NCBI RefSeq assembly: GCF_004151485.1
Contig: NZ_SBFF01000008.1
Location: 62,001 to 126,000 of the forward strand
Source: Sphingosinicella sp. CPCC 101087
GTDB lineage: Bacteria > Pseudomonadota > Alphaproteobacteria > Sphingomonadales > Sphingomonadaceae
Length of the DNA: 64,000 nt
Direction: 5' to 3'
Part shown: positions 1 to 64,000 of the stretch, piece after piece
Layout: the number at the start of each line of letters is the position of its first letter
Position numbering within the stretch: position 1 is the stretch's first letter
Translations under genes and position numbers: made by a program
The notes under the pieces: model-generated
What the model was told of the DNA's origin: nothing
The model's database searches: none
The model's input: only the letters and a program-made list of their open reading frames with translations

Positions 1-117
1 GGCGACGTGTTCAGCGACGATCAGATCGACGCTTATACCGAGCTCAAGTGGGAAGAGGTGATGCGCTGGGAGACCACCCCGAGCCCGGTCGAATATGACA
101 TGTACTATTCGGTCTGA
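1..117 (+). CDS. glnA: Glutamine synthetase type I, C-terminal end (5' truncated by window)
   Basis: Frame 1 is open from the window edge to a TGA at 115-117, giving 38 residues. The ending TPSPVEYDMYYSV matches the C-terminus of type I glutamine synthetase, which in enterobacteria ends HPVEFELYYSV; the preceding DQIDAYTELKWEE also fits the last helix. The enzyme makes glutamine from glutamate, ammonia and ATP in the cytoplasm. The active site and the adenylylated tyrosine lie outside the window, so only family membership can be claimed. Confidence 0.9.
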   Translation, partial: GDVFSDDQIDAYTELKWEEVMRWETTPSPVEYDMYYSV

Positions 118-342
118 GGGCACGGAGGAATGTCCGCCCGAGAGGGCAAGGCCTTCCGGTAGATTGGGACGGCACGGGGTCGGAGAGCCTGTGCCGTCCC
201 TGTCCTCATATTGGGGGCGGGGGCAGAAATTGGCGCCCGGTGCGGACGGTCAGGGTTGGCGGTCGATTCGACCGGTGCTAAGCTTCGGGCGGCAGCGGCG
301 CCAGCCGCCGCTCCGTCGAGGTCGAGCACAGTCAGACACATC

Positions 343-882
343 TTGGATATACCTGGCGGCGGCATTAGAGCGGTGTTTCTTGACAACCGCGGGAAATTGC
401 TCCGCTTCCTGACTGCCCGCCGCGCCACGCCAGACGAGGCGGAGGACGTCCTTCAGGACCTGTTCGTCAAGCTGGAAACCCACGCCATCGGGCCGATCGC
501 CGAGCCGCTTCCCTATCTTTGCCGCATGGCGGACAACCTGCTGGTGGATCGGCGACGTTCGGCGGCCGCGCGCTCGGTGCGCGAAGAAGCCTGGATGGAA
601 ACCCAGTTCGGATCGGAGGTCGACGACCGGCCGTCGGCCGAGCGGCTGCTGATCAGCCGCGAGACGCTGGCGATGATGTCCGACGCCCTGGCGCAGCTTC
701 CCGACCGGACCCTCACCATCTTTCGCAGGTTTCGAATTGATGGCGCTCCGCAGCGGGAGATAGCGGCGGAGCTGGGCATCAGCGTCAGCGCGGTCGAGAA
801 GCATTTGCACAAGGCTTACAAAGCGATCGTCGAAGCGCAGGCGAGCCTGGATGGGGATTCGCCCCATCCGCTCCGTTCCTAG
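343..882 (+). CDS. ECF sigma factor, FecI-like
   Basis: A 179-residue extracytoplasmic-function sigma factor. Sigma region 2 lies early (ATPDEAEDVLQDLFVKLE, the usual D-A-E-D-x-x-Q helix) and region 4 lies in the C-terminal third (LPDRTLTIFRRFRIDGAPQREIAAELGISVSAVEKHLHKA, a helix-turn-helix). It should direct RNA polymerase to the promoter of its receptor operon. The anti-sigma gene follows after 15 bases and the receptor after that, the standard FecI-FecR-receptor order. The frame is open from 211, but the first 44 residues of that longer reading are Ala/Ser-rich and lack family similarity. No ATG is available: TTG 343 or GTG 373 are the plausible starts, neither with a strong Shine-Dalgarno. 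Confidence 0.85.
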   Translation: MDIPGGGIRAVFLDNRGKLLRFLTARRATPDEAEDVLQDLFVKLETHAIGPIAEPLPYLCRMADNLLVDRRRSAAARSVREEAWMETQFGSEVDDRPSAERLLISRETLAMMSDALAQLPDRTLTIFRRFRIDGAPQREIAAELGISVSAVEKHLHKAYKAIVEAQASLDGDSPHPLRS

Positions 883-897
883 GGCAGAGGGGCAGTC

Positions 898-1872
898 ATG
901 GCACAGCAGAGGCAGGAGGGCATACAAGCTGAAGCCATCGAATGGCATGTGCGCCTCCAGGCCGGCGGCACGGAGGATTGGGAGGCCTTCATCCGCTGGC
1001 TGGAGTCGGATCCCGCGCATTCGGCAGCCTATGACAAAGTTAAGTTCGCCGATGCGGCGGTCCACCCGAACATGATGCCGGTCATGGGCTCACCGGAGGC
1101 GGCAAACGATGAGGAAGACGCGTCGGCGCAGGCAAGCGGCGCTCGCAGCCGGAGCGGCTTGTGGGCGACGGCGCTCGCCACGGCCGCGGCGATCGTCGCG
1201 ATCCTCGTCGCTCTGCCCTGGCTGACGGCGGGCCCGAGCCGGCATGAAGTCGCAACGGCTGCGGGCGAGCGGAGGACCGTGGACTTGGGCGACGGCAGTT
1301 CCGTCGTGCTGAACGGAAGCACGCGGCTGATCCTCGATCGGGACGATTCCCGTTACGCTGAGCTCGTAGCGGGCGAGGCGACCTTCACCGTCCGGCACGA
1401 TGAAGCGCGTCCGTTCCTGGTCGAGGCAGGCGATCACCGCGTTCTCGACGCGGGCACGATCTTCAATCTCGTTCGCGACCGCAATCGCTTCTCCGTCGAG
1501 GTGGCCGAAGGCGCAGTCGTCTACGATCCCGGGGGCACGGCCGTTCCTTTGGCTGCTGGCCAGACCTTGCTCGTCCGCAGCGGCGGCCCACCCGTATTGG
1601 GTCGGCGTGAGCCGGAGGACATGACCGGCTGGCAGCGGGGCCGGCTCAGTTACGGGAGCGTTCCGCTCGAGACGGTGGCAAGCGATCTGTCCCGCAACCT
1701 GGGGACCGAGGTGAGGCTGGATCCGGCCGTCGCCGCGATGCCGTTCACCGGATCGATCCAAGTCGGCGGGGATGCCGCGACCCTCTCCACACTCGCCTCG
1801 ACGCTCGGCCTTCAGGCTCGCCGTACCGGGAGCGGCTGGCTGATCGAGCCGCAGCCCCGTGCGACTCGCTGA
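898..1872 (+). CDS. FecR-family anti-sigma factor / transmembrane signal transducer
   Basis: A 324-residue FecR-type protein. The N-terminal DUF4880-like part (EAIEWHVRLQAG, then WEAFIRWLESDPAHSAAYD) should bind the sigma factor in the cytoplasm. A single membrane segment is at about residues 88-109. The periplasmic FecR domain follows (TAAGERRTVDLGDGSSVVLN, later FLVEAGDHRVLDAGTIFNL), and a C-terminal STN-like/DUF4974 region is seen around 245-315. It would relay receptor occupancy to the ECF sigma factor encoded just upstream. The receptor start codon lies inside the 3' end of this gene (14-base overlap), implying translational coupling. Confidence 0.92.
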   Translation: MAQQRQEGIQAEAIEWHVRLQAGGTEDWEAFIRWLESDPAHSAAYDKVKFADAAVHPNMMPVMGSPEAANDEEDASAQASGARSRSGLWATALATAAAIVAILVALPWLTAGPSRHEVATAAGERRTVDLGDGSSVVLNGSTRLILDRDDSRYAELVAGEATFTVRHDEARPFLVEAGDHRVLDAGTIFNLVRDRNRFSVEVAEGAVVYDPGGTAVPLAAGQTLLVRSGGPPVLGRREPEDMTGWQRGRLSYGSVPLETVASDLSRNLGTEVRLDPAVAAMPFTGSIQVGGDAATLSTLASTLGLQARRTGSGWLIEPQPRATR

Positions 1873-4231
1873 GCCGGTCGCTGCCCTGATCGTCCTTTGC
1901 ACGGTGGCCACACCCGCCGCCGCCCAGATGGTGCAGGTGAACATTCCCGCCGGACGACTGAGCGACGCGCTGATCGCGCTCGCCGAGCAGACCGGGCTCA
2001 CCATCGGCGCGAGCGACCCGGCCCTCTCCTCGATCCGTACGCCTGCGCTGCGAGGCCGAATGTCCCCTCGCGCGGCCCTGGACAGATTGCTGGCCGGGAC
2101 CGGCTATCGCTATGCCTTCGTCAATGCCCGCGGCGTGCGGATCATGCGCGGGCCGCCTCCGGCGCGCCGTCGTCGATCCGCGCCCCAACCTGCGCCCGCC
2201 GTTCCGCCGCCGCCGCCCCCGCCCGCGCTGATCGTGCCGCCAATCATCGTCACCGCCAGCAAGCAGGATATTGCGCTCGACCGGTTCGGCGGAACCGTCC
2301 ATCTGATCGATCTGGAGCATGAGGCAGGCCGGTTCGGGGCGCGAGGCAGCGACGCGATCCTCAGCCGGCTACCCATGCTGGCCTCGACCAGCCTCGGGCC
2401 GGGCCGCAACAAGATCTACGTGCGAGGCATCGCCGACAGCAGCTTCAACGGGCCGAGCCAGTCCATTGTCGGCCAGTATCTCGGCGACGTCCGGCTTACC
2501 TTCAGCGCGCCCAACCCCGACCTCCATCTCCACGACATTCGCCGGGTGGAGCTGCTCGAAGGCCCGCAGGGCACGCTCTACGGCACCGGCTCGCTCGGCG
2601 GAATCCTCCGGTTCGTCCCGAACGAGCCGGATCCTTCCGACTATTCCGCCGGTCTCGCCGGCGGTCTCCTGGCGACGCGGCACGGCGGCTGGGGAAGCGA
2701 CGGCTCCGTCATGTTCAATGCGCCGATCGTTCGGGACAGGCTGGCGATCCGCGCGGTCGGCTATGCTTCGTCGGACGCGGGCTATATCGACGATCTCGGC
2801 CGCGGCCTGCGGGACGTCAACAGGACGTCGGTGATCGGGGGACGCGCGGTGCTGCGATGGGAACCGGGCGACCGGTGGCGGATCGACATCGGCGCGCTCA
2901 GCCAGAACATAGACGGGCGCGACGGCCAATATGCGATGCGCGGACTGCCGCCGCTGTCCCGTCGAACCAATCTCGCCCAGCCGTTCGCCAACGACTATCA
3001 GCTCGCGCACCTGACCGTGCGCAAACGGTGGACAAGCGTGGAGCTGGTCTCGACCACCAGCGTCGCACGGCACGATCTGGAGACCCGGTTCGATGCGAGC
3101 GGCTTTCCGGGCACGGACGGCCCCCAGCTCTATACCGAGGACGTGGAGATCGCTCTGATCTCGAACGAGACGCGCATCGCGCAGCCCGGTCCGCGAGGCG
3201 AAGGCTGGCTCTTCGGATGGAGTGTCCTTAGCGACACGAACCACATCACCCGTCGTCTCGGCCCGCCGACCGCGGCGCTGCCGCTTCCGGGCGTACGAAA
3301 CGAAACCCATGAGGCCGCCCTGTTCGGCCAGATCAGCTTCTCCCTCATGCCACGACTGGTCGCCACGATCGGTGGCCGACTCACCGTTGCGGAATCGATC
3401 GGCGAGCCGCTCGATGCACCGGACGACGATGAGGACGAGCCGAACCAGACGAATGTCCATGTTTCGCCCGCCGCAGCTTTGACCTGGACGCCCGGCAACG
3501 GCTGGCTGGCCTACCTCCGTTACCAGGAGGGTTATCGCGCAGGCGGCCTCGCCGTCTCGCCGACGGCTTCCGCCTCCGCCACGCAGCGCCTGGAATCGGA
3601 TGAGCTCACCTCGATCGAGGCGGGGCTTCGTTTCGGGCGCCGCGATGTCGACAGGTTCTCGTTCACGGTAGCCGCTTCCTATACCGGATGGACGGATATC
3701 CAGGCCGACCTCATCGATACGCGGGGCCTCCCCTACACCGCCAATGTCGGCGACGGACGCATCTATGGCTTGGAGGTCGAGGGATCCTGGCGGGTGATGT
3801 CATCGCTCAGCCTCGACGTTGCGGGCTTTCTCAACGACAGCGCTTTGTCGAACCCCAATCCCCCGTTCGCCGATCTGGACGGGCGCGAGCTTCCGAACAT
3901 CGCCAGCTCCGGCGCCCGCATTGCCGCCCATTTCGAGACCGATCTGTCGCCCTCCCTGTCGCTCGCCCTCGACGGCGCCGTTCGCTATGTCGGCGAATCC
4001 CAACTGGGAGCCGGTGGGCCAGCCGATGTCGTCCAGGGCGAATTCGTCGAAGGCCAGATCGGAGCGCGGCTCGACTTCGGGCGGTTCGGCCTTTCGTTTG
4101 ACGTCGACAATGTCGGCGACGTCCAGGGCAATCGCTTCTCGTTCGGCAATCCGTTCAGCCTTGCCGAGGGCACCCAGATCACCCCCCTCAGGCCGCGGAC
4201 GATCAGGATCGGGTTCGATGCGGAATTCTAA
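1859..4231 (+). CDS. TonB-dependent receptor with STN signalling domain (Fec-type transducer)
   Basis: A 790-residue outer-membrane receptor starting at a GTG inside fecR. A signal peptide ends near residue 22 (ATPAAAQ). Residues about 24-85 form a secretin/TonB short N-terminal (STN) domain (IPAGRLSDALIALAEQTGLT), the part that contacts FecR. An unusual proline-rich linker follows (about residues 97-126, with a run of eight or more prolines), then a TonB-box-like IIVTASK, the plug (YVRGIADSSFNG; LLEGPQGTLYGTGSLGGILRF) and a beta-barrel ending in phenylalanine. The substrate is not evident; linkage to FecI/FecR suggests iron-chelate or another scarce ligand. Confidence 0.92.
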   Translation: MRLAEPVAALIVLCTVATPAAAQMVQVNIPAGRLSDALIALAEQTGLTIGASDPALSSIRTPALRGRMSPRAALDRLLAGTGYRYAFVNARGVRIMRGPPPARRRRSAPQPAPAVPPPPPPPALIVPPIIVTASKQDIALDRFGGTVHLIDLEHEAGRFGARGSDAILSRLPMLASTSLGPGRNKIYVRGIADSSFNGPSQSIVGQYLGDVRLTFSAPNPDLHLHDIRRVELLEGPQGTLYGTGSLGGILRFVPNEPDPSDYSAGLAGGLLATRHGGWGSDGSVMFNAPIVRDRLAIRAVGYASSDAGYIDDLGRGLRDVNRTSVIGGRAVLRWEPGDRWRIDIGALSQNIDGRDGQYAMRGLPPLSRRTNLAQPFANDYQLAHLTVRKRWTSVELVSTTSVARHDLETRFDASGFPGTDGPQLYTEDVEIALISNETRIAQPGPRGEGWLFGWSVLSDTNHITRRLGPPTAALPLPGVRNETHEAALFGQISFSLMPRLVATIGGRLTVAESIGEPLDAPDDDEDEPNQTNVHVSPAAALTWTPGNGWLAYLRYQEGYRAGGLAVSPTASASATQRLESDELTSIEAGLRFGRRDVDRFSFTVAASYTGWTDIQADLIDTRGLPYTANVGDGRIYGLEVEGSWRVMSSLSLDVAGFLNDSALSNPNPPFADLDGRELPNIASSGARIAAHFETDLSPSLSLALDGAVRYVGESQLGAGGPADVVQGEFVEGQIGARLDFGRFGLSFDVDNVGDVQGNRFSFGNPFSLAEGTQITPLRPRTIRIGFDAEF

Positions 4232-4973
4232 GCCGCCAAGACGGCTGCTGGCGTCGATCCACGATGTCAGCCCGATGTTCGAACCGGCCATCGACAGGCT
4301 TTTCGATCGCCTTCAGGGCCATCTCGGCACGGCCCGGTTCGCCATGCTCGTCGTCCCCGACTTCTGGGATCGAGCCCCACTCGCCCGTGCGCCTGGCTTC
4401 CGCGCCAAGCTGCGCGGCTGGGCCGACGACGGTGTCGAGATGTTCGTCCACGGCTGGAACCATCGCGACGACCAGGCTCATTCCGGGCGCTGGGCTTCAT
4501 TCAAGGCGCGGCACATGACGGCGAGCGAAGGCGAGTTCCTCGGACTGGACCAGGCGGAGGCGCGCCGACGGATGCGCGATGGGCGCGCCATCGTCGAAGA
4601 GGCGATCGGCCGTCCGGTGGCCGGATTCATCGCACCAGCCTGGCTCTACGGCGAAGGCGCCAGACGCGCGCTTGCGGAAGAGAATTTCGCGCTTGCCGAA
4701 GATCATCTCAGGGTGTGGCGGCCATCCGACGGGGCGATCCTGTCGCGGGGTCCCGTCGTCACCTGGGCCAGCCGCAGCCGGGCCCGGAAAGCCTGCTCGA
4801 TCGGCTTTGCCGGCCTTGCGCGTACCCTGCTGAGGCCGATCCCGGTGGTCCGCCTGGCGGTCCATCCCGGCGACGCCGGATGCCCGGCACTGATGGCCAG
4901 CATCGACAAGACGGTTTCCGCCTTCGGCGCCGGGCGCGAGCCCGCACGCTATCGAGACCTGATGGGGACCTGA
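4218..4973 (+). CDS. DUF2334 / polysaccharide-deacetylase-like protein
   Basis: A 251-residue protein whose N-terminus LLASIHDVSPMFEPAID and later MFVHGWNHRDD are the hallmarks of the DUF2334 branch of the NodB/carbohydrate-esterase-4 fold: the HD pair and the HGxxH motif supply metal ligands. It probably removes an acyl group from a sugar. The ATG at 4218 overlaps the receptor stop by 14 bases; the frame is open further upstream, but that part lies inside the receptor gene and has no family similarity. No signal peptide is visible. It opens a run of surface-glycan genes. Confidence 0.82.
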   Translation: MRNSKPPRRLLASIHDVSPMFEPAIDRLFDRLQGHLGTARFAMLVVPDFWDRAPLARAPGFRAKLRGWADDGVEMFVHGWNHRDDQAHSGRWASFKARHMTASEGEFLGLDQAEARRRMRDGRAIVEEAIGRPVAGFIAPAWLYGEGARRALAEENFALAEDHLRVWRPSDGAILSRGPVVTWASRSRARKACSIGFAGLARTLLRPIPVVRLAVHPGDAGCPALMASIDKTVSAFGAGREPARYRDLMGT

Positions 4974-5001
4974 GGAAGCGGCTCCGTCTTGGGTTGAGCC
5001 C

Positions 5002-6147
5002 TTGCGACAGGACTTCGAATTGCAGCCGCCCCTCCATATCCTCGCTTATGTCCACAGCTTCGAACCCGGCGGGGTGGAGCGTGTCGGACTGCGCCTCTGC
5101 GATGCGTGGCAATCCGCCGGCGCGAACGTGACGGTCCTGCTCGGAAGGTCCGACGGCGCGATGCGTCGCGATGCGCCGCGGCTGAACTACGTCCGCTACC
5201 CGTCCGGGCCGTTCCCGACCGCATGGTGCGAGACGGCCTGGATGATCCTGTGCCTGTGGCGCCAGGTGCGATCGACACCCCCGGACGTGATCTTCTGCCC
5301 GGGCAACAGCTACACCGTGGTTGCAGTGGCGTTGCGGCTGCTGCTTGGCGGCCGCTGCCCCCCGGTCGTGGCCAAGGTCAGCAACTCGCTGACGCGAAAC
5401 GACATGATCGCGCCGGCCCGGCTCGCCTATCGCCTCTGGCTTCGGCTGCAAGGGGGCCTGGTCACCCGCTGGGTCAGCATGGCGGCATCGATGCGGACGG
5501 AGATCGCCGCCGCGATGGGCGCACCGGAAGCTGAGATCGCGATAATCGAAGACCCGGCGCTGGACGAGCGGGAGGGCTTGCGGCTGGCGCGCGCGCGCGA
5601 CGACCGGCCCTGCCGACCGGAGGCTGGCCGGCTGTTCCTGTCGGTCGGCCGGCTATGCCCGCAGAAGCGCTTCGATCTGCTGATACGCGCCTTCACGCTG
5701 GCGGCCGCGCCCGGCGACAGGCTCGTCATCCTCGGCGAGGGACCCGGGCGACCGCGCCTCGAAGCGCTCGCGCGGCGGCTCGGAGTCGGCCAACGGATCT
5801 CGCTGCCCGGCCATCGCCGCGACATCGCGGCCTGGCTTGCCCAAGCCGACGCCTTCGTCCTTTCCTCCGACTATGAAGGCGTGCCGGCGGTGATCATCGA
5901 AGCGATGGCGGCCGGAGTCCCGGTCGTCGCCACGAACAGCAGCGCCGCCATGGAAGACCTGCTCGACGGCGGCCGGCTCGGTCGGCTCGTCGCGTGCGGC
6001 GACACGGCGGCGTTGGCGCAAGCGATGGCCGAAGCCGGCCCTGCCCATTCGAACGTCGAGGCGGCGCGCGCCCAGGCTGCCCGCTTCCGCGTCGAGCGCG
6101 CTGCACCCGCTTATCTGAAGGTCCTGCGCGCAGCCGCTTCGGCTTGA
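5002..6147 (+). CDS. GT4-family glycosyltransferase
   Basis: A 381-residue GT-B fold glycosyltransferase. The N-terminal acceptor half opens HILAYVHSFEPGGVERVGLRL, a typical G-G-hydrophobic-E/R loop. The C-terminal nucleotide-sugar half has LFLSVGRLCPQKRFDLLIRAF, a glycine-rich ILGEGPGRPRLEAL and the E-x7-E signature in DYEGVPAVIIEAMAAGVPVVAT. It should transfer a sugar from an activated donor to a lipid or glycan acceptor at the cytoplasmic face. Starts TTG 5002 or TTG 5020 are both possible; no ATG precedes the domain. It follows the DUF2334 gene by 28 bases. Confidence 0.85.
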   Translation: MRQDFELQPPLHILAYVHSFEPGGVERVGLRLCDAWQSAGANVTVLLGRSDGAMRRDAPRLNYVRYPSGPFPTAWCETAWMILCLWRQVRSTPPDVIFCPGNSYTVVAVALRLLLGGRCPPVVAKVSNSLTRNDMIAPARLAYRLWLRLQGGLVTRWVSMAASMRTEIAAAMGAPEAEIAIIEDPALDEREGLRLARARDDRPCRPEAGRLFLSVGRLCPQKRFDLLIRAFTLAAAPGDRLVILGEGPGRPRLEALARRLGVGQRISLPGHRRDIAAWLAQADAFVLSSDYEGVPAVIIEAMAAGVPVVATNSSAAMEDLLDGGRLGRLVACGDTAALAQAMAEAGPAHSNVEAARAQAARFRVERAAPAYLKVLRAAASA

Positions 6148-6225
6148 GCAAAGATCCGGTCGCGGAGCCGTGAGGAAGTCCGGGCGGGTCTCCGTCTACG
6201 GGTATGAGCGTCCCCGGATTCCCGC

Positions 6226-7176
6226 ATGTATCGGCGTAGCAGCATGGCCGCCGAACTGGCCGACCCCTCCATCACGGCGACCGCTGCCGTCCTTCCGGAT
6301 CCCCCGCCGCTTCCGACGTCGGCGAGCGGGTGGATCCACTGGCTGGGCCTCGCAATCTCGGGCGCCGTGCTCGTGGCCATCCTCGATCAGCTGCGGAGCC
6401 TGGACTTCGCCCGGATCGCCGCCCTGCTGCCGGCCTCCGCGGCCTTTTGGGCGGCCTACTGGGTCTATTACCTGTTCCCGATCGCCAGCGAGTGGCTGAT
6501 CTTCCGGCGCCTGTGGAGGATTCCGCCGTCCGGATTCATCGCGCTCACCCGCAAATTCATCGGCAACGAAGTGCTGCTGGGCTATATCGGCGAGGTCTAT
6601 TTCTACGCCTGGGCCCGCAAGCGGTCCCGGATGACCGGTGCGCCGTTCGGTGCGATCAAGGACGTTGCCATCCTGTCCGCGCTGGTCGGCAACGTCGTGA
6701 CCCTCGCGATGATGGCGGCGGCCTATCCGGTAGTCGGCGGGCTTCGCCTGGGGCTCGGAGGCAGCGCCTTCTATCTCTCCGCCTTCGCCCTGGCCGCGAC
6801 GTCGCTGGCCGCGCTGCTGCTTCGCCGGCGCGTATTCAGCCTGCCCGCCGACGAGCTTCGCTTCGTCGTCATCGTCCATCTGGCGCGCATTCTCGCCACG
6901 ACCGGCCTCGCCGCCCTGATGTGGTATCTTGTCCTTCCGCATGTTCCGCTGGGCTGGTGGCTGCTCCTGGCGGCGCTGCGCCTTTTGCTGTCGCGCCTGC
7001 CGTTCCTGCCGAACAAGGATCTCGCCTTCGTCGCGCTCGCCATGTTCGCGATCGGCCAGGACAACCAGATCACGGCGCTTCTGACGATGGTCGCGAGCCT
7101 CATCCTGGCGACGCACGTGTTGCTCGGTCTCCTGCTCGCGAGCGCCGAGCTGTCCGGCCTCAAGGAGCGGATATGA
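6226..7176 (+). CDS. Multi-pass membrane protein, UPF0104/flippase-like
   Basis: A 316-residue integral membrane protein with roughly seven or eight hydrophobic segments from about residue 37 onward. The region RKFIGNEVLLGYIGEVYFYAWARKR followed by IKDVAILSALVGN resembles the lysylphosphatidylglycerol synthase transmembrane (UPF0104) superfamily, which includes proteins thought to handle or flip lipid substrates, although it is too divergent for certainty. Starts ATG 6226 or ATG 6244 are both possible. Its stop overlaps the next ATG (ATGA), so it is co-translated with the DUF2141 gene and sits between two glycosyltransferases, which suggests movement of a glycolipid. Confidence 0.65.
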   Translation: MYRRSSMAAELADPSITATAAVLPDPPPLPTSASGWIHWLGLAISGAVLVAILDQLRSLDFARIAALLPASAAFWAAYWVYYLFPIASEWLIFRRLWRIPPSGFIALTRKFIGNEVLLGYIGEVYFYAWARKRSRMTGAPFGAIKDVAILSALVGNVVTLAMMAAAYPVVGGLRLGLGGSAFYLSAFALAATSLAALLLRRRVFSLPADELRFVVIVHLARILATTGLAALMWYLVLPHVPLGWWLLLAALRLLLSRLPFLPNKDLAFVALAMFAIGQDNQITALLTMVASLILATHVLLGLLLASAELSGLKERI

Positions 7177-7685
7177 ACCTCACGATCATGATAGCGATAG
7201 CGGCGGCGACGCCCTATATCCCCTCGACTCCGTCGCTCGGCGTGGCCGAGGCCCGCTGCCGGCCGAACGAACAGGGGCCGGCCATCATCGTCGACGTGGC
7301 CGGTCTCAGGGATCGCCAGGGCCGCCTCAAGCTCGAAGCCTATCCGTCGAACGACGCGGACTTCCTGGCCGACGACAATGTCCTCATCATGGCCGGCAAG
7401 GTCTTCCGCCGGGTCGAACGGCCGCTTCCCGCCGCAGGCGACGTACGGCTGTGCATCCGCGTGCCGGCGCCGGGGTCATACAGCCTCTCCCTTCTCCACG
7501 ACCGGGACGCCAACCGGCGGTTCGGCCTATCCTCCGACGGAATCGGCTTCCCGAACAATCCGAGGCTGGGCCTGTCCCGCCCGAGCGCGGCCGCCACCAG
7601 GGTGGTGGCGGGCCGCGGGCTGACCCGAATCCGGATCGTGATGAACTACCGCCGCGGACTCTCCTTCAGGCCGCTGAGGCAGTGA
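7173..7685 (+). CDS. DUF2141-family exported protein
   Basis: A 170-residue protein with a short hydrophobic N-terminus (MNLTIMIAIAAATP) that could act as a signal sequence. The body fits DUF2141: VAGLRDRQGRLKLEAYPSNDADFL, then PAPGSYSLSLLHDRDANRRFGLSSDGIGFPNNP, which is the family's characteristic H-D-x-N and E/D-G-x-G-F-P-N signature. The function of DUF2141 is not established. The ATG at 7173 overlaps the stop of the membrane-protein gene, and the next glycosyltransferase starts 4 bases after its stop, so it belongs to the same transcription unit. Confidence 0.82.
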   Translation: MNLTIMIAIAAATPYIPSTPSLGVAEARCRPNEQGPAIIVDVAGLRDRQGRLKLEAYPSNDADFLADDNVLIMAGKVFRRVERPLPAAGDVRLCIRVPAPGSYSLSLLHDRDANRRFGLSSDGIGFPNNPRLGLSRPSAAATRVVAGRGLTRIRIVMNYRRGLSFRPLRQ

Positions 7686-7689
7686 CCTC

Positions 7690-8844
7690 GTGAAGATCGT
7701 CGACGTCTGCGCATTCTACAGCCCCGATGGCGGCGGCGTCCGCACCTATGTCGATCAGAAGCTGGCCATCGGACCGCGGCTGGGCCACGAGATCGTGGTC
7801 CTTGCCCCGGGGCCACTGGACTATAGCGAAGCGCGGGGTCCCGGCGCGAGGATCGAGTGGATCGCCGCGCCACGCTTCCCGCTCGACCGCAGATATCGAT
7901 ACTTCAGCGACGCTGCGGCGTTGCAGCGCAAGCTCGACGCGGAGCGTCCCGATTTTGTCGAGGCCTCGTCGCCCTGGCGGAGCGCAGCCGCTGTCGCGAC
8001 CTGGCAAAGCGAAACGCCCCGTGCCCTGATCATGCACGCGGATCCGATCGCCGCTTATGCCTATCGTTGGTTCGAAGGCGTGGTCAGCGTCCCCACGATC
8101 GATCGCGGACTCGACTGGGGCTGGCGATATCTGCGGCGGCTCGACCAGGCTTTCAACGCGGTGATCAGCCCGAGCGCGTCCCTGTCGGCGCGGCTCCTCA
8201 AGGCGGGCCTGGGCAGAGTGGTCACCAATCCGATGGGAATAGAGGCCGGCCTCTTCTCTCCGGAGCTTCGCGATCCGGCCCTGCGCGCACGAATGCTGGC
8301 ACGTTGCGCGCTGCCGCCGACCGCGACCCTGTTGCTCGGCGTCGGCCGCCATGCCCCGGAGAAGCGCTGGCCGATGATGGTGAAGGCGGTGACGGCGGTC
8401 AGCTTCGATCGCCCCGTCGGTCTCGTCCTGGTCGGCGACGGCCGCGACCGCTCCCGCATCGTGCGGGAGATCGACGGAAATCCCCACATCCATTTGATAT
8501 CGCCCGTCAGCAACCGGCTTGCACTCGCGCGCCTCATGGCCAGCAGCGACGCGCTGATCCACGGCTGCGAGGCCGAGACCTTTTCCATGGTCGCGGCCGA
8601 GGCCGCGGCGTCGGGGCTGCCCCTGATCGCCCCCGATCGTGGCGGCGCGTCCGATCATGCACGCGCCCAGGGCGGCTTCTGCTTCGCATCGGGCGACGCC
8701 GCGGACGCGGCCCGCGCAATCCGCGAATTCATGGTCGCGGGAGCCCCCCGGCGAGTTCCTGCCCCACGCACGGTTGCCCAACATTTCGAGGCGCTTTTCG
8801 AGCTCTACGAGTCGCTCGCCTCGGCACGCCGGCTCGCAGCTTGA
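7690..8844 (+). CDS. GT4-family glycosyltransferase
   Basis: A 384-residue GT-B glycosyltransferase beginning at GTG 7690. The acceptor half starts KIVDVCAFYSPDGGGVRTYV, the glycine-rich loop of GT4 enzymes. The donor half has LLLGVGRHAPEKRWPMMVKAV, LVLVGDGRDRSRI and an acidic signature in ALIHGCEAETFSMVAAEAAASGLPLIAPD. It differs clearly from the other GT4 in this cluster, so two sequential sugar additions are plausible. Donor and acceptor cannot be read from sequence. It lies 4 bases after the DUF2141 gene. Confidence 0.85.
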   Translation: MKIVDVCAFYSPDGGGVRTYVDQKLAIGPRLGHEIVVLAPGPLDYSEARGPGARIEWIAAPRFPLDRRYRYFSDAAALQRKLDAERPDFVEASSPWRSAAAVATWQSETPRALIMHADPIAAYAYRWFEGVVSVPTIDRGLDWGWRYLRRLDQAFNAVISPSASLSARLLKAGLGRVVTNPMGIEAGLFSPELRDPALRARMLARCALPPTATLLLGVGRHAPEKRWPMMVKAVTAVSFDRPVGLVLVGDGRDRSRIVREIDGNPHIHLISPVSNRLALARLMASSDALIHGCEAETFSMVAAEAAASGLPLIAPDRGGASDHARAQGGFCFASGDAADAARAIREFMVAGAPRRVPAPRTVAQHFEALFELYESLASARRLAA

Positions 8845-8996
8845 AAAGTGTGGATCGGGCGGCCCCGCTCCGTCTTTGGTTGTGACAGAAGATTTCCTTT
8901 CCTCGCCCGATACACCCATTTCCGCCCCGGCGCCGGCGATAGCGGAGCCGATCGTCGCAGGGGCCGCGCGCCGGTCCGGCCTGCGTCGCGTCGCCA

Positions 8997-10289
8997 GTGC
9001 CGACCCGGACTGCTGGGCGCTGTTTGGCCGCCTGCTCCTGTGGGCGACGCGGAACGCAAGGAAAGAGGAACCACGGCCGGACAGGGGCGACATTTCTGCC
9101 TAGGTTCCTGCTCATCGATCGCTATGTCCTCCGTCAGGTGATCGTCTGGTACGCGATCGTCGTCGGCGTGGTCATGTTCCTCCTTTGCCTCGAGACCACG
9201 CCTCGGCTGCTTGTCCAGCTTGCCGGCATTCGCGAAGGCCCGAGCCTGGTGGCACGCTCGCTCGCCAGCTTGCTGCCGGAATATGTCGCCATCGCGCTTC
9301 CCATCGGCCTCTTCCTCGGGACGGCCCTGACGTTTCGGCGTCTCGCGACGGCTGGCGAGCTGGAAGTCTTCGCAGCCAGCGGAGTCGGGAATGGCCGACT
9401 CCTCATGGGGCCAGCGATGCTCGGAATGCTCACCTGTGCGCTGCTGGTCGGGCTCAGGGGCTATATACAGCCAGCCGGCGAGCGGAGACTCGATGCGATC
9501 GGCGTGGCCGTGCGGACCGGCCAGTTCGGCTATTCCATCGAGCCGGGCGTATCGCACCGGATTGGCCGCGAAGGTCGGCTTTATTTCGCGCGGATCGACA
9601 GCTGGTCCGGCCGACTCGAAGACGTCGTGGTCAATCACGGCGGAATGACCGCCATAGCCAATTCGGCGGCGCTTGATCTGTCCGCTGACGACCATTTCGT
9701 CCTGGCACTACACGATGTCACCGCGGTCTGGGGCAGCCTGGCTGGCGATCCACGGGCGCTACGCTTCCGCTTTCTCCGGCTGGCGATCCCGGTTCCCGAT
9801 GAGCAACGCCCGCCAAAGCAGCCGCCCCGCGATCGCCTCGACCGCTTTTCGCTAGGTCAGTTGCTGCACTTCGACCGGACACAGCATGGCAGCGCAGAGC
9901 TCAATGTGGCGATGGCTCACGCCTCGGCCTCGGCGCGGGCCGCCGCCGCCATCCTATGCTGCATCTTGCCGCTCTTCGGGTTCGTCCACGGCGTGCCGCC
10001 GAAACGCTCTCATGCGGCGATAGGACTCGGCGTCGGCATCGTCGAGATCATCCTCTTCTGGCGGATCTCGGCGCTCATCGAAGATCGTTTCACGCCCTTT
10101 GCCCCCGCCGCCCACGCCGCGCTTGTCGCGTTCTACGCCATGGTGGCGTTTCAGATGATGCGCTTTCAGCGGCGGGCGGGATTGGGCGCGGTCGAGCAAG
10201 CCTTGATCCGCGCGATGAGATACGTTCATCGGAGCGTGATGGACGCCATCGGCCGCAGGAAGCGCGTCGGGGGCCGTCGACCGGTTTGA
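8997..10289 (+). CDS. LptF/LptG-family permease
   Basis: A membrane permease of the LptF/LptG type. The family domain begins near base 9103 with LLIDRYVLRQVIVWYAIVVG; SLVARSLASLLPEYVAIALPIGLFLGTALTFRRLATAGELEVFAASG is the classic first-TM-pair and coupling region, a periplasmic domain follows, and three membrane helices close it. LptF/G with LptB move lipopolysaccharide out of the inner membrane. No ATG, GTG or TTG in this frame lies close to the family start: the nearest usable codon is GTG 8997, giving about 35 extra Arg/Gly-rich residues, so the true start is unresolved. Location after the glycosyltransferases suggests a role in exporting their product rather than general LPS. Confidence 0.8.
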   Translation: MPTRTAGRCLAACSCGRRGTQGKRNHGRTGATFLPRFLLIDRYVLRQVIVWYAIVVGVVMFLLCLETTPRLLVQLAGIREGPSLVARSLASLLPEYVAIALPIGLFLGTALTFRRLATAGELEVFAASGVGNGRLLMGPAMLGMLTCALLVGLRGYIQPAGERRLDAIGVAVRTGQFGYSIEPGVSHRIGREGRLYFARIDSWSGRLEDVVVNHGGMTAIANSAALDLSADDHFVLALHDVTAVWGSLAGDPRALRFRFLRLAIPVPDEQRPPKQPPRDRLDRFSLGQLLHFDRTQHGSAELNVAMAHASASARAAAAILCCILPLFGFVHGVPPKRSHAAIGLGVGIVEIILFWRISALIEDRFTPFAPAAHAALVAFYAMVAFQMMRFQRRAGLGAVEQALIRAMRYVHRSVMDAIGRRKRVGGRRPV

Positions 10290-10338
10290 ACAAGGCCTGG
10301 GCAGGTACCAACTCGACCGGCTGGTCGAGGGCGAGGCG

Positions 10339-11115
10339 CTAGGGCCTGAGCGCCGCCGCCGTTTCCTCGTCGGCCGGGAAGAAGGCCTCGATCGCGATTT
10401 CGGAAAGGGTGACCTCGACCGGCGTTCCGAATACCGTCGTCGTCGACAGGAAGGACAGGCGGCGCCCTTCCGCCTCGATCACCATCGGCACCGCGATCCC
10501 GCCATAATCTCCCCGCTCTCCCGCGTCCCCGCCCCCGGGATAAGCGGCAAGCTCGTCGCGCAGGGCGAGCAGCCCGGCATCGCCGGAAACGGCATGCTGG
10601 TCGCGCAGCCGCTCGAGCAGATGCCCTTTCCATTCGGCCAGATTGGCGATCCGCGGCGCCAGTCCTTGCGGGTGCAGGCTCAGCCGCAGCACGTTCGAGG
10701 GCGGCTCGAGCAGGTGCGGCGCCACCCCGGCGAGGAAGGGCGCGACGGACCCGTTATGAGCGACGAGGTTCCAGTGACGGTCGACCGCCAGCGCCGGAAA
10801 GGGCTCGTGACCCTTGAGGATCAAGTCGATCACCTTGCGCGCCGGCGCAAGCGCGGGATCGTCGAGGTCCCGCTCGGGGAATTGCGGCGCGAGGCCCGCC
10901 GCGACGAGCATGGCGTTGCGGGCGCGAAGCGGCACGTCGAGCGTCTCGGCGAGCCGCAGGACCATGTCGCGCGATGGCCGCGATCGGCCGGTCTCGACGA
11001 AGCTGAGATGGCGCGAGGAGATCTCCGCCTCCAGCGCCAGGTCGAGCTGGCTCATCCGCCGCCTTCGCCGCCATCCCCGCAGCTGCTCTCCGAATTCCGC
11101 CTGCGTCGCCTGCAT
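10339..11115 (-). CDS. XRE-family regulator with MmyB-like ligand-binding domain
   Basis: A 258-residue transcription factor. Residues 8-70 form an XRE helix-turn-helix (FGEQLRGWRRRRRMSQLDLA, then SSRHLSFVETGRSRPSRDMV). From about residue 95 the MmyB-like/PAS-like sensor domain is recognisable (VIDLILKGHEPFPALAVDRHWNLVAHN, later GTPVEVTLSEIAIEAFFPADEET). This family usually represses an adjacent divergent gene and responds to a small, often fatty, ligand. The start at 11115 places the HTH immediately at the N-terminus. The divergent gene at 11354 encodes a small membrane protein, its likely target. Confidence 0.88.
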   Translation of the reverse strand: MQATQAEFGEQLRGWRRRRRMSQLDLALEAEISSRHLSFVETGRSRPSRDMVLRLAETLDVPLRARNAMLVAAGLAPQFPERDLDDPALAPARKVIDLILKGHEPFPALAVDRHWNLVAHNGSVAPFLAGVAPHLLEPPSNVLRLSLHPQGLAPRIANLAEWKGHLLERLRDQHAVSGDAGLLALRDELAAYPGGGDAGERGDYGGIAVPMVIEAEGRRLSFLSTTTVFGTPVEVTLSEIAIEAFFPADEETAAALRP

Positions 11116-11260
11116 GACTTCCTCTCCACTTCGCCTCGCCGGAACCGCCCGAGGGAGATCGGGTCCCAGGCCAGCGAGGACGCCAATCCTTCCCGCCCTC
11201 GTTCGCGAATCCCGGCCTCTTCTCGAACGACTTACCTGGCAGCGAAGTCGCGTCACCACC

Positions 11261-11277
11261 ATTACCTTGGACGTAAT
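11261..11277. promoter_or_regulatory. Candidate operator between the XRE gene and the small membrane gene
   Basis: The sequence ATTAC, seven bases, GTAAT forms an interrupted palindrome in the 238-base divergent promoter region. It is AT-rich against a GC-rich background and sits about 77 bases ahead of the membrane-protein start. It could be the binding site of the XRE regulator. Only one copy was seen. Confidence 0.35.
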
Positions 11278-11353
11278 CGACTTGCCTCCCCTATCGTCGC
11301 AAATAGCGGCCATCAGCCGGCGGATCGGCCGCCGGGCGAGTAGGAGGCTGACG

Positions 11354-11752
11354 ATGCAACCCAATCTGTTCCTGAGACGAGTCCTGATGCTCGATGCGGC
11401 GAGCTGCCTCGGCATGGGCGCCTTGCTCGTGGTCGGCGCCGGCGCGCTCGCCCCGCTTTTCGGGCTCGACCGTTCGCTCCTCTTCGGCGCGGGCGTCGCG
11501 CTCCTGCCGGTCGGCCTCTTCATCCTCTGGACCGGCGTGCGCCATACGCTGATGCCTTGGGCGGTCTATCTGATCGTCGCCGGCAACCTGCTCTGGGTGC
11601 TGGAAAGCCTGCTCGTCGTTCGAGGCGCCGCGACGACGATCACCGCCCTCGGCACCGCCTTCGTGCTGATGCAGGCGGCCGCCGTGGCGGGCCTGTCCGC
11701 GCTGGAATGGTTCGGAATCCGGCGTCTGCGCGCCGCCGCGACGCGGGCATGA
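11354..11752 (+). CDS. Small four-helix membrane protein of unknown function
   Basis: A 132-residue hydrophobic protein with four predicted membrane segments (around residues 10-32, 38-58, 65-85 and 92-117). The start ATG 11354 has an excellent AGGAGG Shine-Dalgarno at 11342-11347. No catalytic motif is seen; composition and length resemble small DoxX- or DUF-type integral membrane proteins, but no family can be named. It is transcribed divergently from the XRE regulator, which probably controls it. Confidence 0.75.
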   Translation: MQPNLFLRRVLMLDAASCLGMGALLVVGAGALAPLFGLDRSLLFGAGVALLPVGLFILWTGVRHTLMPWAVYLIVAGNLLWVLESLLVVRGAATTITALGTAFVLMQAAAVAGLSALEWFGIRRLRAAATRA

Positions 11753-11774
11753 TGCCCCGGCGGACGGTGTCACC

Positions 11775-11810
11775 CGCGCCATGGGCTGCTGCGCGGCAGC
11801 CCATGGCGCG
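11775..11810 (+). terminator. Strong hairpin downstream of the small membrane gene
   Basis: A perfect 15-base-pair stem (CGCGCCATGGGCTGC at 11775-11789 pairing with 11796-11810) with a 6-base loop begins 22 bases after the stop codon. The following bases CTTTG contain only a short T-run, so it is a probable but not canonical intrinsic terminator. Confidence 0.55.
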
Positions 11811-12008
11811 CTTTGCTCGTGCGCCTTCGCCTTCCGATGCAGCGCCGTTCCCCGACGGACTTGCTCCGTCTTCGGCTCCGGCCGCCGGCCGGTGAATTGG
11901 TGACGCTCTCGCGGACCTGAGCGTCGCGCGGGGAAATGACTCTCTGGGAACCGGCGAGCGGGAACAGCAGATTCCTATTGGCGCCGCCGCGGCAGCCGCG
12001 CGCAAGGC

Positions 12009-12677
12009 TCATCCCGTCGTGCATGTCAAAGCGGCTCCCGATCCGTCCCGCTCCACGCCGATCGAGGGCAGCATGCCTTCCCCTTCCATCTCGCGGAAGT
12101 CGCCGACCGGCGGAAGATCGAAGCCGGCAGCCATGAGCGCCCCGCGCACGCGCTCCGCTTCCTCTTCGAAGCGGATCTTTCGGGCGGCCACGTCGCTCAC
12201 CTCGTAAAAGTCGAACACCAGACCCGAGACCCGAAGCCCGTGCCACGATCCGCTCAGCGGCAGGCCGGCAACGACGTGGCGCTGGCTGCCTCCCTGCCCC
12301 AAGGGGGTCACGGCGCGTTCGAACGTCGGCGTGATCGGGTGATCGAAACCTGGCAGGGCGACAGGATCGCCTGCCGACGCCTCCCAGGTCTTCGGGTCGA
12401 ACTTCACCATCGACGAGAAGATCGTCGCCAGCGGCTCTCCGATCTCGCATTTCGGGGAGAAGGCCAGCACGGGCCCCAAATCCCGCGGCTCGAGTCGGTC
12501 CGTGAGGAGCGGGACCGGGTCGGCCGGCTGTTCGGAGGCGGCGGGCTCGGTTCGAAGGGGCTCCGTCTGCCTCATGGCGTCGGTGCCGGACGGCCGCCGC
12601 AGCTCGAGGAAAAGCAGGACCGCGCCGATGGTGAGGACGGTCGCTGCGATTAGCCCGATCGACCTCCCGCTACGCAT
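12009..12677 (-). CDS. Membrane-anchored protein of unknown function, third gene of the tam operon
   Basis: A 222-residue protein with one N-terminal membrane anchor (about residues 7-26, SIGLIAATVLTIGAVLLFLEL) and a soluble, probably periplasmic, body. I recognise no family. The body contains GSWHGLRVSGLVFDFYEVSD and a helix-rich AARKIRFEEEAERVRGALMAAG, suggesting a mixed alpha/beta fold. It starts 8 bases after the tamB stop on the same strand, so it is probably transcribed with tamA and tamB and may act in the same envelope process; that is inference from position only. Confidence 0.7.
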   Translation of the reverse strand: MRSGRSIGLIAATVLTIGAVLLFLELRRPSGTDAMRQTEPLRTEPAASEQPADPVPLLTDRLEPRDLGPVLAFSPKCEIGEPLATIFSSMVKFDPKTWEASAGDPVALPGFDHPITPTFERAVTPLGQGGSQRHVVAGLPLSGSWHGLRVSGLVFDFYEVSDVAARKIRFEEEAERVRGALMAAGFDLPPVGDFREMEGEGMLPSIGVERDGSGAALTCTTG

Positions 12678-12685
12678 CCTGCCCC

Positions 12686-15600
12686 TCAGTAATCCCGCGA
12701 TACGCGCACGTTGACGCTTTCCCGCCCGATCGTCGAGATGCTCGACAGCAAGGAGAGCCAGCGGGTGATCTGATATTCGACGGTGGTCGCCGAATAGCCG
12801 CGGCCGTCGGTCACCACCTCCACATAGACCCGCCGGCCGAGATATTTGCCGGCGGCAAGCTGGGTCCCGATCCCCTGGGTCACGTCGGCCGGCAAGACGC
12901 GCAACCGGTCCAGCCCCACGGCGCCGCGCAGGGCGTTGATCGGATCGAGTCCTCCGCCGGGGTTGTTCAACGACGCCACCGCCGCGGCGAGCTGGACCGC
13001 CTCCGGAGCCGACAGGTTGGTGATCGAGGTGCCGAAGAGGATACGCGACAGCAATTCGTCCTGTGGCAAGGCCGGCGTGCTGGTGAAGGCGATTTCCGGC
13101 CGCTGGCTTCGGCCGGTGACCCGGATTTGCGCGTTGAGACCCCGCACCCTCGCTTCGGCGGCGATATCGAGCGTCGGATCGACCGGGGTCTCGCCCTCGA
13201 AATGAATATTGCCGCGGATGAGGTCGAAGCGCCGACCCGCAAAATCGTAGGTGCCGCGCAGCAACTCCGCCGATCCGGTGATCCTGGGCTCAATGACGGT
13301 GCCGGCCACGCGCACGTCGGCCCGCCACTCGCTGTTCATGCCGAGGCCGGTCACCATCATGCGGCTGGGCGCACGCACGTCGAGTGCGAGCCGCCACGGT
13401 TCCACATTGCGGGCCAGCGGCGGCAAATCGGCATCGATCCGGTTGCGTTCCTCCACGTTCAGCCGCGGCACCTGCGCGGCCGCCGTCGCGCTGCCCAGCT
13501 GGAAGCGTCCTTCCGTCACTCGGACGTTGCCGGAGATCGTCCCCCCGCCCCCGTCCGACCGGATCGAGATCGGCCCCGTGACGGCAGCGCGGATATCGTC
13601 GCGGTCGAGCAGCAGCGCGCTTTGGGCTCGGACGTCGAAGCTCATCCCGACGCCGCCAGGAGTCGCGAAGTCGAGATTGCCCGACCCTTCCACCGTGCCG
13701 CCGCCGGGCGTCGTGCCGCGGAACCTCTGGATCTGAAGCCGCGATCCGCCGAACCGCCCGACCGACTGGAGATTCTCGATCACCATGCCCGTCACGGCGC
13801 TTTCGAGCCGGGCGCCCGCCGTCTGCACCGAGCCGTTGATGACCGGGTTGCGAAGCGAGCCGCGCAGGTCGGCGCCGATGGCGGCGGGCCCGCTCAGGTC
13901 GATCAGCTCGATTCCCGTCAGCCGCCAAAGCGTGTCGGCCGCGCCGTTGTAGCGGATCTGCGCACGCATCGGCGCCCCCGTCAGGCGGTCGAGCAGGGTT
14001 CCTGAGCCGCCGATCGGCGAGATTCGCGCTTGGGCACGGCCGATCGTTCGGCCTTCGCTCACCGCCACCGCCCGCATCGCCGCATTGACTCCGTCGAGGC
14101 GCGCATTGAGCCCGAGGTCGACCGGGCGCGAGGACAGGACCAGCCCGGCACGGGTGAGACCGCGGACGCGCAGATTGGCTTCGCCGGCAGGCGGCGCGCC
14201 CTCGCCCGCGGAGCGGTAGCGGACCAGCCCCGACGCGATCCCGCCGAGCCCGAGGTCCGGATAGAAGATGTCGAGGACGGTGAGCGGCATTGCCTCGAGC
14301 CGCGCATCCACTTCGGTACGCTCGCCGAACAGGCCGGAAAGGCTTGCACCCCCGCCGGCGAAGGTGAAGCGGGTCGGCGCCAGGCGCCAGCCTTCCTCGC
14401 TCCGGGTCAGCAGCGCCGGACTGGACAGCTCGAGCGGCCGTCGGTCGAGCGTGCCGCTGCCGCTGATCCGGTATCGTCCCGGCGCGACGTCGGCAGCCGC
14501 GCTGAACGCGAAGTTGCGGCCACGCGATCCGGCGACCTGTGCCCTGACCTGTCCAACGCCGCCGCGCAGGCTCGCCTGCGCATCCAGGCTGGCGATGGAC
14601 AGCGCCCCGCGGCTGAGTCCGCGGCCGGTGACGCGGCCTTCGACCGAGTTTCCGGCGGGGTCGAGCACCACCACCCCTTCCACCGTACCACGCCGGACCA
14701 GGATCTCCGGTGGGCCGATGAAACGGGCATTTTCGGCGGCCAGGCTGATGGCGACGCGCTGGTTGGTCCCGACCGGGCTGAACAGCAATCGCCCGTCGAG
14801 CCCGCCGCCGGCTACGTCGAGCCGGCCGGCGAACCCGCCCGTCCCGGAACGCAGGGTGCCCGACGCGCGCGTGCCGGAGACGTTCAGTGCCGCCACCTGG
14901 ACGATCGCCGGCCGGCCCGCCGGCAGCAGGATGAAGCCGTTGCCCGTGAATGGCCCCAGCGTCGAGGCGCCGGTCGCGTTCCAGGCGAAGCCGGACTCAT
15001 TGGGCTCGAGGTTCAGGAAGACGTCGGCGAGGCCGAGTGCATCGACCGGATGCTCGAGCTCCACGGCAAGCCGGGGCCGCTCGAGCCGGCCCTCGAGGCT
15101 GAGGCGGAGGGGACCATAATCCCCATGCTCGCCCCCCGCGTCGAAGGAGTAGGTCCCGTCCCGACGGCGAATTCCCCGGGCCGCGATCGCGAGCTTCGGT
15201 GCGGCGATCCGCAGGTTTTCGAAGCGGACGATCCCGTCGGGTCCCCGCGCCAGCGCCGTCTCGAGCTGCGGCAGCCCGCCGGCGACCCAGGACAGGAAGC
15301 CATTGTCGAAGCGCGTCACCTGGGCACGCGCGCGGCCGGTCACGTTCGTGCCGCGCCGGCCCGGGCCGGGCACCGCGCGAAGCTCGCTTTGCACGTCGAC
15401 CACCCCGAAACCTGGAACGGGATATCCTCGCATTCCCAGATTGGCAGCGACCACGAAGTCGCCGTTTCGAAGATCGGCGGCGACGGCGGCCTGACCGCGA
15501 AGCCTGTCGGACGTCACCACCAGCCGCTCCCCGGTCAGCCGGCGCGCCGTGACCTGCAGCGCGCCTTCGAGGCGAAGATTGGCGAGGATGCCGCCGGCGA

Positions 15601-16960
15601 CATCACCCACGCCGGTGACCCGGCGGGCCGTTGCCAGCAGCGGAACCGTCACCGGCGCCGGCGTCAGGCGGCCGCGGCCGCTCGCCTGCACCTGCTCGAA
15701 GCCCGTAATCCCCTCCCCCGGCCCCACCGGCCCGGCGCGCGGATCGCGAGCGAAGGCGACTCGCGGCGCGGTGATCCGATAGACGAAAGCCGCCTCGCCG
15801 AACCGCCCGTCGAGCAAGCCGGTGAGCCTGACCTGACGCCCGGACATGTTGCGGAACAAGGCCGCGGGCCGGATCAGCTCGGCGGCGATCTCGACCCCGT
15901 CATAAGCCCCGCGGCCGAGATCGACGGCCCCGCGCGTCTCGACCCGCAAAGATGCCGATCGCAGCGAGAGGCGCGCATCGAGACGCCGGTCGGCGAACGC
16001 GCCGCTTCCGTTCACCAGCACCCGCGGCGCGGTCAACCGCTGCAGCCTGCCGCGCAGGAAAGGCGCGGGCGCGGCCCATCCATTGGCCCGGAAGCGCCCC
16101 GAATCCACCCGCAGCCCAAGTTCGGCGGTGCGGCGGCCCGAAATGTCGAGTGTCGCGTCTCCGTTCCAGCGCGTCCAGCTGCCGTCGCCGCTCAGGTCGA
16201 TGCGAACCGGACGACGCGTGCCGATCATCGCTCCGAAGACGCTGTCGACCGGAGCGCGGATCCGGGCTTCCATGTCGAAGCGGTCGCGATCGGGCTCGGC
16301 ATCGATCCGGACCCGCATCCGGTCGCCGCCGCCTGTTCCGGGGTCTTTGATCTCCGCCTGCAATCCGATCAGAGCGCGGCCGCGGCGTATCTCGGCTTCG
16401 CCCGAAAGGCTGCCGATGCGCTCGCCTCCGGCGACCCCCTCGTCGATGCGCAGCTGCCTGATGTCGAGGCGCCCTATATGGATATCGTAATCGGGGAGGA
16501 TCGGCCCCGGCTCCTCGGGCTCGACCAGGTTCGCGAGCCGGTGGACGATGACCAGGTCCGATTCGAGCTCGTGGATGAGCAGGCGATTGAACAGGAAGGC
16601 GATCGGCCTCCAGTTCATGGCGATTTCGGGCGATTCGGCGAACAGTCCGTCCGGATCGTAGAGCCGCACGTCCCGAAGGCGGGTGTGCCCCCAGATCGAC
16701 CCTTCGATCCGGCCGATCCGGATTCGCAGGCCGGAGGGCGGGGTCGCCGCGGCGATGCGGTCGACGATGAAGCGGTGGCCGGGACCGGTGTCGAGGAACG
16801 CCATCAGCGCGCCGAACATCAGCATCAGGCCGATCGCGACGACGACCACGCTCTTGGCGAGCGCCGATAACAGGCGCCGGAGGCGACGACGACGCCGTGG
16901 CTCCGGCTCGGCTAGCGCCTCCGGCGACGCGGCGAGCGGTTCGGAGATCGTCTCGTCCAC
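12686..16960 (-). CDS. tamB: TamB-like translocation and assembly module subunit
   Basis: A 1424-residue AsmA-like/TamB protein. An N-terminal inner-membrane anchor lies at about residues 32-53, followed by a long periplasmic beta-taco repeat region and the conserved C-terminal TamB (DUF490) domain from roughly residue 1060 (EGRFQLGSATAAAQVPRLN, GTYDFAGRRFDLIRGNIHFEGETPVDPTLDIAAEARVRG, PALPQDELLSRILFG). It partners TamA in insertion of outer-membrane proteins or in phospholipid transport. Its GTG start (16958-16960) directly abuts the tamA stop (16961-16963), indicating strict translational coupling. Length is somewhat above the enterobacterial 1259 residues. Confidence 0.93.
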   Translation of the reverse strand: MDETISEPLAASPEALAEPEPRRRRRLRRLLSALAKSVVVVAIGLMLMFGALMAFLDTGPGHRFIVDRIAAATPPSGLRIRIGRIEGSIWGHTRLRDVRLYDPDGLFAESPEIAMNWRPIAFLFNRLLIHELESDLVIVHRLANLVEPEEPGPILPDYDIHIGRLDIRQLRIDEGVAGGERIGSLSGEAEIRRGRALIGLQAEIKDPGTGGGDRMRVRIDAEPDRDRFDMEARIRAPVDSVFGAMIGTRRPVRIDLSGDGSWTRWNGDATLDISGRRTAELGLRVDSGRFRANGWAAPAPFLRGRLQRLTAPRVLVNGSGAFADRRLDARLSLRSASLRVETRGAVDLGRGAYDGVEIAAELIRPAALFRNMSGRQVRLTGLLDGRFGEAAFVYRITAPRVAFARDPRAGPVGPGEGITGFEQVQASGRGRLTPAPVTVPLLATARRVTGVGDVAGGILANLRLEGALQVTARRLTGERLVVTSDRLRGQAAVAADLRNGDFVVAANLGMRGYPVPGFGVVDVQSELRAVPGPGRRGTNVTGRARAQVTRFDNGFLSWVAGGLPQLETALARGPDGIVRFENLRIAAPKLAIAARGIRRRDGTYSFDAGGEHGDYGPLRLSLEGRLERPRLAVELEHPVDALGLADVFLNLEPNESGFAWNATGASTLGPFTGNGFILLPAGRPAIVQVAALNVSGTRASGTLRSGTGGFAGRLDVAGGGLDGRLLFSPVGTNQRVAISLAAENARFIGPPEILVRRGTVEGVVVLDPAGNSVEGRVTGRGLSRGALSIASLDAQASLRGGVGQVRAQVAGSRGRNFAFSAAADVAPGRYRISGSGTLDRRPLELSSPALLTRSEEGWRLAPTRFTFAGGGASLSGLFGERTEVDARLEAMPLTVLDIFYPDLGLGGIASGLVRYRSAGEGAPPAGEANLRVRGLTRAGLVLSSRPVDLGLNARLDGVNAAMRAVAVSEGRTIGRAQARISPIGGSGTLLDRLTGAPMRAQIRYNGAADTLWRLTGIELIDLSGPAAIGADLRGSLRNPVINGSVQTAGARLESAVTGMVIENLQSVGRFGGSRLQIQRFRGTTPGGGTVEGSGNLDFATPGGVGMSFDVRAQSALLLDRDDIRAAVTGPISIRSDGGGGTISGNVRVTEGRFQLGSATAAAQVPRLNVEERNRIDADLPPLARNVEPWRLALDVRAPSRMMVTGLGMNSEWRADVRVAGTVIEPRITGSAELLRGTYDFAGRRFDLIRGNIHFEGETPVDPTLDIAAEARVRGLNAQIRVTGRSQRPEIAFTSTPALPQDELLSRILFGTSITNLSAPEAVQLAAAVASLNNPGGGLDPINALRGAVGLDRLRVLPADVTQGIGTQLAAGKYLGRRVYVEVVTDGRGYSATTVEYQITRWLSLLSSISTIGRESVNVRVSRDY

Positions 16961-18928
16961 CTAGAAGGCCTGGCCCAGGGAGACATAGACGGCGATCCTG
17001 GGATCGCCGCTTTGTGGATTGAGCGGGGTCGCGACGTCTACGCGGATCGGTCCGAAGCGCGTGTGGTAGCGCACGCCGACGCCGGCGCCGAACCGCAGAT
17101 TGTCGAAGCGCGGCCATGGCGAGGTGGAGATGTTGCCGCCGTCGACGAACGGCACGATGCCGAAATTGCCGACCCGCACGCGCGCCTCGAGCGCGAACTC
17201 GGCGAGGCTGCGGCCGCCGATCGGATCGTCGAACACCGGATCGCGCGGGCCCAAGGCCTGGAAGCCGTAGCCGCGCACCGAACCTCCGCCACCGGCATAG
17301 AAACGGCGCGACGGTGCGATCCGGTCGCGGCTCGCGCCGAAGATCGTGCCCAGGCGCGTGCGCCCTGCGAGCGTCACGGTGTCGGAGACCGGCTGGTAGA
17401 AGCTTCCGTCGATCTGGCCCCGGGCGTAGAAGAAGCTGCCCGACTGGAGCGACGCCTCGGGGGAGAAACGGGCGGAGAGGCGAAAGCCCGACGTCGGATC
17501 GAGCAGGTCGTTCGATCCGTCATAGCCGAGATAGACGGGTATAGCGCCGATGAAGAAGGTGCGGCGGCGGGTCATTCCGCTTTCGACGTCGACGTCGCGC
17601 TCGTCCGTCGCCGTGAGCTCGGCGCCAACGGACCAGGTCCACGCCTTCTGCCAGATGATGTTGCTTTGCCGCTCGATCCCGCCGGCGAGCACGAATGTGT
17701 CGGCATTGAAGGCGGGCCGGTCGACGTGGGCAATGGCGATCTGCGCGTTGAGCACCTGGTCGCGGCGCTCGAAATTGTTGCGGCGAAGGATCGCCGAGAC
17801 GAGCTGCTCGCGCGTCCCGAGCACGCCGCGGAAGGTCACCGCGCCCTCGGGCGGCAGCAGGTTGCGGTGCTGCCAGCTCGCCTCGACCCGCAGGCCCTCG
17901 CCGGTGCCGTAGCCGGCCTCGCCGGCGATGGTGCGCATCGGTGCGGGATCGATGGCGACGGCAAGATCGACGAGGTCGCTGTCCGGCCGCGCCACCGGAC
18001 GGATCGTGACCGTGGAGATCAGGCCGGTGGCGACCAGCGCCTGGCGCAGGTCCTCGACCATTCCGGTCCGATAGGGGTCGCCCTCCTCGAACCGGGCGAT
18101 CGTCTCGACATGCTCGGCGCTGAACAAGGGGCGTCCCTCGACGACGACCCGGCCGAACCGGCGCGTGCCCTGCGTCCGTACCGGCATCACCAGGGTCGCG
18201 GTGCGGGTCTCGTGGTCGACCACCACCTCCGGTTCGCCGATCTCGGCGAAGGCGTAGCCGCGCCGTCCGAGCTCGACTTCCAGCGCGGCCTGCGCCGCCT
18301 CCACCCGGGCCGCATCGACCGGATCCTGCTCGACGACCGTGAACGCCTCCCGAAGCGCGGCGGCATCGCCCGCGGCCGCCTGCTCGATCCCCGGCAGGCG
18401 GACCTGCGCGAACCGATAGACCGGCCCCGGCTCGACATCGAGGACCACGTCGAAGCCGCCGCCCGGCGTCGCATCGACGCGGGTCGTGACCAGCGCGTCG
18501 TAATAGCCGTAGGCGCGCAACAGCTCCGCCAGCAGTTCGCCGTCGGCGCGCGCACGGCGATCGATCTGCGCGGCATTGGCCGGATCGCCGCGAAACGCCT
18601 CGAGCGTCGACAGGTCGCGAAATTGCTCCAGCAGCGCGGCCGCCTCGACGGCATCGAGCCCTTCGATCCGGTAGGCATAGCCCCGCGCCGCCGCCGCGTC
18701 GGCGACCGCGGTGTCCGGAATGTCGGGAATGAGGCCATCGGCCTCCCCCTCCATGTCCGGCCAGTCGACCTGGAGGTCGGGCCAGGGGTCCAGCGGGGCG
18801 GAAGGATCGAGGGGCGCATTCGCCTCGTCGAGCGGATCCGTCTGCGCCGGAGCGGCGGCGGGATGTGCGACGAGCGCCAGAGCAGCCAGGCAGGCCGCTG
18901 CATGCCGCGCCGCAACCACTTGCGACAT
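16961..18928 (-). CDS. tamA: TamA-like Omp85 outer-membrane protein
   Basis: A 655-residue Omp85 protein. The start at 18928 puts a good signal peptide first (MSQVVAARHAAACLAALALV, cleavage near APAQTD). POTRA-like domains occupy roughly residues 75-320 (FRDLSTLEAFRGDPANAAQIDRR; VVDHETRTATLVMPVRTQGTRRFG) and the C-terminal 16-strand barrel ends DPRIAVYVSLGQAF with terminal phenylalanine. The barrel holds the Omp85 motif VRGYGFQ. The frame also allows GTG/ATG starts up to 19012, but these would lengthen the protein ahead of the signal peptide. First gene of the tamA-tamB-unknown operon. Confidence 0.92.
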   Translation of the reverse strand: MSQVVAARHAAACLAALALVAHPAAAPAQTDPLDEANAPLDPSAPLDPWPDLQVDWPDMEGEADGLIPDIPDTAVADAAAARGYAYRIEGLDAVEAAALLEQFRDLSTLEAFRGDPANAAQIDRRARADGELLAELLRAYGYYDALVTTRVDATPGGGFDVVLDVEPGPVYRFAQVRLPGIEQAAAGDAAALREAFTVVEQDPVDAARVEAAQAALEVELGRRGYAFAEIGEPEVVVDHETRTATLVMPVRTQGTRRFGRVVVEGRPLFSAEHVETIARFEEGDPYRTGMVEDLRQALVATGLISTVTIRPVARPDSDLVDLAVAIDPAPMRTIAGEAGYGTGEGLRVEASWQHRNLLPPEGAVTFRGVLGTREQLVSAILRRNNFERRDQVLNAQIAIAHVDRPAFNADTFVLAGGIERQSNIIWQKAWTWSVGAELTATDERDVDVESGMTRRRTFFIGAIPVYLGYDGSNDLLDPTSGFRLSARFSPEASLQSGSFFYARGQIDGSFYQPVSDTVTLAGRTRLGTIFGASRDRIAPSRRFYAGGGGSVRGYGFQALGPRDPVFDDPIGGRSLAEFALEARVRVGNFGIVPFVDGGNISTSPWPRFDNLRFGAGVGVRYHTRFGPIRVDVATPLNPQSGDPRIAVYVSLGQAF

Positions 18929-19285
18929 AAAGCGAATCCCAGGGTCCAAACATATGCGGTCGCGGGCAGCGCGGAACATCGCCGGCCCGTAGATCGCGCC
19001 ATACCAAGCCATGCAGAAAAACCCGCTTCCCGCCGTTCCGCTCTAGCGGCTGACGAACAGCGACGCCAGCCGGGATTCCGTGTGGGGGAGCAGGCGGTTA
19101 GGTCCCTGGCCACGCGGCGCCCGCCCCGTGCTGACGAAGGTCACGACCTTTGAACGCGGGCGCGTCAAGCTTGCGCCGTCGTCATGCATGGGCCCGAAAC
19201 CCCGGATCGAGCCAGGTTCGACAAAGTTCAGGATGACGATGGGCTGATTACCGCAGTCGCGACCCTTCCGGTCGTGATTCCCGGA
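18929..19285. other. Intergenic region between M61 peptidase and tamA; degenerate repeat-like segment
   Basis: About 357 bases without a supported gene. Bases 19190-19290 contain, on the minus strand, CGTCATCCTGAACTTTGTCG and CCCGGATC twice (19201-19208 and 19280-19287 on the plus strand). The wording CGTCATCCTGAACTTG is familiar from dispersed intergenic repeats in sphingomonad genomes, so this may be a decayed copy. The tamA promoter should also lie here. Confidence 0.4.
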
Positions 19286-20968
19286 TCAAGACAGCGCTGC
19301 GCCTGCCAGGCGCGCGAGACAGGCTCGCCGGGCTTCCTCCCCGGAAAAAGGAAAAAGGCTCAGCATTTGGAAACGAACCGTCTGGCGTCCCTGTGGCAGC
19401 CACCTCAGGACGCGCTCGCCCGCGGCATCTGCCACCCGCATCACGATCGGAACGGTCGCATCGTTGGGCCGGAAGGATTCGCGCCGGATATATCGCATCC
19501 CGGGCCTCAGGCCCGCTGTCCAGGCAGGGCTCGCTTCCTCGACAGTGGCGAAATAGCGCCCGTCTGCGCGCTCTTCGGCCGTATAGCCGGGGACATAGAC
19601 CGGCTGCTCGGCCCATTCGATCGTGCCGCACGCAGCGAACAGGTCCCGGGGAAGCGCGATCGGCACTCCGCGCAGCATCGCGTCCACTTCCCGAAAAATC
19701 GGCGCGTGAGCGCGAACGAACCGCGCCGCCTGCGTTTCGCCTGCCGGGAAGGAAGCGGCACTGGCCGCCATCCGCCTGAGGGCGGCCCCGACCGCGCCGT
19801 TCCGATCGAGGGTCAGGGCGAAGAGATGGCCCCGGTCGTACGGCATCTGCATGGCGGCGGGGTCGGTCCAGAATCGCTCCGCCAGCTCGACATTGGCAAG
19901 CGTGCGCGCGGAGGAAGAGGCGTAGCGCAGCAAGGTCGCATTGAGGTGCGCCGCATAAACGGCTTCGTCCCATAGCCCGGCGCGAACGAGGGACTGGGCC
20001 GCGGCGAAGTCGCCGAACCCTTCGGTGAACCAATATTCCGGCGCATCCGGGTCGGGAATGGGACCGAGGCTGCCGCCGAACCAGCGGTGGCCATATTCGT
20101 GCGCAAGCGTGAACAGAAATCGATCGAGACCGACATTCGTTGTGGACGCAAGCGCGAAACCTGCGGCGCGGCCGGTGCCGCCATAGCTGGTCGCGCCGGT
20201 CTCGGCGCCGGTCAGCGGAATGAGCGTGATCAGATACGGCACCGCCTGCGCGCCGAAATAGGCGTTTCCGGCCGCGACGATGCGCGCGGCCGCGTCGGCG
20301 AGACCATCGTCGCTGAACGACCACTGCCCGCGCAGGGCGAGCCGAATCGGATGACCACCGATCCTGCGTTCCAAGATGCGCAGGTCCGTGCCCCCGATCA
20401 GTATGGCTTCCGACACGTCGCCGACCGTCAGTCCGTCCGCGACCATCTCCGCGTCGCTCGCCAGCCGCCAGTCGCTCGGCTTTGAGCCCCACCGAAACCG
20501 GGCGGGTTCCTCCTCCCGCCCTTCGGGCGTGACGAAGACGCCCTCGCCATGCACGTAGAAGCAGGAGGGCCGCAGCACCGGCCGCGCCTTCTCATAATCC
20601 GGACCCGGATCGGCGGTGCCCGCGGCCCGAAGTCGATAGCGCACGACCAATGGCGCGCCGGGCGCGTGGGTCACCACGCGTGATGCCGGATCCTCGCCTT
20701 CGGCCGTCGTGCCGCCATCGACCGTGAGCGCCTCGATGCTTTCGATCAACGCGTCGCTGCCGGCCCATCTGTTCGGGAGCGCGAGGGTCGTGCGGCCGTC
20801 CGGGTCGCCCGTCAGCCGGACGACGATCTCCAGCCTCTCCAATTCACCGGCGCCGACGACCGGCGTCACCAGAAAGTCGACCGGCTCGGCGCCGTCGCCG
20901 GCCCGCAGGACATCGGCATGGCTCGAGGCTGCGAGCGCGAGGACCATGAGGGCCAATCGTCCGAACAT
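19286..20968 (-). CDS. M61-type metallopeptidase, exported
   Basis: A 560-residue zinc peptidase. The N-terminus (MFGRLALMVLALAASSHA) is a signal peptide. The catalytic motif HEYGH is at residues 290-294, followed by WFTEGFGD with the third zinc ligand near Glu316: the HExxH plus E gluzincin arrangement of family M61 (glycyl aminopeptidase-like). The C-terminal part (VEEASPAWTAGLRPGMRYIR) resembles a degraded PDZ domain, which M61 proteins normally carry. It probably trims peptides in the periplasm. A palindromic operator overlaps its promoter region (see 20990-21007). Confidence 0.82.
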   Translation of the reverse strand: MFGRLALMVLALAASSHADVLRAGDGAEPVDFLVTPVVGAGELERLEIVVRLTGDPDGRTTLALPNRWAGSDALIESIEALTVDGGTTAEGEDPASRVVTHAPGAPLVVRYRLRAAGTADPGPDYEKARPVLRPSCFYVHGEGVFVTPEGREEEPARFRWGSKPSDWRLASDAEMVADGLTVGDVSEAILIGGTDLRILERRIGGHPIRLALRGQWSFSDDGLADAAARIVAAGNAYFGAQAVPYLITLIPLTGAETGATSYGGTGRAAGFALASTTNVGLDRFLFTLAHEYGHRWFGGSLGPIPDPDAPEYWFTEGFGDFAAAQSLVRAGLWDEAVYAAHLNATLLRYASSSARTLANVELAERFWTDPAAMQMPYDRGHLFALTLDRNGAVGAALRRMAASAASFPAGETQAARFVRAHAPIFREVDAMLRGVPIALPRDLFAACGTIEWAEQPVYVPGYTAEERADGRYFATVEEASPAWTAGLRPGMRYIRRESFRPNDATVPIVMRVADAAGERVLRWLPQGRQTVRFQMLSLFPFSGEEARRACLARLAGAALS

Positions 20969-20989
20969 CGGGAGCCTCGCCTTGTCCTC

Positions 20990-21007
20990 CTGCTACACTT
21001 GTAACAG
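20990..21007. promoter_or_regulatory. TACAnnTGTA palindrome upstream of the M61 peptidase
   Basis: CTG-C-TACA-CT-TGTA-A-CAG is an 18-base near-perfect dyad 22 bases ahead of the peptidase ATG. The core TACAnnTGTA is the established cop-box/BlaI-MecI-CopY operator type. No BlaI-family gene is visible in this window, so the regulator would act in trans. Confidence 0.5.
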
Positions 21008-21081
21008 GGATAGCCGGCCGCTTGCACCCATGCAATCGCCTTGATGGCGGTTCCCCGGCTTCCCCGAAGCCGCATGCGGGA

Positions 21082-21342
21082 TCAATGCAGCGCGGCTTCG
21101 CCTGGCCCCGACGAGAGCAGTTCGACCATCCGCCCGATCTGGCGCCAGCGGCAGAAATGGATGACATTGCCGCGGTCCCGGCTGAGCGCGGCGCGCGCCT
21201 CTGCCTCGCTGGCGGCCTGATCGCCGAAAAGCGCGATCAGCTCCGCCGCATCGTTCGCCGCCGAGCGGTCGGGAAGGTGGACATGGGTACGCAACTTGGG
21301 TTCCGCTCGTCTGTGCTCGAGCAGGCGGTAGCGCGACGGCAT
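21082..21342 (-). CDS. Small conserved-looking cytoplasmic protein of unknown function
   Basis: An 86-residue reading with a non-random, arginine-rich composition and a distinctive C-terminal block GNVIHFCRWRQIGRMVELLS. I recall closely similar short proteins (VIHFCRWRQIERMI) as recurrent, uncharacterised products in sphingomonads, which supports it being real. An upstream ATG at 21384 would add 14 residues (VYQPLSIRIRLFA); the ATG at 21342 gives the more typical start. It lies 113 bases upstream of the peptidase gene on the same strand. Confidence 0.7.
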   Translation of the reverse strand: MPSRYRLLEHRRAEPKLRTHVHLPDRSAANDAAELIALFGDQAASEAEARAALSRDRGNVIHFCRWRQIGRMVELLSSGPGEAALH

Positions 21343-21762
21343 TGCGAAAAGGCGGATGCGAATGCTCAACGGCTGGTAAACCATGCCGAAGGCAGAGCTC
21401 TGCCGCCGCTGTCGACAGGCTCGGATGGGTCGCGCGCAAAGGCCGATGTCTCACGCGTCGGAAATGCTCGCTTCTGCGAAATCGATTGCCCGCATTGGGG
21501 CCTTCGCCCCGTTCCCATTGGCGAATGAGTGCAACTGGCGCAGCACCGGTCTCATGGTCGCTCGAAGCGGGGACTCAGGAGCACTGCCGGCCTCACGAGC
21601 GATCGTCGGAGCGCTCGTTCTGACGCAGGCGTTTCCTGTCTCGCCTGCCGCAGGAAGGACGATCGCTCATGCCGCGAAGGGCAGCATTGCGACCCACGAC
21701 GCCTTCACGCTGACGCAAAACCGACATAGCGCGCCGCCATTGCTGCCGCAAAGGAGTCCCGA
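21343..21762. other. Intergenic region ahead of alkaline phosphatase with nested inverted repeats
   Basis: About 420 bases with no supported gene. Bases 21597-21607 (GAGCGATCGTC) are exactly complementary to 21658-21668. Within that loop GCAGGCG (21625-21631) pairs with CGCCTGC (21642-21648), and a competing pair TTCCTG (21633-21638) with CAGGAA (21651-21656) overlaps it. The block ends 94 bases before the phosphatase start and could be a structured leader or a protein-binding site. I could not find a convincing Pho box. Confidence 0.4.
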
Positions 21763-23256
21763 ATGATCCTGCCGCGCTTCATTGCCTGCACCGCTTTGTC
21801 CGCACTACTGTCCTGTACCGCCTTCGCCCAGGGTCACCCGATGACCACCGAGGCCTATCGCGCGCAGGCCGACGCGGAGCTCGACCGCCTCAGAGCCGAG
21901 CCGCCCGTAGTCGGCCGGGCGCGCAACATCATCCTGTTCATCGGCGACGGCATGGGCGTGAGCACGTTGACGGCCGCGCGCATCCATCAGGGCCAGCGCC
22001 AGGGCGTCGATGGTGAATCCTATGTCCCCGCCATGGACCGGCTGTCGCACACCGCGTTGGTCAAAACCTATTCACACGATGCGCAGGTCTCCGATTCCGC
22101 GCCGACCGCCACCGCGATCATGACGGGGGTGAAGACGCGCAACGGCGTGATCGGCGTCGGGCCGGAGGTGGCGGAGAATGACTGCGCCGCCAGCCGCCGC
22201 CACACGCTGCCGAGCCTGTTCGGTCTGGCGCAGTCGATGGGCCTGGCCACCGGCATCATCTCGACCGCGCGCATCACCCATGCGACCCCGGCAGCGGCTT
22301 ATGCCCATACGCCGCAGCGCGACTGGGAAGCCGATGGCGACGTTCCGGAAGCGGCGAGGCAGCAGGGCTGCACCGACATCGCACGGCAGATGATCGAGGG
22401 CGAGGTCGGGTCGCGGCTCGACCTGGTCCTGGGCGGCGGCCGGGCAAACTTCCTGCCGACGTCGGCCGCCGACCCGGAATATCGCGAAAGCACGGGCAAG
22501 CGCACCGATGGGCGCGACCTCATGGCCGACTGGCGCCGGCGCAATCCCGCCGGCGCCTTTGTCTGGAACCAGGCAGGGTTCGCGGCCGTCGACCTGGCCC
22601 GCACGCCGCGCCTGCTGGGGCTCTTCGAGCCCGACCATATGCGCTTCGAATCCGACCGGCCGGGCGATGCCGCCGGCGAGCCGTCGCTCGCCGAGATGAC
22701 CCGGACCGCCATCACCATGCTCGGCAGCCGCGAGACCGGCTATGTGCTGCTGGTCGAAGGCGGGCGTATCGATCATGCCCATCATGCCGGCAATGCGAGG
22801 CGCGCGCTCGAGGACACGGTCGCACTCGACGCGGCGGTGCGTACGGCGCTCGAGATGACCCGCCGTGAAGACACGCTCATCCTGGTCACCGCCGATCACA
22901 GCCATGTCTTCACGATCAGCGGCTATCCCGAGCGCGGGAACCCGATCCTCGGCCTTGCCGGGGCGGGCGGCGCGCCATTCCAGGCTGGCGACGGCAAGAG
23001 CTATACGACGCTCGGCTATGCCAACGGTCCGGGCGCCGTGGTCGATGCCCCGCGTACCGACCCTGCCGAGGCGGACACCGGCGCGCTCGATTATCGCCAG
23101 CAGGCGCTGGTCCCGCTCGGCGCGGAAACCCATGCCGGGGAAGATGTGGTCGCGCGGGCTTCGGGGCCGATGGCGCATCTGGTCAAGGGCACGATCGAGC
23201 AGCACACGCTCTTCTATTTGATGCGCGAGGCGCTGACCGGCGGATCCGGGAATTAG
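21763..23256 (+). CDS. phoA: Alkaline phosphatase (PhoA family), exported
   Basis: A 497-residue secreted alkaline phosphatase. The signal peptide MILPRFIACTALSALLSCTAFAQ is clear. The metal site begins IILFIGDGMG (Asp62), the nucleophile is in VSDSAPTATAIMTGVKT (Ser112 of the D-S-A triad), and later ligands appear in VEGGRIDHAHHAGN and ILVTADHSHVF. It hydrolyses phosphate monoesters in the periplasm. The ATG has the Shine-Dalgarno AAAGGAG. It resembles the longer alphaproteobacterial PhoA rather than PhoX or PhoD. No phosphate-transport genes are adjacent. Confidence 0.93.
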   Translation: MILPRFIACTALSALLSCTAFAQGHPMTTEAYRAQADAELDRLRAEPPVVGRARNIILFIGDGMGVSTLTAARIHQGQRQGVDGESYVPAMDRLSHTALVKTYSHDAQVSDSAPTATAIMTGVKTRNGVIGVGPEVAENDCAASRRHTLPSLFGLAQSMGLATGIISTARITHATPAAAYAHTPQRDWEADGDVPEAARQQGCTDIARQMIEGEVGSRLDLVLGGGRANFLPTSAADPEYRESTGKRTDGRDLMADWRRRNPAGAFVWNQAGFAAVDLARTPRLLGLFEPDHMRFESDRPGDAAGEPSLAEMTRTAITMLGSRETGYVLLVEGGRIDHAHHAGNARRALEDTVALDAAVRTALEMTRREDTLILVTADHSHVFTISGYPERGNPILGLAGAGGAPFQAGDGKSYTTLGYANGPGAVVDAPRTDPAEADTGALDYRQQALVPLGAETHAGEDVVARASGPMAHLVKGTIEQHTLFYLMREALTGGSGN

Positions 23257-23346
23257 CCTTTCGGGCGGACGCCCTCCACGAACGTCCTTCTCGGCGTGCC
23301 GGCAAACCCTCTGGAACCCTCGGCCCACTGCTGCCAATGGGGGACC

Positions 23347-23520
23347 ATGGCAGCACCGAACCCTAGGCTCCCGCGCGCCGGCGGCGCGCTCCTCGCCGGC
23401 GCGATACTGATCGGCGTTCTGGTCGGGGCGGTCGTCGGCGAGCCCAGTATCGGCTTCCTCGCCGGCCTCGGCGTCGGGCTTGCCTTGATGGTTCTGGTCT
23501 GGCTGATCGACCGGCGCTGA
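23347..23520 (+). CDS. Small two-helix membrane protein
   Basis: A 57-residue protein with two hydrophobic segments (GGALLAGAILIGVLVGAVVG, then IGFLAGLGVGLALMVLVWLI) ending in the positive tail DRR. ATG 23347 is the best start; an upstream GTG at 23296 would add 17 residues without features. No family is recognised. It lies 90 bases after the phosphatase and converges on the S24 repressor gene, 4 bases away. Confidence 0.55.
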   Translation: MAAPNPRLPRAGGALLAGAILIGVLVGAVVGEPSIGFLAGLGVGLALMVLVWLIDRR

Positions 23521-23524
23521 GGGC

Positions 23525-24169
23525 TCAGATTCGCCGCCCCGCCCAGACCACCCGCCCGACCACATCGATCGCCGAAAGGTCGCAGTCGGGCCAGCCGGGA
23601 TAAGCGGGATTGTCGCTGCTGATCGACACCGTCCGGTTCGATGGATTGATTGCCAGCCGCTTGACGATCAGCACCTCGTCGATCCTGAGTACGTAGACGC
23701 CGTCGCGGAGCCGATCGGCCGAGTCGCCGCGGTCGACCAATATCTCGTCGCCGTCGTTGAGCGTCGGAATCATCGAATCCCCCTGGACGGCGACGATCGA
23801 CAGCAGATCGGGCGTGCCGCTCGCGATCCGGCGCAGCCAGGTCGGGTCGAAGGCGATGTGGGGGCGCGCCCGCTCGCCGTCGGCAAACGCGCCTGCGCCG
23901 GCCGACACTCCCACCTCCAGACGCGCAATAGGAACCATCCCGGGGCCGCCGGCCTCTCCGCCCCGCCCGCCGAGCCGCTTCTCGTCCACTCCGAAATAGC
24001 GGGCGAGACGCCGCCGATCTTCCTCGGCGAGCCGCCGCGGGCTCCCGCGCTTGATATATTGCTGAACATAAGCCGGATTCCGGCCGAGCAGCCGCGAGAG
24101 GCCGGCATAATCCTCGCCCCGTTCGTCGATCAGCCGCTGGAGCGCGGCCCGCGCCTCCTCGTCGGTCAT
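23525..24169 (-). CDS. S24/LexA-like repressor (HTH plus peptidase S24)
   Basis: A 214-residue repressor. The N-terminal half has a divergent helix-turn-helix (YAGLSRLLGRNPAYVQQYIKRGSPRRLAEEDRRRLARYFGV), and the C-terminal half a S24 peptidase with nucleophile Ser132 in VQGDSMIPTLNDGDEILVD and the general-base lysine at about Lys170 (VLIVKRLA). An Ala-Gly pair near residue 90 (VSAGAGAF) could be the autocleavage site. It is probably an SOS- or stress-responsive, self-cleaving repressor acting on its own divergent promoter, where four TTCCTA half-sites are found. Confidence 0.88.
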   Translation of the reverse strand: MTDEEARAALQRLIDERGEDYAGLSRLLGRNPAYVQQYIKRGSPRRLAEEDRRRLARYFGVDEKRLGGRGGEAGGPGMVPIARLEVGVSAGAGAFADGERARPHIAFDPTWLRRIASGTPDLLSIVAVQGDSMIPTLNDGDEILVDRGDSADRLRDGVYVLRIDEVLIVKRLAINPSNRTVSISSDNPAYPGWPDCDLSAIDVVGRVVWAGRRI

Positions 24170-24174
24170 GATTC

Positions 24175-24210
24175 TTCCTACTCCTAGGAATTTTCCTAGA
24201 CAAGTAGGAA
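24175..24210. promoter_or_regulatory. Four alternating TTCCTA/TAGGAA half-sites, predicted S24 repressor operator
   Basis: TTCCTA (24175-24180), TAGGAA (24185-24190), TTCCTA (24193-24198) and TAGGAA (24205-24210) form two inverted repeats with 4- and 6-base gaps. The first site begins 5 bases ahead of the repressor ATG, and the last ends 49 bases before the divergent small gene. The placement suits autoregulation plus control of the divergent pair. Confidence 0.65.
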
Positions 24211-24259
24211 AACTCCTTCGAGATTGGAACATATAGGGAACAGTGATTCGGAGGAAGCC

Positions 24260-24445
24260 ATGTACCTGCTGCGGCGCATCGAGGAATATCTGAGGCGCAG
24301 CCAGACCAGGCCGGCGCGCTTCGGCAGGGACGTGCTCGGCGACCCCTGCTTCGTCTTCGACCTGCGCAACGGCCGGGAGCCTCGGCCCGCGACCGCGGCG
24401 CGGGTGGCGGCCTGGCTCGATCGGCACGGGACGGCGGCGGAATGA
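24260..24445 (+). CDS. Small basic protein divergent from the S24 repressor
   Basis: A 61-residue protein with a good GAGGAAG Shine-Dalgarno 3 bases ahead of ATG 24260. The sequence MYLLRRIEEYLRRSQTRPARFGRDVLGDP followed by DLRNGREPRPATAARVAAWLD has the layout of a short helix-turn-helix or Cro-like domain (ARFGRDVLGDPCFVFDLRNG resembles helix 2-3), so it may be a small DNA-binding partner of the repressor. Function is otherwise unknown. Its stop overlaps the next start (ATGA). Confidence 0.68.
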   Translation: MYLLRRIEEYLRRSQTRPARFGRDVLGDPCFVFDLRNGREPRPATAARVAAWLDRHGTAAE

Positions 24446-24768
24446 GCCGGGGGGGATCGGGAAACCGGCTCGAGCGCGCGTTGCGCGCGGTCTTCGCGTC
24501 TCATGACGTCGAGCTCGTCTGCGAGTCGAGGACGAGCCGGCCATGGACCAGCATCACCTTTGCGGGAGAACGCCATGCCCTCGCCCTGACGGTGACCGGC
24601 GCGGAGGCCGGGACGGCCGCGGACGCCTTCCTGGCCGGCCTGGGCGACATCGACATGAAACTGCCGGGTCACCTCCTCGTCGACATCAGCGCCGTCTCGG
24701 ACGAGCGCGACGCGGACGGCTCCCGGGTTCGATTGGGCCTTGAAGCCCTTACCGTCGAGACGGGTTGA
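24442..24768 (+). CDS. Hypothetical protein, second gene of the divergent pair
   Basis: A 108-residue acidic protein of unknown function. It reads SGNRLERALRAVFASHDVELVCESRTSRPWTSITFAGERHALALTVTG, a pattern of alternating helix and strand with no recognisable catalytic residues. It overlaps the upstream small gene by 4 bases, so both are co-translated and share the operator at 24175-24210. It may therefore belong to the regulon of the S24 repressor. Confidence 0.68.
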   Translation: MSRGGSGNRLERALRAVFASHDVELVCESRTSRPWTSITFAGERHALALTVTGAEAGTAADAFLAGLGDIDMKLPGHLLVDISAVSDERDADGSRVRLGLEALTVETG

Positions 24769-24866
24769 GCGCCGGATGACGGGACGAGAATGCGCGCCCT
24801 CGCGCGGCAAGTGTCAATTTCGTCAACTTCGCCCAGCGCCGAACGGTTGGCGTGCAGGTCGCGAGG

Positions 24867-25694
24867 TCAGTCGTCGCGAGCCGCAAGGCGCTGAAGGCTG
24901 GCGATGGCGCTCTGCAGACGCTCGTCGCCCGCTTCCGGGAAGGGCTTCGGCTCGGCACTCGGCGGCGGGTCGGTCGCCGGCGGAGCCTGGGCGGGGATCG
25001 GGGTCGGGTCGGGCGAAGGTGCCTCGGCATCCTCGCGGCGTCTGGCGAGCCCCAGTTCCAGCCGTGCCATCAGCTCGTCGAGGCTTCCCGACGGGGCCGG
25101 GAGGTCCGGCATCGAGGATCGCTCGGGGGACGCGGCCGCCGGCTCAAGCGGCAGCGAAGGATAGGGTTCGACCCGCGCCTGCTCGGACGCCGACGGCCGG
25201 TCGAACAACCATTCGTCCTGGATCTCGTCCCTCGCCCTGTGCACGGCGGGCTCCGCCGCGACGGGCGACGCGGGAGCTTCCTGTTCCGGCTCGCCCAGCT
25301 CGTAGGTCGCCATGATCGGCGGGCGGGGCGGCGCGTCGGGGTGGAGATCGCGGCGGCGCAGGCGCGGCGTCTCCCTCTCGTCGCCCGGCTGCGACGGCTC
25401 GGCGGGGCGCGAGCCCAGGCGATCGAGCCAGCGAAGGGTCAGGAAGGCGGCGGCGAAAACCGCCATCGCGCCGGCCGCACCGATCCCGATCCGCGCCTTG
25501 AGGCCGAGTGGAGGCTCGGCCGCCGGAAGGAGCGAGGCCAGGCCCGTCGAGGCGATAAGCTCGGCGAGAAGGTCGTCCGGCATGGCGAAGACGAGAAACG
25601 CCACGGAAAGCCCGGCGAAGGCCGCCACCGGCACGTCGAGCGCGTAGCGCCCACCGCCGGTAAGCATTGCCGCCATGGATCTTGGTGCAATCAT
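24867..25694 (-). CDS. Two-helix membrane protein with long acidic Pro/Glu-rich tail, XrtA-locus partner
   Basis: A 275-residue protein. Two hydrophobic segments occupy residues about 22-42 and 68-88; the remaining 185 residues are rich in Pro, Glu, Ala and Arg, probably disordered and cytoplasmic, ending LQSAIASLQRLAARDD. No family can be named. Its start overlaps the stop of the XrtA-associated glycosyltransferase gene (ATGA at 25691-25694), so the two are co-translated; a role in the same export or glycosylation system is inference. A second ATG at 25676 is an alternative start. Confidence 0.68.
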   Translation of the reverse strand: MIAPRSMAAMLTGGGRYALDVPVAAFAGLSVAFLVFAMPDDLLAELIASTGLASLLPAAEPPLGLKARIGIGAAGAMAVFAAAFLTLRWLDRLGSRPAEPSQPGDERETPRLRRRDLHPDAPPRPPIMATYELGEPEQEAPASPVAAEPAVHRARDEIQDEWLFDRPSASEQARVEPYPSLPLEPAAASPERSSMPDLPAPSGSLDELMARLELGLARRREDAEAPSPDPTPIPAQAPPATDPPPSAEPKPFPEAGDERLQSAIASLQRLAARDD

Positions 25695-26893
25695 AAAGCC
25701 TTGCCTGCAAGCCGCTGATAGACAGGGGCATAGTTGGAAATGTTTGATGACCAGTTACGCTCGCGCTCGACGAAGGCCCGGGCGGCGTCGCGGCGGCTTT
25801 CCCAATCGTCGCGGCGGTCGAACAGGTCGCTCAGCGCATCGGCGATGGCGGCAGGGTCGCCCGGCGCGAACAATGTCCCGGTGACGCCATGCTCGATCAG
25901 CTCGCGATGGCCTCCGACGTCGGACGCGGCGACGAGTTTGCGCTGCGCCATCGCCTCGAGCGGCTTCAGCGGCGTCACCAGCTCGGTGAGCCGCATCGCC
26001 TTGCGTGGATAAGCGAGGATGTCGATCAGCGCATAATAACGGTCGACCTCGTCATGAGGCACGCGCCCCGCGAAATGGATTCGCTCGGCGGCCGGGGATG
26101 CCGCCGCCTGCGCCTTCAGCGCCGCTTCCATCGGCCCGCCGCCCACCAGCAGCAGCCGCGCCTTCGGTCGCCGCGCCGCCAGGAGCGGCATGGCGGCGAT
26201 AAGGTCGTCGAGCCCCTCATAATCGTAGAAGGAGCCGATGAAGCCGACCGACTCGGCATCCTCGAGCCCGAGGATGCGGGCGAAGGTCGGATCGGGCGGA
26301 AGCGGCGCGCCGAACAGATCCATGTCCACCCCGTTCGGCGACACGGTGATCTTGTCGGCGGGGATGCCGCGACGAACGAGATCCTGCCGCAGACCTTCGC
26401 AGATCACCGCGACCGCGTCGGCCCTGGCCGCCGCCCTCGTCTCGATCATCCGGGTCAGCCGGTAGCGCAGCGAGCCTTCGCGTCCGGTCCCGTTGCCGAC
26501 GGCCGCATCCTCCCAGAAGGCGCGAATCTCGTAGACCAGGGGCAATCGGTGTCGGCGCGCGACCGGCAAGGCGGCAAGCGCGGTGAGCACCGGCGAATGG
26601 GCGTGGAGCTGGTCCGGCCGCCAGTCGGCGATCAGCCGTTCGAGCCGGATCCGAAGCGCCCGCACCTCCCTCCACTCGCGCAGCGGAGAGCGCATCGGCG
26701 GAAGCCGGGGCGTGCGGTGGAAGGTGATTCCGTCGACGACCTCCGGATCCGGTCCGTCGGCGGCATGGCGCGCACTGGTCAGGCAGGCGACCTCCCAGCC
26801 GCGCGCGAGCTGCGCCTTGACGATCGCGCGGGTGCGGAACGCATAGCCGCTGTGCATCGGCAGGCCGTGATCGAGAAGGTGAAGGATGCGCAT
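25691..26893 (-). CDS. XrtA/PEP-CTERM system-associated GT4 glycosyltransferase
   Basis: A 400-residue GT4 enzyme. Its opening MRILHLLDHGLPMHSGYAFR and the later LPLVYEIRAFWEDAAVGNGT are characteristic of the exosortase A-associated glycosyltransferase family (TIGR04063, Daro_2409 type). The donor domain shows VGFIGSFYDYEGLDDLIAAM, LLLVGGGPMEAALK and KPLEAMAQRKLVAASDVGGHRELI. It probably builds the glycan placed on exosortase-sorted surface proteins or an associated exopolysaccharide. The exosortase itself is not in the window. It is divergent from the O-ligase gene by 111 bases after allowing for the small ORF at 27005. Confidence 0.88.
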   Translation of the reverse strand: MRILHLLDHGLPMHSGYAFRTRAIVKAQLARGWEVACLTSARHAADGPDPEVVDGITFHRTPRLPPMRSPLREWREVRALRIRLERLIADWRPDQLHAHSPVLTALAALPVARRHRLPLVYEIRAFWEDAAVGNGTGREGSLRYRLTRMIETRAAARADAVAVICEGLRQDLVRRGIPADKITVSPNGVDMDLFGAPLPPDPTFARILGLEDAESVGFIGSFYDYEGLDDLIAAMPLLAARRPKARLLLVGGGPMEAALKAQAAASPAAERIHFAGRVPHDEVDRYYALIDILAYPRKAMRLTELVTPLKPLEAMAQRKLVAASDVGGHRELIEHGVTGTLFAPGDPAAIADALSDLFDRRDDWESRRDAARAFVERERNWSSNISNYAPVYQRLAGKAL

Positions 26894-27004
26894 CTCGCGC
26901 TTATGGGCACGATTGGCTTAACGGCCCGTCAACCGCCGCCCCCTATGAGGCAGAGGCAGGCGGATGCACCGCCTCGGACGCAAGGGCGGAAAGGTGAAGG
27001 GCCG

Positions 27005-27154
27005 ATGATCGACAGCTTCGCGCTCGCGCTCACCCACGGCCTGATGCTGCTCGCCGCCTGGCGCCTGCTCTCGCGCCCCGATCTCGACGACGACCGGATT
27101 GATCCTCCGGAGCCGCCTGCGGACCGGCGTGGCTGGAGCCCGCCCGGTGCGTGA
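27005..27154 (+). CDS. Tiny membrane-type ORF upstream of the O-glycosylation ligase
   Basis: A 49-residue reading, IDSFALALTHGLMLLAAWRLL then a short charged tail DLDDDRIDPPEPPADRRGW, giving one hydrophobic helix. It overlaps the GTG start of the ligase gene by 8 bases, the arrangement of a coupled leader gene, and has a weak AAGGG Shine-Dalgarno. It could be a small membrane partner of the glycosylation system. It could also be chance: no family is known. Confidence 0.5.
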   Translation: MIDSFALALTHGLMLLAAWRLLSRPDLDDDRIDPPEPPADRRGWSPPGA

Positions 27155-28577
27155 TCTCGCCTTCGTCGGATTCATCGCCGCCCTGCTCGCGCTCGGACTG
27201 AAGCGGCCGTTCCTGTTCGTCCTGGGCTACGCCTATGTCGATATCGTCGCGCCGCAGCGCCTCTCTTATTATCTGCTCAACAGCATCCCGATCTCGATGA
27301 TCATGGCCGCGCTCGCGGTGGCGGCCTGGTTCTTCGCCGACCGGAAACGCGACCTCGCCGTCACCCCGCGCCAACTGCTCATGCTCATCCTGCTCGGCTA
27401 TTGCGGCCTCACCACCTGGTATGCCGACATGCCGCTCGAGGCGCTGGAGAAATGGGACTGGGCCTGGAAGGCAGTGGCCTTCGGCATCTTCCTCCCCCTG
27501 ACCCTGACGACACGGCTCCGGGTCGAGGCGATGCTCCTCTTCATGACCCTCTCGGCCGGGCTGATCATCATCGTCGGCGGGATCAAGACCGCTCTTTCGG
27601 GCGGCGGCTACGGGGCGCTCAACCTGATGGTCGAGAACAATAGCGGCCTGTACGAGGGCAGCATCATCTCCACCTTCGCCATCGCCCTCATTCCGATCAT
27701 TCTCTGGTTCGCCCGCTTCGGCACGATCTTCCCGCCGAATCAGGCCTCCGTCGCGGGCGCCACCGGCACCTCGCCCAACCGCGGGACGATAGCGCAGCCT
27801 CGCAAGGGCAATCTGCCCGGCCTGATGGTGAAGCTGTTCTGCGGCGCCCTCATATTCGCCTGCCTGTTGATGCCGGTCGGGACAGAGGCGCGGACCGGTC
27901 TGGTCTGCATCGCCGTGCTCGCCATCCTCATGCTTCGCGACGTCAAGCGCCGAATCCTCTACATCGCCGCGGCCGGCTTTCTCGGGCTGGTCGCCATTCC
28001 CTTCCTTCCGCAATCCTTCACCGATCGGATGGGGACGATCCAGGGCTATCAGGCCGACCAGTCCGCGAGCACCCGCCTCGCCGTCTGGGGCTGGACCCTC
28101 GAATATGTACAGCGCAAGCCGTTCGGCGGCGGCTTCGAAGCCTACGTGCAGAATCGGATACAGGTGCGCACGGTGGCCGAGCAGGATCTCGGCGAGGTGC
28201 AGCTCGTCGCCACCCGCACCGAAGCGGACGAGGGACGCGCCTGGCACAGCGCCTATTTCGAAATGCTGGGCGAGCAGGGCTATCCGGGCCTTCTCCTCTT
28301 CCTGCTGATCCACGGCACCGGCCTGGTGCGGATGGAGGTGCTTCGAAGGCGCTATCGCGACCGGGACGACATGGCCTGGGTGTCGCCGCTGGCGACCGCG
28401 CTGCAGCATTTCCAGATCGTCTACCTCGTCGGCTCCTTGTTCGTCGCGGTCGCGTTCCAGCCCTTCGTCTGGATGGCGATCGGCGTGCAGATCGCCTTCG
28501 ATCGCATCGTGAGCCGCCGCGAGCGCGAGGCGCGCCGCCGGCCGATCCGGCCGGCGGCCTTGCCCGCCGTCGCGTAA
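27147..28577 (+). CDS. Putative O-glycosylation ligase, exosortase A-associated
   Basis: A 476-residue polytopic membrane protein with about ten to twelve hydrophobic segments. The start RDLAFVGFIAALLALGLKRPFLFVLGYAYVDIVAPQRLSY is the signature of the exosortase A-associated O-ligase family (TIGR03097), relatives of WaaL/PglL O-antigen ligases. The large periplasmic loop and the LAVWGWTLEYVQRKPFGGGFEAY and DEGRAWHSAYFEMLGEQGYPGLLLFL segments match the Wzy_C domain. It should attach or polymerise lipid-linked glycan at the periplasmic face. GTG 27147 is chosen since the family begins at the following RDLAF. Confidence 0.88.
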   Translation: MRDLAFVGFIAALLALGLKRPFLFVLGYAYVDIVAPQRLSYYLLNSIPISMIMAALAVAAWFFADRKRDLAVTPRQLLMLILLGYCGLTTWYADMPLEALEKWDWAWKAVAFGIFLPLTLTTRLRVEAMLLFMTLSAGLIIIVGGIKTALSGGGYGALNLMVENNSGLYEGSIISTFAIALIPIILWFARFGTIFPPNQASVAGATGTSPNRGTIAQPRKGNLPGLMVKLFCGALIFACLLMPVGTEARTGLVCIAVLAILMLRDVKRRILYIAAAGFLGLVAIPFLPQSFTDRMGTIQGYQADQSASTRLAVWGWTLEYVQRKPFGGGFEAYVQNRIQVRTVAEQDLGEVQLVATRTEADEGRAWHSAYFEMLGEQGYPGLLLFLLIHGTGLVRMEVLRRRYRDRDDMAWVSPLATALQHFQIVYLVGSLFVAVAFQPFVWMAIGVQIAFDRIVSRREREARRRPIRPAALPAVA

Positions 28578-28615
28578 AGGGAACCGCGCCGCAGCCCGTC
28601 GATTAAGCGTCGGCA

Positions 28616-29671
28616 ATGAACAACCGCCGCGGCCTCTGCTATGTCGACGACAGTATGCCCGGCATCTCGCGAAAGCGCCGCGGCCGATACTGGCAATATT
28701 TCGATGCCCGGGGACAGCGCATCACGGCGCGCGAGGAGATCGAGCGGCTGAATGCGATCGGCATGCCCCCAGCCTATGAGCGCTGCTGGTTCTGCCCGGA
28801 CCCTAACGGCCATATCCAGGCGATCGGCTACGATGCCAAGGGCCGCAAGCAGTATCGCTACCACCCCGATTTCAGGACGCAGCAGGATTCGCTGAAATAT
28901 GAGCGGCTCGCCGAGTTCGGACGCAAGCTGCCGAAGCTGCGCAAGCGGGTCGAGGAGGATATAAAGGGAAATCCGACGAGCTACGCGGCGGTCATCGCTG
29001 CCGTGATCCGGCTGATCGACGAGACCCATATGCGCGTCGGCAACGAAGCCTATGCCAAGGAGAATAAGAGCTTCGGCGCGACCACCCTGCGCAACCGGCA
29101 TGCCCGGGTCGGCGGCGGCCGCGTCAGGATCAGCTATGTCGGCAAGAGCGGGATCAAGCGCACCATCATCGTCAACGACCGGCGCCTCGCCCGGATCGCC
29201 CGGCGTACCCAGGACCTGCCCGGCCAACATCTGTTCGAGTTCCTTGACGAGGATGGGCAGCCCCATCCCGTCACGTCGAGCGAAGTGAATCTCTATATCA
29301 AGGAGGCGATGGGCGAGGACTTCACCGCCAAGGATTTCCGCACCTGGGGCGCCAGCGTCATCGCCTTCGAGGAGATGGTGAAGCGCGCCCGCGGGAGCGG
29401 CCGGATTCGCCTGAAAGCGGTGATCGCTCCCGTCGCCGAGGCGCTCGGCAATACGCCGGCCATCAGCCGGAAATCCTATGTCCACCCCGCGCTGATCGAG
29501 GCGGTCGGCGATGCCGCCGCCATCGCCGAGACCCGCCTTCCCCGAAAATCCAAATATCTGAGCGGCGCCGAGCGGGGCTTGATCGCCTTTCTCGACTCGC
29601 TAGGCAGCATGCAGCCCAGCAATCGAGAGCGAGCGGATGAGCGGCAGAACGGCAGGAGCAGGAGCGCTTAA
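28616..29671 (+). CDS. DNA topoisomerase IB (bacterial/viral type)
   Basis: A 351-residue type IB topoisomerase. The N-terminal domain contains GRYWQYFDARGQRI and IGMPPAYERCWFCPDPNGHIQAIGYDAKGRKQYRYHPDF, with the conserved RGRKQYRYH element. The catalytic domain shows EETHMRVGNE-like IDETHMRVGNEAYAKEN (catalytic Arg), TAKDFRTWGAS and the nucleophile Tyr288 in AISRKSYVHP. It relaxes supercoils through a 3'-phosphotyrosine intermediate. The 3' end overlaps the start of the next gene by 35 bases in another frame. Confidence 0.93.
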   Translation: MNNRRGLCYVDDSMPGISRKRRGRYWQYFDARGQRITAREEIERLNAIGMPPAYERCWFCPDPNGHIQAIGYDAKGRKQYRYHPDFRTQQDSLKYERLAEFGRKLPKLRKRVEEDIKGNPTSYAAVIAAVIRLIDETHMRVGNEAYAKENKSFGATTLRNRHARVGGGRVRISYVGKSGIKRTIIVNDRRLARIARRTQDLPGQHLFEFLDEDGQPHPVTSSEVNLYIKEAMGEDFTAKDFRTWGASVIAFEEMVKRARGSGRIRLKAVIAPVAEALGNTPAISRKSYVHPALIEAVGDAAAIAETRLPRKSKYLSGAERGLIAFLDSLGSMQPSNRERADERQNGRSRSA

Positions 29672-30833
29672 CGACCGCCTGACGCAGCGATGGCACGAGA
29701 TCGCCGACTGGGTGGCGGCCAACAGCCTCGATCTTCTTCTGGCGTCGCTCGCCGCGGCGTTCATCATGCTGGTCCTGCTCGGCCTGCGGCGGTTCGGCTA
29801 CAAGCTGATCCGTGATCACGACGAAGCGGGCGAGGTGCTGACGGTCAGCTGGCGGACCGTCTTCGGCCGGGCGCTCGCCAAGACCAGCCTGTTCTTCATC
29901 GTCATGACGGCGCTGAAGCTGGTCGTCTCACAGGCCGACGCACCCCCTTTCCTGCAGCGCCTGACCACCATGCTGTTCACCGTCTCGGCCGCGCTCCAGG
30001 CGGCGATCTGGGGCCGCGAGCTGGTGCTCGGCTTCATCGAGCACAGGCTTCGCGACGAGCCGGATCAGGGCCGGCTGAGTTCGGCAGTCGGGATCATCCG
30101 CCTGTTCGTCACCATAGCCTTGTTCGCGATCGCCTTCATCGTCATCCTCGACAATCTTGGCGTGAACGTTACCGGCCTCGTCGCCGGGCTCGGCATCGGC
30201 GGCATCGCCATCGGCCTGGCCGCCCAAGGCATCTTCTCGGACCTGTTCGCGGCGCTCTCGATCATTTTTGACCGCCCGTTCCGCCGCGGCGACACGATCA
30301 CCTTCGGCACGACCACGGGGACGGTCGAGCAGATCGGGCTGAAGACGACCCGGATCCGGTCGCTGGGGGGCGAGGAAGTGGTGATCTCGAACGCCAAGCT
30401 GCTCGAGCAGCAGCTTCAGAACTGGGCGCTGCTCAAGGAGCGGCGGATCGTCATGCACTTCGGCGTGATCTACCAGACGCCCCCGGATGTGCTGGCGCAG
30501 ATCCCGCACGAGCTCAAGACCATTGTCAGCGGCCTTTCGCGCGCCCGCTTCGATCGCTGCCATGCCTTCCAGTTCGGTGCCTCGTCCATCGATTTCGAGC
30601 TCGTCTTCCACGTCACGAGCCCGGAGTTCGACGTGTCGATGCAGGTGCGTCAGGGGATCATGCTCGGCATGATCCGCCGCTTCGTCGAACTGGGGGTCGA
30701 GTTCGCCTATCCGACCCAGACCACCTTCACCGCCGCCCCCGACGGCAAGATGATCATGCCCTACCCGCCGATGGGGCTGTTCGCCGTCGAGCCGCGCGAG
30801 GAGCAGGAAACGGAGCCGCCGGAAAAGGCCTAG
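29637..30833 (+). CDS. Mechanosensitive ion channel, MscS family
   Basis: A 398-residue MscS-type channel. Four to five membrane segments precede the pore helix, with the TM3/beta-domain signature GVNVTGLVAGLGIGGIAIGLAAQGIFSDLFAALSIIFDRPFRRGDTI. The Gly/Ala-packed pore helix and the following beta-domain are intact, and the C-terminal alpha/beta vestibule extends to about residue 370. It opens under membrane tension during hypo-osmotic shock. The start overlaps the topoisomerase gene; ATG 29637 is used, though a slightly later start would not affect the domain. Confidence 0.9.
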   Translation: MSGRTAGAGALNDRLTQRWHEIADWVAANSLDLLLASLAAAFIMLVLLGLRRFGYKLIRDHDEAGEVLTVSWRTVFGRALAKTSLFFIVMTALKLVVSQADAPPFLQRLTTMLFTVSAALQAAIWGRELVLGFIEHRLRDEPDQGRLSSAVGIIRLFVTIALFAIAFIVILDNLGVNVTGLVAGLGIGGIAIGLAAQGIFSDLFAALSIIFDRPFRRGDTITFGTTTGTVEQIGLKTTRIRSLGGEEVVISNAKLLEQQLQNWALLKERRIVMHFGVIYQTPPDVLAQIPHELKTIVSGLSRARFDRCHAFQFGASSIDFELVFHVTSPEFDVSMQVRQGIMLGMIRRFVELGVEFAYPTQTTFTAAPDGKMIMPYPPMGLFAVEPREEQETEPPEKA

Positions 30834-30894
30834 GCGCTGCCCCTTTTTAGGTCGGAAACGTCATCCGGACGCAGGCCCGCCGAGAAGGCGGCTC

Positions 30895-33800
30895 TTAGAT
30901 CCCCACATCCTCCAGGCTGAGCAAGGTCGCGTTGCCGCCGGAACTGGTCGTGTCGGTGCTGGTCACCCGTTCGGCGCAGAAGCGCGGCAGATACTGGGGC
31001 CCGCCGGCCTTGGGACCGGTGCCCGAAAGGCCTTCCCCGCCGAACGGCTGGGAGCCGACGATCGCGCCGATCATCGAGCGGTTGACGTAGAGATTGCCGA
31101 CCGTCGCGACGCCCTCGACCGTCTCGGCGGCGCGGGCGATGCGGCTGTGCAGGCCCATGGTGAGGCCGAAGCCGGTGGCATTGATCCGCCGCACCGTCTC
31201 GGGAAGCTCCCCGGCGCTCCAGGTCGTGACGTGGAGCAGTGGCCCGAACCATTCCTTCTTCAGGTCTTCGATCGAAGGGCTCGAGATCAAAGTCGGCGGG
31301 ACGTAAAGGCCTTCCGCCGGCGCCCCGACGGTCTTGATCCAGCTGTTCTGCCGCGAGGCGCGATAGGTCATCAGCCGGTCATAGGCGCCCTGGTCGATCA
31401 CGGGGCCGACGTCCGTGGCCGGATCGGCCGGGTCGCCGACGACCAGCGCGTCCATCGCGCCCTCGAGCATCTCGAGCGTCCGAGCGGCGATATCCTCCTG
31501 CAGCACCAGCAGGCGCAGCGCCGAGCAGCGCTGGCCGGCCGAGCGGAAGGCGGAGGTCACCACGTCCTGCACAACCTGCTCGGGCAAGGCGGTCGAATCG
31601 ACGATCATCGCGTTGATTCCTCCGGTCTCGGCGATGAACGGGATGAGCGGCCGATCGTCGTCCGCGACGAGCGTGCGGGCGATGCGCTTGGCGGTTGCGG
31701 TGGAGCCGGTGAAGGCGATTCCCGCAATGCGAGGATCCTCGACCAGGGCAACGCCCATGTCCGGCCCGCCGGCGGCGAGCACGAGCACGTCCTCCGGAAT
31801 TCCGGCGCCATGGGCGAGCCCGACCGCATAAGCGGCGATCTCCGGCGTCTGCGGCGCCGGCTTGGCGACGACGCAGTTGCCGGTGACGAGCGCCGCCGAG
31901 ACCTGTCCGAGGAAGATGGCGAGCGGGAAGTTCCACGGCGCGATGCAGACGAATACGCCGCGCCCTTCCATCCGGATCACGTTGCGCTCGCCGGTCGGGC
32001 CGGGCAGCTCGATCGGCTTCAGTCCGGAGCGCCCTTGCGCCGCATAGTAACGGCAGAAGTCGACCGCCTCGCGCACCTCGGCGAGTGCATCGGGGATGGT
32101 CTTCTTCGCTTCCTGCACGGCGATGCGCATCAAGGTGTCGCGGTCGCGCTCGAGCAGGTCGGCGAGCCGCTCGAGGCAGGCCGCTCTTTCGTCGACGCTG
32201 CGGCTGGTCCACGCGGCAAATCCGGCGAGCGCGCGATCCACCTTCTGCCTCGCTTCGCGGCGGCACGTTTCGGGATGCTCGCCGGCCGAGGTCACGGCAG
32301 GCTGCCATTCGAGCTTGCCGCTTACGCTTCTGGCGACTCGTTCGAGCTCCGGCCGGTCGTTGAGGTCGAGTCCCTCGCTGTTCGGTCGCTCGGGCGCGAA
32401 CAGGTCCCTGGGCAGCGGGATCGAGGGGTGGCGGGTGCCGCCGACCGCGGCCACCTTGGCGACCGGATCGGCGAGGATCTGCTCGTCCGTCAGCTTCTCG
32501 TCGGCAAGCTGGTGGACGAAGGAGGAATTGGCGCCATTCTCGAGCAGGCGCCGCACGAGGTAGGCGAGCAGGTCGCGATGGCCGCCGACCGGCGCGTAGA
32601 TGCGGGTGCTGTAGCCCTGGTTGCGGACCAGGCTCTCGTACAGCCCCTCGCCCATGCCGTGGAGCCGCTGGAACTCGAAGTCGCGGCTGTCGCCGGCCCA
32701 TTCGAGAAGGGTGGCGACGGTGAGAGCATTGTGGGTCGCGAAGGCGGGATAGATATGCTTCGCGGCAAGCATGTCGCGGGCGCAGGCGAGATAGGAGACG
32801 TCGGTCGACGCCTTGCGCGTGAACAGGGGATAATCGGAAAGGCCCTGTTCCTGGGTGCGCTTGATCTCGGTATCCCAATAGGCGCCCTTGACCAGACGCA
32901 CGGCGATCCGCCGGCCGGTTCTTTGGCCGAGCGCATCGGCCCAGGCGATGGTCGGACGGCAGCGCTTGCCATAGGCCTGCACCGCCATTCCGAGGCCGTT
33001 CCAACCTTTCAGCGCCGGTAGTCCCGCGACTGCGCCGATGATGTCGAGGCTCATCTCGAGCCGCTCGCTCTCCTCGGCGTCGATCGTGAGGCCGATTCCC
33101 AGATGGGCGGCGGCGGTGGCCAGCGCTTCCACCTTCTCGATCAGCGCCGGCACGCAACTTTCATATTGCGCGACCTCGTAGCGCGGGTGCAGCGCCGACA
33201 ACTTGACCGAGACGGAATGACCTTCTTCGGCCGCGGCGCCGACCGCCCGGATCGCATCTTCGTAGGCGGCGAAATAGCGATCGGCGTCGGGAAAGGTGCG
33301 CGCCGCTTCGCCGAGCATGTCGAAGCTGGCGGTGAAGCCCGCATTCTCGCGCTTGCGCATGCGCTCGATCGCTTCGCCGATCGTCCGGCCCATGACGAAG
33401 ATCTCGCCCATCATGCGCATCGCCGCGCCCACCGCCTGGCGGACGAACGGCTCGCCGACCCGGCCGATCAGCCGCTTGAGAGCGCTCGCTTCCTCGCTCT
33501 CGCTGACCAGCGCGCGGCCGATCACCAGGCCCCAGGTCGCGCTGTTGACCAGGCCGGAATTGGACCTTCCCTTGTGCGAGCGCCAGTCGCCCTCGCCGAG
33601 CTTGTCCGCGATGAGGCTGTCGGCCGTCTCCGGGTCGGGAACGCGCAGGAACGCCTCGGCCAGGGACAGCAAGGCGACCCCTTCTTGGGTGTTCAGCCGA
33701 TATTCCTGGAGGAACTGGTTGACCCAGCCGCGGGCCTGCGCGCCCCGCAGGTCGGCGAGCATGGCGCGCGCGCGCGCCTCGATGCGCTGGCGCGCGCCGG

Positions 33801-33906
33801 GGTCGAGCGAGGACCGCGCGATCAACGGCCGGAGCACGTCCGGCTCGGGTGCCCGATGGAGTTTGGCGACGTCGGCCCGAAGGCCCTGGAGATCGGTGGA
33901 GGTCAT
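30895..33906 (-). CDS. putA: Bifunctional proline dehydrogenase / glutamate semialdehyde dehydrogenase PutA
   Basis: A 1003-residue enzyme that oxidises proline to glutamate with FAD and then NAD. The proline dehydrogenase barrel covers roughly residues 120-430 (SVKLSALHPRYE, LTIDAEESERLEMSLDII, VRLVKGAYWDTEIKRTQE, FATHNALTVA, FQRLHGMGE). The aldehyde dehydrogenase half runs from about 520 (CIAPWNFPLAIFLGQ; Glu in IPFIAETGG; Cys794 in SAGQRCSALRLL). The N-terminal ribbon-helix-helix repressor domain of enterobacterial PutA is absent, so it is a catalytic-only form, and the divergent Lrp-type gene is its likely regulator. ATG 33906 is chosen as the family start. Confidence 0.95.
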   Translation of the reverse strand: MTSTDLQGLRADVAKLHRAPEPDVLRPLIARSSLDPGARQRIEARARAMLADLRGAQARGWVNQFLQEYRLNTQEGVALLSLAEAFLRVPDPETADSLIADKLGEGDWRSHKGRSNSGLVNSATWGLVIGRALVSESEEASALKRLIGRVGEPFVRQAVGAAMRMMGEIFVMGRTIGEAIERMRKRENAGFTASFDMLGEAARTFPDADRYFAAYEDAIRAVGAAAEEGHSVSVKLSALHPRYEVAQYESCVPALIEKVEALATAAAHLGIGLTIDAEESERLEMSLDIIGAVAGLPALKGWNGLGMAVQAYGKRCRPTIAWADALGQRTGRRIAVRLVKGAYWDTEIKRTQEQGLSDYPLFTRKASTDVSYLACARDMLAAKHIYPAFATHNALTVATLLEWAGDSRDFEFQRLHGMGEGLYESLVRNQGYSTRIYAPVGGHRDLLAYLVRRLLENGANSSFVHQLADEKLTDEQILADPVAKVAAVGGTRHPSIPLPRDLFAPERPNSEGLDLNDRPELERVARSVSGKLEWQPAVTSAGEHPETCRREARQKVDRALAGFAAWTSRSVDERAACLERLADLLERDRDTLMRIAVQEAKKTIPDALAEVREAVDFCRYYAAQGRSGLKPIELPGPTGERNVIRMEGRGVFVCIAPWNFPLAIFLGQVSAALVTGNCVVAKPAPQTPEIAAYAVGLAHGAGIPEDVLVLAAGGPDMGVALVEDPRIAGIAFTGSTATAKRIARTLVADDDRPLIPFIAETGGINAMIVDSTALPEQVVQDVVTSAFRSAGQRCSALRLLVLQEDIAARTLEMLEGAMDALVVGDPADPATDVGPVIDQGAYDRLMTYRASRQNSWIKTVGAPAEGLYVPPTLISSPSIEDLKKEWFGPLLHVTTWSAGELPETVRRINATGFGLTMGLHSRIARAAETVEGVATVGNLYVNRSMIGAIVGSQPFGGEGLSGTGPKAGGPQYLPRFCAERVTSTDTTSSGGNATLLSLEDVGI

Positions 33907-33949
33907 GAATGGCCGATTAGCATGGAAAGGACCGAATTGCTGACGTAAG

Positions 33950-33978
33950 ATCCGGCATCTACGCGCCATTCGCCGGAT
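33950..33978. promoter_or_regulatory. Inverted repeat in the putA/lrp divergent promoter
   Basis: ATCCGGC (33950-33956) and GCCGGAT (33972-33978) form an exact inverted repeat separated by 15 bases, a centre-to-centre distance of 22 bases, or two helical turns. It lies in the 85-base gap between putA and the Lrp-type gene, where a PutR-like regulator would bind. Confidence 0.45.
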
Positions 33979-33991
33979 CGGATGCGGTGAC

Positions 33992-34471
33992 ATGGGTCCC
34001 AGGGAGAATAATCTCTTGATCGACGAAATGGATCGCAAGCTTCTGCGTGTCCTGCAGACCGACGGGCGCATCACCAATCAGGAGCTGGCCTCCCGCTGCG
34101 CCATCTCGCCTTCCGCTTGCCTGGACCGGATGCGGCGACTCAAGGAGCGCGGCTATATCCAGACCTATGCGGCGTTGCTCGATCCGGAGAAGCTCGACCA
34201 GAGCTTCCTCGTCTTCGTCGAAGTGGTGCTCGACCGCACGACGGGCGACGTCTTCCGTCAGTTCAGCGAGGCGGTCGCGCAGCGTCCGGAGATACTCGAA
34301 TGCCATATGGTGGCCGGCGGGTTCGACTATCTGCTCAAGCTCAGGCTCAAGGACATGGCTGCCTATCGGCGCTTCCTGATCGACGTGCTCGCGGAGATTC
34401 CCGGCGTGCGCGAGACGCGCACCTATGCCGTGATGGACGAGGTGAAGTCGACGACGGCGCTGCCGATCTGA
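33992..34471 (+). CDS. Lrp/AsnC-family regulator, probable PutR
   Basis: A 159-residue Lrp/AsnC protein: an N-terminal winged helix (LIDEMDRKLLRVLQTDGRITNQELASRCAISPSACLDRMRRLKERGYI) and a C-terminal RAM ligand-binding domain (FLVFVEVVLDRTTGDVFRQFSEAV; GGFDYLLKLRLKDMAAYRRFL). Divergent position next to putA marks it as the proline-responsive activator known as PutR in alphaproteobacteria. ATG 33992 is used, but TTG 34016 (LIDEMDRK) has the better Shine-Dalgarno (AGGGAGA, 8-base spacing) and may be the true start. Confidence 0.9.
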   Translation: MGPRENNLLIDEMDRKLLRVLQTDGRITNQELASRCAISPSACLDRMRRLKERGYIQTYAALLDPEKLDQSFLVFVEVVLDRTTGDVFRQFSEAVAQRPEILECHMVAGGFDYLLKLRLKDMAAYRRFLIDVLAEIPGVRETRTYAVMDEVKSTTALPI

Positions 34472-34640
34472 TCCGGGCCGGCGCGAATCGCCCTGGGCCG
34501 GGGGCGTTGCCGCCGTGAAGGCGTTCCAGCCACGCATGCGCGCACGCTGCGAGCATGCCGTAGCGTCTTTCGCCCGGGGCTTGTTCGAGTCCGCGATGCG
34601 GCCCTATGCGTGCCGCTCCAACGGCCGCCAGGGAGGCTCA

Positions 34641-35096
34641 ATGCCGGTCGCCACGATCGACGAGATACGCGCGAAGGTCGGGAGCGAGATCGGCCTGTCC
34701 GACTGGATCCTGGTCGACCAGCAGGCGATCGACGCCTTCGCCGACGTGACCGACGATCATCAGTTCATCCATGTCGATCCCGAGGCCGCGGCGAGGACCC
34801 CGTTCGGCGGCACCGTCGCGCATGGTTTCCTCACTTTGTCGCTGCTGAGCCGGATGGCGGCGGACGTGATGCTCCGGCCCGAGAAGATGCGGATGGCCGT
34901 CAACTACGGCTTCGAGAAGGTGAGATTCCTTGCTCCCGTCCAATCGGGAAAGCGCGTCCGCGGCCGCTTCATCCTCGTCTCGGCCGAGGAGAAGCGTCCC
35001 GGCCAGTGGCAGTTCCTGCACAATGTCACGGTCGAGATCGAAGGCGAGAACAAGCCCGCCTTGATCGCCGACTGGATCGGACTGATCTTCGTGTAA
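34641..35096 (+). CDS. MaoC-like (R)-specific enoyl-CoA hydratase family protein
   Basis: A 151-residue hot-dog fold protein of the MaoC dehydratase family. The catalytic hydratase-2 motif is present: [37 protein letters not shown], with the D-x4-H dyad. It probably hydrates or dehydrates acyl-CoA. ATG 34641 has a strong GGGAGG Shine-Dalgarno; an in-frame start 126 bases upstream would add an unsupported extension. The thiolase gene follows 46 bases later, consistent with a fatty-acid module. Confidence 0.9.
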
Positions 35097-35142
35097 CGAT
35101 TCCCCCGGGGCCTTGCCGGGGAGCAAGTCAGAAAGGATTGTC

Positions 35143-36324
35143 ATGGCAACCCGTGAAGCCGTCATCGTCTCCACCGCCCGCACCCCGATCGGCAAGGCCT
35201 ATCGCGGCGCGTTCAACGCCACGCCCTCACCTACGCTCGCCAGCTACGCCATCAAGGCCGCGGTCGAGCGGGCGAAGGCCGATCCCGCCGAAATCGACGA
35301 CGTCGTCATGGGCGCCGCGCTCCAGCAGGGCGTCCAGACGACCATCGGCCGCACCGCCGCCCTGCGATCGGGCCTGCCGGTCACCGTTGCCGGAATGTCG
35401 ATCGACCGCCAGTGCGCCTCGGGGCTGATGGCGATCGCGACGGCAGCCAAGCAGATCATCGTCGACCGGATGGACGTGATGGTCGCGGGCGGCGTCGAAT
35501 CGATCAGCCTCGTGCAGACCCCGGAGATGCGGCTCGGGCCCGACCCCGACCTCCTGTCGATGCACAATGGCATCTACATGCCGATGATCAGCACCGCCGA
35601 GGTGGTCGGCAAGCGCTATTCGGTGAGTCGCGAGCGGCAGGACGAATATGCTCTGCGCTCGCAGCAGCGCACCGCCGCCGCCCAGGCCGCCGGCAAGTTC
35701 GACGACGAGATCGTGTCGGTCACGACCAAGATGGCGGTCAAGGACAAGGAGACCGGCGAAACCTCGATGAAGGAAGTCACGATCACGCGCGACGAGGGCA
35801 ATCGCCCCGACACGACGATCGAGGGTCTGCGCGCGCTTCAGCCGGTGATGGGGCCGGAGGCGATGATCACCGCCGGCAATGCGAGCCAGTTGTCCGACGG
35901 CGCATCGGCCTGCGTGCTGATGGAGGCCGGCTTGGCCGCCGAACGCGGTCTCGAGCCGCTCGGGCGCTATGTCGGCATGGCGGTGGCCGGCACAGAGCCC
36001 GACGAGATGGGAATCGGCCCGGTCTTCGCGGTACCCAAGCTGCTGAAGCGCTTCGGTCTCACCGTCGACGACATCGGCTTGTGGGAATTGAACGAGGCCT
36101 TCGCCGTCCAGGTGCTCTACTGCCAGGACCAGCTCGGCATTCCCGAAGACCGGCTCAACGTCAATGGCGGCGCCATCTCGATCGGCCACCCCTATGGCAT
36201 GTCGGGCGCGCGCCTTACCGGCCATGCCCTGCTCGAAGGCAAGCGGCGCGGCGTGAAGCATGTCGTGGTCACGATGTGCGTCGGCGGCGGCATGGGCGCG
36301 GCGGGACTGTTCGAGATACTCTAG
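35143..36324 (+). CDS. Acetyl-CoA C-acyltransferase (thiolase)
   Basis: A 393-residue thiolase. The acyl-accepting cysteine is in [16 protein letters not shown], and the other catalytic residues are in [17 protein letters not shown] (His) and [16 protein letters not shown] (Cys). Opening [19 protein letters not shown] is typical of FadA-type enzymes. It cleaves 3-ketoacyl-CoA or condenses acetyl-CoA. The ATG at 35143 is preceded by GAAAGGA. It follows the MaoC gene and precedes an unrelated exporter. Confidence 0.93.
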
Positions 36325-36370
36325 GCTCGCGACGGTGACCGCGCAGCTCTCCTTCGGCTGCGACCGCGGG

Positions 36371-37765
36371 ATGGCTTCCGCGGCGCCCGGAGGCGGCCGG
36401 GTCGAGCATCCGCGACTGGTCCTCGCCACCACCATTCTCGCCTCGAGCCTCGCCTTCATCGACGGTTCGGTGCTCAACGTCGCGCTGCCGGCGATCGGGC
36501 GAAGCTTCGATGCGGCGACGGCCGAGGTGCAGTGGGTCATCAACGCCTTCCTGCTGCCTTTGTCGGCGCTTCTGCTGATCGGCGGCGCGGCGGGCGATCT
36601 CTATGGCCGGCGCCGGCTGCTGATCGGCGGAATCCTCCTCTTCGCCGCCGCCTCCTTGCTCTGCGCCGCCGCGCCCAGCCTGCCCCTGTTCCTGGCCGGG
36701 CGCGCGCTTCAGGGGCTCGGCGCGGCGATGCTGCTGCCCAACAGCCTCGCCATTCTGAGCGCGGCCTTTTCCGGCGAGCAGCGCGGCCGCGCGGTCGGTA
36801 CCTGGGCGGCAGCCGGCGCCGCGGCCGGGGCGATCGCGCCCCTGATCGGCGGCTGGCTGGTCGATTCGGTCGGCTGGCCGGCCATCTTCCTCATCAACCT
36901 GCCGGTCGCCGCCGCGGCGATCTGGCTCGGCTGGCGCTACGTGCCCGAAAGCCGGCAGGGCAGCCGGACAAAGCCGGACTGGCCGGGCGCGCTCGGCGCC
37001 ACGCTGGCGCTCGGGGCGCTCACCTGGGGCCTGACCGTCTGGACCGCCGGCAACGGCATGGAGGCGACGATCCTGCCAAGCCTCGCCGGCGGCCTCATGC
37101 TCGCCTTCCTCTTTCTCTTCATCGAGCGGCGGCGCGGCGCGCAGGCGATGGTGCCGCTCGACCTGTTCGGCTCGCGCCCCTTCGTCGGCCTGACGATCCT
37201 CACCTTCCTGCTCTACGGCGCGCTCGGCGGGCTCCTGGTGCTGCTGCCCTACACGCTGATCGAGGCGGCCGGCTATGCCGCGGTAACGGCGGGATCGGCT
37301 TTGCTGCCCTTTCCGATCGTCATCGCCGCTGCGTCGCCGCTGATGGGCAAGCTGGCAGCGCGGATCGGTCCGCGCTGGCCGCTGACGATCGGGCCGCTGG
37401 TCGTGGCCGCTGGATTCGGGCTCGGGCTGAGGATCGGGATCGATTCGGACTATTGGACGACCGTCCTTCCATCGATCCTCGCCATCTCGGTCGGCATGGC
37501 GATCGCCGTCGCACCGCTCACGACAGCGGTGCTGAGTGCCGTCGACGAAGGTCATGTCGGAACCGCCTCCGGGCTGAACAGCGCAGTTTCGCGCACCGGC
37601 GGCCTGATAGCTACCGCACTGCTCGGCGCCGTGCTCGCGCGGCAGGGGCAGGGGTTGATCGACGGCTATCATCAGGCATCGCTGGTCGGCGCCGCGCTCG
37701 CCGTCGCCACCTCGCTTTGCGCCTTCCTGACGCTGGGCGGCCTCGACCGCAAAGCCGGAGCCTGA
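36371..37765 (+). CDS. MFS drug-type exporter, DHA2 (EmrB/QacA) family
   Basis: A 464-residue transporter with about 14 membrane segments. It carries the family motifs: motif D1 SLAFIDGSVLNVALPAIG in the first helix, motif A GGAAGDLYGRRRLL, and motif C-like GAAAGAIAPLIGGWLVDSVGWPAIFLINLP. It is expected to extrude lipophilic or cationic compounds by proton antiport. ATG 36371 is chosen; GTG 36335 would add 12 residues. The next gene upstream is 46 bases away, so it may be read from the thiolase transcript. Confidence 0.88.
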   Translation: MASAAPGGGRVEHPRLVLATTILASSLAFIDGSVLNVALPAIGRSFDAATAEVQWVINAFLLPLSALLLIGGAAGDLYGRRRLLIGGILLFAAASLLCAAAPSLPLFLAGRALQGLGAAMLLPNSLAILSAAFSGEQRGRAVGTWAAAGAAAGAIAPLIGGWLVDSVGWPAIFLINLPVAAAAIWLGWRYVPESRQGSRTKPDWPGALGATLALGALTWGLTVWTAGNGMEATILPSLAGGLMLAFLFLFIERRRGAQAMVPLDLFGSRPFVGLTILTFLLYGALGGLLVLLPYTLIEAAGYAAVTAGSALLPFPIVIAAASPLMGKLAARIGPRWPLTIGPLVVAAGFGLGLRIGIDSDYWTTVLPSILAISVGMAIAVAPLTTAVLSAVDEGHVGTASGLNSAVSRTGGLIATALLGAVLARQGQGLIDGYHQASLVGAALAVATSLCAFLTLGGLDRKAGA

Positions 37766-37832
37766 ACGTCACACGCTGCCCATCGCCTCCGCGAAGGACT
37801 AGACGTCGCGAAATTGCGGCCGAGGATGATCC

Positions 37833-38219
37833 ATGCGCAAGCCCCGCCGTAACCGCCAGTCGCTGACGCAGAAGCTGCTGATCGAGGCGCATGCCGTCTG
37901 GCTCGCCGCACGCGATCCGCGCACCCCCTGGCATGCGCGCGCCTTCGGTCTGCTCATCGCTGCTTATGCACTGTCGCCGATCGATCTCATCCCGGACTTC
38001 ATTCCGGTGCTCGGCCTGGTCGACGACGCGATCCTCATTCCGGCCGGCATCTGGCTGTTCGTGAAGATGCTGCCGCCTGGGCAGTTCGAAGAGCATCGGG
38101 CGGCAGCAAGCACCGCCGCCGAACGGCCGCGCAAGCGCGCCGGCATCCTCATCGTCCTGGCGATCTGGATCGGCCTAGCCCTGCTCGCCTGGTCGCTGAT
38201 CCGCTGGTCCTACGACTGA
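37833..38219 (+). CDS. YkvA-like DUF1232 membrane protein
   Basis: A 128-residue protein with the DUF1232 core IAAYALSPIDLIPDFIPVLGLVDDAILIPAGIWL, whose conserved SPIDLIPDFIPVLGxxDD motif defines the family, plus a second C-terminal membrane helix (AGILIVLAIWIGLALLAWSLI). Function of the family is unknown. It converges on the queuosine-precursor transporter gene with only 5 bases between the two stop codons. Confidence 0.88.
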   Translation: MRKPRRNRQSLTQKLLIEAHAVWLAARDPRTPWHARAFGLLIAAYALSPIDLIPDFIPVLGLVDDAILIPAGIWLFVKMLPPGQFEEHRAAASTAAERPRKRAGILIVLAIWIGLALLAWSLIRWSYD

Positions 38220-38224
38220 AACGG

Positions 38225-38959
38225 TCAGACCTGCGCCCGAAACGGCGTGAAGTCGGTCCCCTCGTCATAGACATCCATGCCCTCGCGCCGCTTGAGGAAT
38301 CCGACGGCGGCATAGGTCACCGGCGTCAGCACCGCTTCCCAGCCGACCTTCAGCGCCCATTGGGTCAGCAGCACGATGACCAGGGTCGAATTGTCCCACA
38401 GGCCGTAGAAAGCGAGCGGATAGAAGATCAGGCTGTCCACCCCCTGCCCCGCCACCGTCGAACCGATCGTCCGCGTCCACAGATAACGTCCGCGAGTCCA
38501 GATCTTCATCTTCGCGAGCACGTAGGAATTGACGAACTCTCCGACCCAGAAGGCGATGATCGAGGCGAACACGATCCGCGGCACCTGCCCGAATACCTGT
38601 TCATAGGCCTCCTGGCCGGTCCAGTCCGCTGCCGGCGGCAGCGCGACGACGACGAAGGCCATGAAGGCCATGAACAGGAGCGCGCAGAAGCCGGCCCAGA
38701 TGCAGCGCCGCGCCCGCGCATAGCCGTAGACCTCGGTGAGCACATCTCCGATCACGTAGGAGACGGGGAAGAAGAGGATGCCGGCGCCGAACGGCCACGC
38801 GCCGATTCCGGGGAGTTCGATTACGGCCACCTTGCCGGCGCCGAGCACGTTGGACAGCAGCAGGACGGTCACGAACGCCGCCATGACGAAATCGAAATAG
38901 AGGAGCCGCGCGCCCGTCAGTCTGGACGCCTCTATCGCTCTCACCCGCCCCTCGGTCAT
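38225..38959 (-). CDS. Queuosine precursor transporter, YhhQ/VUT family
   Basis: A 244-residue integral membrane protein with six or more helices and the family landmarks LLLSNVLGAGKVA, FPVSYVIGDVLTEVYGYARARR and FWVGEFVNSYVLAKMKIWTRGRYLWTRTIGSTVAGQGVDSLIFY. YhhQ-family proteins import preQ0/preQ1 for tRNA queuosine synthesis. The start at 38959 places the first helix normally. No other queuosine genes are nearby. Confidence 0.88.
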   Translation of the reverse strand: MTEGRVRAIEASRLTGARLLYFDFVMAAFVTVLLLSNVLGAGKVAVIELPGIGAWPFGAGILFFPVSYVIGDVLTEVYGYARARRCIWAGFCALLFMAFMAFVVVALPPAADWTGQEAYEQVFGQVPRIVFASIIAFWVGEFVNSYVLAKMKIWTRGRYLWTRTIGSTVAGQGVDSLIFYPLAFYGLWDNSTLVIVLLTQWALKVGWEAVLTPVTYAAVGFLKRREGMDVYDEGTDFTPFRAQV

Positions 38960-39053
38960 CGCCTTCCCATAAAACGGTTTGCGCGGAAGAGGGAATCGGT
39001 TTTCCAGCCGAAACGAATTGCCGAAGTCGCGCGCGGCGGGGCATGGCAGACCC

Positions 39054-39578
39054 TCACTCGACAAACGTGCTGAAGACGCCGTCGCCGTCCCGCTCGGCGA
39101 GATGGCATTCCAGGCACAGGGTCCTGGTCCGGTCATCGACGCGATCGGTCGGGCGCCCCTCGCGGAACCGCTCGAACCTCCAGCCGCCGCGAGCGGAGCT
39201 GTCCCTCACCATCACGTCGACGGATTTGCGACGACCAGGCTCGAGGCCGCCGCCGACCGCCTCCAGGTCGAAGAGATCGAAGACGATCACCGAACGTTCC
39301 GGAAAGGTGCCGGTCCGATAGCCGGTCATTGCCGCTTCGTCGGCATAGATATTGTGCAGGCCGCTGAAGGTCTCGTTCTCGGGCGTCGATGGCCAGAGCA
39401 GCGCGCTCTTCACATGGGTCCACTGCCTGTAGCCCTGCGGAAAGGCGATGGCGGGTTCGTACCCGCGCCGCGCCGTACCGGTTGCACCCCTCTGTCCCGG
39501 CCCCGTCGAAGCGGCCGCCGCCAGGGCTGCGATCGCCACGATCAAGACGAAGCGGGGGCCGAGCCTTCGTTGGCGCAT
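39054..39578 (-). CDS. Cytochrome P460-like exported haem protein
   Basis: A 174-residue protein with a signal peptide (about residues 9-24) and the cytochrome P460 pattern: GYRQWTHVKSALLWPS, LHNIYADEAAMTGYRTGTFPERSVIVFDLFDLE, and a C-terminal haem-binding CLECH. P460 proteins are small c-type cytochromes whose haem can be crosslinked to lysine; some oxidise hydroxylamine or detoxify NO. The substrate here is unknown. The start ATG 39578 follows from the signal peptide. It is a single gene with its own promoter region. Confidence 0.83.
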   Translation of the reverse strand: MRQRRLGPRFVLIVAIAALAAAASTGPGQRGATGTARRGYEPAIAFPQGYRQWTHVKSALLWPSTPENETFSGLHNIYADEAAMTGYRTGTFPERSVIVFDLFDLEAVGGGLEPGRRKSVDVMVRDSSARGGWRFERFREGRPTDRVDDRTRTLCLECHLAERDGDGVFSTFVE

Positions 39579-39743
39579 GCGTGCCTTCCTGCAAATGCCG
39601 GAAGAAGAGCCGGTCGCGAACGCACCGTTGCAAGGGCGACGCGGGCGAACGTCGGCTTGTTGCCGGCGAAAGGCTGGTGCGGCGACGATCGAACGGACCA
39701 GCACGGTTCCGATCGGCGTCAAAGCACGCTAGAGCGGCCTCGG

Positions 39744-39820
39744 GCGCCCGTAGCTCAGCTGGATAGAGCACGAGCCTTCTAAGCTTGGGGTCGCAGGTTC
39801 GAGTCCTGCCGGGCGCGCCA
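39744..39820 (+). tRNA. tRNA-Arg (anticodon UCU)
   Basis: A 77-base tRNA including an encoded CCA. Acceptor arms GCGCCCG (39744-39750) and CGGGCGC (39810-39816) pair fully; the D arm contains GCTCAGCTGGATAGAGC; the anticodon stem CGAGC/GCTTG encloses CTTCTAA, giving anticodon TCT; the T arm is GCAGGTTCGAGTCCTGC. It decodes AGA and AGG. Confidence 0.96.
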
Positions 39821-40055
39821 TTTCTTCAAAGCCGCAGAAATCTGCCGTTTCCGCGTTCACCCGACAGACGAGGGGGGATGGAATGGCAACTTTGGCAGGA
39901 AGCAGAAGGTCCGCTTCTCTCCATGCGATGGCGAGAGCAGACATGCGGCTTCAGCCGAAGAACGATGCCTTCTCCAAAAGCCATGGCGAACATCATCGGG
40001 GCTGCTTCTGCGTGCTGTGCCCCCCGAAAATCGATGGCTGCAATTGCGCGAACAC

Positions 40056-40709
40056 CTAATCTCGGTCGGGCGCGCCTAACGGGAAGTAATGCCGAAAGCC
40101 TCTGGCTTCTTCCACCGCTCGGGCGAATGAAGGGCGCTGCAGCAGGCGCGCGCGATAGGCGACGAGGTTAGTGTACTGCTCGGGTATGCGATGCGTCCAA
40201 TCGGCGTAAAATAAGGAGGGGGCGGCGGCACAGTCTGCAAGGGTAAAGATGTCGCCCGCCACCCAAGTGCGGCCTTGCATTCGCTGGTCCAGCCAGCCGT
40301 AGCTGGTGTCGAGCATCTTACGGGCGTCTTCGACACCATAGGGATCGCGGTTTTCGACGGGGCGCATCGCGTCGAACACGAACTTGCCTTGCGGTGTCAT
40401 AACATAGTTGTCGAAGAAGCGGTCGAGCATCCGCACCTCGAGCGCGAGGTCGGGATCATCGGGGATCAGCTTTACCGGTCCGGGATGATGAAGCTGGAGG
40501 TACTCGATGATAATCGTGGCCTCCATGACCACGCGATCAGCCTCCCTGATGATCGGAAATCGCTTCATCGGCCAAACGGATGCAAGCTCCTCCGCGACAC
40601 CTGCGTCCTCCATCATGCGGTAGGTGAAAGGGACATCGTTTTCGTAGAAGGCTATGAGCGCCTTCTGACAATAAGAGGAGAATGGGTGAGCGAAAAGCTC
40701 GATCGTCAT
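40056..40709 (-). CDS. Glutathione S-transferase family protein
   Basis: A 217-residue GST. The thioredoxin-like N-terminal domain starts IELFAHPFSSYCQKALIAF with a serine/cysteine-containing active-site loop, followed by the cis-Pro RFPIIREADRVVMEATIIIEYL. The all-alpha C-terminal domain includes TWVAGDIFTLADCAAAPSLFYADW. It probably conjugates glutathione to electrophiles. ATG 40709 overlaps the stop of the SRPBCC gene (ATGA). Codon usage is less GC-biased than in neighbouring genes outside 39.8-42.5 kb, suggesting transfer. Confidence 0.9.
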   Translation of the reverse strand: MTIELFAHPFSSYCQKALIAFYENDVPFTYRMMEDAGVAEELASVWPMKRFPIIREADRVVMEATIIIEYLQLHHPGPVKLIPDDPDLALEVRMLDRFFDNYVMTPQGKFVFDAMRPVENRDPYGVEDARKMLDTSYGWLDQRMQGRTWVAGDIFTLADCAAAPSLFYADWTHRIPEQYTNLVAYRARLLQRPSFARAVEEARGFRHYFPLGAPDRD

Positions 40710-41179
40710 GCGAAGGCCCTCGCGTCTCGGCCTTCGATCACGGCCACTAGGTTGTCGATATGCCACGTGGTGCCGTGCTCCCGGCCAGCGACCGCATCGT
40801 CTCCGCCGATGAGATAGGAACCCTGTTCGGTATGGATCAGCCGCGTCTTCCCGCCCTCCGGCCGAAACTCTAACGTGAGCAGCGAGACGGACAGCTTATC
40901 GTCGTTGTGCAACAGGTCGTAGACGAGGATGATGCGCTCATTCTCAACGATGTCATGATAGATGGCCTGAAAGTCAGTGATGAGGCCGCTTTGCCAGCGG
41001 GCCTGAAAGCGTTCTTTGCCGCCGACGCGGAAGTCGAGGTCCCGATTTAGAGTCTCGATGTCCGCTGGCGCCTTGAACCAGGCGCTTTTGGCTTCAAGAC
41101 TGCTATAAGCTGCGAAGACCTGTTTTGGGGAGGCGTTCAGCACCCGCTCAATGGAGAACGTGGCGTTGGTGACGGTCAT
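40706..41179 (-). CDS. SRPBCC/AHSA1-family protein
   Basis: A 157-residue START-like protein of the AHSA1 group: FSIERVLNASPKQVFAAYSSLEAKSAWFKAP, later TLEFRPEGGKTRLIHTEQGSYL and a C-terminal helix HGTTWHIDNLVAVIEG. These proteins bind hydrophobic ligands and are often paired with ArsR-type regulators. It overlaps both its neighbours by 4 bases (ATGA on each side), forming a coupled ArsR-SRPBCC-GST operon. Exact ligand unknown. Confidence 0.9.
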   Translation of the reverse strand: MTVTNATFSIERVLNASPKQVFAAYSSLEAKSAWFKAPADIETLNRDLDFRVGGKERFQARWQSGLITDFQAIYHDIVENERIILVYDLLHNDDKLSVSLLTLEFRPEGGKTRLIHTEQGSYLIGGDDAVAGREHGTTWHIDNLVAVIEGRDARAFA

Positions 41180-41526
41180 TGGGACTCCTCCTCATTAGGG
41201 CTGGTCTTGGCCAGGTAGATTTCTAGTCGATCATATTGCTGTTCCCAGAAGCGCTTGCGCTCAGCGATCCAGCGCTCGACCTGGCTCATGGTCCGGATGT
41301 CCAACCTGCAGGTGCGCACGCGGCCCACCTTGTCGCTCTTCACCAGTCCGGCTTCTTCCAAAATCTTCAGGTGCTGGACGACGGCCGACAGGGTCATCGG
41401 CAGAGGCTTGGCAAGCTCGCTGACCGAAGCGGGACCGGAGCTTAGATGCTCGATCATGGCACGACGGCCCGGATCAGACAGCGCCTGGAAAGCGAGGTTG
41501 AGCGGCTCGGATCGATACTGTAGCAT
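41176..41526 (-). CDS. ArsR-family winged-helix regulator
   Basis: A 116-residue ArsR/SdpR-type repressor: NLAFQALSDPGRRAMIEHLSSGPASVSELAKPLPMTLSAVVQHLKILEEAGLVKSDKVGRVRTCRL, then a C-terminal helix ending with EEESQ. No cysteine metal site is obvious, so it belongs to the non-metal SdpR/SRPBCC-linked subgroup. It leads a three-gene operon with overlapping stops and starts. ATG 41526 is chosen since it sits immediately downstream of a consensus promoter and operator, implying a leaderless transcript. Confidence 0.9.
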   Translation of the reverse strand: MLQYRSEPLNLAFQALSDPGRRAMIEHLSSGPASVSELAKPLPMTLSAVVQHLKILEEAGLVKSDKVGRVRTCRLDIRTMSQVERWIAERKRFWEQQYDRLEIYLAKTSPNEEESQ

Positions 41527-41562
41527 ACACTTAAGTATTGAGCCGAATGGATCGGGTGTCAA
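41527..41562 (-). promoter_or_regulatory. Consensus promoter with ACTTAAGT operator, leaderless start for the ArsR operon
   Basis: On the minus strand TTGACA (41557-41562), a 17-base spacer and AATACT (41534-41539) form a near-perfect sigma-70 promoter. The 8-base palindrome ACTTAAGT (41529-41536) overlaps the -10 box, the position of an autoregulatory ArsR operator. Transcription would start about at the A of the ATG (41526); there is no Shine-Dalgarno. Confidence 0.7.
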
Positions 41563-41735
41563 CCAGGCATTGGCGAGGAGCCGAGCAGCAAGTGTGGCGC
41601 TTTGGGAAAACAGGAGGATCTGGCCGCCCAGCGGCATGGTGCCGGTTTGCAGGGGCAGGAGCGCTCAAGCTATGCCAGAGTGTCGTTGGACTTTTCGATC
41701 CAAGTCCCCGAACGGCGGCGCGTGGTGCCGGTTCG

Positions 41736-42323
41736 CTAGACCGCGGAAGCTTCTAAAATGATGTCAAACCTTGTCGGAGGCATCACTTCGGTGAAGTAAA
41801 ACTCCTCCGCTTCATGCCACTGCCGCTCCCAGGGACCGACCCCTCCTTCCCGCGCGGCCAAACGCTCCAGGCGCACATTGTTTGACACCACGAGTACCAC
41901 CCGCAGATCTATCAGGTCGGCCAGGTCCGGACGTGCGGCATAGACACCTTCGAGGATGACGATCGGCCTTGGTTCGACCCTCGTCGGCTCATCGCATAGC
42001 CGCCCGTCGAAAGCATTCCAGTCGAACGCTCGCCATCGAGCCTGCTGTCCGGCCGACAGGGCTTCCAGCACGGCCCGCTGCCTGGTCCAGTCGATACAAC
42101 TGGCCGCCCGGGATGCGGGACTATCAGTCCGAAGCTCGATCCCGCCCGCATAGAAGTCGTCTCCCTCAATGACGACAGCGTCGAGCTTTTCAGCAAGGGA
42201 CCGTGCCAGCGTCGACTTGCCAGCGCCGCTACGGCCATCAAGGGCAGCGATGAAGGGCCGGACCCTGCCATTGGTGCGCGCGGCGATCAGATCCGAGATC
42301 TCGGCCCAGCTGCTCGCGATCAT
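41736..42323 (-). CDS. P-loop kinase, uridine kinase-like
   Basis: A 195-residue NTP-binding protein. The Walker A motif is in FIAALDGRSGAGKSTLARSLAEKL and a kinase-like EGDDFYAGG follows; VILEGVYAARPDLADLIDLRVVL fits the Walker B strand of the uridine/phosphoribulokinase superfamily. It may phosphorylate a nucleoside or small metabolite, or be an aminoglycoside-type kinase relative, but the substrate is unclear. ATG 42323 is used; a Shine-Dalgarno (GGGAGG) lies 13 bases upstream. It appears to have followed the broken AHSA1 gene in one transcription unit. Confidence 0.82.
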   Translation of the reverse strand: MIASSWAEISDLIAARTNGRVRPFIAALDGRSGAGKSTLARSLAEKLDAVVIEGDDFYAGGIELRTDSPASRAASCIDWTRQRAVLEALSAGQQARWRAFDWNAFDGRLCDEPTRVEPRPIVILEGVYAARPDLADLIDLRVVLVVSNNVRLERLAAREGGVGPWERQWHEAEEFYFTEVMPPTRFDIILEASAV

Positions 42324-42353
42324 TGGAATGGTCACGCCTCCCAACTCCGTGCT

Positions 42354-42470
42354 TCAGAATAGTCCTGCCAGTGCTTCGAGTTGATCGAGGCACGTGCCCC
42401 AGCCACCATGGGAGTCCATGTCCTCATGCTTCTGGCCTTGGCCGGCGGTGCGTCTCGCTAACCTTGAGCG
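42354..42470 (-). pseudogene. C-terminal remnant of an AHSA1/SRPBCC gene
   Basis: On the minus strand the frame ending at TGA (42354-42356) reads RTAGQGQKHEDMDSHGGWGTC and then LDQLEALAGLF, the standard C-terminus of AHSA1-type proteins (H-x-DMDSHGGWGTCLDQLEAL). Only about 35 codons remain: upstream the frame runs into the end of the Gfo/Idh gene (stop at 42473-42475) without a start codon or the rest of the fold. The truncation point near 42.46 kb is probably a recombination or insertion boundary. Confidence 0.65.
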
Positions 42471-42472
42471 CC

Positions 42473-43693
42473 TCAGCGCCTCATCGTCCCGTCCGGGTTC
42501 AGGTCGATCGTCCGGCCGGACTCCGCGGAGGCGTATATCGCCTCGATCAGGCGCAGGTCGCGCAGGCCCATTTCGCCGGGCGTCCTGATAAGGGTGCCGT
42601 CGCGGATCGCATCGGCGAAATGGTCGAGCTGGCCCGCAAACTGGACTTCGGGGTCGCCCGGCCTGATCTCGCGCCGGTCGCGTCCCTCCAACGTCATCTT
42701 CTGGCCCGAATAGTTGGTCGCCGGGTCCATGATCAGCGCTCCCGTGGTGCCGCGCGCGTGGACGAAATTGGTCCCCGAAGAGTCATAGGATGTGGCGAGA
42801 TGCGCCACCGCACCGGACGGAAACCGCCATTGCGAGGCGACATGGGCGAAGATCTCAGAGAAACGAGGATCGCCAGCAGGCTGGAAGCTGGTGGCGCTGA
42901 TCCTCTCCGGCATCTCGCGCGTCAGGTAGAGCGCGGCCTGGAGGCCGTATATCCCCAGATCCTCCAGCGGGCCGCCTCCCGCCAGGGCGCGGTTCACCCG
43001 CCAATTCTCGCTCGGACTCGTCGGACCCATTCGATAGGATTGCTCGGTTCGAAGCAGCCGAAGCTCTCCGACGGCCGCTTGCGCCATCAGCTCCATGGCC
43101 TCCCGATTGTGCGGCTCGAAGTGCGAACGATAGGCTATCATGAGCATGCGGTTAGCTCGGCGGCCCGCCGCGATCATGCGCTCGCATTCGGCACTGGAGA
43201 GCGCCATCGGTTTCTCGCACAGGACGTGCTTGCCGGCTGCAAAGGCCCGGAGGGTCCAGTCCGCATGCAGGCCGCTGGGAAGGACGATATAGACGGCGTC
43301 GATCCGGTTGTCCGAAGCCATGTCCGAAAACGTGTCGTACGAGTAGCGCGCGTCCGGTGGAACGCCATAGGCCTCGCCCACGCGCTGCAGCTTTTCGGGG
43401 TTGCCGGACACGAGGGCGGCGACATGCGCTCGCCGTGCCTGCGTGAACCGCGGCATCATCTGCCTCAGCGCATAGTCACCAAGCCCGACGACCGCGAATC
43501 CGACGCTGTCCGGCCGATTTCGCCGCGGCGGGGTGGCGGGGAGTTCGACTCCGTTCGGCATCGGCTGACCCGCCGCGCGGGCGGCGCCGCGAGCCTGCAG
43601 CAACGCGGCGGCCGGGCTGGGAGCCATCGCGAGGGAGGCGACCATCACGCCTCCCCCCAATATTCCCCGGCGGGTCACGCCATCTCGGATCAT
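42473..43693 (-). CDS. Gfo/Idh/MocA-family oxidoreductase, Tat-exported
   Basis: A 406-residue NAD(P)-dependent sugar-type oxidoreductase with a Tat signal (TRRGILGGGVMVASLAMAP). The Rossmann fold begins VGFAVVGLGDYALRQMMPRF, the cofactor signature EKP is in HVLCEKPMALSSAECERM, and the C-terminal dimer domain carries GGGPLEDLGIYGLQAALYL. It resembles glucose-fructose oxidoreductase-like periplasmic enzymes. Start ATG 43693 has the Shine-Dalgarno GGAGGCAG. It lies alone between the pseudogene and a 365-base gap. Confidence 0.88.
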   Translation of the reverse strand: MIRDGVTRRGILGGGVMVASLAMAPSPAAALLQARGAARAAGQPMPNGVELPATPPRRNRPDSVGFAVVGLGDYALRQMMPRFTQARRAHVAALVSGNPEKLQRVGEAYGVPPDARYSYDTFSDMASDNRIDAVYIVLPSGLHADWTLRAFAAGKHVLCEKPMALSSAECERMIAAGRRANRMLMIAYRSHFEPHNREAMELMAQAAVGELRLLRTEQSYRMGPTSPSENWRVNRALAGGGPLEDLGIYGLQAALYLTREMPERISATSFQPAGDPRFSEIFAHVASQWRFPSGAVAHLATSYDSSGTNFVHARGTTGALIMDPATNYSGQKMTLEGRDRREIRPGDPEVQFAGQLDHFADAIRDGTLIRTPGEMGLRDLRLIEAIYASAESGRTIDLNPDGTMRR

Positions 43694-44058
43694 CTTCTGC
43701 CTCCTGTCCGATCTTGCCGCCTCTTTCGCACGTCGCTGCGGATCGCACCACCAGCGGGATGCGGCTGGTGAAGCCGCCATGTTCGGTAACGGAAAGCCCC
43801 TCGACGCGAAGGTCCCGGCCGGGGCAGGGCTGAAGCCGCGGACGCTTGGGCAGCCGGTCCTCGTCGGCCGGGATCGTCGCCGACGCCGCTCTGCAACCGA
43901 TCCGGAATGTCGAAGGGGCAAGGGCCGTCTTGCCCCTTCACCGGACTTCGCCCTCGCTGCTCGGCAGCCGGGCTTTGCCTCGCTAGAGGCGCCGGGCCGC
44001 CGCGCGGCGACGCTCCCCCGTCGCCGGCCGGGCATCGAATGTCGAAGCGCCGCGGGCC
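43694..44058. other. Intergenic region between Gfo/Idh and redoxin genes
   Basis: About 365 bases without a supported gene. A strong stem lies at 43912-43939 (see separate entry), and the 11-base word GAATGTCGAAG occurs at 43904-43914 and again at 44036-44046. Otherwise I see only the upstream region of the Gfo/Idh gene. Confidence 0.45.
43912..43939 (-). terminator. Hairpin downstream of the redoxin/DsbD unit
   Basis: GAAGGGGCAAG (43912-43922) pairs exactly with CTTGCCCCTTC (43929-43939) around a 6-base loop, with outer TCCGG/CCGGA arms beyond an unpaired stretch. It lies 120 bases past the redoxin stop on the minus strand. There is no T-tract, so termination is probable rather than certain. 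Confidence 0.45.
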
Positions 44059-44676
44059 TCAGCTGTCCGCATATTTGACCGCGCAGCCATAGGGACGGCT
44101 CGTCGACACGGAGACGGCCCTTCCGGCCTTGAGTTCCGAGAGCGCCGCCAACACATGATTGCGGGCGCCGTCGATATCGGCCGGATTGGCGGTCGGCCTG
44201 TCGTCGATGCCCCCGGCGTAGACGAGGGTGCCCGCCCTGTTGACGATATACATGTGCGGTGTGGTCCTCGCTTCATAGGCTCTGCCCACATCGCCGCGTG
44301 GATCGAGCAGATAGGCGGCCGGGCGAGCGCCCGCCCTGGCGAGAAGGGCGTTGGCTTCGGCGCCGCTCATGTGGCCCTGCTTGCCGGGCGCGCCGGAATT
44401 GATGGTCAGCCAGACGACACCGTCCCTCGCCGCAGCCGTCTGCGCCCTTTGCATGTTGCGGCTGTCATAATGCTTCCGCACGAACGGACAGCCGGGATTG
44501 TGCCATTCGAGCACCACCGTCTTGCCTCGGAAGTCGGAAAGGCTGACGGACCTGCCGTTCGTGTCGGCCAGCGTGAAGCTGGGCGCGGGCTGGCCCACCA
44601 CCGCGGCCGCCGAGGCGGGCGCGGCAATGACGGCGAGAGCGGCGAAAGCCGTGAAAGCGGATAGCATCTTCATCAT
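44059..44676 (-). CDS. Exported redoxin (AhpC/TSA-like thioredoxin fold)
   Basis: A 205-residue protein with a signal peptide (MMKMLSAFTAFAALAVIAAP, cleaved near ASAAA). The thioredoxin-fold domain shows VVGQPAPSFTLADTNGRSVSLSDFRGKTVVLEWHNPGCPFVRKHY with a peroxidatic-type Cys63 and a cis-Pro in EARTTPHMYIVNR. It probably reduces peroxides or disulfides in the periplasm. It lies 14 bases after the dsbD stop, so DsbD may be its electron donor. A second cysteine is near the C-terminus (PYGCAVKY). Confidence 0.87.
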   Translation of the reverse strand: MMKMLSAFTAFAALAVIAAPASAAAVVGQPAPSFTLADTNGRSVSLSDFRGKTVVLEWHNPGCPFVRKHYDSRNMQRAQTAAARDGVVWLTINSGAPGKQGHMSGAEANALLARAGARPAAYLLDPRGDVGRAYEARTTPHMYIVNRAGTLVYAGGIDDRPTANPADIDGARNHVLAALSELKAGRAVSVSTSRPYGCAVKYADS

Positions 44677-44690
44677 CTTGGCGTTCCTTT

Positions 44691-46793
44691 TCAGCTGACC
44701 ATCGACACGAGCCGCGAGGGGGTCAGAACCTGCGGCAGGATTTCGACCGGCTTGCCCGGCTCGAAATAAAGGTAGAGGGGCACGCCCGAGCGGCCGTGCC
44801 TCTCCAGGAAGCGGCCGATCTCCGCGTCACCCCGGGTCCAGTCGCCCACCAGCACCGCCACCTGCCTGGCGGCGAAAGCCTGCGCGACCTGCTCGCGCTC
44901 GAGCGAGCCCTTCTCGTTGACCTTGCAGGTGACGCACCAGTCGGCGGTGAAATAGACGAAGACGCGCCGCCCCTCCTGTCGAAGGGCGGCAAGGCGTGCC
45001 TCGGTGAACGGCTCGGCATCGAGCTCATTCCGGGAGGCGGCCGTCGCCGGCTCTGCAGCGACGCTCGGAACGAGGACCATGGCCGCGACGGCGGCAAGGG
45101 CGGCTGGCGCGAGCGGTACCCAGGGACCCCGGCTCCCCTGCCCCCCGCGCCACTGCCTGCTCCCGACCCACCACAAGGCGAGGGCGAGCACCATCGCCGC
45201 GGCAAGCCCGAGCGCCATCCCGTCCACGCCCGCCTGGCGGCCGAGGATCCAGGCGAGGGCGAGCGCCGTGAGGAACATCGGCACCGACATGAGCCGCCGG
45301 AACCGCTCCATCCACGAGCCCGGCTTCGGCAGAAGGCGCCGGAGCGCGGGCACGAAGCCGAGGAGCAGGAACGGCAAGGCGAGACCCAGGCCCAGGCCTG
45401 CGAAAATGGCGAGCGCGACGGGCGTGGAAAGCACGAGGGCTGCCCCGAGAGCGGCGCCCATGAAGGGTCCGGTGCAAGGCGTCGCCACGAACGCGGCGAG
45501 CGCGCCGGTCCAGAATGCGCCGCCTAGCCCGCGCCGCTCGGCAAGGCGGCCGCCTGCGGCCAGGGCGGGAAGCTGGAACAAGCCTGCCAGATTCAGCGCG
45601 ACGGCCGTGATGAGCAGGAGCAGCGCCAGGATGACCCGCGGGTCCTGGAGCTGAAACGCCCAGCCGGCCGCGACTCCGGCCGCCCGAAGGCCGAGCAAGG
45701 CGGCCCCGAGCCCAAGGCAGATCAGCACGGCCCCCGCCGTGTAGGCGATCGCTTCTCGCTTCGCGCCGCCTTCGTCGCCACCCGCTTTCGCAAGGCTCAG
45801 CGCCTTCAGGCTCAGGATCGGGAAGACGCAAGGCATGATGTTGAGCAGCAGTCCCCCGAGGACGGCACCCATCAAGGCGGCCAGCACGGCGGACGCGCCC
45901 GGCGCCGTCTGCGCGCCCTCCGACTCCGCGGAAGTTCCGGCGGCGGGAACGATGCCCGGCACCGCCCTCAGCGACAGGCCGTTGCCGTCGCCCAGCTTCA
46001 GCACGCCTTCGACGACGTCTAGGCTGCCGCCGTTCGGAGGCGCCTCCGTCTCGAGGATCAGCGTGTCGCCGGCGCGGGAGAAGGTCTGCGCCGCCGCATA
46101 GGAAAGCGCGCCGTCGGTCAGCGGATAGAAATAGGGTTCGCCAAGCTCCAGCCCGGTTGGAAGCGGGATGGCCAGCCGGAAGCGGCCTCCGGCCCGCTCG
46201 AACCGCGCCTCGCTTCCGAGCGGCCTCGGCAGCGCCAGGCGGAAGCGGTCGAACATCGCTCGGTTCGCCTGTGCAGCCGGTGCCGAGCCCGTCTCCAGAT
46301 CGACGGCGACGTTCGCGGTTTCCGGCACGCAGATCTCGTCGGTGCAGGCGAGATAATCGACCCGTGCGCGGACCGGCAGCCTGGTGCCGGGCGCCAGGTC
46401 CGCGGGCACGCTCACTTCGATGAGCTGCGCGTAATCGCCCTCGTAGACATAGTTCATCAGCCCGGCGACGATCAGCCGCCCGGGCACCGGATACTGGATC
46501 GGTCCGGCTTGGAGGCCGGCAGGAAGCTGCCAGGCGATCTGCGTCTCCATGCCGCTGTCGCCGGGATTCTTCCAATAGCCGTGCCAGCCCTGCGAGGGCC
46601 GCATCATCAGCGCGAGCGTCACGGTTTCTCCAGGGACGACGACGGCGGATTCCGGAATGAGGCTGGCGGCGATCGCGTTCGTGCCCGGCTGCGGAAGCTG
46701 CGCGTGCGCGGCAGCGCCGAGCAGCATGGCCGTCAGCCATGTCGCGACCCAGCACCCGTATCCCCGCACGGCAACACTGACAAACCGAGGCAT
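44691..46793 (-). CDS. DsbD-like thiol:disulfide interchange protein
   Basis: A 700-residue DsbD-like protein. A signal peptide is followed by an N-terminal domain (about residues 40-260), a central eight-helix membrane domain (SAVLAALMGAVLGGLLLNIMPCVFPILSLKALS with the conserved Pro-Cys, and FVATPCTGPFMG as the second cysteine) and a C-terminal thioredoxin domain whose redox motif is FTADWCVTCK (Cys620, Cys623). It carries electrons from cytoplasmic thioredoxin to periplasmic substrates, possibly including the adjacent redoxin. The N-terminal domain looks like the longer proteobacterial 'thiol:disulfide interchange' form. Confidence 0.92.
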   Translation of the reverse strand: MPRFVSVAVRGYGCWVATWLTAMLLGAAAHAQLPQPGTNAIAASLIPESAVVVPGETVTLALMMRPSQGWHGYWKNPGDSGMETQIAWQLPAGLQAGPIQYPVPGRLIVAGLMNYVYEGDYAQLIEVSVPADLAPGTRLPVRARVDYLACTDEICVPETANVAVDLETGSAPAAQANRAMFDRFRLALPRPLGSEARFERAGGRFRLAIPLPTGLELGEPYFYPLTDGALSYAAAQTFSRAGDTLILETEAPPNGGSLDVVEGVLKLGDGNGLSLRAVPGIVPAAGTSAESEGAQTAPGASAVLAALMGAVLGGLLLNIMPCVFPILSLKALSLAKAGGDEGGAKREAIAYTAGAVLICLGLGAALLGLRAAGVAAGWAFQLQDPRVILALLLLITAVALNLAGLFQLPALAAGGRLAERRGLGGAFWTGALAAFVATPCTGPFMGAALGAALVLSTPVALAIFAGLGLGLALPFLLLGFVPALRRLLPKPGSWMERFRRLMSVPMFLTALALAWILGRQAGVDGMALGLAAAMVLALALWWVGSRQWRGGQGSRGPWVPLAPAALAAVAAMVLVPSVAAEPATAASRNELDAEPFTEARLAALRQEGRRVFVYFTADWCVTCKVNEKGSLEREQVAQAFAARQVAVLVGDWTRGDAEIGRFLERHGRSGVPLYLYFEPGKPVEILPQVLTPSRLVSMVS

Positions 46794-46924
46794 GTCTGCT
46801 CCTCCAATCTGGTCCGTCCTGTGTGCCCCTCCCCTCCAATCCGGATAAGTGCCGGACGTCCCGCTCCGGAACCGTGACTTTCGGCCTATGGTCAGGGCTC
46901 TGAATCCGTGGCAAAAATCTCCGT

Positions 46925-48964
46925 ATGGCAGGCCAGCTCAGACGTTCGCACCGTTGGATTTCCTGCATCGCCGCGCTGGCTGTCTGGCTGGCTTTGGGTT
47001 GGCCGAGCCTTCAGGCGTTGGTGACCGGCACGGCCCTGCGGGGCTCGGCCGTGCCGGCGGTCTGGCTTGTCCCCTTCACGCTTTTCGGAGCGGCCGTCGT
47101 CGCCGCCATGGTCCTGAATCCGCGAACGAGCCTTCGATGGACCTTGCTGTGCGCCCAGCTTTCTGCGGTCCTGGCGATGACGGTCATCGCTCCAAGATCA
47201 CCGCTCTCGATCTTCCTCTGCATCATCGCCTGGCAGGTGGCGATGGCGACCACGCCGGCCAAGGCTCTGGCTTGGGTCGCATTTCAGACGCTGGCGATCA
47301 TCGGCACGCTTGCGCTCGCCTCGAATGCCGGTCTGTCCTACGTCGTCGGCCTGGCCTTCGTGCTGCAGCTTTGCTTCGTTTTCACGGCGCGCGCGCTGCG
47401 CGTGGAGGCGGCAACGGCGCGAACCCTGGCCCGGGCGAACGCAGAGTTGCGATCCGCGCAAGCCATCATCGCCAACACGGTGCGCGAAGCGGAGCGCCTG
47501 CGTATCTCGCGCGAGCTGCACGATGCCTGGGGCCACGAGCTGACCGCGCTCGGGCTGCAGCTCGAGATCGCAAGCCACGTGGCCGAGCCCGGCCGGGCGA
47601 ACGATCATGTGAGCAAGGCGAAAGGCCTCGCCGGCGCCCTCCTTGCCAAGGTGCGCGACGCCGTCGCCACTCTGCGGGAGGCTGAACGCGGTGATTCGAG
47701 GGATGGGCCATGGGCGCTTGCGCACGGCGTGCGTGCCCCGGCCATTCATGTGCCAGCCATTGATGTGGACGTGTCTCCCGACGCGCGGCCTGGCATGCGC
47801 CATGGCAGTTTTTCCCTCATGGCAGGCCACGGAAGCCAGCATTACTGGTTCTTTTGCTGCGCGGCGCTGGCTGTTTGCCTGGCTCTGGGCTGGCCGGTCC
47901 TGCAGACGTTTACCACCGGCACGGCGCTGCGTGGTTCTGCCGTGCCGGCGCTCTGGCTCGTCGCCTTCGCGCTCTTCGGAGGGGCCGTCGCCGCCGCGAT
48001 GGTCCTGAAGTTGCGGACCGGCCTTCGCTGGACCTTGCTGTGCGTCCAGCTTGCCGCGGTCGTGGCGATGGCGCTCGTCGTTCCATGGGCCATGATGTCG
48101 GTGTTCCTGATCATCATCGCCTGGCAGGTCGCGATGGCGACAACGCCGCTCAAGGCGCTGGCTTGGGTCGCCTTCCAGACGCTGGCGATCGTCGGCACGC
48201 TTGCCCTGGCTCCGAAACCCGATTTTTGCTGGGTCCTCGGCAAGTCTTTCGCGCTGCAGCTATGCTTCGTATTCACGGCACAGGCGCTGCGAATGGGGGC
48301 TGAAACGGCGCGAGCCCTGGCTCGGACCAACGCAGAGCTGCAGTCGGCGCAAGCCATCATCGCCAACACGGTGCGCAACGCGGAGCGCCTGCGCATCTCG
48401 CGCGAGCTGCACGATGCCTGGGGCCACGAGCTGACCGCGCTCGGGCTGCAGCTCGAGATCGCAAGCCACGTGGCCGAGCCCGGCCGGGCGAACGATCATG
48501 TGAGGCAGGCGAAAGGCCTGGCCGGCGCCCTCCTCGCCAAGGTGCGCGACGTCGTCGCCACTCTGCGGGAGGCCGAACGCTGCGACCTGAAGGATGCGCT
48601 GGAGGCGCTTGCGAAACGCGTGCCTGTTCCGGCCATTCATGTCGACGTCTCTCCCGACGTGCGGGTCAGCCCCGACCAGGCGCACGCCCTCATGCGTTGT
48701 GCGCAGGAAGCCGTGACCAACGCCGTCAGGCACGCACAGGCCGCCAACCTGTGGCTTCAGGTGACTTCGAATGGCGAAGGCGTGCGTCTTGTCGCGCGCA
48801 ACGACGGCAGCGCGCGTCCCGCCGCCTCCCCTCCCGGGTCGGGGCTTCTCGGCATGCGCGAGCGGGTGGAGTCTCTCGGCGGCAGGCTGGCGGTGCGGAC
48901 GGGAGCCGGCTTCGGCTTCACCGTCGAGGCCTGGCTGCCTTCGGCTGCGCCGCAAGCCGTATGA
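46925..48964 (+). CDS. Sensor histidine kinase with internal tandem duplication of sensor and DHp domains
   Basis: A continuous 679-residue frame that contains two copies of the same module. Copy 1 (residues 1-298) has six predicted membrane helices and a HisKA_3 dimerisation helix with RELHDAWGHEL (His199), but ends where the ATPase domain should begin. Copy 2 (residues 299-679, own ATG at 47819) repeats the membrane sensor and DHp (His496) and continues through the ATPase domain (N-box QEAVTNAVRHA, G-box GSGLLGMRERV). Copy 2 alone is a normal DesK/NarX-type kinase. DHp copies are nearly identical (7 differences in 199 bases) while sensor parts are clearly diverged. It pairs with the NarL-type regulator that overlaps its stop. 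Confidence 0.88.
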   Translation: MAGQLRRSHRWISCIAALAVWLALGWPSLQALVTGTALRGSAVPAVWLVPFTLFGAAVVAAMVLNPRTSLRWTLLCAQLSAVLAMTVIAPRSPLSIFLCIIAWQVAMATTPAKALAWVAFQTLAIIGTLALASNAGLSYVVGLAFVLQLCFVFTARALRVEAATARTLARANAELRSAQAIIANTVREAERLRISRELHDAWGHELTALGLQLEIASHVAEPGRANDHVSKAKGLAGALLAKVRDAVATLREAERGDSRDGPWALAHGVRAPAIHVPAIDVDVSPDARPGMRHGSFSLMAGHGSQHYWFFCCAALAVCLALGWPVLQTFTTGTALRGSAVPALWLVAFALFGGAVAAAMVLKLRTGLRWTLLCVQLAAVVAMALVVPWAMMSVFLIIIAWQVAMATTPLKALAWVAFQTLAIVGTLALAPKPDFCWVLGKSFALQLCFVFTAQALRMGAETARALARTNAELQSAQAIIANTVRNAERLRISRELHDAWGHELTALGLQLEIASHVAEPGRANDHVRQAKGLAGALLAKVRDVVATLREAERCDLKDALEALAKRVPVPAIHVDVSPDVRVSPDQAHALMRCAQEAVTNAVRHAQAANLWLQVTSNGEGVRLVARNDGSARPAASPPGSGLLGMRERVESLGGRLAVRTGAGFGFTVEAWLPSAAPQAV

Positions 48965-49605
48965 TCCGGGTCTTCATCGTCGACGACCAGACGCTGGTCC
49001 GCCAGGGCGTGCGCGGCTTGCTCGAGCTGGTGCCCGACATGGAGGTGGTGGGAGAGGCGAGCGACGGCGAGGAGGCGCTGGAAAAGGTTCCGGAGCTCGG
49101 GCCCGACGTGCTCCTCCTCGATATCCGCATGCCCCGGCTCGACGGCATCGCCGTTCTGGAGGGTCTGCGCAAGGCGGACGCGCTGCCGCCCACACTGGTT
49201 TTGACGACGTTCGAGGACGGCGACGCCGCGATCGCGGCGATCAAGGCAGGCGCCAAGGGCCTGATGCTCAAGGATGTCTCGCTGGAGGATTTGGCGCAGG
49301 CGATACGCGCCCTGGCCGACGACAAGACGGCCTTCCAGCCCGCCATGACCGAGAGCCTGATGGCGGCGCTCCGCCGCAGCCCTTCGGTTTCGTCCGACAC
49401 CTACGTCGCCGAGGTGCTCACCGCTCGCGAGAAGGAGGTGCTGCACCTGATCTGCGCCGGCTACAGCAACAGGGAGATCGCCGATCTGCTGGCGCTGGCG
49501 GAGGGGACCGTGAAGAACCACGTTTCCAACCTCCTGCTGAAGCTCGATGCCCGCGACAGAACTCGGGCAGCGCTCAAGGCCTTGCAGCAGGGGCATTTGG
49601 GCTAG
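48961..49605 (+). CDS. NarL/FixJ-family response regulator
   Basis: A 214-residue regulator. The receiver domain shows FIVDDQTLVRQGV, phospho-acceptor Asp54 in PDVLLLDIRMPRLDG, and the switch lysine in AKGLMLKDVS. The LuxR-type DNA-binding domain is at about residues 148-205 (LTAREKEVLHLICAGYSNREIADLLALAEGTVKNHVSNLLLKL). Its ATG overlaps the kinase stop (ATGA), marking the pair as a cognate two-component system. The target genes are not evident; dsbD, divergent from the kinase, is a candidate. Confidence 0.93.
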   Translation: MIRVFIVDDQTLVRQGVRGLLELVPDMEVVGEASDGEEALEKVPELGPDVLLLDIRMPRLDGIAVLEGLRKADALPPTLVLTTFEDGDAAIAAIKAGAKGLMLKDVSLEDLAQAIRALADDKTAFQPAMTESLMAALRRSPSVSSDTYVAEVLTAREKEVLHLICAGYSNREIADLLALAEGTVKNHVSNLLLKLDARDRTRAALKALQQGHLG

Positions 49606-49625
49606 GCGTTGGAACACGCCTTTAA

Positions 49626-49647
49626 GGGTGGCAACTTATGGCCACCC
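49626..49647 (+). terminator. Hairpin after the NarL-type regulator
   Basis: GGGTGGC (49626-49632) pairs with GCCACCC (49641-49647) over an 8-base loop, 20 bases past the stop. No T-tract follows, so it is a weak terminator candidate. Confidence 0.35.
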
Positions 49648-49723
49648 CAAGCCCCGATCGGCCTCCGGTTGGATCGCGCCACGGCGCGCGTGCCCCGACC
49701 CGACGGCCGCCTCGGGGCGCGGC

Positions 49724-50716
49724 TCAGTTCAGCAGGCGCTGGATCGCTGCCAGGTCGAGCGCCTCGACGGCGGAACGCGCGACCGGCTCGAGCAAGGCGT
49801 GGCCGACGCCGCCTGCACTGGGCGCCGAAATGGTGACAAGCTGGAGGGCGGTCCTGGGACGGCTGCGGTCGAAATAGGCTGGGTTGAGCGCGACCACATG
49901 GTGCGCGCCGCGCTCGGTGCAGGGGACGAAGCTTCCGCCCCGCCGACTGCCGTTCTGGCACGCCGGCGCCGACCGCTCCGGGTCCGGCAAGGCGGCGAGC
50001 TCCGCCTCGCGCTCGGTCAACGTCGCCAACAGCGGCGGGGCGGCGTTGCCGGCCAGGTCGGCCACCGCGCGACGATATTCCTCGACCTCCCGCTCGAGCA
50101 CCTCCTGCTTCGTGACGAGTCGATAGGGCAGAAGGCCGGGGCGAGTGATCACCACATGGTCGCGGGAACGGAAGCGCAGCACGGCAAAGCCGTCCCTCTG
50201 CCCGGGATTGTTCGTCAGCTCGTAGAAGGGCTCGCGTCCATCAATGCCTTCGCCCGCATTGGGGAACAAGGCCCCGGCATCGTTGACGGTGATGCGGATC
50301 GCCGGGCCTTCGCCGATGCCGGAATAGGCCCCCGCGGCGTCGGCCCGGCTGCCTTCGGCCGGATTCACTTCCCTGAGCAGCAGCATCGCTTCTGCGCGCA
50401 CCGGCGCCGATGCCGGCTCGTCGGCCGCCGGGGCCGAGATGATCACGCCGCGGTTGATGGCGAATCCGCGCGGGCTTCGCAGCGCCGGCGTTTCGAGCAG
50501 GCGGGCGAGAATCCCATCGATCGCCTCGGCCATGGCGGCGGCCTGGCCGCGCGGGACCCGGGCATTGCGAATTTCGACCGAACTCGGAGTGACCCGCCCC
50601 GGCAGGTCGGAAAGCCCGCGCGTCGGTGCGGCGACCGCCGCACTCGCCACGAGCGCCGCGGACGAAACCACCACGCAGAAAAAGCGGCGGACAGGGAACT
50701 TGCGGGACGAATGCAT
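49724..50716 (-). CDS. Exported protein of unknown function, divergent from LytS-type kinase
   Basis: A 330-residue protein with a signal peptide (RRFFCVVVSSAALVASAAVA, cleaved near AAPTRG). No family is recognised. Visible features are a helical VEIRNARVPRGQAAAMAEAIDGILARLLETP region, a central strand-rich part and FELTNNPGQ-like FYELTNNPGQRDGFAVLRFRSRD, then a coiled-coil-like KQEVLEREVEEYRRAVADL and four cysteines or fewer (SAPACQNGS; FVPCTER). A LytTR-type direct repeat lies 156 bases ahead of its start, in the orientation pointing toward this gene. It may be a receptor-associated or sensed surface protein of that system. Confidence 0.72.
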   Translation of the reverse strand: MHSSRKFPVRRFFCVVVSSAALVASAAVAAPTRGLSDLPGRVTPSSVEIRNARVPRGQAAAMAEAIDGILARLLETPALRSPRGFAINRGVIISAPAADEPASAPVRAEAMLLLREVNPAEGSRADAAGAYSGIGEGPAIRITVNDAGALFPNAGEGIDGREPFYELTNNPGQRDGFAVLRFRSRDHVVITRPGLLPYRLVTKQEVLEREVEEYRRAVADLAGNAAPPLLATLTEREAELAALPDPERSAPACQNGSRRGGSFVPCTERGAHHVVALNPAYFDRSRPRTALQLVTISAPSAGGVGHALLEPVARSAVEALDLAAIQRLLN

Positions 50717-50871
50717 CGGCGCACCTCTCGATAGCTGAATCCCGCTCTAGCTAGCGGCTCGCGTCGCGCTCCCGGCGGCTGATCGACCGGCGCCGCCGCG
50801 GCTTCGACAAGGGCCTTTCGGGTCGACGAACGCGCCGGTCGGTCCGACGAAGATACGCCTCGTTGCGGTCC

Positions 50872-50901
50872 AACGTCGGCTTTGTGCGGCTGAACGTCGC
50901 C
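50872..50901 (-). promoter_or_regulatory. LytTR-type direct repeat in the lytS/secreted-protein intergenic region
   Basis: AACGTCGGC (50872-50880) and AACGTCGCC (50893-50901) repeat with a 21-base period (9-base boxes, 12-base gap). Read on the minus strand the boxes are GGCGACGTT and GCCGACGTT, matching the known LytTR-binding pattern of paired ACGTT-containing 9-mers spaced 12-13 bases. Confidence 0.6.
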
Positions 50902-50920
50902 GCGGTTCCGCATCCTGTCC

Positions 50921-52066
50921 TTGTCGCGCGCCGCCGCCGATGCCAGACTTGGCACTGTGCTGCACCAGCCCCTCGATCCGGCCGCCGTCCTCGAAGACGG
51001 TGAGCCGCCGGCGCGCACGACGAGCGAACGCACGCGCGCCGTCCTGTGGTTGACGGCGGCCTTCTGGGGCTCGAACGTCGCCATCTTCACCTTCGCCAAC
51101 TGGCTGGAAGGCCATCCCCTGCTGTACGAAATGGCGGGAATGCGGCTGCTGCTGGCGGGCCTCGGATATCTGCTGAGCCTCGCCATATTAGCGATCCTTC
51201 ACCGGCTCGCCCATCGGACGCTGCGCGTACGCGCCGTGGTGCTCATCGCCGCCGCGGCGGTGGCAGCCGAAGTTTATGCCTGGCTCAGCTTCTTCGGCTT
51301 TGCCCTGATCAGCGGCGGTTCGTTCCATCCGGATATCAATCTGGCCAATGCGATCACGACGGTAGCGACGTGGAGCTGGTTCTTCATCGCTTGGGCGGCC
51401 TTGTGCACGGTCCTTGAATATCATTTCGACGTTCAGGACGAGCGGCTGCGCACCGCGCAGTTCAAGGCGCTCGCCGAGAAGGCCAAGCAGCGCGCCCTCC
51501 ACAATCAGGTCAATCCCCACTTCCTGTTCAACAGCCTCAACTCGATTTCCGCCTTGATCAACGACCGCCGCATCGAAAGCGCCGATCGGATGATCGACCT
51601 GCTGGCGACCTATTTCCGCAAGATGCTGGCGGTCGACCCCTCTGCCGAGATCACGCTCAGAGAGGAAATCGGGCTGCAGATGGAATATCTGGAGATTGAG
51701 CGCGCCCGCTACGATGACCTCGACGTGGAGATCGACCTTGAAACCGGACTCGACGCGGCGACCGTCCCGGCCTTGCTGCTCCAACCTCTGGTGGAGAATG
51801 CGGTAAAGCACGGTGTCGCCCGGTCGCAGCCTCCCGTCCGAATCGTCATTCGAGCCCGCCGCAAGGATGGCTCGCTGGAGATCGCCGTCGAAAATCACGG
51901 CCAGATCACCCGGAGCGCGTCCGCGAAGGGAACCGGGCTCGGCCTCGCCAACGTCCGCGAGCGCCTGCACAACCGTTTCGGCGAACGGCAGTCGTTGCGG
52001 GCGGCGCCGATGGTAGGCGGCGGCTTCGCCGCGATCGTCGAGCTTCCGCTCAGCGGGGCGTCATGA
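50921..52066 (+). CDS. LytS/YehU-type sensor histidine kinase
   Basis: A 381-residue kinase of the LytS/YehU (His_kinase) family. Four membrane helices (about residues 42-62, 72-94, 103-131 and 145-166) precede the signature NQVNPHFLFNSLNSISALI, with His200. The ATPase domain shows PALLLQPLVENAVKHGVA and a G-box GTGLGLANVRERL. The overlapping LytTR gene marks it as its cognate sensor. TTG 50921 is the longest start; GTG 50957 is an alternative that keeps all domains. The ligand is unknown. Confidence 0.9.
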   Translation: MSRAAADARLGTVLHQPLDPAAVLEDGEPPARTTSERTRAVLWLTAAFWGSNVAIFTFANWLEGHPLLYEMAGMRLLLAGLGYLLSLAILAILHRLAHRTLRVRAVVLIAAAAVAAEVYAWLSFFGFALISGGSFHPDINLANAITTVATWSWFFIAWAALCTVLEYHFDVQDERLRTAQFKALAEKAKQRALHNQVNPHFLFNSLNSISALINDRRIESADRMIDLLATYFRKMLAVDPSAEITLREEIGLQMEYLEIERARYDDLDVEIDLETGLDAATVPALLLQPLVENAVKHGVARSQPPVRIVIRARRKDGSLEIAVENHGQITRSASAKGTGLGLANVRERLHNRFGERQSLRAAPMVGGGFAAIVELPLSGAS

Positions 52067-52860
52067 CCGTGCTCCGGATCCTCACCGTCGATGACGAACC
52101 GCTCGCTTTGCTTCGCCTCGAGCAGGCGCTGCGCCGCATTCCGGATGTCGCCCATGTCGGTGCCGCCGCCAGCTGTCGCGAGGCGCTTGACAGCATCCAT
52201 TCCCTGCGCCCGGACGTCGTCCTGCTCGACATCAGCATGCGCGACGGGAGCGGCTTCGACGTGGTCGATCGGCTGAACGGCGAGGCGCCTCCGGCGATCG
52301 TCTTCGTCACGGCCTTCGATCATTTCGCCGTCCGGGCCTTCGAAACGAAGGCGGTCGATTATGTACTGAAGCCGGTGTCGTCGCAGCGACTCGGCGAGGC
52401 GATCGGCCGCGCTCGCGACCGGCTCGAGTCGGTCGACGCGGCCAACCAGCTCGCCGAGTTGCGCCTGGTGGTGGACGAGCTGCGCCGCGAGCTTCGCGAC
52501 GGGAAGGCGGCTGTCACGCGGGCAGAGCTGTGGATCCGCGGCAACGTCGGCGGCTATGTCCGAATCTTCTCCGACGAAATCGAATGGGTGAAGGCGGAGG
52601 ACGATTATGTCCGCCTCCATGTCGGCGACAAATCCTATCTGATGCGCTCGTCGCTTCGCGCTCTGGCGCCCAAGATCGACGCGGACCGCCAGTTCGTCCG
52701 CGTCCACCGCGCCGCCCTGGTCCGCAAGTCGGCCATTCGCGCGGTCCATCGCCTCCCGATCGGCCGGCTCGAGGTCGAGCTCCAGAGCGGCCAGAGGATC
52801 CCCACCGGTCGGGTTTATGCCCGCCAGCTCAAGGCGGTGATCGGCTCGACTCCGGCTTAG
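52063..52860 (+). CDS. LytTR-family response regulator
   Basis: A 265-residue regulator. The receiver has ILTVDDEPLALLRLEQAL, phospho-acceptor Asp56 in PDVVLLDISMRDGSG and VTAFDHFAVRAFETKAVDYVLKPV with the switch lysine. The LytTR DNA-binding domain is at about residues 155-260 (IEWVKAEDDYVRLHVGDKSYLMRSSLRAL; QFVRVHRAALVRKSAI). ATG overlaps the kinase stop (ATGA). LytTR proteins bind paired 9-mers 12-13 bases apart, exactly the pattern found in both flanking regions. Confidence 0.94.
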   Translation: MTVLRILTVDDEPLALLRLEQALRRIPDVAHVGAAASCREALDSIHSLRPDVVLLDISMRDGSGFDVVDRLNGEAPPAIVFVTAFDHFAVRAFETKAVDYVLKPVSSQRLGEAIGRARDRLESVDAANQLAELRLVVDELRRELRDGKAAVTRAELWIRGNVGGYVRIFSDEIEWVKAEDDYVRLHVGDKSYLMRSSLRALAPKIDADRQFVRVHRAALVRKSAIRAVHRLPIGRLEVELQSGQRIPTGRVYARQLKAVIGSTPA

Positions 52861-53204
52861 GACGGCCGACGGGCGAGACGCCCGGCCACCGAAACGTCCG
52901 GCGACACAAGGCTCCGCCCCGCGACGTTTGCGCCGGGCGCCGCGACGTTCACGCCAAAGACGGGCCGCTCGCCCGCAGCAAACGGCCCTTCGCCCACAGC
53001 GCGATGGCGATGGCGGCCGGCCACCCGCACCCTCTCTCTCCCGTCTGGAAGAGGGGGAACGTGCATGCGACGCGGCACGAACATCGGCTGTGCCGTCTTC
53101 GGCGGCTTCGCAGGCCCCGAGCCGGGCTCCGCTGGCGCCTGCGCCGGCACCGGCCGGGTGTGCTCTTCCTACGCGAATCCATGAATCCAACAGGGAGAGA
53201 CTGA
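52861..53204. other. Leader region ahead of the second TonB receptor
   Basis: About 344 bases without a supported gene. It holds a LytTR-type direct repeat at 52921-52950 and a Shine-Dalgarno AGGGAGAG just ahead of the receptor ATG. The length leaves room for a promoter and an untranslated leader; no convincing riboswitch or sRNA was recognised. Confidence 0.5.
52921..52950 (+). promoter_or_regulatory. LytTR-type direct repeat upstream of the TonB receptor
   Basis: GCGACGTTT (52921-52929) and GCGACGTTC (52942-52950) repeat with a 21-base period. This is the same motif, the same spacing and the same orientation relative to the downstream gene as the repeat found ahead of the secreted-protein gene. 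It begins 61 bases after the LytTR stop. Confidence 0.62.
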
Positions 53205-56168
53205 ATGACTGCAACCAGGAAATTGCTCGGCGCGCTGCTTTGCTCCGCCGCCATTCTAGGCACCGCGCAACCCGCCTTGGCGCAGGACGAAACCGGCGAG
53301 CTGCCCGCCGGGACTGGCACTGCCGACACGGCCCGCGACGGAGAGGCGATCATCGTCACAGGCTCACGCATCGCCCGGCGCGACCTCACCTCGAGCAGTC
53401 CCCTGGCCGTCGTCCAGGATGAGGAGTTCCGCCTGTCCGGCGCCGTGAACGTCGAGCAGGTCATCAATACGCTGCCGCAAGTCGTTCCCGGCGTGACAGC
53501 CTTCTCGAACAACCCCGGCGGCGGCGTGGCCACGGTCGACCTTCGCGGGCTGGGCGCGCAGCGGACCCTCGTTCTGGTCAACGGCCGGCGCTGGGTGTTC
53601 TTCGCGCCCAACCAGCAGGTCGACCTCAACACCATACCCAGCTTCCTTATCGACAGCGTCGACGTCGTCACGGGCGGGGCTTCGGCGGTCTACGGCTCGG
53701 ACGCACTCGCCGGCGTCGTGAACTTCCGCCTCCGCACCGATCTCGACGGCCTGATTGCCGGCGCGCAATACAGCATCACCGGCCGCGGCGACGGCGCACG
53801 CTACAACGCCTATGCGGCGATTGGGGCACCGTTCGCCGACGGCCGCGGCAACGTCACGGCCTATCTGGAATATTTCAACCGGGGTCAGATCATGGCTTCG
53901 GACCGGCGCTTCTCGATCTTTGCGCTGGGTGACAATGCCGACGACACGGGCCTGATCCCGCTGGGTTCCTCTTCGGTGCCGCAGGGCCGGCTCGTCGCCC
54001 CGGGCAGCATCGTCGTGAACGGTGTCACCCTGCCGATAGCGAACGGCACCAATTATGCCGGGCCGCTGCCAGGCAATCCCGGCGGCGCCTTCTTCGGGAC
54101 CGCGGGCATCAGCCGCCCCTATACCAACGCCGAGAGCCACAATTACGCACCCGAGAACTTCCTGATGGTGCCGCAGGAACGGTGGGTGCTCGGCGGCTTC
54201 GCCGAGTTCGAGCTGGCCGAGGGCATCAACGCCTATATCGAGGCGACTTACGCGAACAACCGGGTCCAGAACGAACTCGCCGCAACCCCGATCGCGGGAA
54301 ATGTCGACATCAATCTGGCGGCCGTCGAGCAGCATGTATCGCCTGCCGACTTCACGCAGCTCCAGACGATTGCTGCCCGGCAGCAGGCCGCAAATGCGGC
54401 GGCCCTGGCGGCCGGCAGTCCGCTGCCGTTCAACAACTTCACGATCGGCACCACGGCTCAGGCTGGGGTACCCCTGCCGGCCGGATTTGTGCGGCTGAAC
54501 GTGAACCAGCGCGTCATGCAGGTCGGCTCGCGCAATACCAGCTTCGAACAGGGGTCGTGGCGAACCCTGGCCGGCCTTCGGGGAGACCTGACCGATTCTC
54601 TCTCATACGATGTGTACTACTTGTTTGCGCGCAACCGGAACTCGAACATCCAGGGCGGGAACATCTCCCGCAGCGCCTTCAACCGGCTGGTCGCGGACGG
54701 CACCTGCAACATTTTCGGAGCCAACCAGCTCAGCGCGGCGTGCGTCGACCAGATTTCCATTCTGACGCAGAACACCACCATATCACAGCTCCAGGTGGCG
54801 CAGGCCAGCGTTTCGGGTCCACTCTTCACCTTCGCCTCGGCGAGCGAACCGGTCGCCTTCGCGGCCGGCCTGGAGTGGCGCAGCATCAGCGCGCAGTTCA
54901 TCCCCGACACCGCTTTGTCCTCCGGGGACGTCGTCGGATTCAATGCGGGGCTGCCGACCGCCGGCGCGTACAACGTGAAGGAAGCGTTTGCGGAGCTTCG
55001 CGTGCCGATCGTCCGCGACGGCTTCATCTACGGGATCGATCTCAACGGCGCCGCCCGCTACTCTGATTACTCGCTCGCCGCCGTGGGCGGAGTCTGGACC
55101 TATGCCGGCGGCGTGGAAATCGCCCCCATCCGCGACATCGCCCTGCGCGCACAATATCAACGCGCCGTTCGTGCACCGAACATCCTCGATCTGTTCGGTG
55201 GAGCCGGAATAGGCTTTCCGGCCGCGACCGATCCATGCGCCCTCGCTTCGGCGGCCACCGACCCGACCATCCGCGCCCTGTGCATCGCGACGGGCGTGCC
55301 GGAATCCGCGGTCGGGCAGTCGGGGCTTCAGCCGAACGCCCAGATCCAGGGGCGTTTCAGCGGCAATCCCGATCTGGAGGAGGAGGTTTCCGATACCTGG
55401 ACCGTGGGCGCGGTGATAAGGCCCAGCTTCATCCCACGGCTCAACATCACCATCGACTATTTCGACATCAAGGTCGTCAACGCCATCGCAGCGCGCGCGA
55501 ACGGCGTGAACAACGTCCTCAATTTCTGCTACAATGTCGTGCAGGACGTGAGCAGCATCTTCTGCCGCTCGATCACGCGCAATCCGCTCACGGGCGTGAT
55601 CGAGGGCGGGCCGTTCGTGGTCGACGCAACCAACGACAATCTCGGCGGCCTCGAGACGAGCGGAGTCGACCTGCAGGTCGACTATAGCGTCCCGTTGGAC
55701 TTCAGCCTTGTCGGCCAGGGCACCTCCCGCGTGAGCATGGCGCTACTCGGCACCTGGACCCGCAAGGCGGACTTCATCCCCGTGGCAGGGCTCGACGTCG
55801 TCAATCCGGGCGCCGGTCGGTTCGGGCTGATCGTCGGGGAGCCGATCCCGCGCTGGAGATGGTCCACCCGCATGTCCTTCATCGACGGCCCGGTTACCGC
55901 AAGTTTCAGATGGCGGCATACCGGCGCGGTGCGGGACGACAATGACACCGCGACCTACGTCGTCGAACGGATCGGTACCTACGACCTGTTCGACCTCTCC
56001 TTCGCCTTCGACGTCAGCGACGAGCTGACGCTGAATCTCGGCGTCAATAATCTGTTCGACCGGGAGCCGCCGATTGTCGGCGCGAACCAGTCCCAGTCCA
56101 ACACCTATCCCGGAACCTATGACGTGATCGGGCGGGACTTCTTCGTCTCGGCAAACCTGCGCTTCTGA
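53205..56168 (+). CDS. TonB-dependent receptor
   Basis: A 987-residue outer-membrane receptor. The signal peptide ends near residue 27 (QPALAQ). A TonB-box-like EAIIVTGSRIARRDL is followed by the plug (SSPLAVVQDEEFRLSGAVNVEQVINTLPQ; LRGLGAQRTLVLVNGRRWV; VDVVTGGASAVYGSDALAGVVNFRL) and a barrel ending VIGRDFFVSANLRF with terminal phenylalanine. There is no STN domain, so it does not use FecR signalling; a LytTR site lies in its leader instead. The form matches the long sphingomonad/Caulobacter receptors used for glycans, peptides or metal chelates. The ligand is unknown. Confidence 0.93.
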   Translation: MTATRKLLGALLCSAAILGTAQPALAQDETGELPAGTGTADTARDGEAIIVTGSRIARRDLTSSSPLAVVQDEEFRLSGAVNVEQVINTLPQVVPGVTAFSNNPGGGVATVDLRGLGAQRTLVLVNGRRWVFFAPNQQVDLNTIPSFLIDSVDVVTGGASAVYGSDALAGVVNFRLRTDLDGLIAGAQYSITGRGDGARYNAYAAIGAPFADGRGNVTAYLEYFNRGQIMASDRRFSIFALGDNADDTGLIPLGSSSVPQGRLVAPGSIVVNGVTLPIANGTNYAGPLPGNPGGAFFGTAGISRPYTNAESHNYAPENFLMVPQERWVLGGFAEFELAEGINAYIEATYANNRVQNELAATPIAGNVDINLAAVEQHVSPADFTQLQTIAARQQAANAAALAAGSPLPFNNFTIGTTAQAGVPLPAGFVRLNVNQRVMQVGSRNTSFEQGSWRTLAGLRGDLTDSLSYDVYYLFARNRNSNIQGGNISRSAFNRLVADGTCNIFGANQLSAACVDQISILTQNTTISQLQVAQASVSGPLFTFASASEPVAFAAGLEWRSISAQFIPDTALSSGDVVGFNAGLPTAGAYNVKEAFAELRVPIVRDGFIYGIDLNGAARYSDYSLAAVGGVWTYAGGVEIAPIRDIALRAQYQRAVRAPNILDLFGGAGIGFPAATDPCALASAATDPTIRALCIATGVPESAVGQSGLQPNAQIQGRFSGNPDLEEEVSDTWTVGAVIRPSFIPRLNITIDYFDIKVVNAIAARANGVNNVLNFCYNVVQDVSSIFCRSITRNPLTGVIEGGPFVVDATNDNLGGLETSGVDLQVDYSVPLDFSLVGQGTSRVSMALLGTWTRKADFIPVAGLDVVNPGAGRFGLIVGEPIPRWRWSTRMSFIDGPVTASFRWRHTGAVRDDNDTATYVVERIGTYDLFDLSFAFDVSDELTLNLGVNNLFDREPPIVGANQSQSNTYPGTYDVIGRDFFVSANLRF

Positions 56169-56194
56169 CGCTTGCGGGACGACGGACTTCCAGG

Positions 56195-56240
56195 TTCGGA
56201 TGCCCCGACGATCTCCCCTAGCATCGTCGGGGCATCCGAA
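56195..56240 (+). repeat. Perfect 18-base inverted repeat after the TonB receptor
   Basis: TTCGGATGCCCCGACGAT (56195-56212) is exactly complementary to 56223-56240, with a 10-base loop. It is unusually long and perfect, has no T-tract, and lies directly ahead of the terminator at 56248. It could stabilise the receptor mRNA 3' end or be a protein-binding element. Confidence 0.6.
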
Positions 56241-56247
56241 TGACTCC

Positions 56248-56279
56248 GGGGCGGCATGAAGATGCCGTCCCACTTTTTT
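56248..56279 (+). terminator. Intrinsic terminator of the TonB receptor unit
   Basis: GGGGCGGCAT (56248-56257), a GAAG loop and ATGCCGTCCC (56262-56271) form a 10-base-pair stem with one G-U pair, followed by AC and six T residues. This is a canonical rho-independent terminator on the plus strand, 80 bases past the receptor stop. Confidence 0.85.
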
Positions 56280-56313
56280 CCGTGGTGAGGACCGACGGTC
56301 CTGCCGCGCGGGA

Positions 56314-57513
56314 TCAGGAGGCTTCCCGGGCAGCCTCGAATCCGGCCGGCAGCGTTCCGGGCCGGCGGACGGCGGGCGCCAGCCCGATCAGCGGACGCAG
56401 CGGGCCGATCCGGCGGCCGCCTTCGTAGAAGAGCGCGCAGCCCGCGAACGTCGCCGCGACGAGGACGGCGAAGAAAGCCGTCGGGCTCAATCCGGAATCG
56501 TGCAGCCACCATGCCACCAGAACGATGATCGTCTGATGGACGAGATAGAAAGGAAAGACCGCCTCGGTCAGCTTCGCCCGCATCGGGTGATCGCGATTGA
56601 ACCATTGATGCGCCACCCCCAGCAGGACGAGGATCGCGCTCCAGCCCATGACGAGCAGCGCGTCGCGATGCAGCGCCTGGGCAGCGTGCGTCCGCGCATC
56701 GGGAAAACGGACCTCGACCGCAATCAGGACGGCATAGGCGGTCGCAGCGACGGCGAGGGCCGGCCACCGCATGCGGAGAATGGCCGGCCATAGCGCCGGC
56801 GTCCCGGCAAGCACGAAGCCGAACAAAAAGGCCGGGAGATAGGTGAGGTCGCTCACCCAGTCGTGCAGCAGGCCGTGCGTTTCGGGCACGGTGAAGAGCA
56901 GCACCAGGCGCAAGGGAAGCAGAGGCACGAGGGGAAGCCAGAGCAGGCGGTGGTTCGAGGCAAGGCGGGCCACGAGCGCCCGGCCTTTCGCCTTGACGCC
57001 CTCAGGCACGACCAGCACCGCCGCGACCAGCACCATGGTGTAGGTCCACAGATAGGCGACGAACCACAGATGCTCCTGGCTCGGCAGCCAGACGCCCTCG
57101 ACCGCACGAAAGCCGAGCCAGTCGACCGTCCAGAAATGGAGGAGGCCATGGGAATAGCCATGGTTCAGGGCCAGCCCGACCCAGGTCTGCGGCGGCACGA
57201 TCGCGAGCATTCCGAAGGCGAGCGGGAGCAGCAGCCGCCGGCTCCGGCTCCGCACATATTCGCCGGTGCCGCGGCTGCGGCTCAGCAGCGCGTGCGACGC
57301 GAAGCCGGAGACGAGGAACAGCAGGGGCATCCGCCAGGGCTGCACCAGCAGCATCGGCCACTCGGCGGCTTCGATCGTGCGGGACGCCTTCACCAGCCAC
57401 TCCCCCGGCGCGAAGACCATCCCGGCATGATAGAAGATGAGCAGCAGGAAAGCGGCGATGCGAAGCCAGTCGAGCCCGTAATGTCTTGCAATGGGTGTGG
57501 AGGAGCGCGCCAT
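56314..57513 (-). CDS. Acyltransferase 3-family membrane protein
   Basis: A 399-residue protein with about ten membrane helices of the acyltransferase 3 family: YGLDWLRIAAFLLLIFYHAGMVFAPG with the conserved R-x10-H pair and WPMLLVQPWRMPLLFLVSGFA. It resembles OpgC-type and related enzymes that acylate or succinylate surface glycans. The start at 57513 places the family motif a few residues in. Its substrate is unknown; it is monocistronic here. Confidence 0.9.
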   Translation of the reverse strand: MARSSTPIARHYGLDWLRIAAFLLLIFYHAGMVFAPGEWLVKASRTIEAAEWPMLLVQPWRMPLLFLVSGFASHALLSRSRGTGEYVRSRSRRLLLPLAFGMLAIVPPQTWVGLALNHGYSHGLLHFWTVDWLGFRAVEGVWLPSQEHLWFVAYLWTYTMVLVAAVLVVPEGVKAKGRALVARLASNHRLLWLPLVPLLPLRLVLLFTVPETHGLLHDWVSDLTYLPAFLFGFVLAGTPALWPAILRMRWPALAVAATAYAVLIAVEVRFPDARTHAAQALHRDALLVMGWSAILVLLGVAHQWFNRDHPMRAKLTEAVFPFYLVHQTIIVLVAWWLHDSGLSPTAFFAVLVAATFAGCALFYEGGRRIGPLRPLIGLAPAVRRPGTLPAGFEAAREAS

Positions 57514-57760
57514 TCCGACTAGCCTTTCGCCGCCGGTGCCACCGCATGACACCTCGTCCGGCTTTCGGCAGCCAAGTTCATGCCTCCCGTGCGGGCGCAA
57601 GTGCCGCGAAATCAACGTACCCGATTGGGACAGCAAGATGGCGAGGCGTGAACGGTGGGAGCCGGCCTCCGGCCGCCGCGACGTCCCAGGCGACGTGCGC
57701 CGCGCCGGCACCATCCGCCTCGCCACGTGCCGTTCCGACGGGGCGCGGCGGACGACCTAG

Positions 57761-57952
57761 CTAGCGCTTCCTCTTCCTGGCTTCGAGTTTTTGCCCCTGC
57801 GCCTTGGCGGCTCCGATGAGGAGACGCTGCGAGGTTTCGGCGGCCGCGTCGGGCGTGAGGCTCACGGCGACTCCATCCGGCCCGTCGACCACGACCTCGC
57901 CTTCTTCGGCGCTCACCTCGCTCGGTTCGTCATATGTCCGATCGTGTTCCAT
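57761..57952 (-). CDS. Small acidic protein of unknown function
   Basis: A 63-residue protein, MEHDRTYDEPSEVSAEEGE then VVVDGPDGVAVSLTPDAAAETSQRLLIGAAKAQGQ and a basic tail KLEARKRKR. I recognise the VDGPDGVAVxLTPxAAxETxxRL pattern from short uncharacterised alphaproteobacterial proteins, which supports translation. Reading continues upstream without an ATG, so 57952 is chosen. Function unknown. Confidence 0.68.
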   Translation of the reverse strand: MEHDRTYDEPSEVSAEEGEVVVDGPDGVAVSLTPDAAAETSQRLLIGAAKAQGQKLEARKRKR

Positions 57953-58076
57953 CCCGACCAGAACTGCTCCGGGCGCCAGGCGTTCCCTCCCCCGAGCTTG
58001 ATCGGTGGAGCTTGCACCCTGCGAGCCGGACCAATAGAATGACGCCAAAGACGCCGAGAAGGAAAGCTCGAGCGGA

Positions 58077-58358
58077 ATGGGAGAGGATCCGGACCTCGAT
58101 CCGACACGGCCCCACTGGGTGCCGGCGGTGGTGGCGCCCAGGCGCGACTGGACGGGTATGCCGGGCTGCCGGCGCGGCGCCCGCTTCCTCATCGACGGCA
58201 GGCGCCTGCGGCCGGCCCGGTCGGATTTTCCGGTCTTCGACACGCGCGCCGACTGCCTGCGCTGGATCATGGCGCACAGGGCCGAGCTCAACCGCAACGC
58301 ACCCGACGCCGCCGTCGTCCCGGTCGATCTCGCCCGCTGGATGCTCGGCCTGGCGTGA
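58077..58358 (+). CDS. Small hypothetical protein
   Basis: A 93-residue protein with no named family. It reads GCRRGARFLIDGRRLRPARSDFPVFDTRADCLRWIMAHRAELNRNAPDAAVVPVDLARWMLGLA, which looks like an alpha/beta fold with conserved aromatic and acidic positions rather than random frame noise. ATG 58077 is used. It is divergent from the 63-residue gene and converges on the histidine kinase gene, 6 bases apart. Confidence 0.6.
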   Translation: MGEDPDLDPTRPHWVPAVVAPRRDWTGMPGCRRGARFLIDGRRLRPARSDFPVFDTRADCLRWIMAHRAELNRNAPDAAVVPVDLARWMLGLA

Positions 58359-58364
58359 CGCGGC

Positions 58365-59699
58365 TCAGGCGCGGGGAAAGCGCATGGTCACGACGAAGCC
58401 GCCCTCCGGGCGGTTCGCGAAGGCGAGGCGCGCGCCTTGGCCGGTGATCAGGGCCTCGACGATGGCGAGACCGAGCCCGGCTCCGCCGGTCGTGCGGGCG
58501 CGTGACGGCTCGCCGCGCCGGAATGGCTCGGCCAGCCGGTCCAGCATCTCCTCGCTCACGCCAGGCCCGGAATCGGCAAAGGAGACGACCAGCTCGGACC
58601 CCTGCGATTCGACTCCCACGGCGACCTCGCCGGCATAGCGCAGGCCGTTGTCGATGACGTTGTCGAAGGCGCGCCGCAAGGCCATTGGCGAAGCCATGAC
58701 GCGCGCATGGACGGCGGCGAGGTCGAGCGACACGAGATCGCCCATTTCGCGTCGCACTTCGACGAGGGCCTTCAGCTCCGCTGCGACGTCGACGGCGATA
58801 CGGGATTCCCCGGCCCCGCTCGCCCCCTTGGCGAACAATAGGGTGTCATCGAGCAGGTCGGACATTTCGGCGAGATCGGCCTCGGCGCGCTGCCGCTGCT
58901 CGGGATCGTCGATATATTCGGCCCGCAGCCGCAGGCGCGTGAGATAGGTACGCATGTCGTGGGCGATGGCGGCGAGGATACGGGTCCGCTCGGCCACAAG
59001 TCCGGCGATCCGGCCCTTCATCTCATTGAAAGCCAGCGCCAGATCCCGGGTCTCGCGAGGGCCTTCGACGGGGAGATCGGGCTGTGCAACGTCGGTGTCG
59101 ATCGCCCGCACGCGCCGGGCGAGCCGGGCCAGGGGCCGGGTGGAGCGACGGACGGCAAGAGCGATCGCAATCAGCACGAGCAGTCCGCCCAGCATGCCTG
59201 CAATGGCCCGCTGCCGCAGAAAGGCGCGCATCGGCGGCGATGGCGCGCCTTCGAAGATCAGCGCTCCGCCGCCGCGCAGCCCCACGGCCAACCGGCTGGG
59301 CGCCGTGAGCCGCCCTGGCCCCATCCATCGCGGCGCGAACCTCGACAGCAGCCGGCCGCCCAGCCCGATCTCGACCCTCCGCCCCTCGAGCATCCGGACA
59401 TAGGGGGCACCGACCTCTGCGCCGCCGCGATCCTTGAGGATAGGAAAGGCCTCCTCGAGCCGGAGCGTGAACAGGCCCGAGTTGAGCGCCTCGACGAGCG
59501 CGAGACGATCGGCGGAAGGCGTGCGCTCGACAGCCTCGACGAGAGTGCGGGCCTGCACCGGGTGCGGCATGTTCAGCGGCCGTTCCGCCCGCCCTCCTCG
59601 CGGTAGCGTCATCACGGACGCCATGAGGAGCTGGAGCAGCACGAAGCCCGACAGCAGGATGAAGGCGATCCGAAGCGACAGGTTCCGCGTCAGGGTCAT
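58365..59699 (-). CDS. Sensor histidine kinase, OmpR-system partner
   Basis: A 444-residue kinase. Membrane helix 1 (about residues 9-30) and helix 2 (about 164-186) bracket a periplasmic sensor region, followed by a HAMP linker (RRSTRPLARLARRVRAI), the DHp helix RILAAIAHDMRTYLTRLRLR (His247) and the ATPase domain (NVIDNGLRYA; DSGPGVSEEMLDRL; GAGLGLAIVEALI). Its start overlaps the stop of the regulator gene (ATGA), an OmpR-type two-component pair. The sensed stimulus is unknown; adjoining genes encode exported proteins. Confidence 0.92.
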   Translation of the reverse strand: MTLTRNLSLRIAFILLSGFVLLQLLMASVMTLPRGGRAERPLNMPHPVQARTLVEAVERTPSADRLALVEALNSGLFTLRLEEAFPILKDRGGAEVGAPYVRMLEGRRVEIGLGGRLLSRFAPRWMGPGRLTAPSRLAVGLRGGGALIFEGAPSPPMRAFLRQRAIAGMLGGLLVLIAIALAVRRSTRPLARLARRVRAIDTDVAQPDLPVEGPRETRDLALAFNEMKGRIAGLVAERTRILAAIAHDMRTYLTRLRLRAEYIDDPEQRQRAEADLAEMSDLLDDTLLFAKGASGAGESRIAVDVAAELKALVEVRREMGDLVSLDLAAVHARVMASPMALRRAFDNVIDNGLRYAGEVAVGVESQGSELVVSFADSGPGVSEEMLDRLAEPFRRGEPSRARTTGGAGLGLAIVEALITGQGARLAFANRPEGGFVVTMRFPRA

Positions 59700-60415
59700 G
59701 CGCGTTCCACCGGCATGGCCAGGACATAGCCGCCGCCCCGAACGGTCTTGATGATCTTGCTGCCGTCGGCGTGACTGCTCAACTTTCGACGCAGGCGCCC
59801 GATCAGGACATCGATGCTTCGATCGTAGGGCGTGCTGGACCGCCCACGCGTCCAGTCTAGCAGCTGGTCGCGACCGAGCACGCGCTGCGGATGCCTTGCC
59901 AGAGCCAGGAGAAGGTCGAACTCGCCGCCGGTCAGCTCTACCTCGCTTCCGCCCGGCGCGAGGAGCGCGCGAGCGCCGACGTCGATCAGGAATCCGCTGA
60001 AGCGCCAGCGTTCGTCGGGAGGCGCCCGGCCGACCCGGTGCGCAGGCCGGGTCCGACGGAGGATGGCGCGTGCCCGGGCGACCAGCTCGCGCGGGTTGAA
60101 CGGCTTTCCGAGATAATCGTCGGCCCCGATTTCCAGTCCGACGATCCGGTCGACATCGTCCGAGCGGGCGGTCACCATCAGCACCGGCACATCGCCCTCC
60201 GAGCGGAGGCGCCGGCATATCGAAAGCCCGTCCTCCCCGGGAAGCATGAGGTCGAGGACCACCAGGTCGATGCGCCTGCGGGCGCGCAGGCGATCGAGCT
60301 CACTGCCGCTGCCGACGCATTCGGCCGCAAATCCCTCGCGCTTCAGAAGCCGGGTCATCAATGTCCCGATCTCCGCATCGTCCTCGACAACGGCGATGAA
60401 GGTTTCCTCCGTCAT
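59696..60415 (-). CDS. OmpR-family response regulator
   Basis: A 239-residue regulator: receiver with IAVVEDDAEIGTLM, phospho-acceptor Asp55 in IDLVVLDLMLPGEDGL, and DDYLGKPFNPRELVARA with the switch lysine. The winged-helix output domain is at about residues 140-232 (VELTGGEFDLLLALARHPQRVLGRDQLLD; YDRSIDVLIGRLRRKL; VRGGGYVL). It precedes its kinase and overlaps it by 4 bases. A 160-base divergent region separates it from the exported-protein gene at 60576, a likely target. Confidence 0.94.
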   Translation of the reverse strand: MTEETFIAVVEDDAEIGTLMTRLLKREGFAAECVGSGSELDRLRARRRIDLVVLDLMLPGEDGLSICRRLRSEGDVPVLMVTARSDDVDRIVGLEIGADDYLGKPFNPRELVARARAILRRTRPAHRVGRAPPDERWRFSGFLIDVGARALLAPGGSEVELTGGEFDLLLALARHPQRVLGRDQLLDWTRGRSSTPYDRSIDVLIGRLRRKLSSHADGSKIIKTVRGGGYVLAMPVERA

Positions 60416-60575
60416 GGCGCTATCATGGCCTTGGCGGCTTCGGCAGGAAAGCTCGGGGCCGGACGATTACAATTCGTTTCATTTCTTCACATGCGAGCCA
60501 ATCGCCCGATACGATGCGGCTCTATCTCCTCGGCGTGCGGACAGCCCCCGTCCGCCCGAAAGCATGGAGAGCATC

Positions 60576-60986
60576 ATGAACAAGCTATTCGCATCGGCCG
60601 CCGTCGGCCTCGCTTTGGCGTCCGCCGCCTTCACCGCCCCGCCTGCCGAAGCCCGACAGCGCCAACATAATGTGACCGCCCACGGCCCGCATGGCCGCTC
60701 CTACACACGGTCGCGCAGCGTCGCGCGCGAGCCCGGAAGCGTCGCCGTCAGCCGCAGCCTGCAGACCGCGGGCGGCCGCGGCCATGCGAGCAGCCGCCAC
60801 GCCAGCTGGGGCGACGGACGCTATAGCGGCGGCGCGAGCCATGTGCTGAACGACGGCCGCGCCTTCGGCCGCTCCACGTCGATCACGAACAATGGCGACG
60901 GATCCTACAGCTATGCACGAACCCGCACCGGCCCGAACGGCGGCAGCCGCTCCCGAAGCGGAACGGTGACCCTTCCGCCGCGATGA
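60576..60986 (+). CDS. Exported Arg/Ser/Gly-rich protein of unknown function
   Basis: A 136-residue protein with a signal peptide (NKLFASAAVGLALASAAFTA, cleaved near PPAEARQ). The mature part is low-complexity, with repeated GRSYTRSRSVARE, GRGHASSRHASWGDGRYSGGASH and SYARTRTGPNGGSRSRSG. No domain is recognised. The ATG at 60576 has the purine-rich stretch GGAGAG upstream; ATG 60564 is an alternative that adds four residues. Position opposite the two-component system suggests it responds to that system. Confidence 0.7.
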   Translation: MNKLFASAAVGLALASAAFTAPPAEARQRQHNVTAHGPHGRSYTRSRSVAREPGSVAVSRSLQTAGGRGHASSRHASWGDGRYSGGASHVLNDGRAFGRSTSITNNGDGSYSYARTRTGPNGGSRSRSGTVTLPPR

Positions 60987-61040
60987 CATCAGCGCCGCGC
61001 CGGTGCCCCCGGCGCGGCCACCCGACAAGGACAGTTACCC

Positions 61041-61460
61041 ATGAAAAGAAGATCGACACTTCTCCCTCTGGCCCTCTTCCTCGCCGCAGCGCCCGCAACA
61101 GCGATCCAGCGGGATGGCCCGGCAATGCTCGACAGGGCCGACACGAACCGCGACGGCGTCGTCACGCGCGCAGAATTCGCCGCCGCGCGGCTCGCCACCT
61201 TCAGTCGCCTCGACCGCAACCGCGACGGCGCGCTAAGCCGGAGCGATTTCGGCCGGATCGCCCGCCGCCGCCCGGAGGCGCTCCAGCGGCTGGAAGCGAT
61301 GATCGCGCAGGGCGATGCCAATGACGACGGGCGACTGACCCGCGCCGAGTTCGAAAGGGCACCGATGCGCCTGTTCGATCTCGCGGATGCCAATGGCGAC
61401 GGGCGGATCGACGCGTCTGAACGTGCCGCCGCCCGCGCCGCGGCGGCGTCCCGGCGCTGA
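61041..61460 (+). CDS. Exported EF-hand calcium-binding protein
   Basis: A 139-residue protein with a signal peptide (LLPLALFLAAAPATA) and four EF-hand loops in a row: DTNRDGVVTRAE, DRNRDGALSRSD, DANDDGRLTRAE and DANGDGRIDASE, each with acidic or amide ligands at positions 1, 3, 5 and a hydrophobic at 8. It should bind calcium in the periplasm. It follows the Arg-rich exported protein by 54 bases on the same strand. Confidence 0.9.
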   Translation: MKRRSTLLPLALFLAAAPATAIQRDGPAMLDRADTNRDGVVTRAEFAAARLATFSRLDRNRDGALSRSDFGRIARRRPEALQRLEAMIAQGDANDDGRLTRAEFERAPMRLFDLADANGDGRIDASERAAARAAAASRR

Positions 61461-61480
61461 AGAAGGGCAGTGCGCAAGAG

Positions 61481-62407
61481 GTGAGATCGACCGCTTACCT
61501 TTTCATCGTTTCGGCGCTGCTCGTCGGCTGGGCCGCACCGGCAGCCGCCGATCCGACGATGTGCGATGCCGTCTGGAGCGATGCCGCCCGCGGCCGGGAC
61601 GTACCGGTGAGGATCCGGATGCCCGGCGGGAACGGGCAAGTCCCCTTGATCCTGTTCAGTCATGGCCTGGGCGGCTCGCTCGACAGCGGCCGAGCCTGGT
61701 CCCACGCCTGGGCCGAAGCGGGATTTGCGGTCGTCAATCTCCAGCATCCGGGCAGCGACCGCTCCGTCATCGGCGGCGGCCGCCTTGGTTTGATCGACGC
61801 CATGTCACCATCCCAACTCGTCGAGCGAACGCGTGACGCGCGCTTCGTCATCGCGGCCATCGGCCGGCAGGATCGGGAAGGGGCGTGCGACCTGCGCCGG
61901 ATCGACACGGAGCGGATCGGAATGGCGGGCCATAGCTATGGTGCCCACACGACACAGGCGCTGGCCGGCCAGCGCTTTGCAGGAGGCTCGAACGGAGACA
62001 CCGTCGAACCGCGCATTCGAGCGGCGGTCGCCTTCAGCCCCTCCCCGCCTTTCCGCAGATCGAGCGAAGCCGCCTTCGCCGACGTGCGGATCCCGTTCTT
62101 CTCGGTCACCGGCACCGAGGATATCGTCCCGTTCCTGCCCGGGATCACGCCGGCCGATCGCGAACGCCCCTTCCGGGCCATGCCACCTGGCGGAAAATAT
62201 CTGCTCGTCCTCTCGGGCGCGGATCATATGGCATTCAATGGCGGCGGAGACGGGCGACCGGAACCGGGGCCGCATGTGGCCGAGCTGGTCGTCGCGGCAA
62301 CCACCGACTTCTGGCGCTGGACGCTCTCGGACGATGTTGCCGCCAGGCTCCGGCTGGACCGCCTGGAGCAGCGGCTCGCCCCGGAAGATCGCTTCGAGCG
62401 GAGATAG
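61481..62407 (+). CDS. Exported alpha/beta hydrolase (PAF-acetylhydrolase/dienelactone hydrolase-like)
   Basis: A 308-residue protein starting at GTG 61481, with a signal peptide (AYLFIVSALLVGWAAPAAA). The alpha/beta-hydrolase fold shows the oxyanion strand VPLILFSHGLGGSLD, the nucleophile elbow GMAGHSYGAH (Ser), an acidic residue in VTGTEDIV and a histidine in VLSGADHMAFNG. It resembles predicted dienelactone-hydrolase or platelet-activating-factor-type esterases. It lies 20 bases after the EF-hand gene, so is probably co-transcribed. Confidence 0.85.
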   Translation: MRSTAYLFIVSALLVGWAAPAAADPTMCDAVWSDAARGRDVPVRIRMPGGNGQVPLILFSHGLGGSLDSGRAWSHAWAEAGFAVVNLQHPGSDRSVIGGGRLGLIDAMSPSQLVERTRDARFVIAAIGRQDREGACDLRRIDTERIGMAGHSYGAHTTQALAGQRFAGGSNGDTVEPRIRAAVAFSPSPPFRRSSEAAFADVRIPFFSVTGTEDIVPFLPGITPADRERPFRAMPPGGKYLLVLSGADHMAFNGGGDGRPEPGPHVAELVVAATTDFWRWTLSDDVAARLRLDRLEQRLAPEDRFERR

Positions 62408-62502
62408 CCACCGACAGCAGATTACGGAATGAGCGACTATGGCAGGAATGCGGGTCTCGCTCCGCTCGCGAAGCTCATGTACCGCGCGATCCGAATTCAT
62501 CG

Positions 62503-63096
62503 ATGGAGTCGGGCTTGACGGAAGACCGCTCTGCAGGATGGGATGCGGTCGCCGACAGGTTCATGGCGGTGCGTTCAACGGCCGGTGTCGAAATTGTACG
62601 ACGCTGGGCAGCCCGCCTGCCACCGGGCGGCGCCGTCTTGGACGTTGGCTGTGGATCGGGCGTACCGATATCGGAAGCGCTCATCGGCGAAGGGTTCGAG
62701 CTATTTGGCGTCGACGCTTCCCCCAGGCTGGTTTCGGCGTTCCGCCGCCGCCTTCCGACAGCCACGGTGGCTTGCGAGGCGGCGGAGGACAGCCCCTTTT
62801 TCCACCGCGAGTTCGACGGCGCCGTCACGATAGGATTCCTGTTTCTGCTGCCCGCCGCAAATCAGCGAAAGATTATCGGCCGCATCGCTTCCGCCCTGAA
62901 ACCCGGCGGACGCTTCCTGTTCAGCGCTCCGCTGGAGGCCTGCGAGTGGACCGACATCCTGACGGGCCGACTGTCGCTCTCGCTCGGCAGCGAAGCCTAT
63001 TGCCAGGCGCTTGACGCGGCGGGCATGGATCTCGGGGACAGCTATGTCGACGAGGGCGAAAACCACTATTTCGATGCACGACGACGGTCTCGGTGA
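62503..63096 (+). CDS. SAM-dependent methyltransferase (class I)
   Basis: A 197-residue methyltransferase. Motif I is in GGAVLDVGCGSGVPISEALIGEGFELFGVDAS with the D-x-G-C-G-x-G loop and an acidic residue at the end of strand 2. A later FDGAVTIGFLFLLPAANQRKIIGRIASALKPGGRFLFSAP carries motifs II/III. It resembles small UbiE/Tam-like enzymes acting on small molecules. Substrate unknown. It lies 95 bases after the hydrolase. Confidence 0.88.
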   Translation: MESGLTEDRSAGWDAVADRFMAVRSTAGVEIVRRWAARLPPGGAVLDVGCGSGVPISEALIGEGFELFGVDASPRLVSAFRRRLPTATVACEAAEDSPFFHREFDGAVTIGFLFLLPAANQRKIIGRIASALKPGGRFLFSAPLEACEWTDILTGRLSLSLGSEAYCQALDAAGMDLGDSYVDEGENHYFDARRRSR

Positions 63097-63131
63097 AGGG
63101 CAAGGCTCGGCCGACTGATCTCCGCAAATGT

Positions 63132-63161
63132 CATCGCCCGCCTGTGACCAGGCGGGCGATG
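63132..63161. terminator. Bidirectional hairpin between methyltransferase and katG
   Basis: CATCGCCCGCCTG (63132-63144) pairs with CAGGCGGGCGATG (63149-63161) in a 13-base-pair stem with a TGAC loop, between two convergent genes. The weak T content on the plus side (TGGCCTTGT) and the T-rich minus side fit a shared terminator. Confidence 0.6.
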
Positions 63162-63182
63162 TGGCCTTGTCGCTCTCGGGCC

Positions 63183-64000
<818 letters not shown>

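Follow-up and report, generated by a model that had tools for sequence, protein, structure and literature searches.

A sphingomonad histidine kinase with two sensor-DHp units and a single ATPase domain, recurring in several lineages, may contain a regulatory half-kinase

The window analysed here is a 64,000-nt stretch of contig NZ_SBFF01000008.1 from Sphingosinicella sp. CPCC 101087. Positions 46925-48964 of its forward strand form one uninterrupted frame of 679 codons, as claimed in an earlier note on this DNA, and encode a fused histidine kinase (679 aa) with two sensor-DHp units and one CA domain, all on the same strand. Copy 1 consists of a membrane sensor (residues 1-157, 46925-47395), a HisKA_3/DHp domain (residues 190-254, 47492-47686, His199 codon at 47519-47521) and a tail with linker (47690-47818). 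Copy 2 begins at residue 299, confirmed to be an ATG at 47819, and comprises a second membrane sensor (residues 299-455, 47819-48289), a second HisKA_3/DHp domain (residues 487-551, 48383-48577, His496 codon at 48410-48412) and the sole HATPase_c (CA) domain of the kinase (residues 587-673, 48683-48943). Pfam analysis of the 679 aa yielded HisKA_3 (PF07730) twice, HATPase_c once and no receiver, in agreement with the two HisKA_3 histidines and the ATP-binding domain confined to the second copy that the note had described.

The internal tandem duplication proposed for this frame is evident at the DNA level as a direct repeat (46955/47846, spacing 891, 80% identity across 300 nt); identity between the copies amounts to 69% for the sensor and 89% for the DHp part. 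A second DNA repeat (family D3; 40 nt, 85% identity, 47749/48625) is located at the beginning of the ATPase region. Its first member, an ATPase-start-like piece at 47749-47788 in the copy-1 tail, looks like a remnant of the lost domain and supports the proposed duplication of a kinase, with the copies fused in frame and no ATPase in the first. The six-helix sensor postulated in front of each DHp is consistent with a weak AlphaFold2 model, where five helices are predicted together with a sixth that continues into the DHp helix.

The kinase gene overlaps by an ATGA with a gene for a NarL-type response regulator (Response_reg and GerE; 48961-49605, forward strand). On the reverse strand, a DsbD-like thiol:disulfide transporter is encoded divergently (44691-46793), as well as a redoxin (AhpC-TSA, Redoxin; 44059-44676); dsbD also adjoins single-unit homologues of the kinase. 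The first codons and leader of the dsbD-like ORF (46740-46793, reverse strand) match the beginning of another gene in relatives (A2), and dsbD seems to have acquired a captured leader. A further two-component pair, unrelated to the first (His_kinase and HATPase_c; receiver and LytTR), occupies positions 50921-52860 and is adjoined by a TonB-dependent receptor (53205-56168).

The orthologue search proposed in the earlier note uncovered the double-unit layout in four other sphingomonad assemblies. Scanning of genome contigs, one genome per species, returned 12 loci, four of which code for the complete double protein: L024 (Sphingomonas MAG), L025 (Parapontixanthobacter aurantiacus), L026 (Alteripontixanthobacter muriae) and L034 (Actirhodobacter atriluteus). 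Each of them is one open frame of 655-659 aa, counted from the aligned ATG, with 57-69% identity (best segment) to the CPCC 101087 kinase, and in all four the regulator gene follows the kinase gene. All five double proteins including CPCC 101087 (655-679 aa) contain HisKA_3 above cut-off twice, and HATPase_c is found after the copy-2 DHp only and is absent after copy 1; it scores 26.4 bits in L025 and 25.8 bits, just below the 26.4 cut-off, in L034. With L025 and L034 being close, the five known sequences represent about four lineages.

In the family, the double form was present in 4 of the 397 genomes sampled out of a larger group (E <= 1e-80), CPCC 101087 counted. This search and those of the genus (26 genomes, E <= 1e-60), the order (396 genomes, likewise from a larger group), the relatives of G110 (392 genomes) and the genera of G110 and G128 (1 and 2 genomes), whose genome sets overlap, gave no doubles beyond CPCC 101087 and the species of L025, L026 and L034; L024 was recovered solely by the one-genome-per-species contig scan. 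Among plasmids, tblastn gave one match (35% identity over 42% of the query) and no double unit. Doubles were sought with this sensor type, and in layout counts that exclude the more distant kinases L003-L005 and L012-L023, a further 14 distinct close homologues show the usual layout with one unit. One single-unit homologue is a paralogue in the same genome (contig C42, 70% identity); since its downstream regulator gene is lost after about 20 codons (L002, 2676-2885), it looks like an orphan kinase.

An assembly collapse or sequencing error, named in the earlier note as a possible refutation, has nothing in its favour except the repeat itself. The same layout of four other assemblies in substance rules it out, and across the 300-nt repeat the copies show 20% DNA divergence; we therefore reject an artefact as extremely improbable. 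Judged from sequence, the double-unit layout is a conserved design, neither private nor a product of assembly.

Between the two copies of CPCC 101087, 36 codons spanning the H-box are identical in DNA (47504-47611 in copy 1, 48395-48502 in copy 2, forward strand). An identical run of this length was reached in none of 10,000 permutations of all codons and in 43 of 10,000 when equal-amino-acid codons were used. Sensor windows, by contrast, display 0.12-0.51 synonymous differences per site. Gene conversion is the simple reading of the H-box identity. A weaker tract of 12 codons occurs in L024 (116 of 10,000 permutations; 425 with equal-amino-acid codons), and the same test detected no identical tract above chance in L025, L026 and L034. 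With its H-box intact through this putative conversion, copy 1 of CPCC 101087 may still be phosphorylated.

Putative gene conversion also blurs phylogenetic trees of the units. Units of the four relatives cluster according to copy (copy-1 clade 97/99, copy-2 clade 95/98), and the best tree places CPCC 101087 copy 1 with the other copy 1s (support 89/19). A quick sensor tree likewise joins it to the other copy 1s (0.98), with its own copy 2 adjoining them, and in the DHp-only tree the copies are scattered, as expected under conversion. The tree joining both CPCC 101087 copies, which corresponds to independent duplication, has a log-likelihood lower by 17.8 and is not rejected (p-AU 0.124). Nor does the test reject trees in which the five copy 2s (p-AU 0.459) or the full set of ten units (p-AU 0.237) form one clade. 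Most likely, CPCC 101087 shares the same fusion as its four relatives.

Copy 1 deviates from its homologues in both domains. Invariant positions were defined on 18 copy-2 and single-unit rows, leaving out the distant homologue L011, which is also devoid of D-x-C-W. Five to eight of 22 invariant sensor positions are broken in copy 1s, compared with 0-3 when each of the 18 rows is left out in turn; for the DHp, it is 1-8 of 38 positions (one in CPCC 101087), compared with 0-1 in left-out rows. The D-x-C-W motif, situated at the start of helix 6 and probably outside the membrane, is gone from all five copy-1 sensors. In CPCC 101087, copy 2 keeps it as D433-F-C435-W436 (48221-48232), and G-L-S-Y stands in its place in copy 1 (47330-47341). 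Three substitutions are identical in all copy 1s (Ser for C435, Tyr for W436 and Val for A443), and four of five, CPCC 101087 being the exception, have P-K-D-L-M-S where others have x-W-A-x-M-S.

Such uniform replacement suggests a role of the copy-1 sensor rather than decay. Copy 1 could be a sensor of a second, different signal, its rebuilt loops feeding copy 2 mechanically, as would fit the shared Ser/Tyr/Val and P-K-D-L-M-S changes and the purifying selection on this sensor (see below). The loop change may be structural, though, and this reading overlaps with that of a regulatory half-kinase without excluding it; we consider it quite unlikely. The related idea in the earlier note, that the protein senses two related signals, has become a weaker possibility, since every copy 1 lacks the motif.

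In the DHp of copy 1, different residues are affected in different relatives. The phospho-His of the H-box is replaced by Asn in L025 and L034, and L026 has DxxxN in place of the phosphatase motif DxxxH. The Arg at the third position ahead of the H-box His survives solely in CPCC 101087, the other four of the five copy 1s having lost it. Both phospho-His and phosphatase residue are retained in L024, and H-box and DxxxH are both intact in CPCC 101087. Copy 2 has the H-box His in all five proteins and the phosphatase motif as DAWGH in four and DSWGH in L024, in line with the DxxxQ/H phosphatase motif following the His as it is outlined in PMC11502775 and PMC8199190. Since either chemical residue is lost in some relatives, we infer that neither phospho-acceptance nor phosphatase activity is a shared function of copy 1.

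These residues bear directly on the view that copy 1 is a working second phospho-site, with His199 and His496 both receiving phosphate from the one CA domain, or with copy 1 serving as phosphatase or phosphate sink, and with gene conversion preserving the copy-1 H-box in the CPCC 101087 lineage. The intact motifs and 36 identical codons of CPCC 101087 and the pair of residues retained in L024 are what this view would predict, but the replacements in L025, L034 and L026 and the loss of the H-box Arg show that such a site is not conserved, and we regard it as unlikely. Similarly, the decoy or phosphatase module suggested in the earlier note is not supported as a conserved function but could apply to CPCC 101087.

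Selection on copy 1 was estimated from the ten pairs among the five doubles, which are not independent. Copy-1 dN/dS spans 0.24-0.43 for the sensor and 0.08-0.45 for the DHp; for copy 2, the corresponding ranges in the same non-independent pairs are 0.19-0.38 and 0.11-0.40. The copy-1 ratio exceeds that of copy 2 in all 10 sensor pairs and in 8 of the 10 DHp pairs. Constraint on copy 1 thus appears somewhat looser than on copy 2, yet far from neutral. Given this slightly higher rate, some of the change in copy 1 may reflect relaxation and not a new role; purifying selection itself is silent on what copy 1 does. Synonymous distances among the doubles are 0.4-1.1 (0.06 for L025-L034), and the linker behind copy 1 is hardly alignable (pN 0.48-0.66, L025 versus L034 excepted).

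Start codons at the copy-2 border were compared among the doubles. CPCC 101087 has in-frame ATG codons at -24 and 0 and several GTG. In L026, a GTG is present at -81; L024 shows GTG codons at -69 and -30 and, within helix 1, an ATG at +39. Between -90 and +42 nt, L025 and L034 lack any ATG, GTG or TTG in frame. No start codon lies exactly at the border in any of the four relatives. This pattern indicates that separate initiation of copy 2 is not the rule and that selection would act on the fused product, at least in L025 and L034. Together with purifying selection, it leads us to infer that copy 1 is a maintained part of the protein.

The same data address the possibility that copy 1 is dying debris and only copy 2, expressed from the internal ATG at 47819, matters. 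The ATG at the copy-2 start, the other one in frame at -24 and the 30 nt across the former (19 upstream), which share 70% identity with the region where the gene itself starts, could be taken in its support. Against this, copy 1 has stayed open and under purifying selection over the above synonymous distances, and relatives lack a start at the border, two of them throughout the interval inspected; we find debris improbable. Expression from 47819 alone, which the earlier note had named as a refutation, is weakened by the relatives' borders as well, although the ATG itself is present in CPCC 101087.

Upstream of the kinase gene, we found a conserved 18-bp element, GTGACTTTCGGCCTATGG (46874-46891, forward strand), a probable operator or promoter element. 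The element, GTGACYTTYGGCCTATGG, starts 51 bp before the kinase ATG and is present upstream of all 19 homologous kinase genes examined with at most 4 substitutions. It also occurs at dsbD gene starts in six single-unit loci, and the same loose scan detected it in four other places, in L003, L008, L016 and L027. A shorter relative, GACCTACGGCACTTA, points the opposite way in divergent arrangements. In its own genome, the degenerate 18-bp form has four matches with at most 2 mismatches, the reversed control having none. These are at the fused kinase, the C42 paralogue and a kelch-repeat protein, and one, which may be due to chance, is inside a 349-aa frame. The kelch-repeat gene (L045, 298-1632, reverse strand, contig C1) has the element upstream with 1 mismatch and an apparent signal peptide in its product, and is a candidate regulon member.

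The 18-bp element is a probable regulator-binding site. A dsbD homologue is found near the kinase in CPCC 101087 and in 7 of 7 single-unit loci examined with long flanks; the four other doubles have in its place a divergent gene in common, which in L025 codes for an outer-membrane receptor (Pfam). Together, these observations suggest a small, envelope-related regulon of thiol/redox character; any particular signal is a guess.

Structure prediction of the full-length protein gave a weak AlphaFold2 model (mean pLDDT 66.8, pTM 0.46, 14 sequences) that is uninformative on DHp pairing; DesK holds ranks 1-27 in its Foldseek search. The single-unit model (mean pLDDT 76.0, pTM 0.44) matches CA domains and DesK, its sensor part being barely tested, and here the VraS CA domain and DesK tie.

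Taken together, we slightly favour the interpretation that a DesK/NarX-type (HisKA_3) kinase, copy 2, is fused to a degenerate regulatory half-kinase, copy 1. Copy 2, possessing His496 and the CA domain, would carry out phosphorylation and pass the phosphate to the overlapping NarL-type regulator. Copy 1, tethered in cis, would set the activity of copy 2 via contacts of membrane helices and DHp, much like free-standing pseudo-kinases acting in trans. The regulator would bind the 18-bp element and control its own genes and the divergent dsbD. From the dsbD and redoxin neighbours and the conserved Cys-Trp, we guess that the input could be a periplasmic thiol/redox or metal signal. More tentatively, the two DHps of one polypeptide might form a four-helix bundle, i.e. 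a natural single-chain DHp-DHp-CA kinase; the active kinase would then combine a degenerate and an active half as a built-in heterodimer (or monomer) and be nature's equivalent of engineered monomeric EnvZ (see below), a possibility to which we give limited credence.

Sensor kinases normally act as homodimers, in which the contributions of the two halves are difficult to separate. A fused asymmetric pair of one active and one degenerate half would offer a genetic handle, without mixed dimers, on cis and trans phosphorylation as well as on the tuning of an active kinase by a pseudo-kinase. Copy-1 H-boxes form a graded series in this respect: intact (CPCC 101087), Arg lost (L024), phosphatase residue lost (L026) and phospho-His lost (L025, L034).

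The statement of the earlier note that no standard architecture has this layout fits one census, in which 2 out of 15,704 non-hybrid kinases had multiple transmitters (PMC3018481), although a CA-less copy may have gone uncounted there. Among the matches listed from open-access literature (titles and abstract starts), no description of a sensor-DHp-sensor-DHp-CA kinase was found, and candidate matches inspected more closely concerned other things. DesK and NarX-NarQ kinases resemble copy 2 in having a membrane sensor, HisKA_3 DHp with H and DxxxH, HATPase_c and an adjacent receiver-GerE regulator, but have no second, CA-less sensor-DHp unit fused in front. Receiver-GerE regulators are likewise described as companions of HisKA_3 kinases in Streptococcus agalactiae (PMC11502775). 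TodS, as it is portrayed in PMC4861429, has two sensor-kinase modules per polypeptide like the CPCC 101087 kinase; in contrast, its two kinase domains are separated by a receiver and operate by phosphate relay, while the CPCC 101087 kinase has no receiver and its copy 1 no CA. The TodS-like arrangement of two kinase cores split by a receiver is hence not seen here.

Regulatory pseudo-kinases acting in trans, i.e. kinase-like partners devoid of working catalysis that alter the output of an active kinase, are known, RetS acting in this way on GacS. According to the account in PMC9491836, a ChrS variant whose CA is frameshifted increases output via the paralogous kinase HrrS and does so without needing its own His. 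The same account mentions that two-hybrid contact between truncated ChrS and HrrS was not seen and that deleting the CA entirely was less effective than the frameshift, and it refers to DivL as another regulatory pseudo-kinase acting in trans (PMC9491836). ChrS variant, DivL and RetS thus all act in trans, whereas here the putative pseudo-kinase is fused in cis and kept across several lineages. An engineered monomeric EnvZ with two DHps and one CA in one chain was reportedly active as a monomer (Qin et al. 2000). This is the nearest design known to us; it belongs to the HisKA family and has no membrane sensors, whereas the CPCC 101087 kinase is natural, of HisKA_3 type and equipped with membrane sensors.
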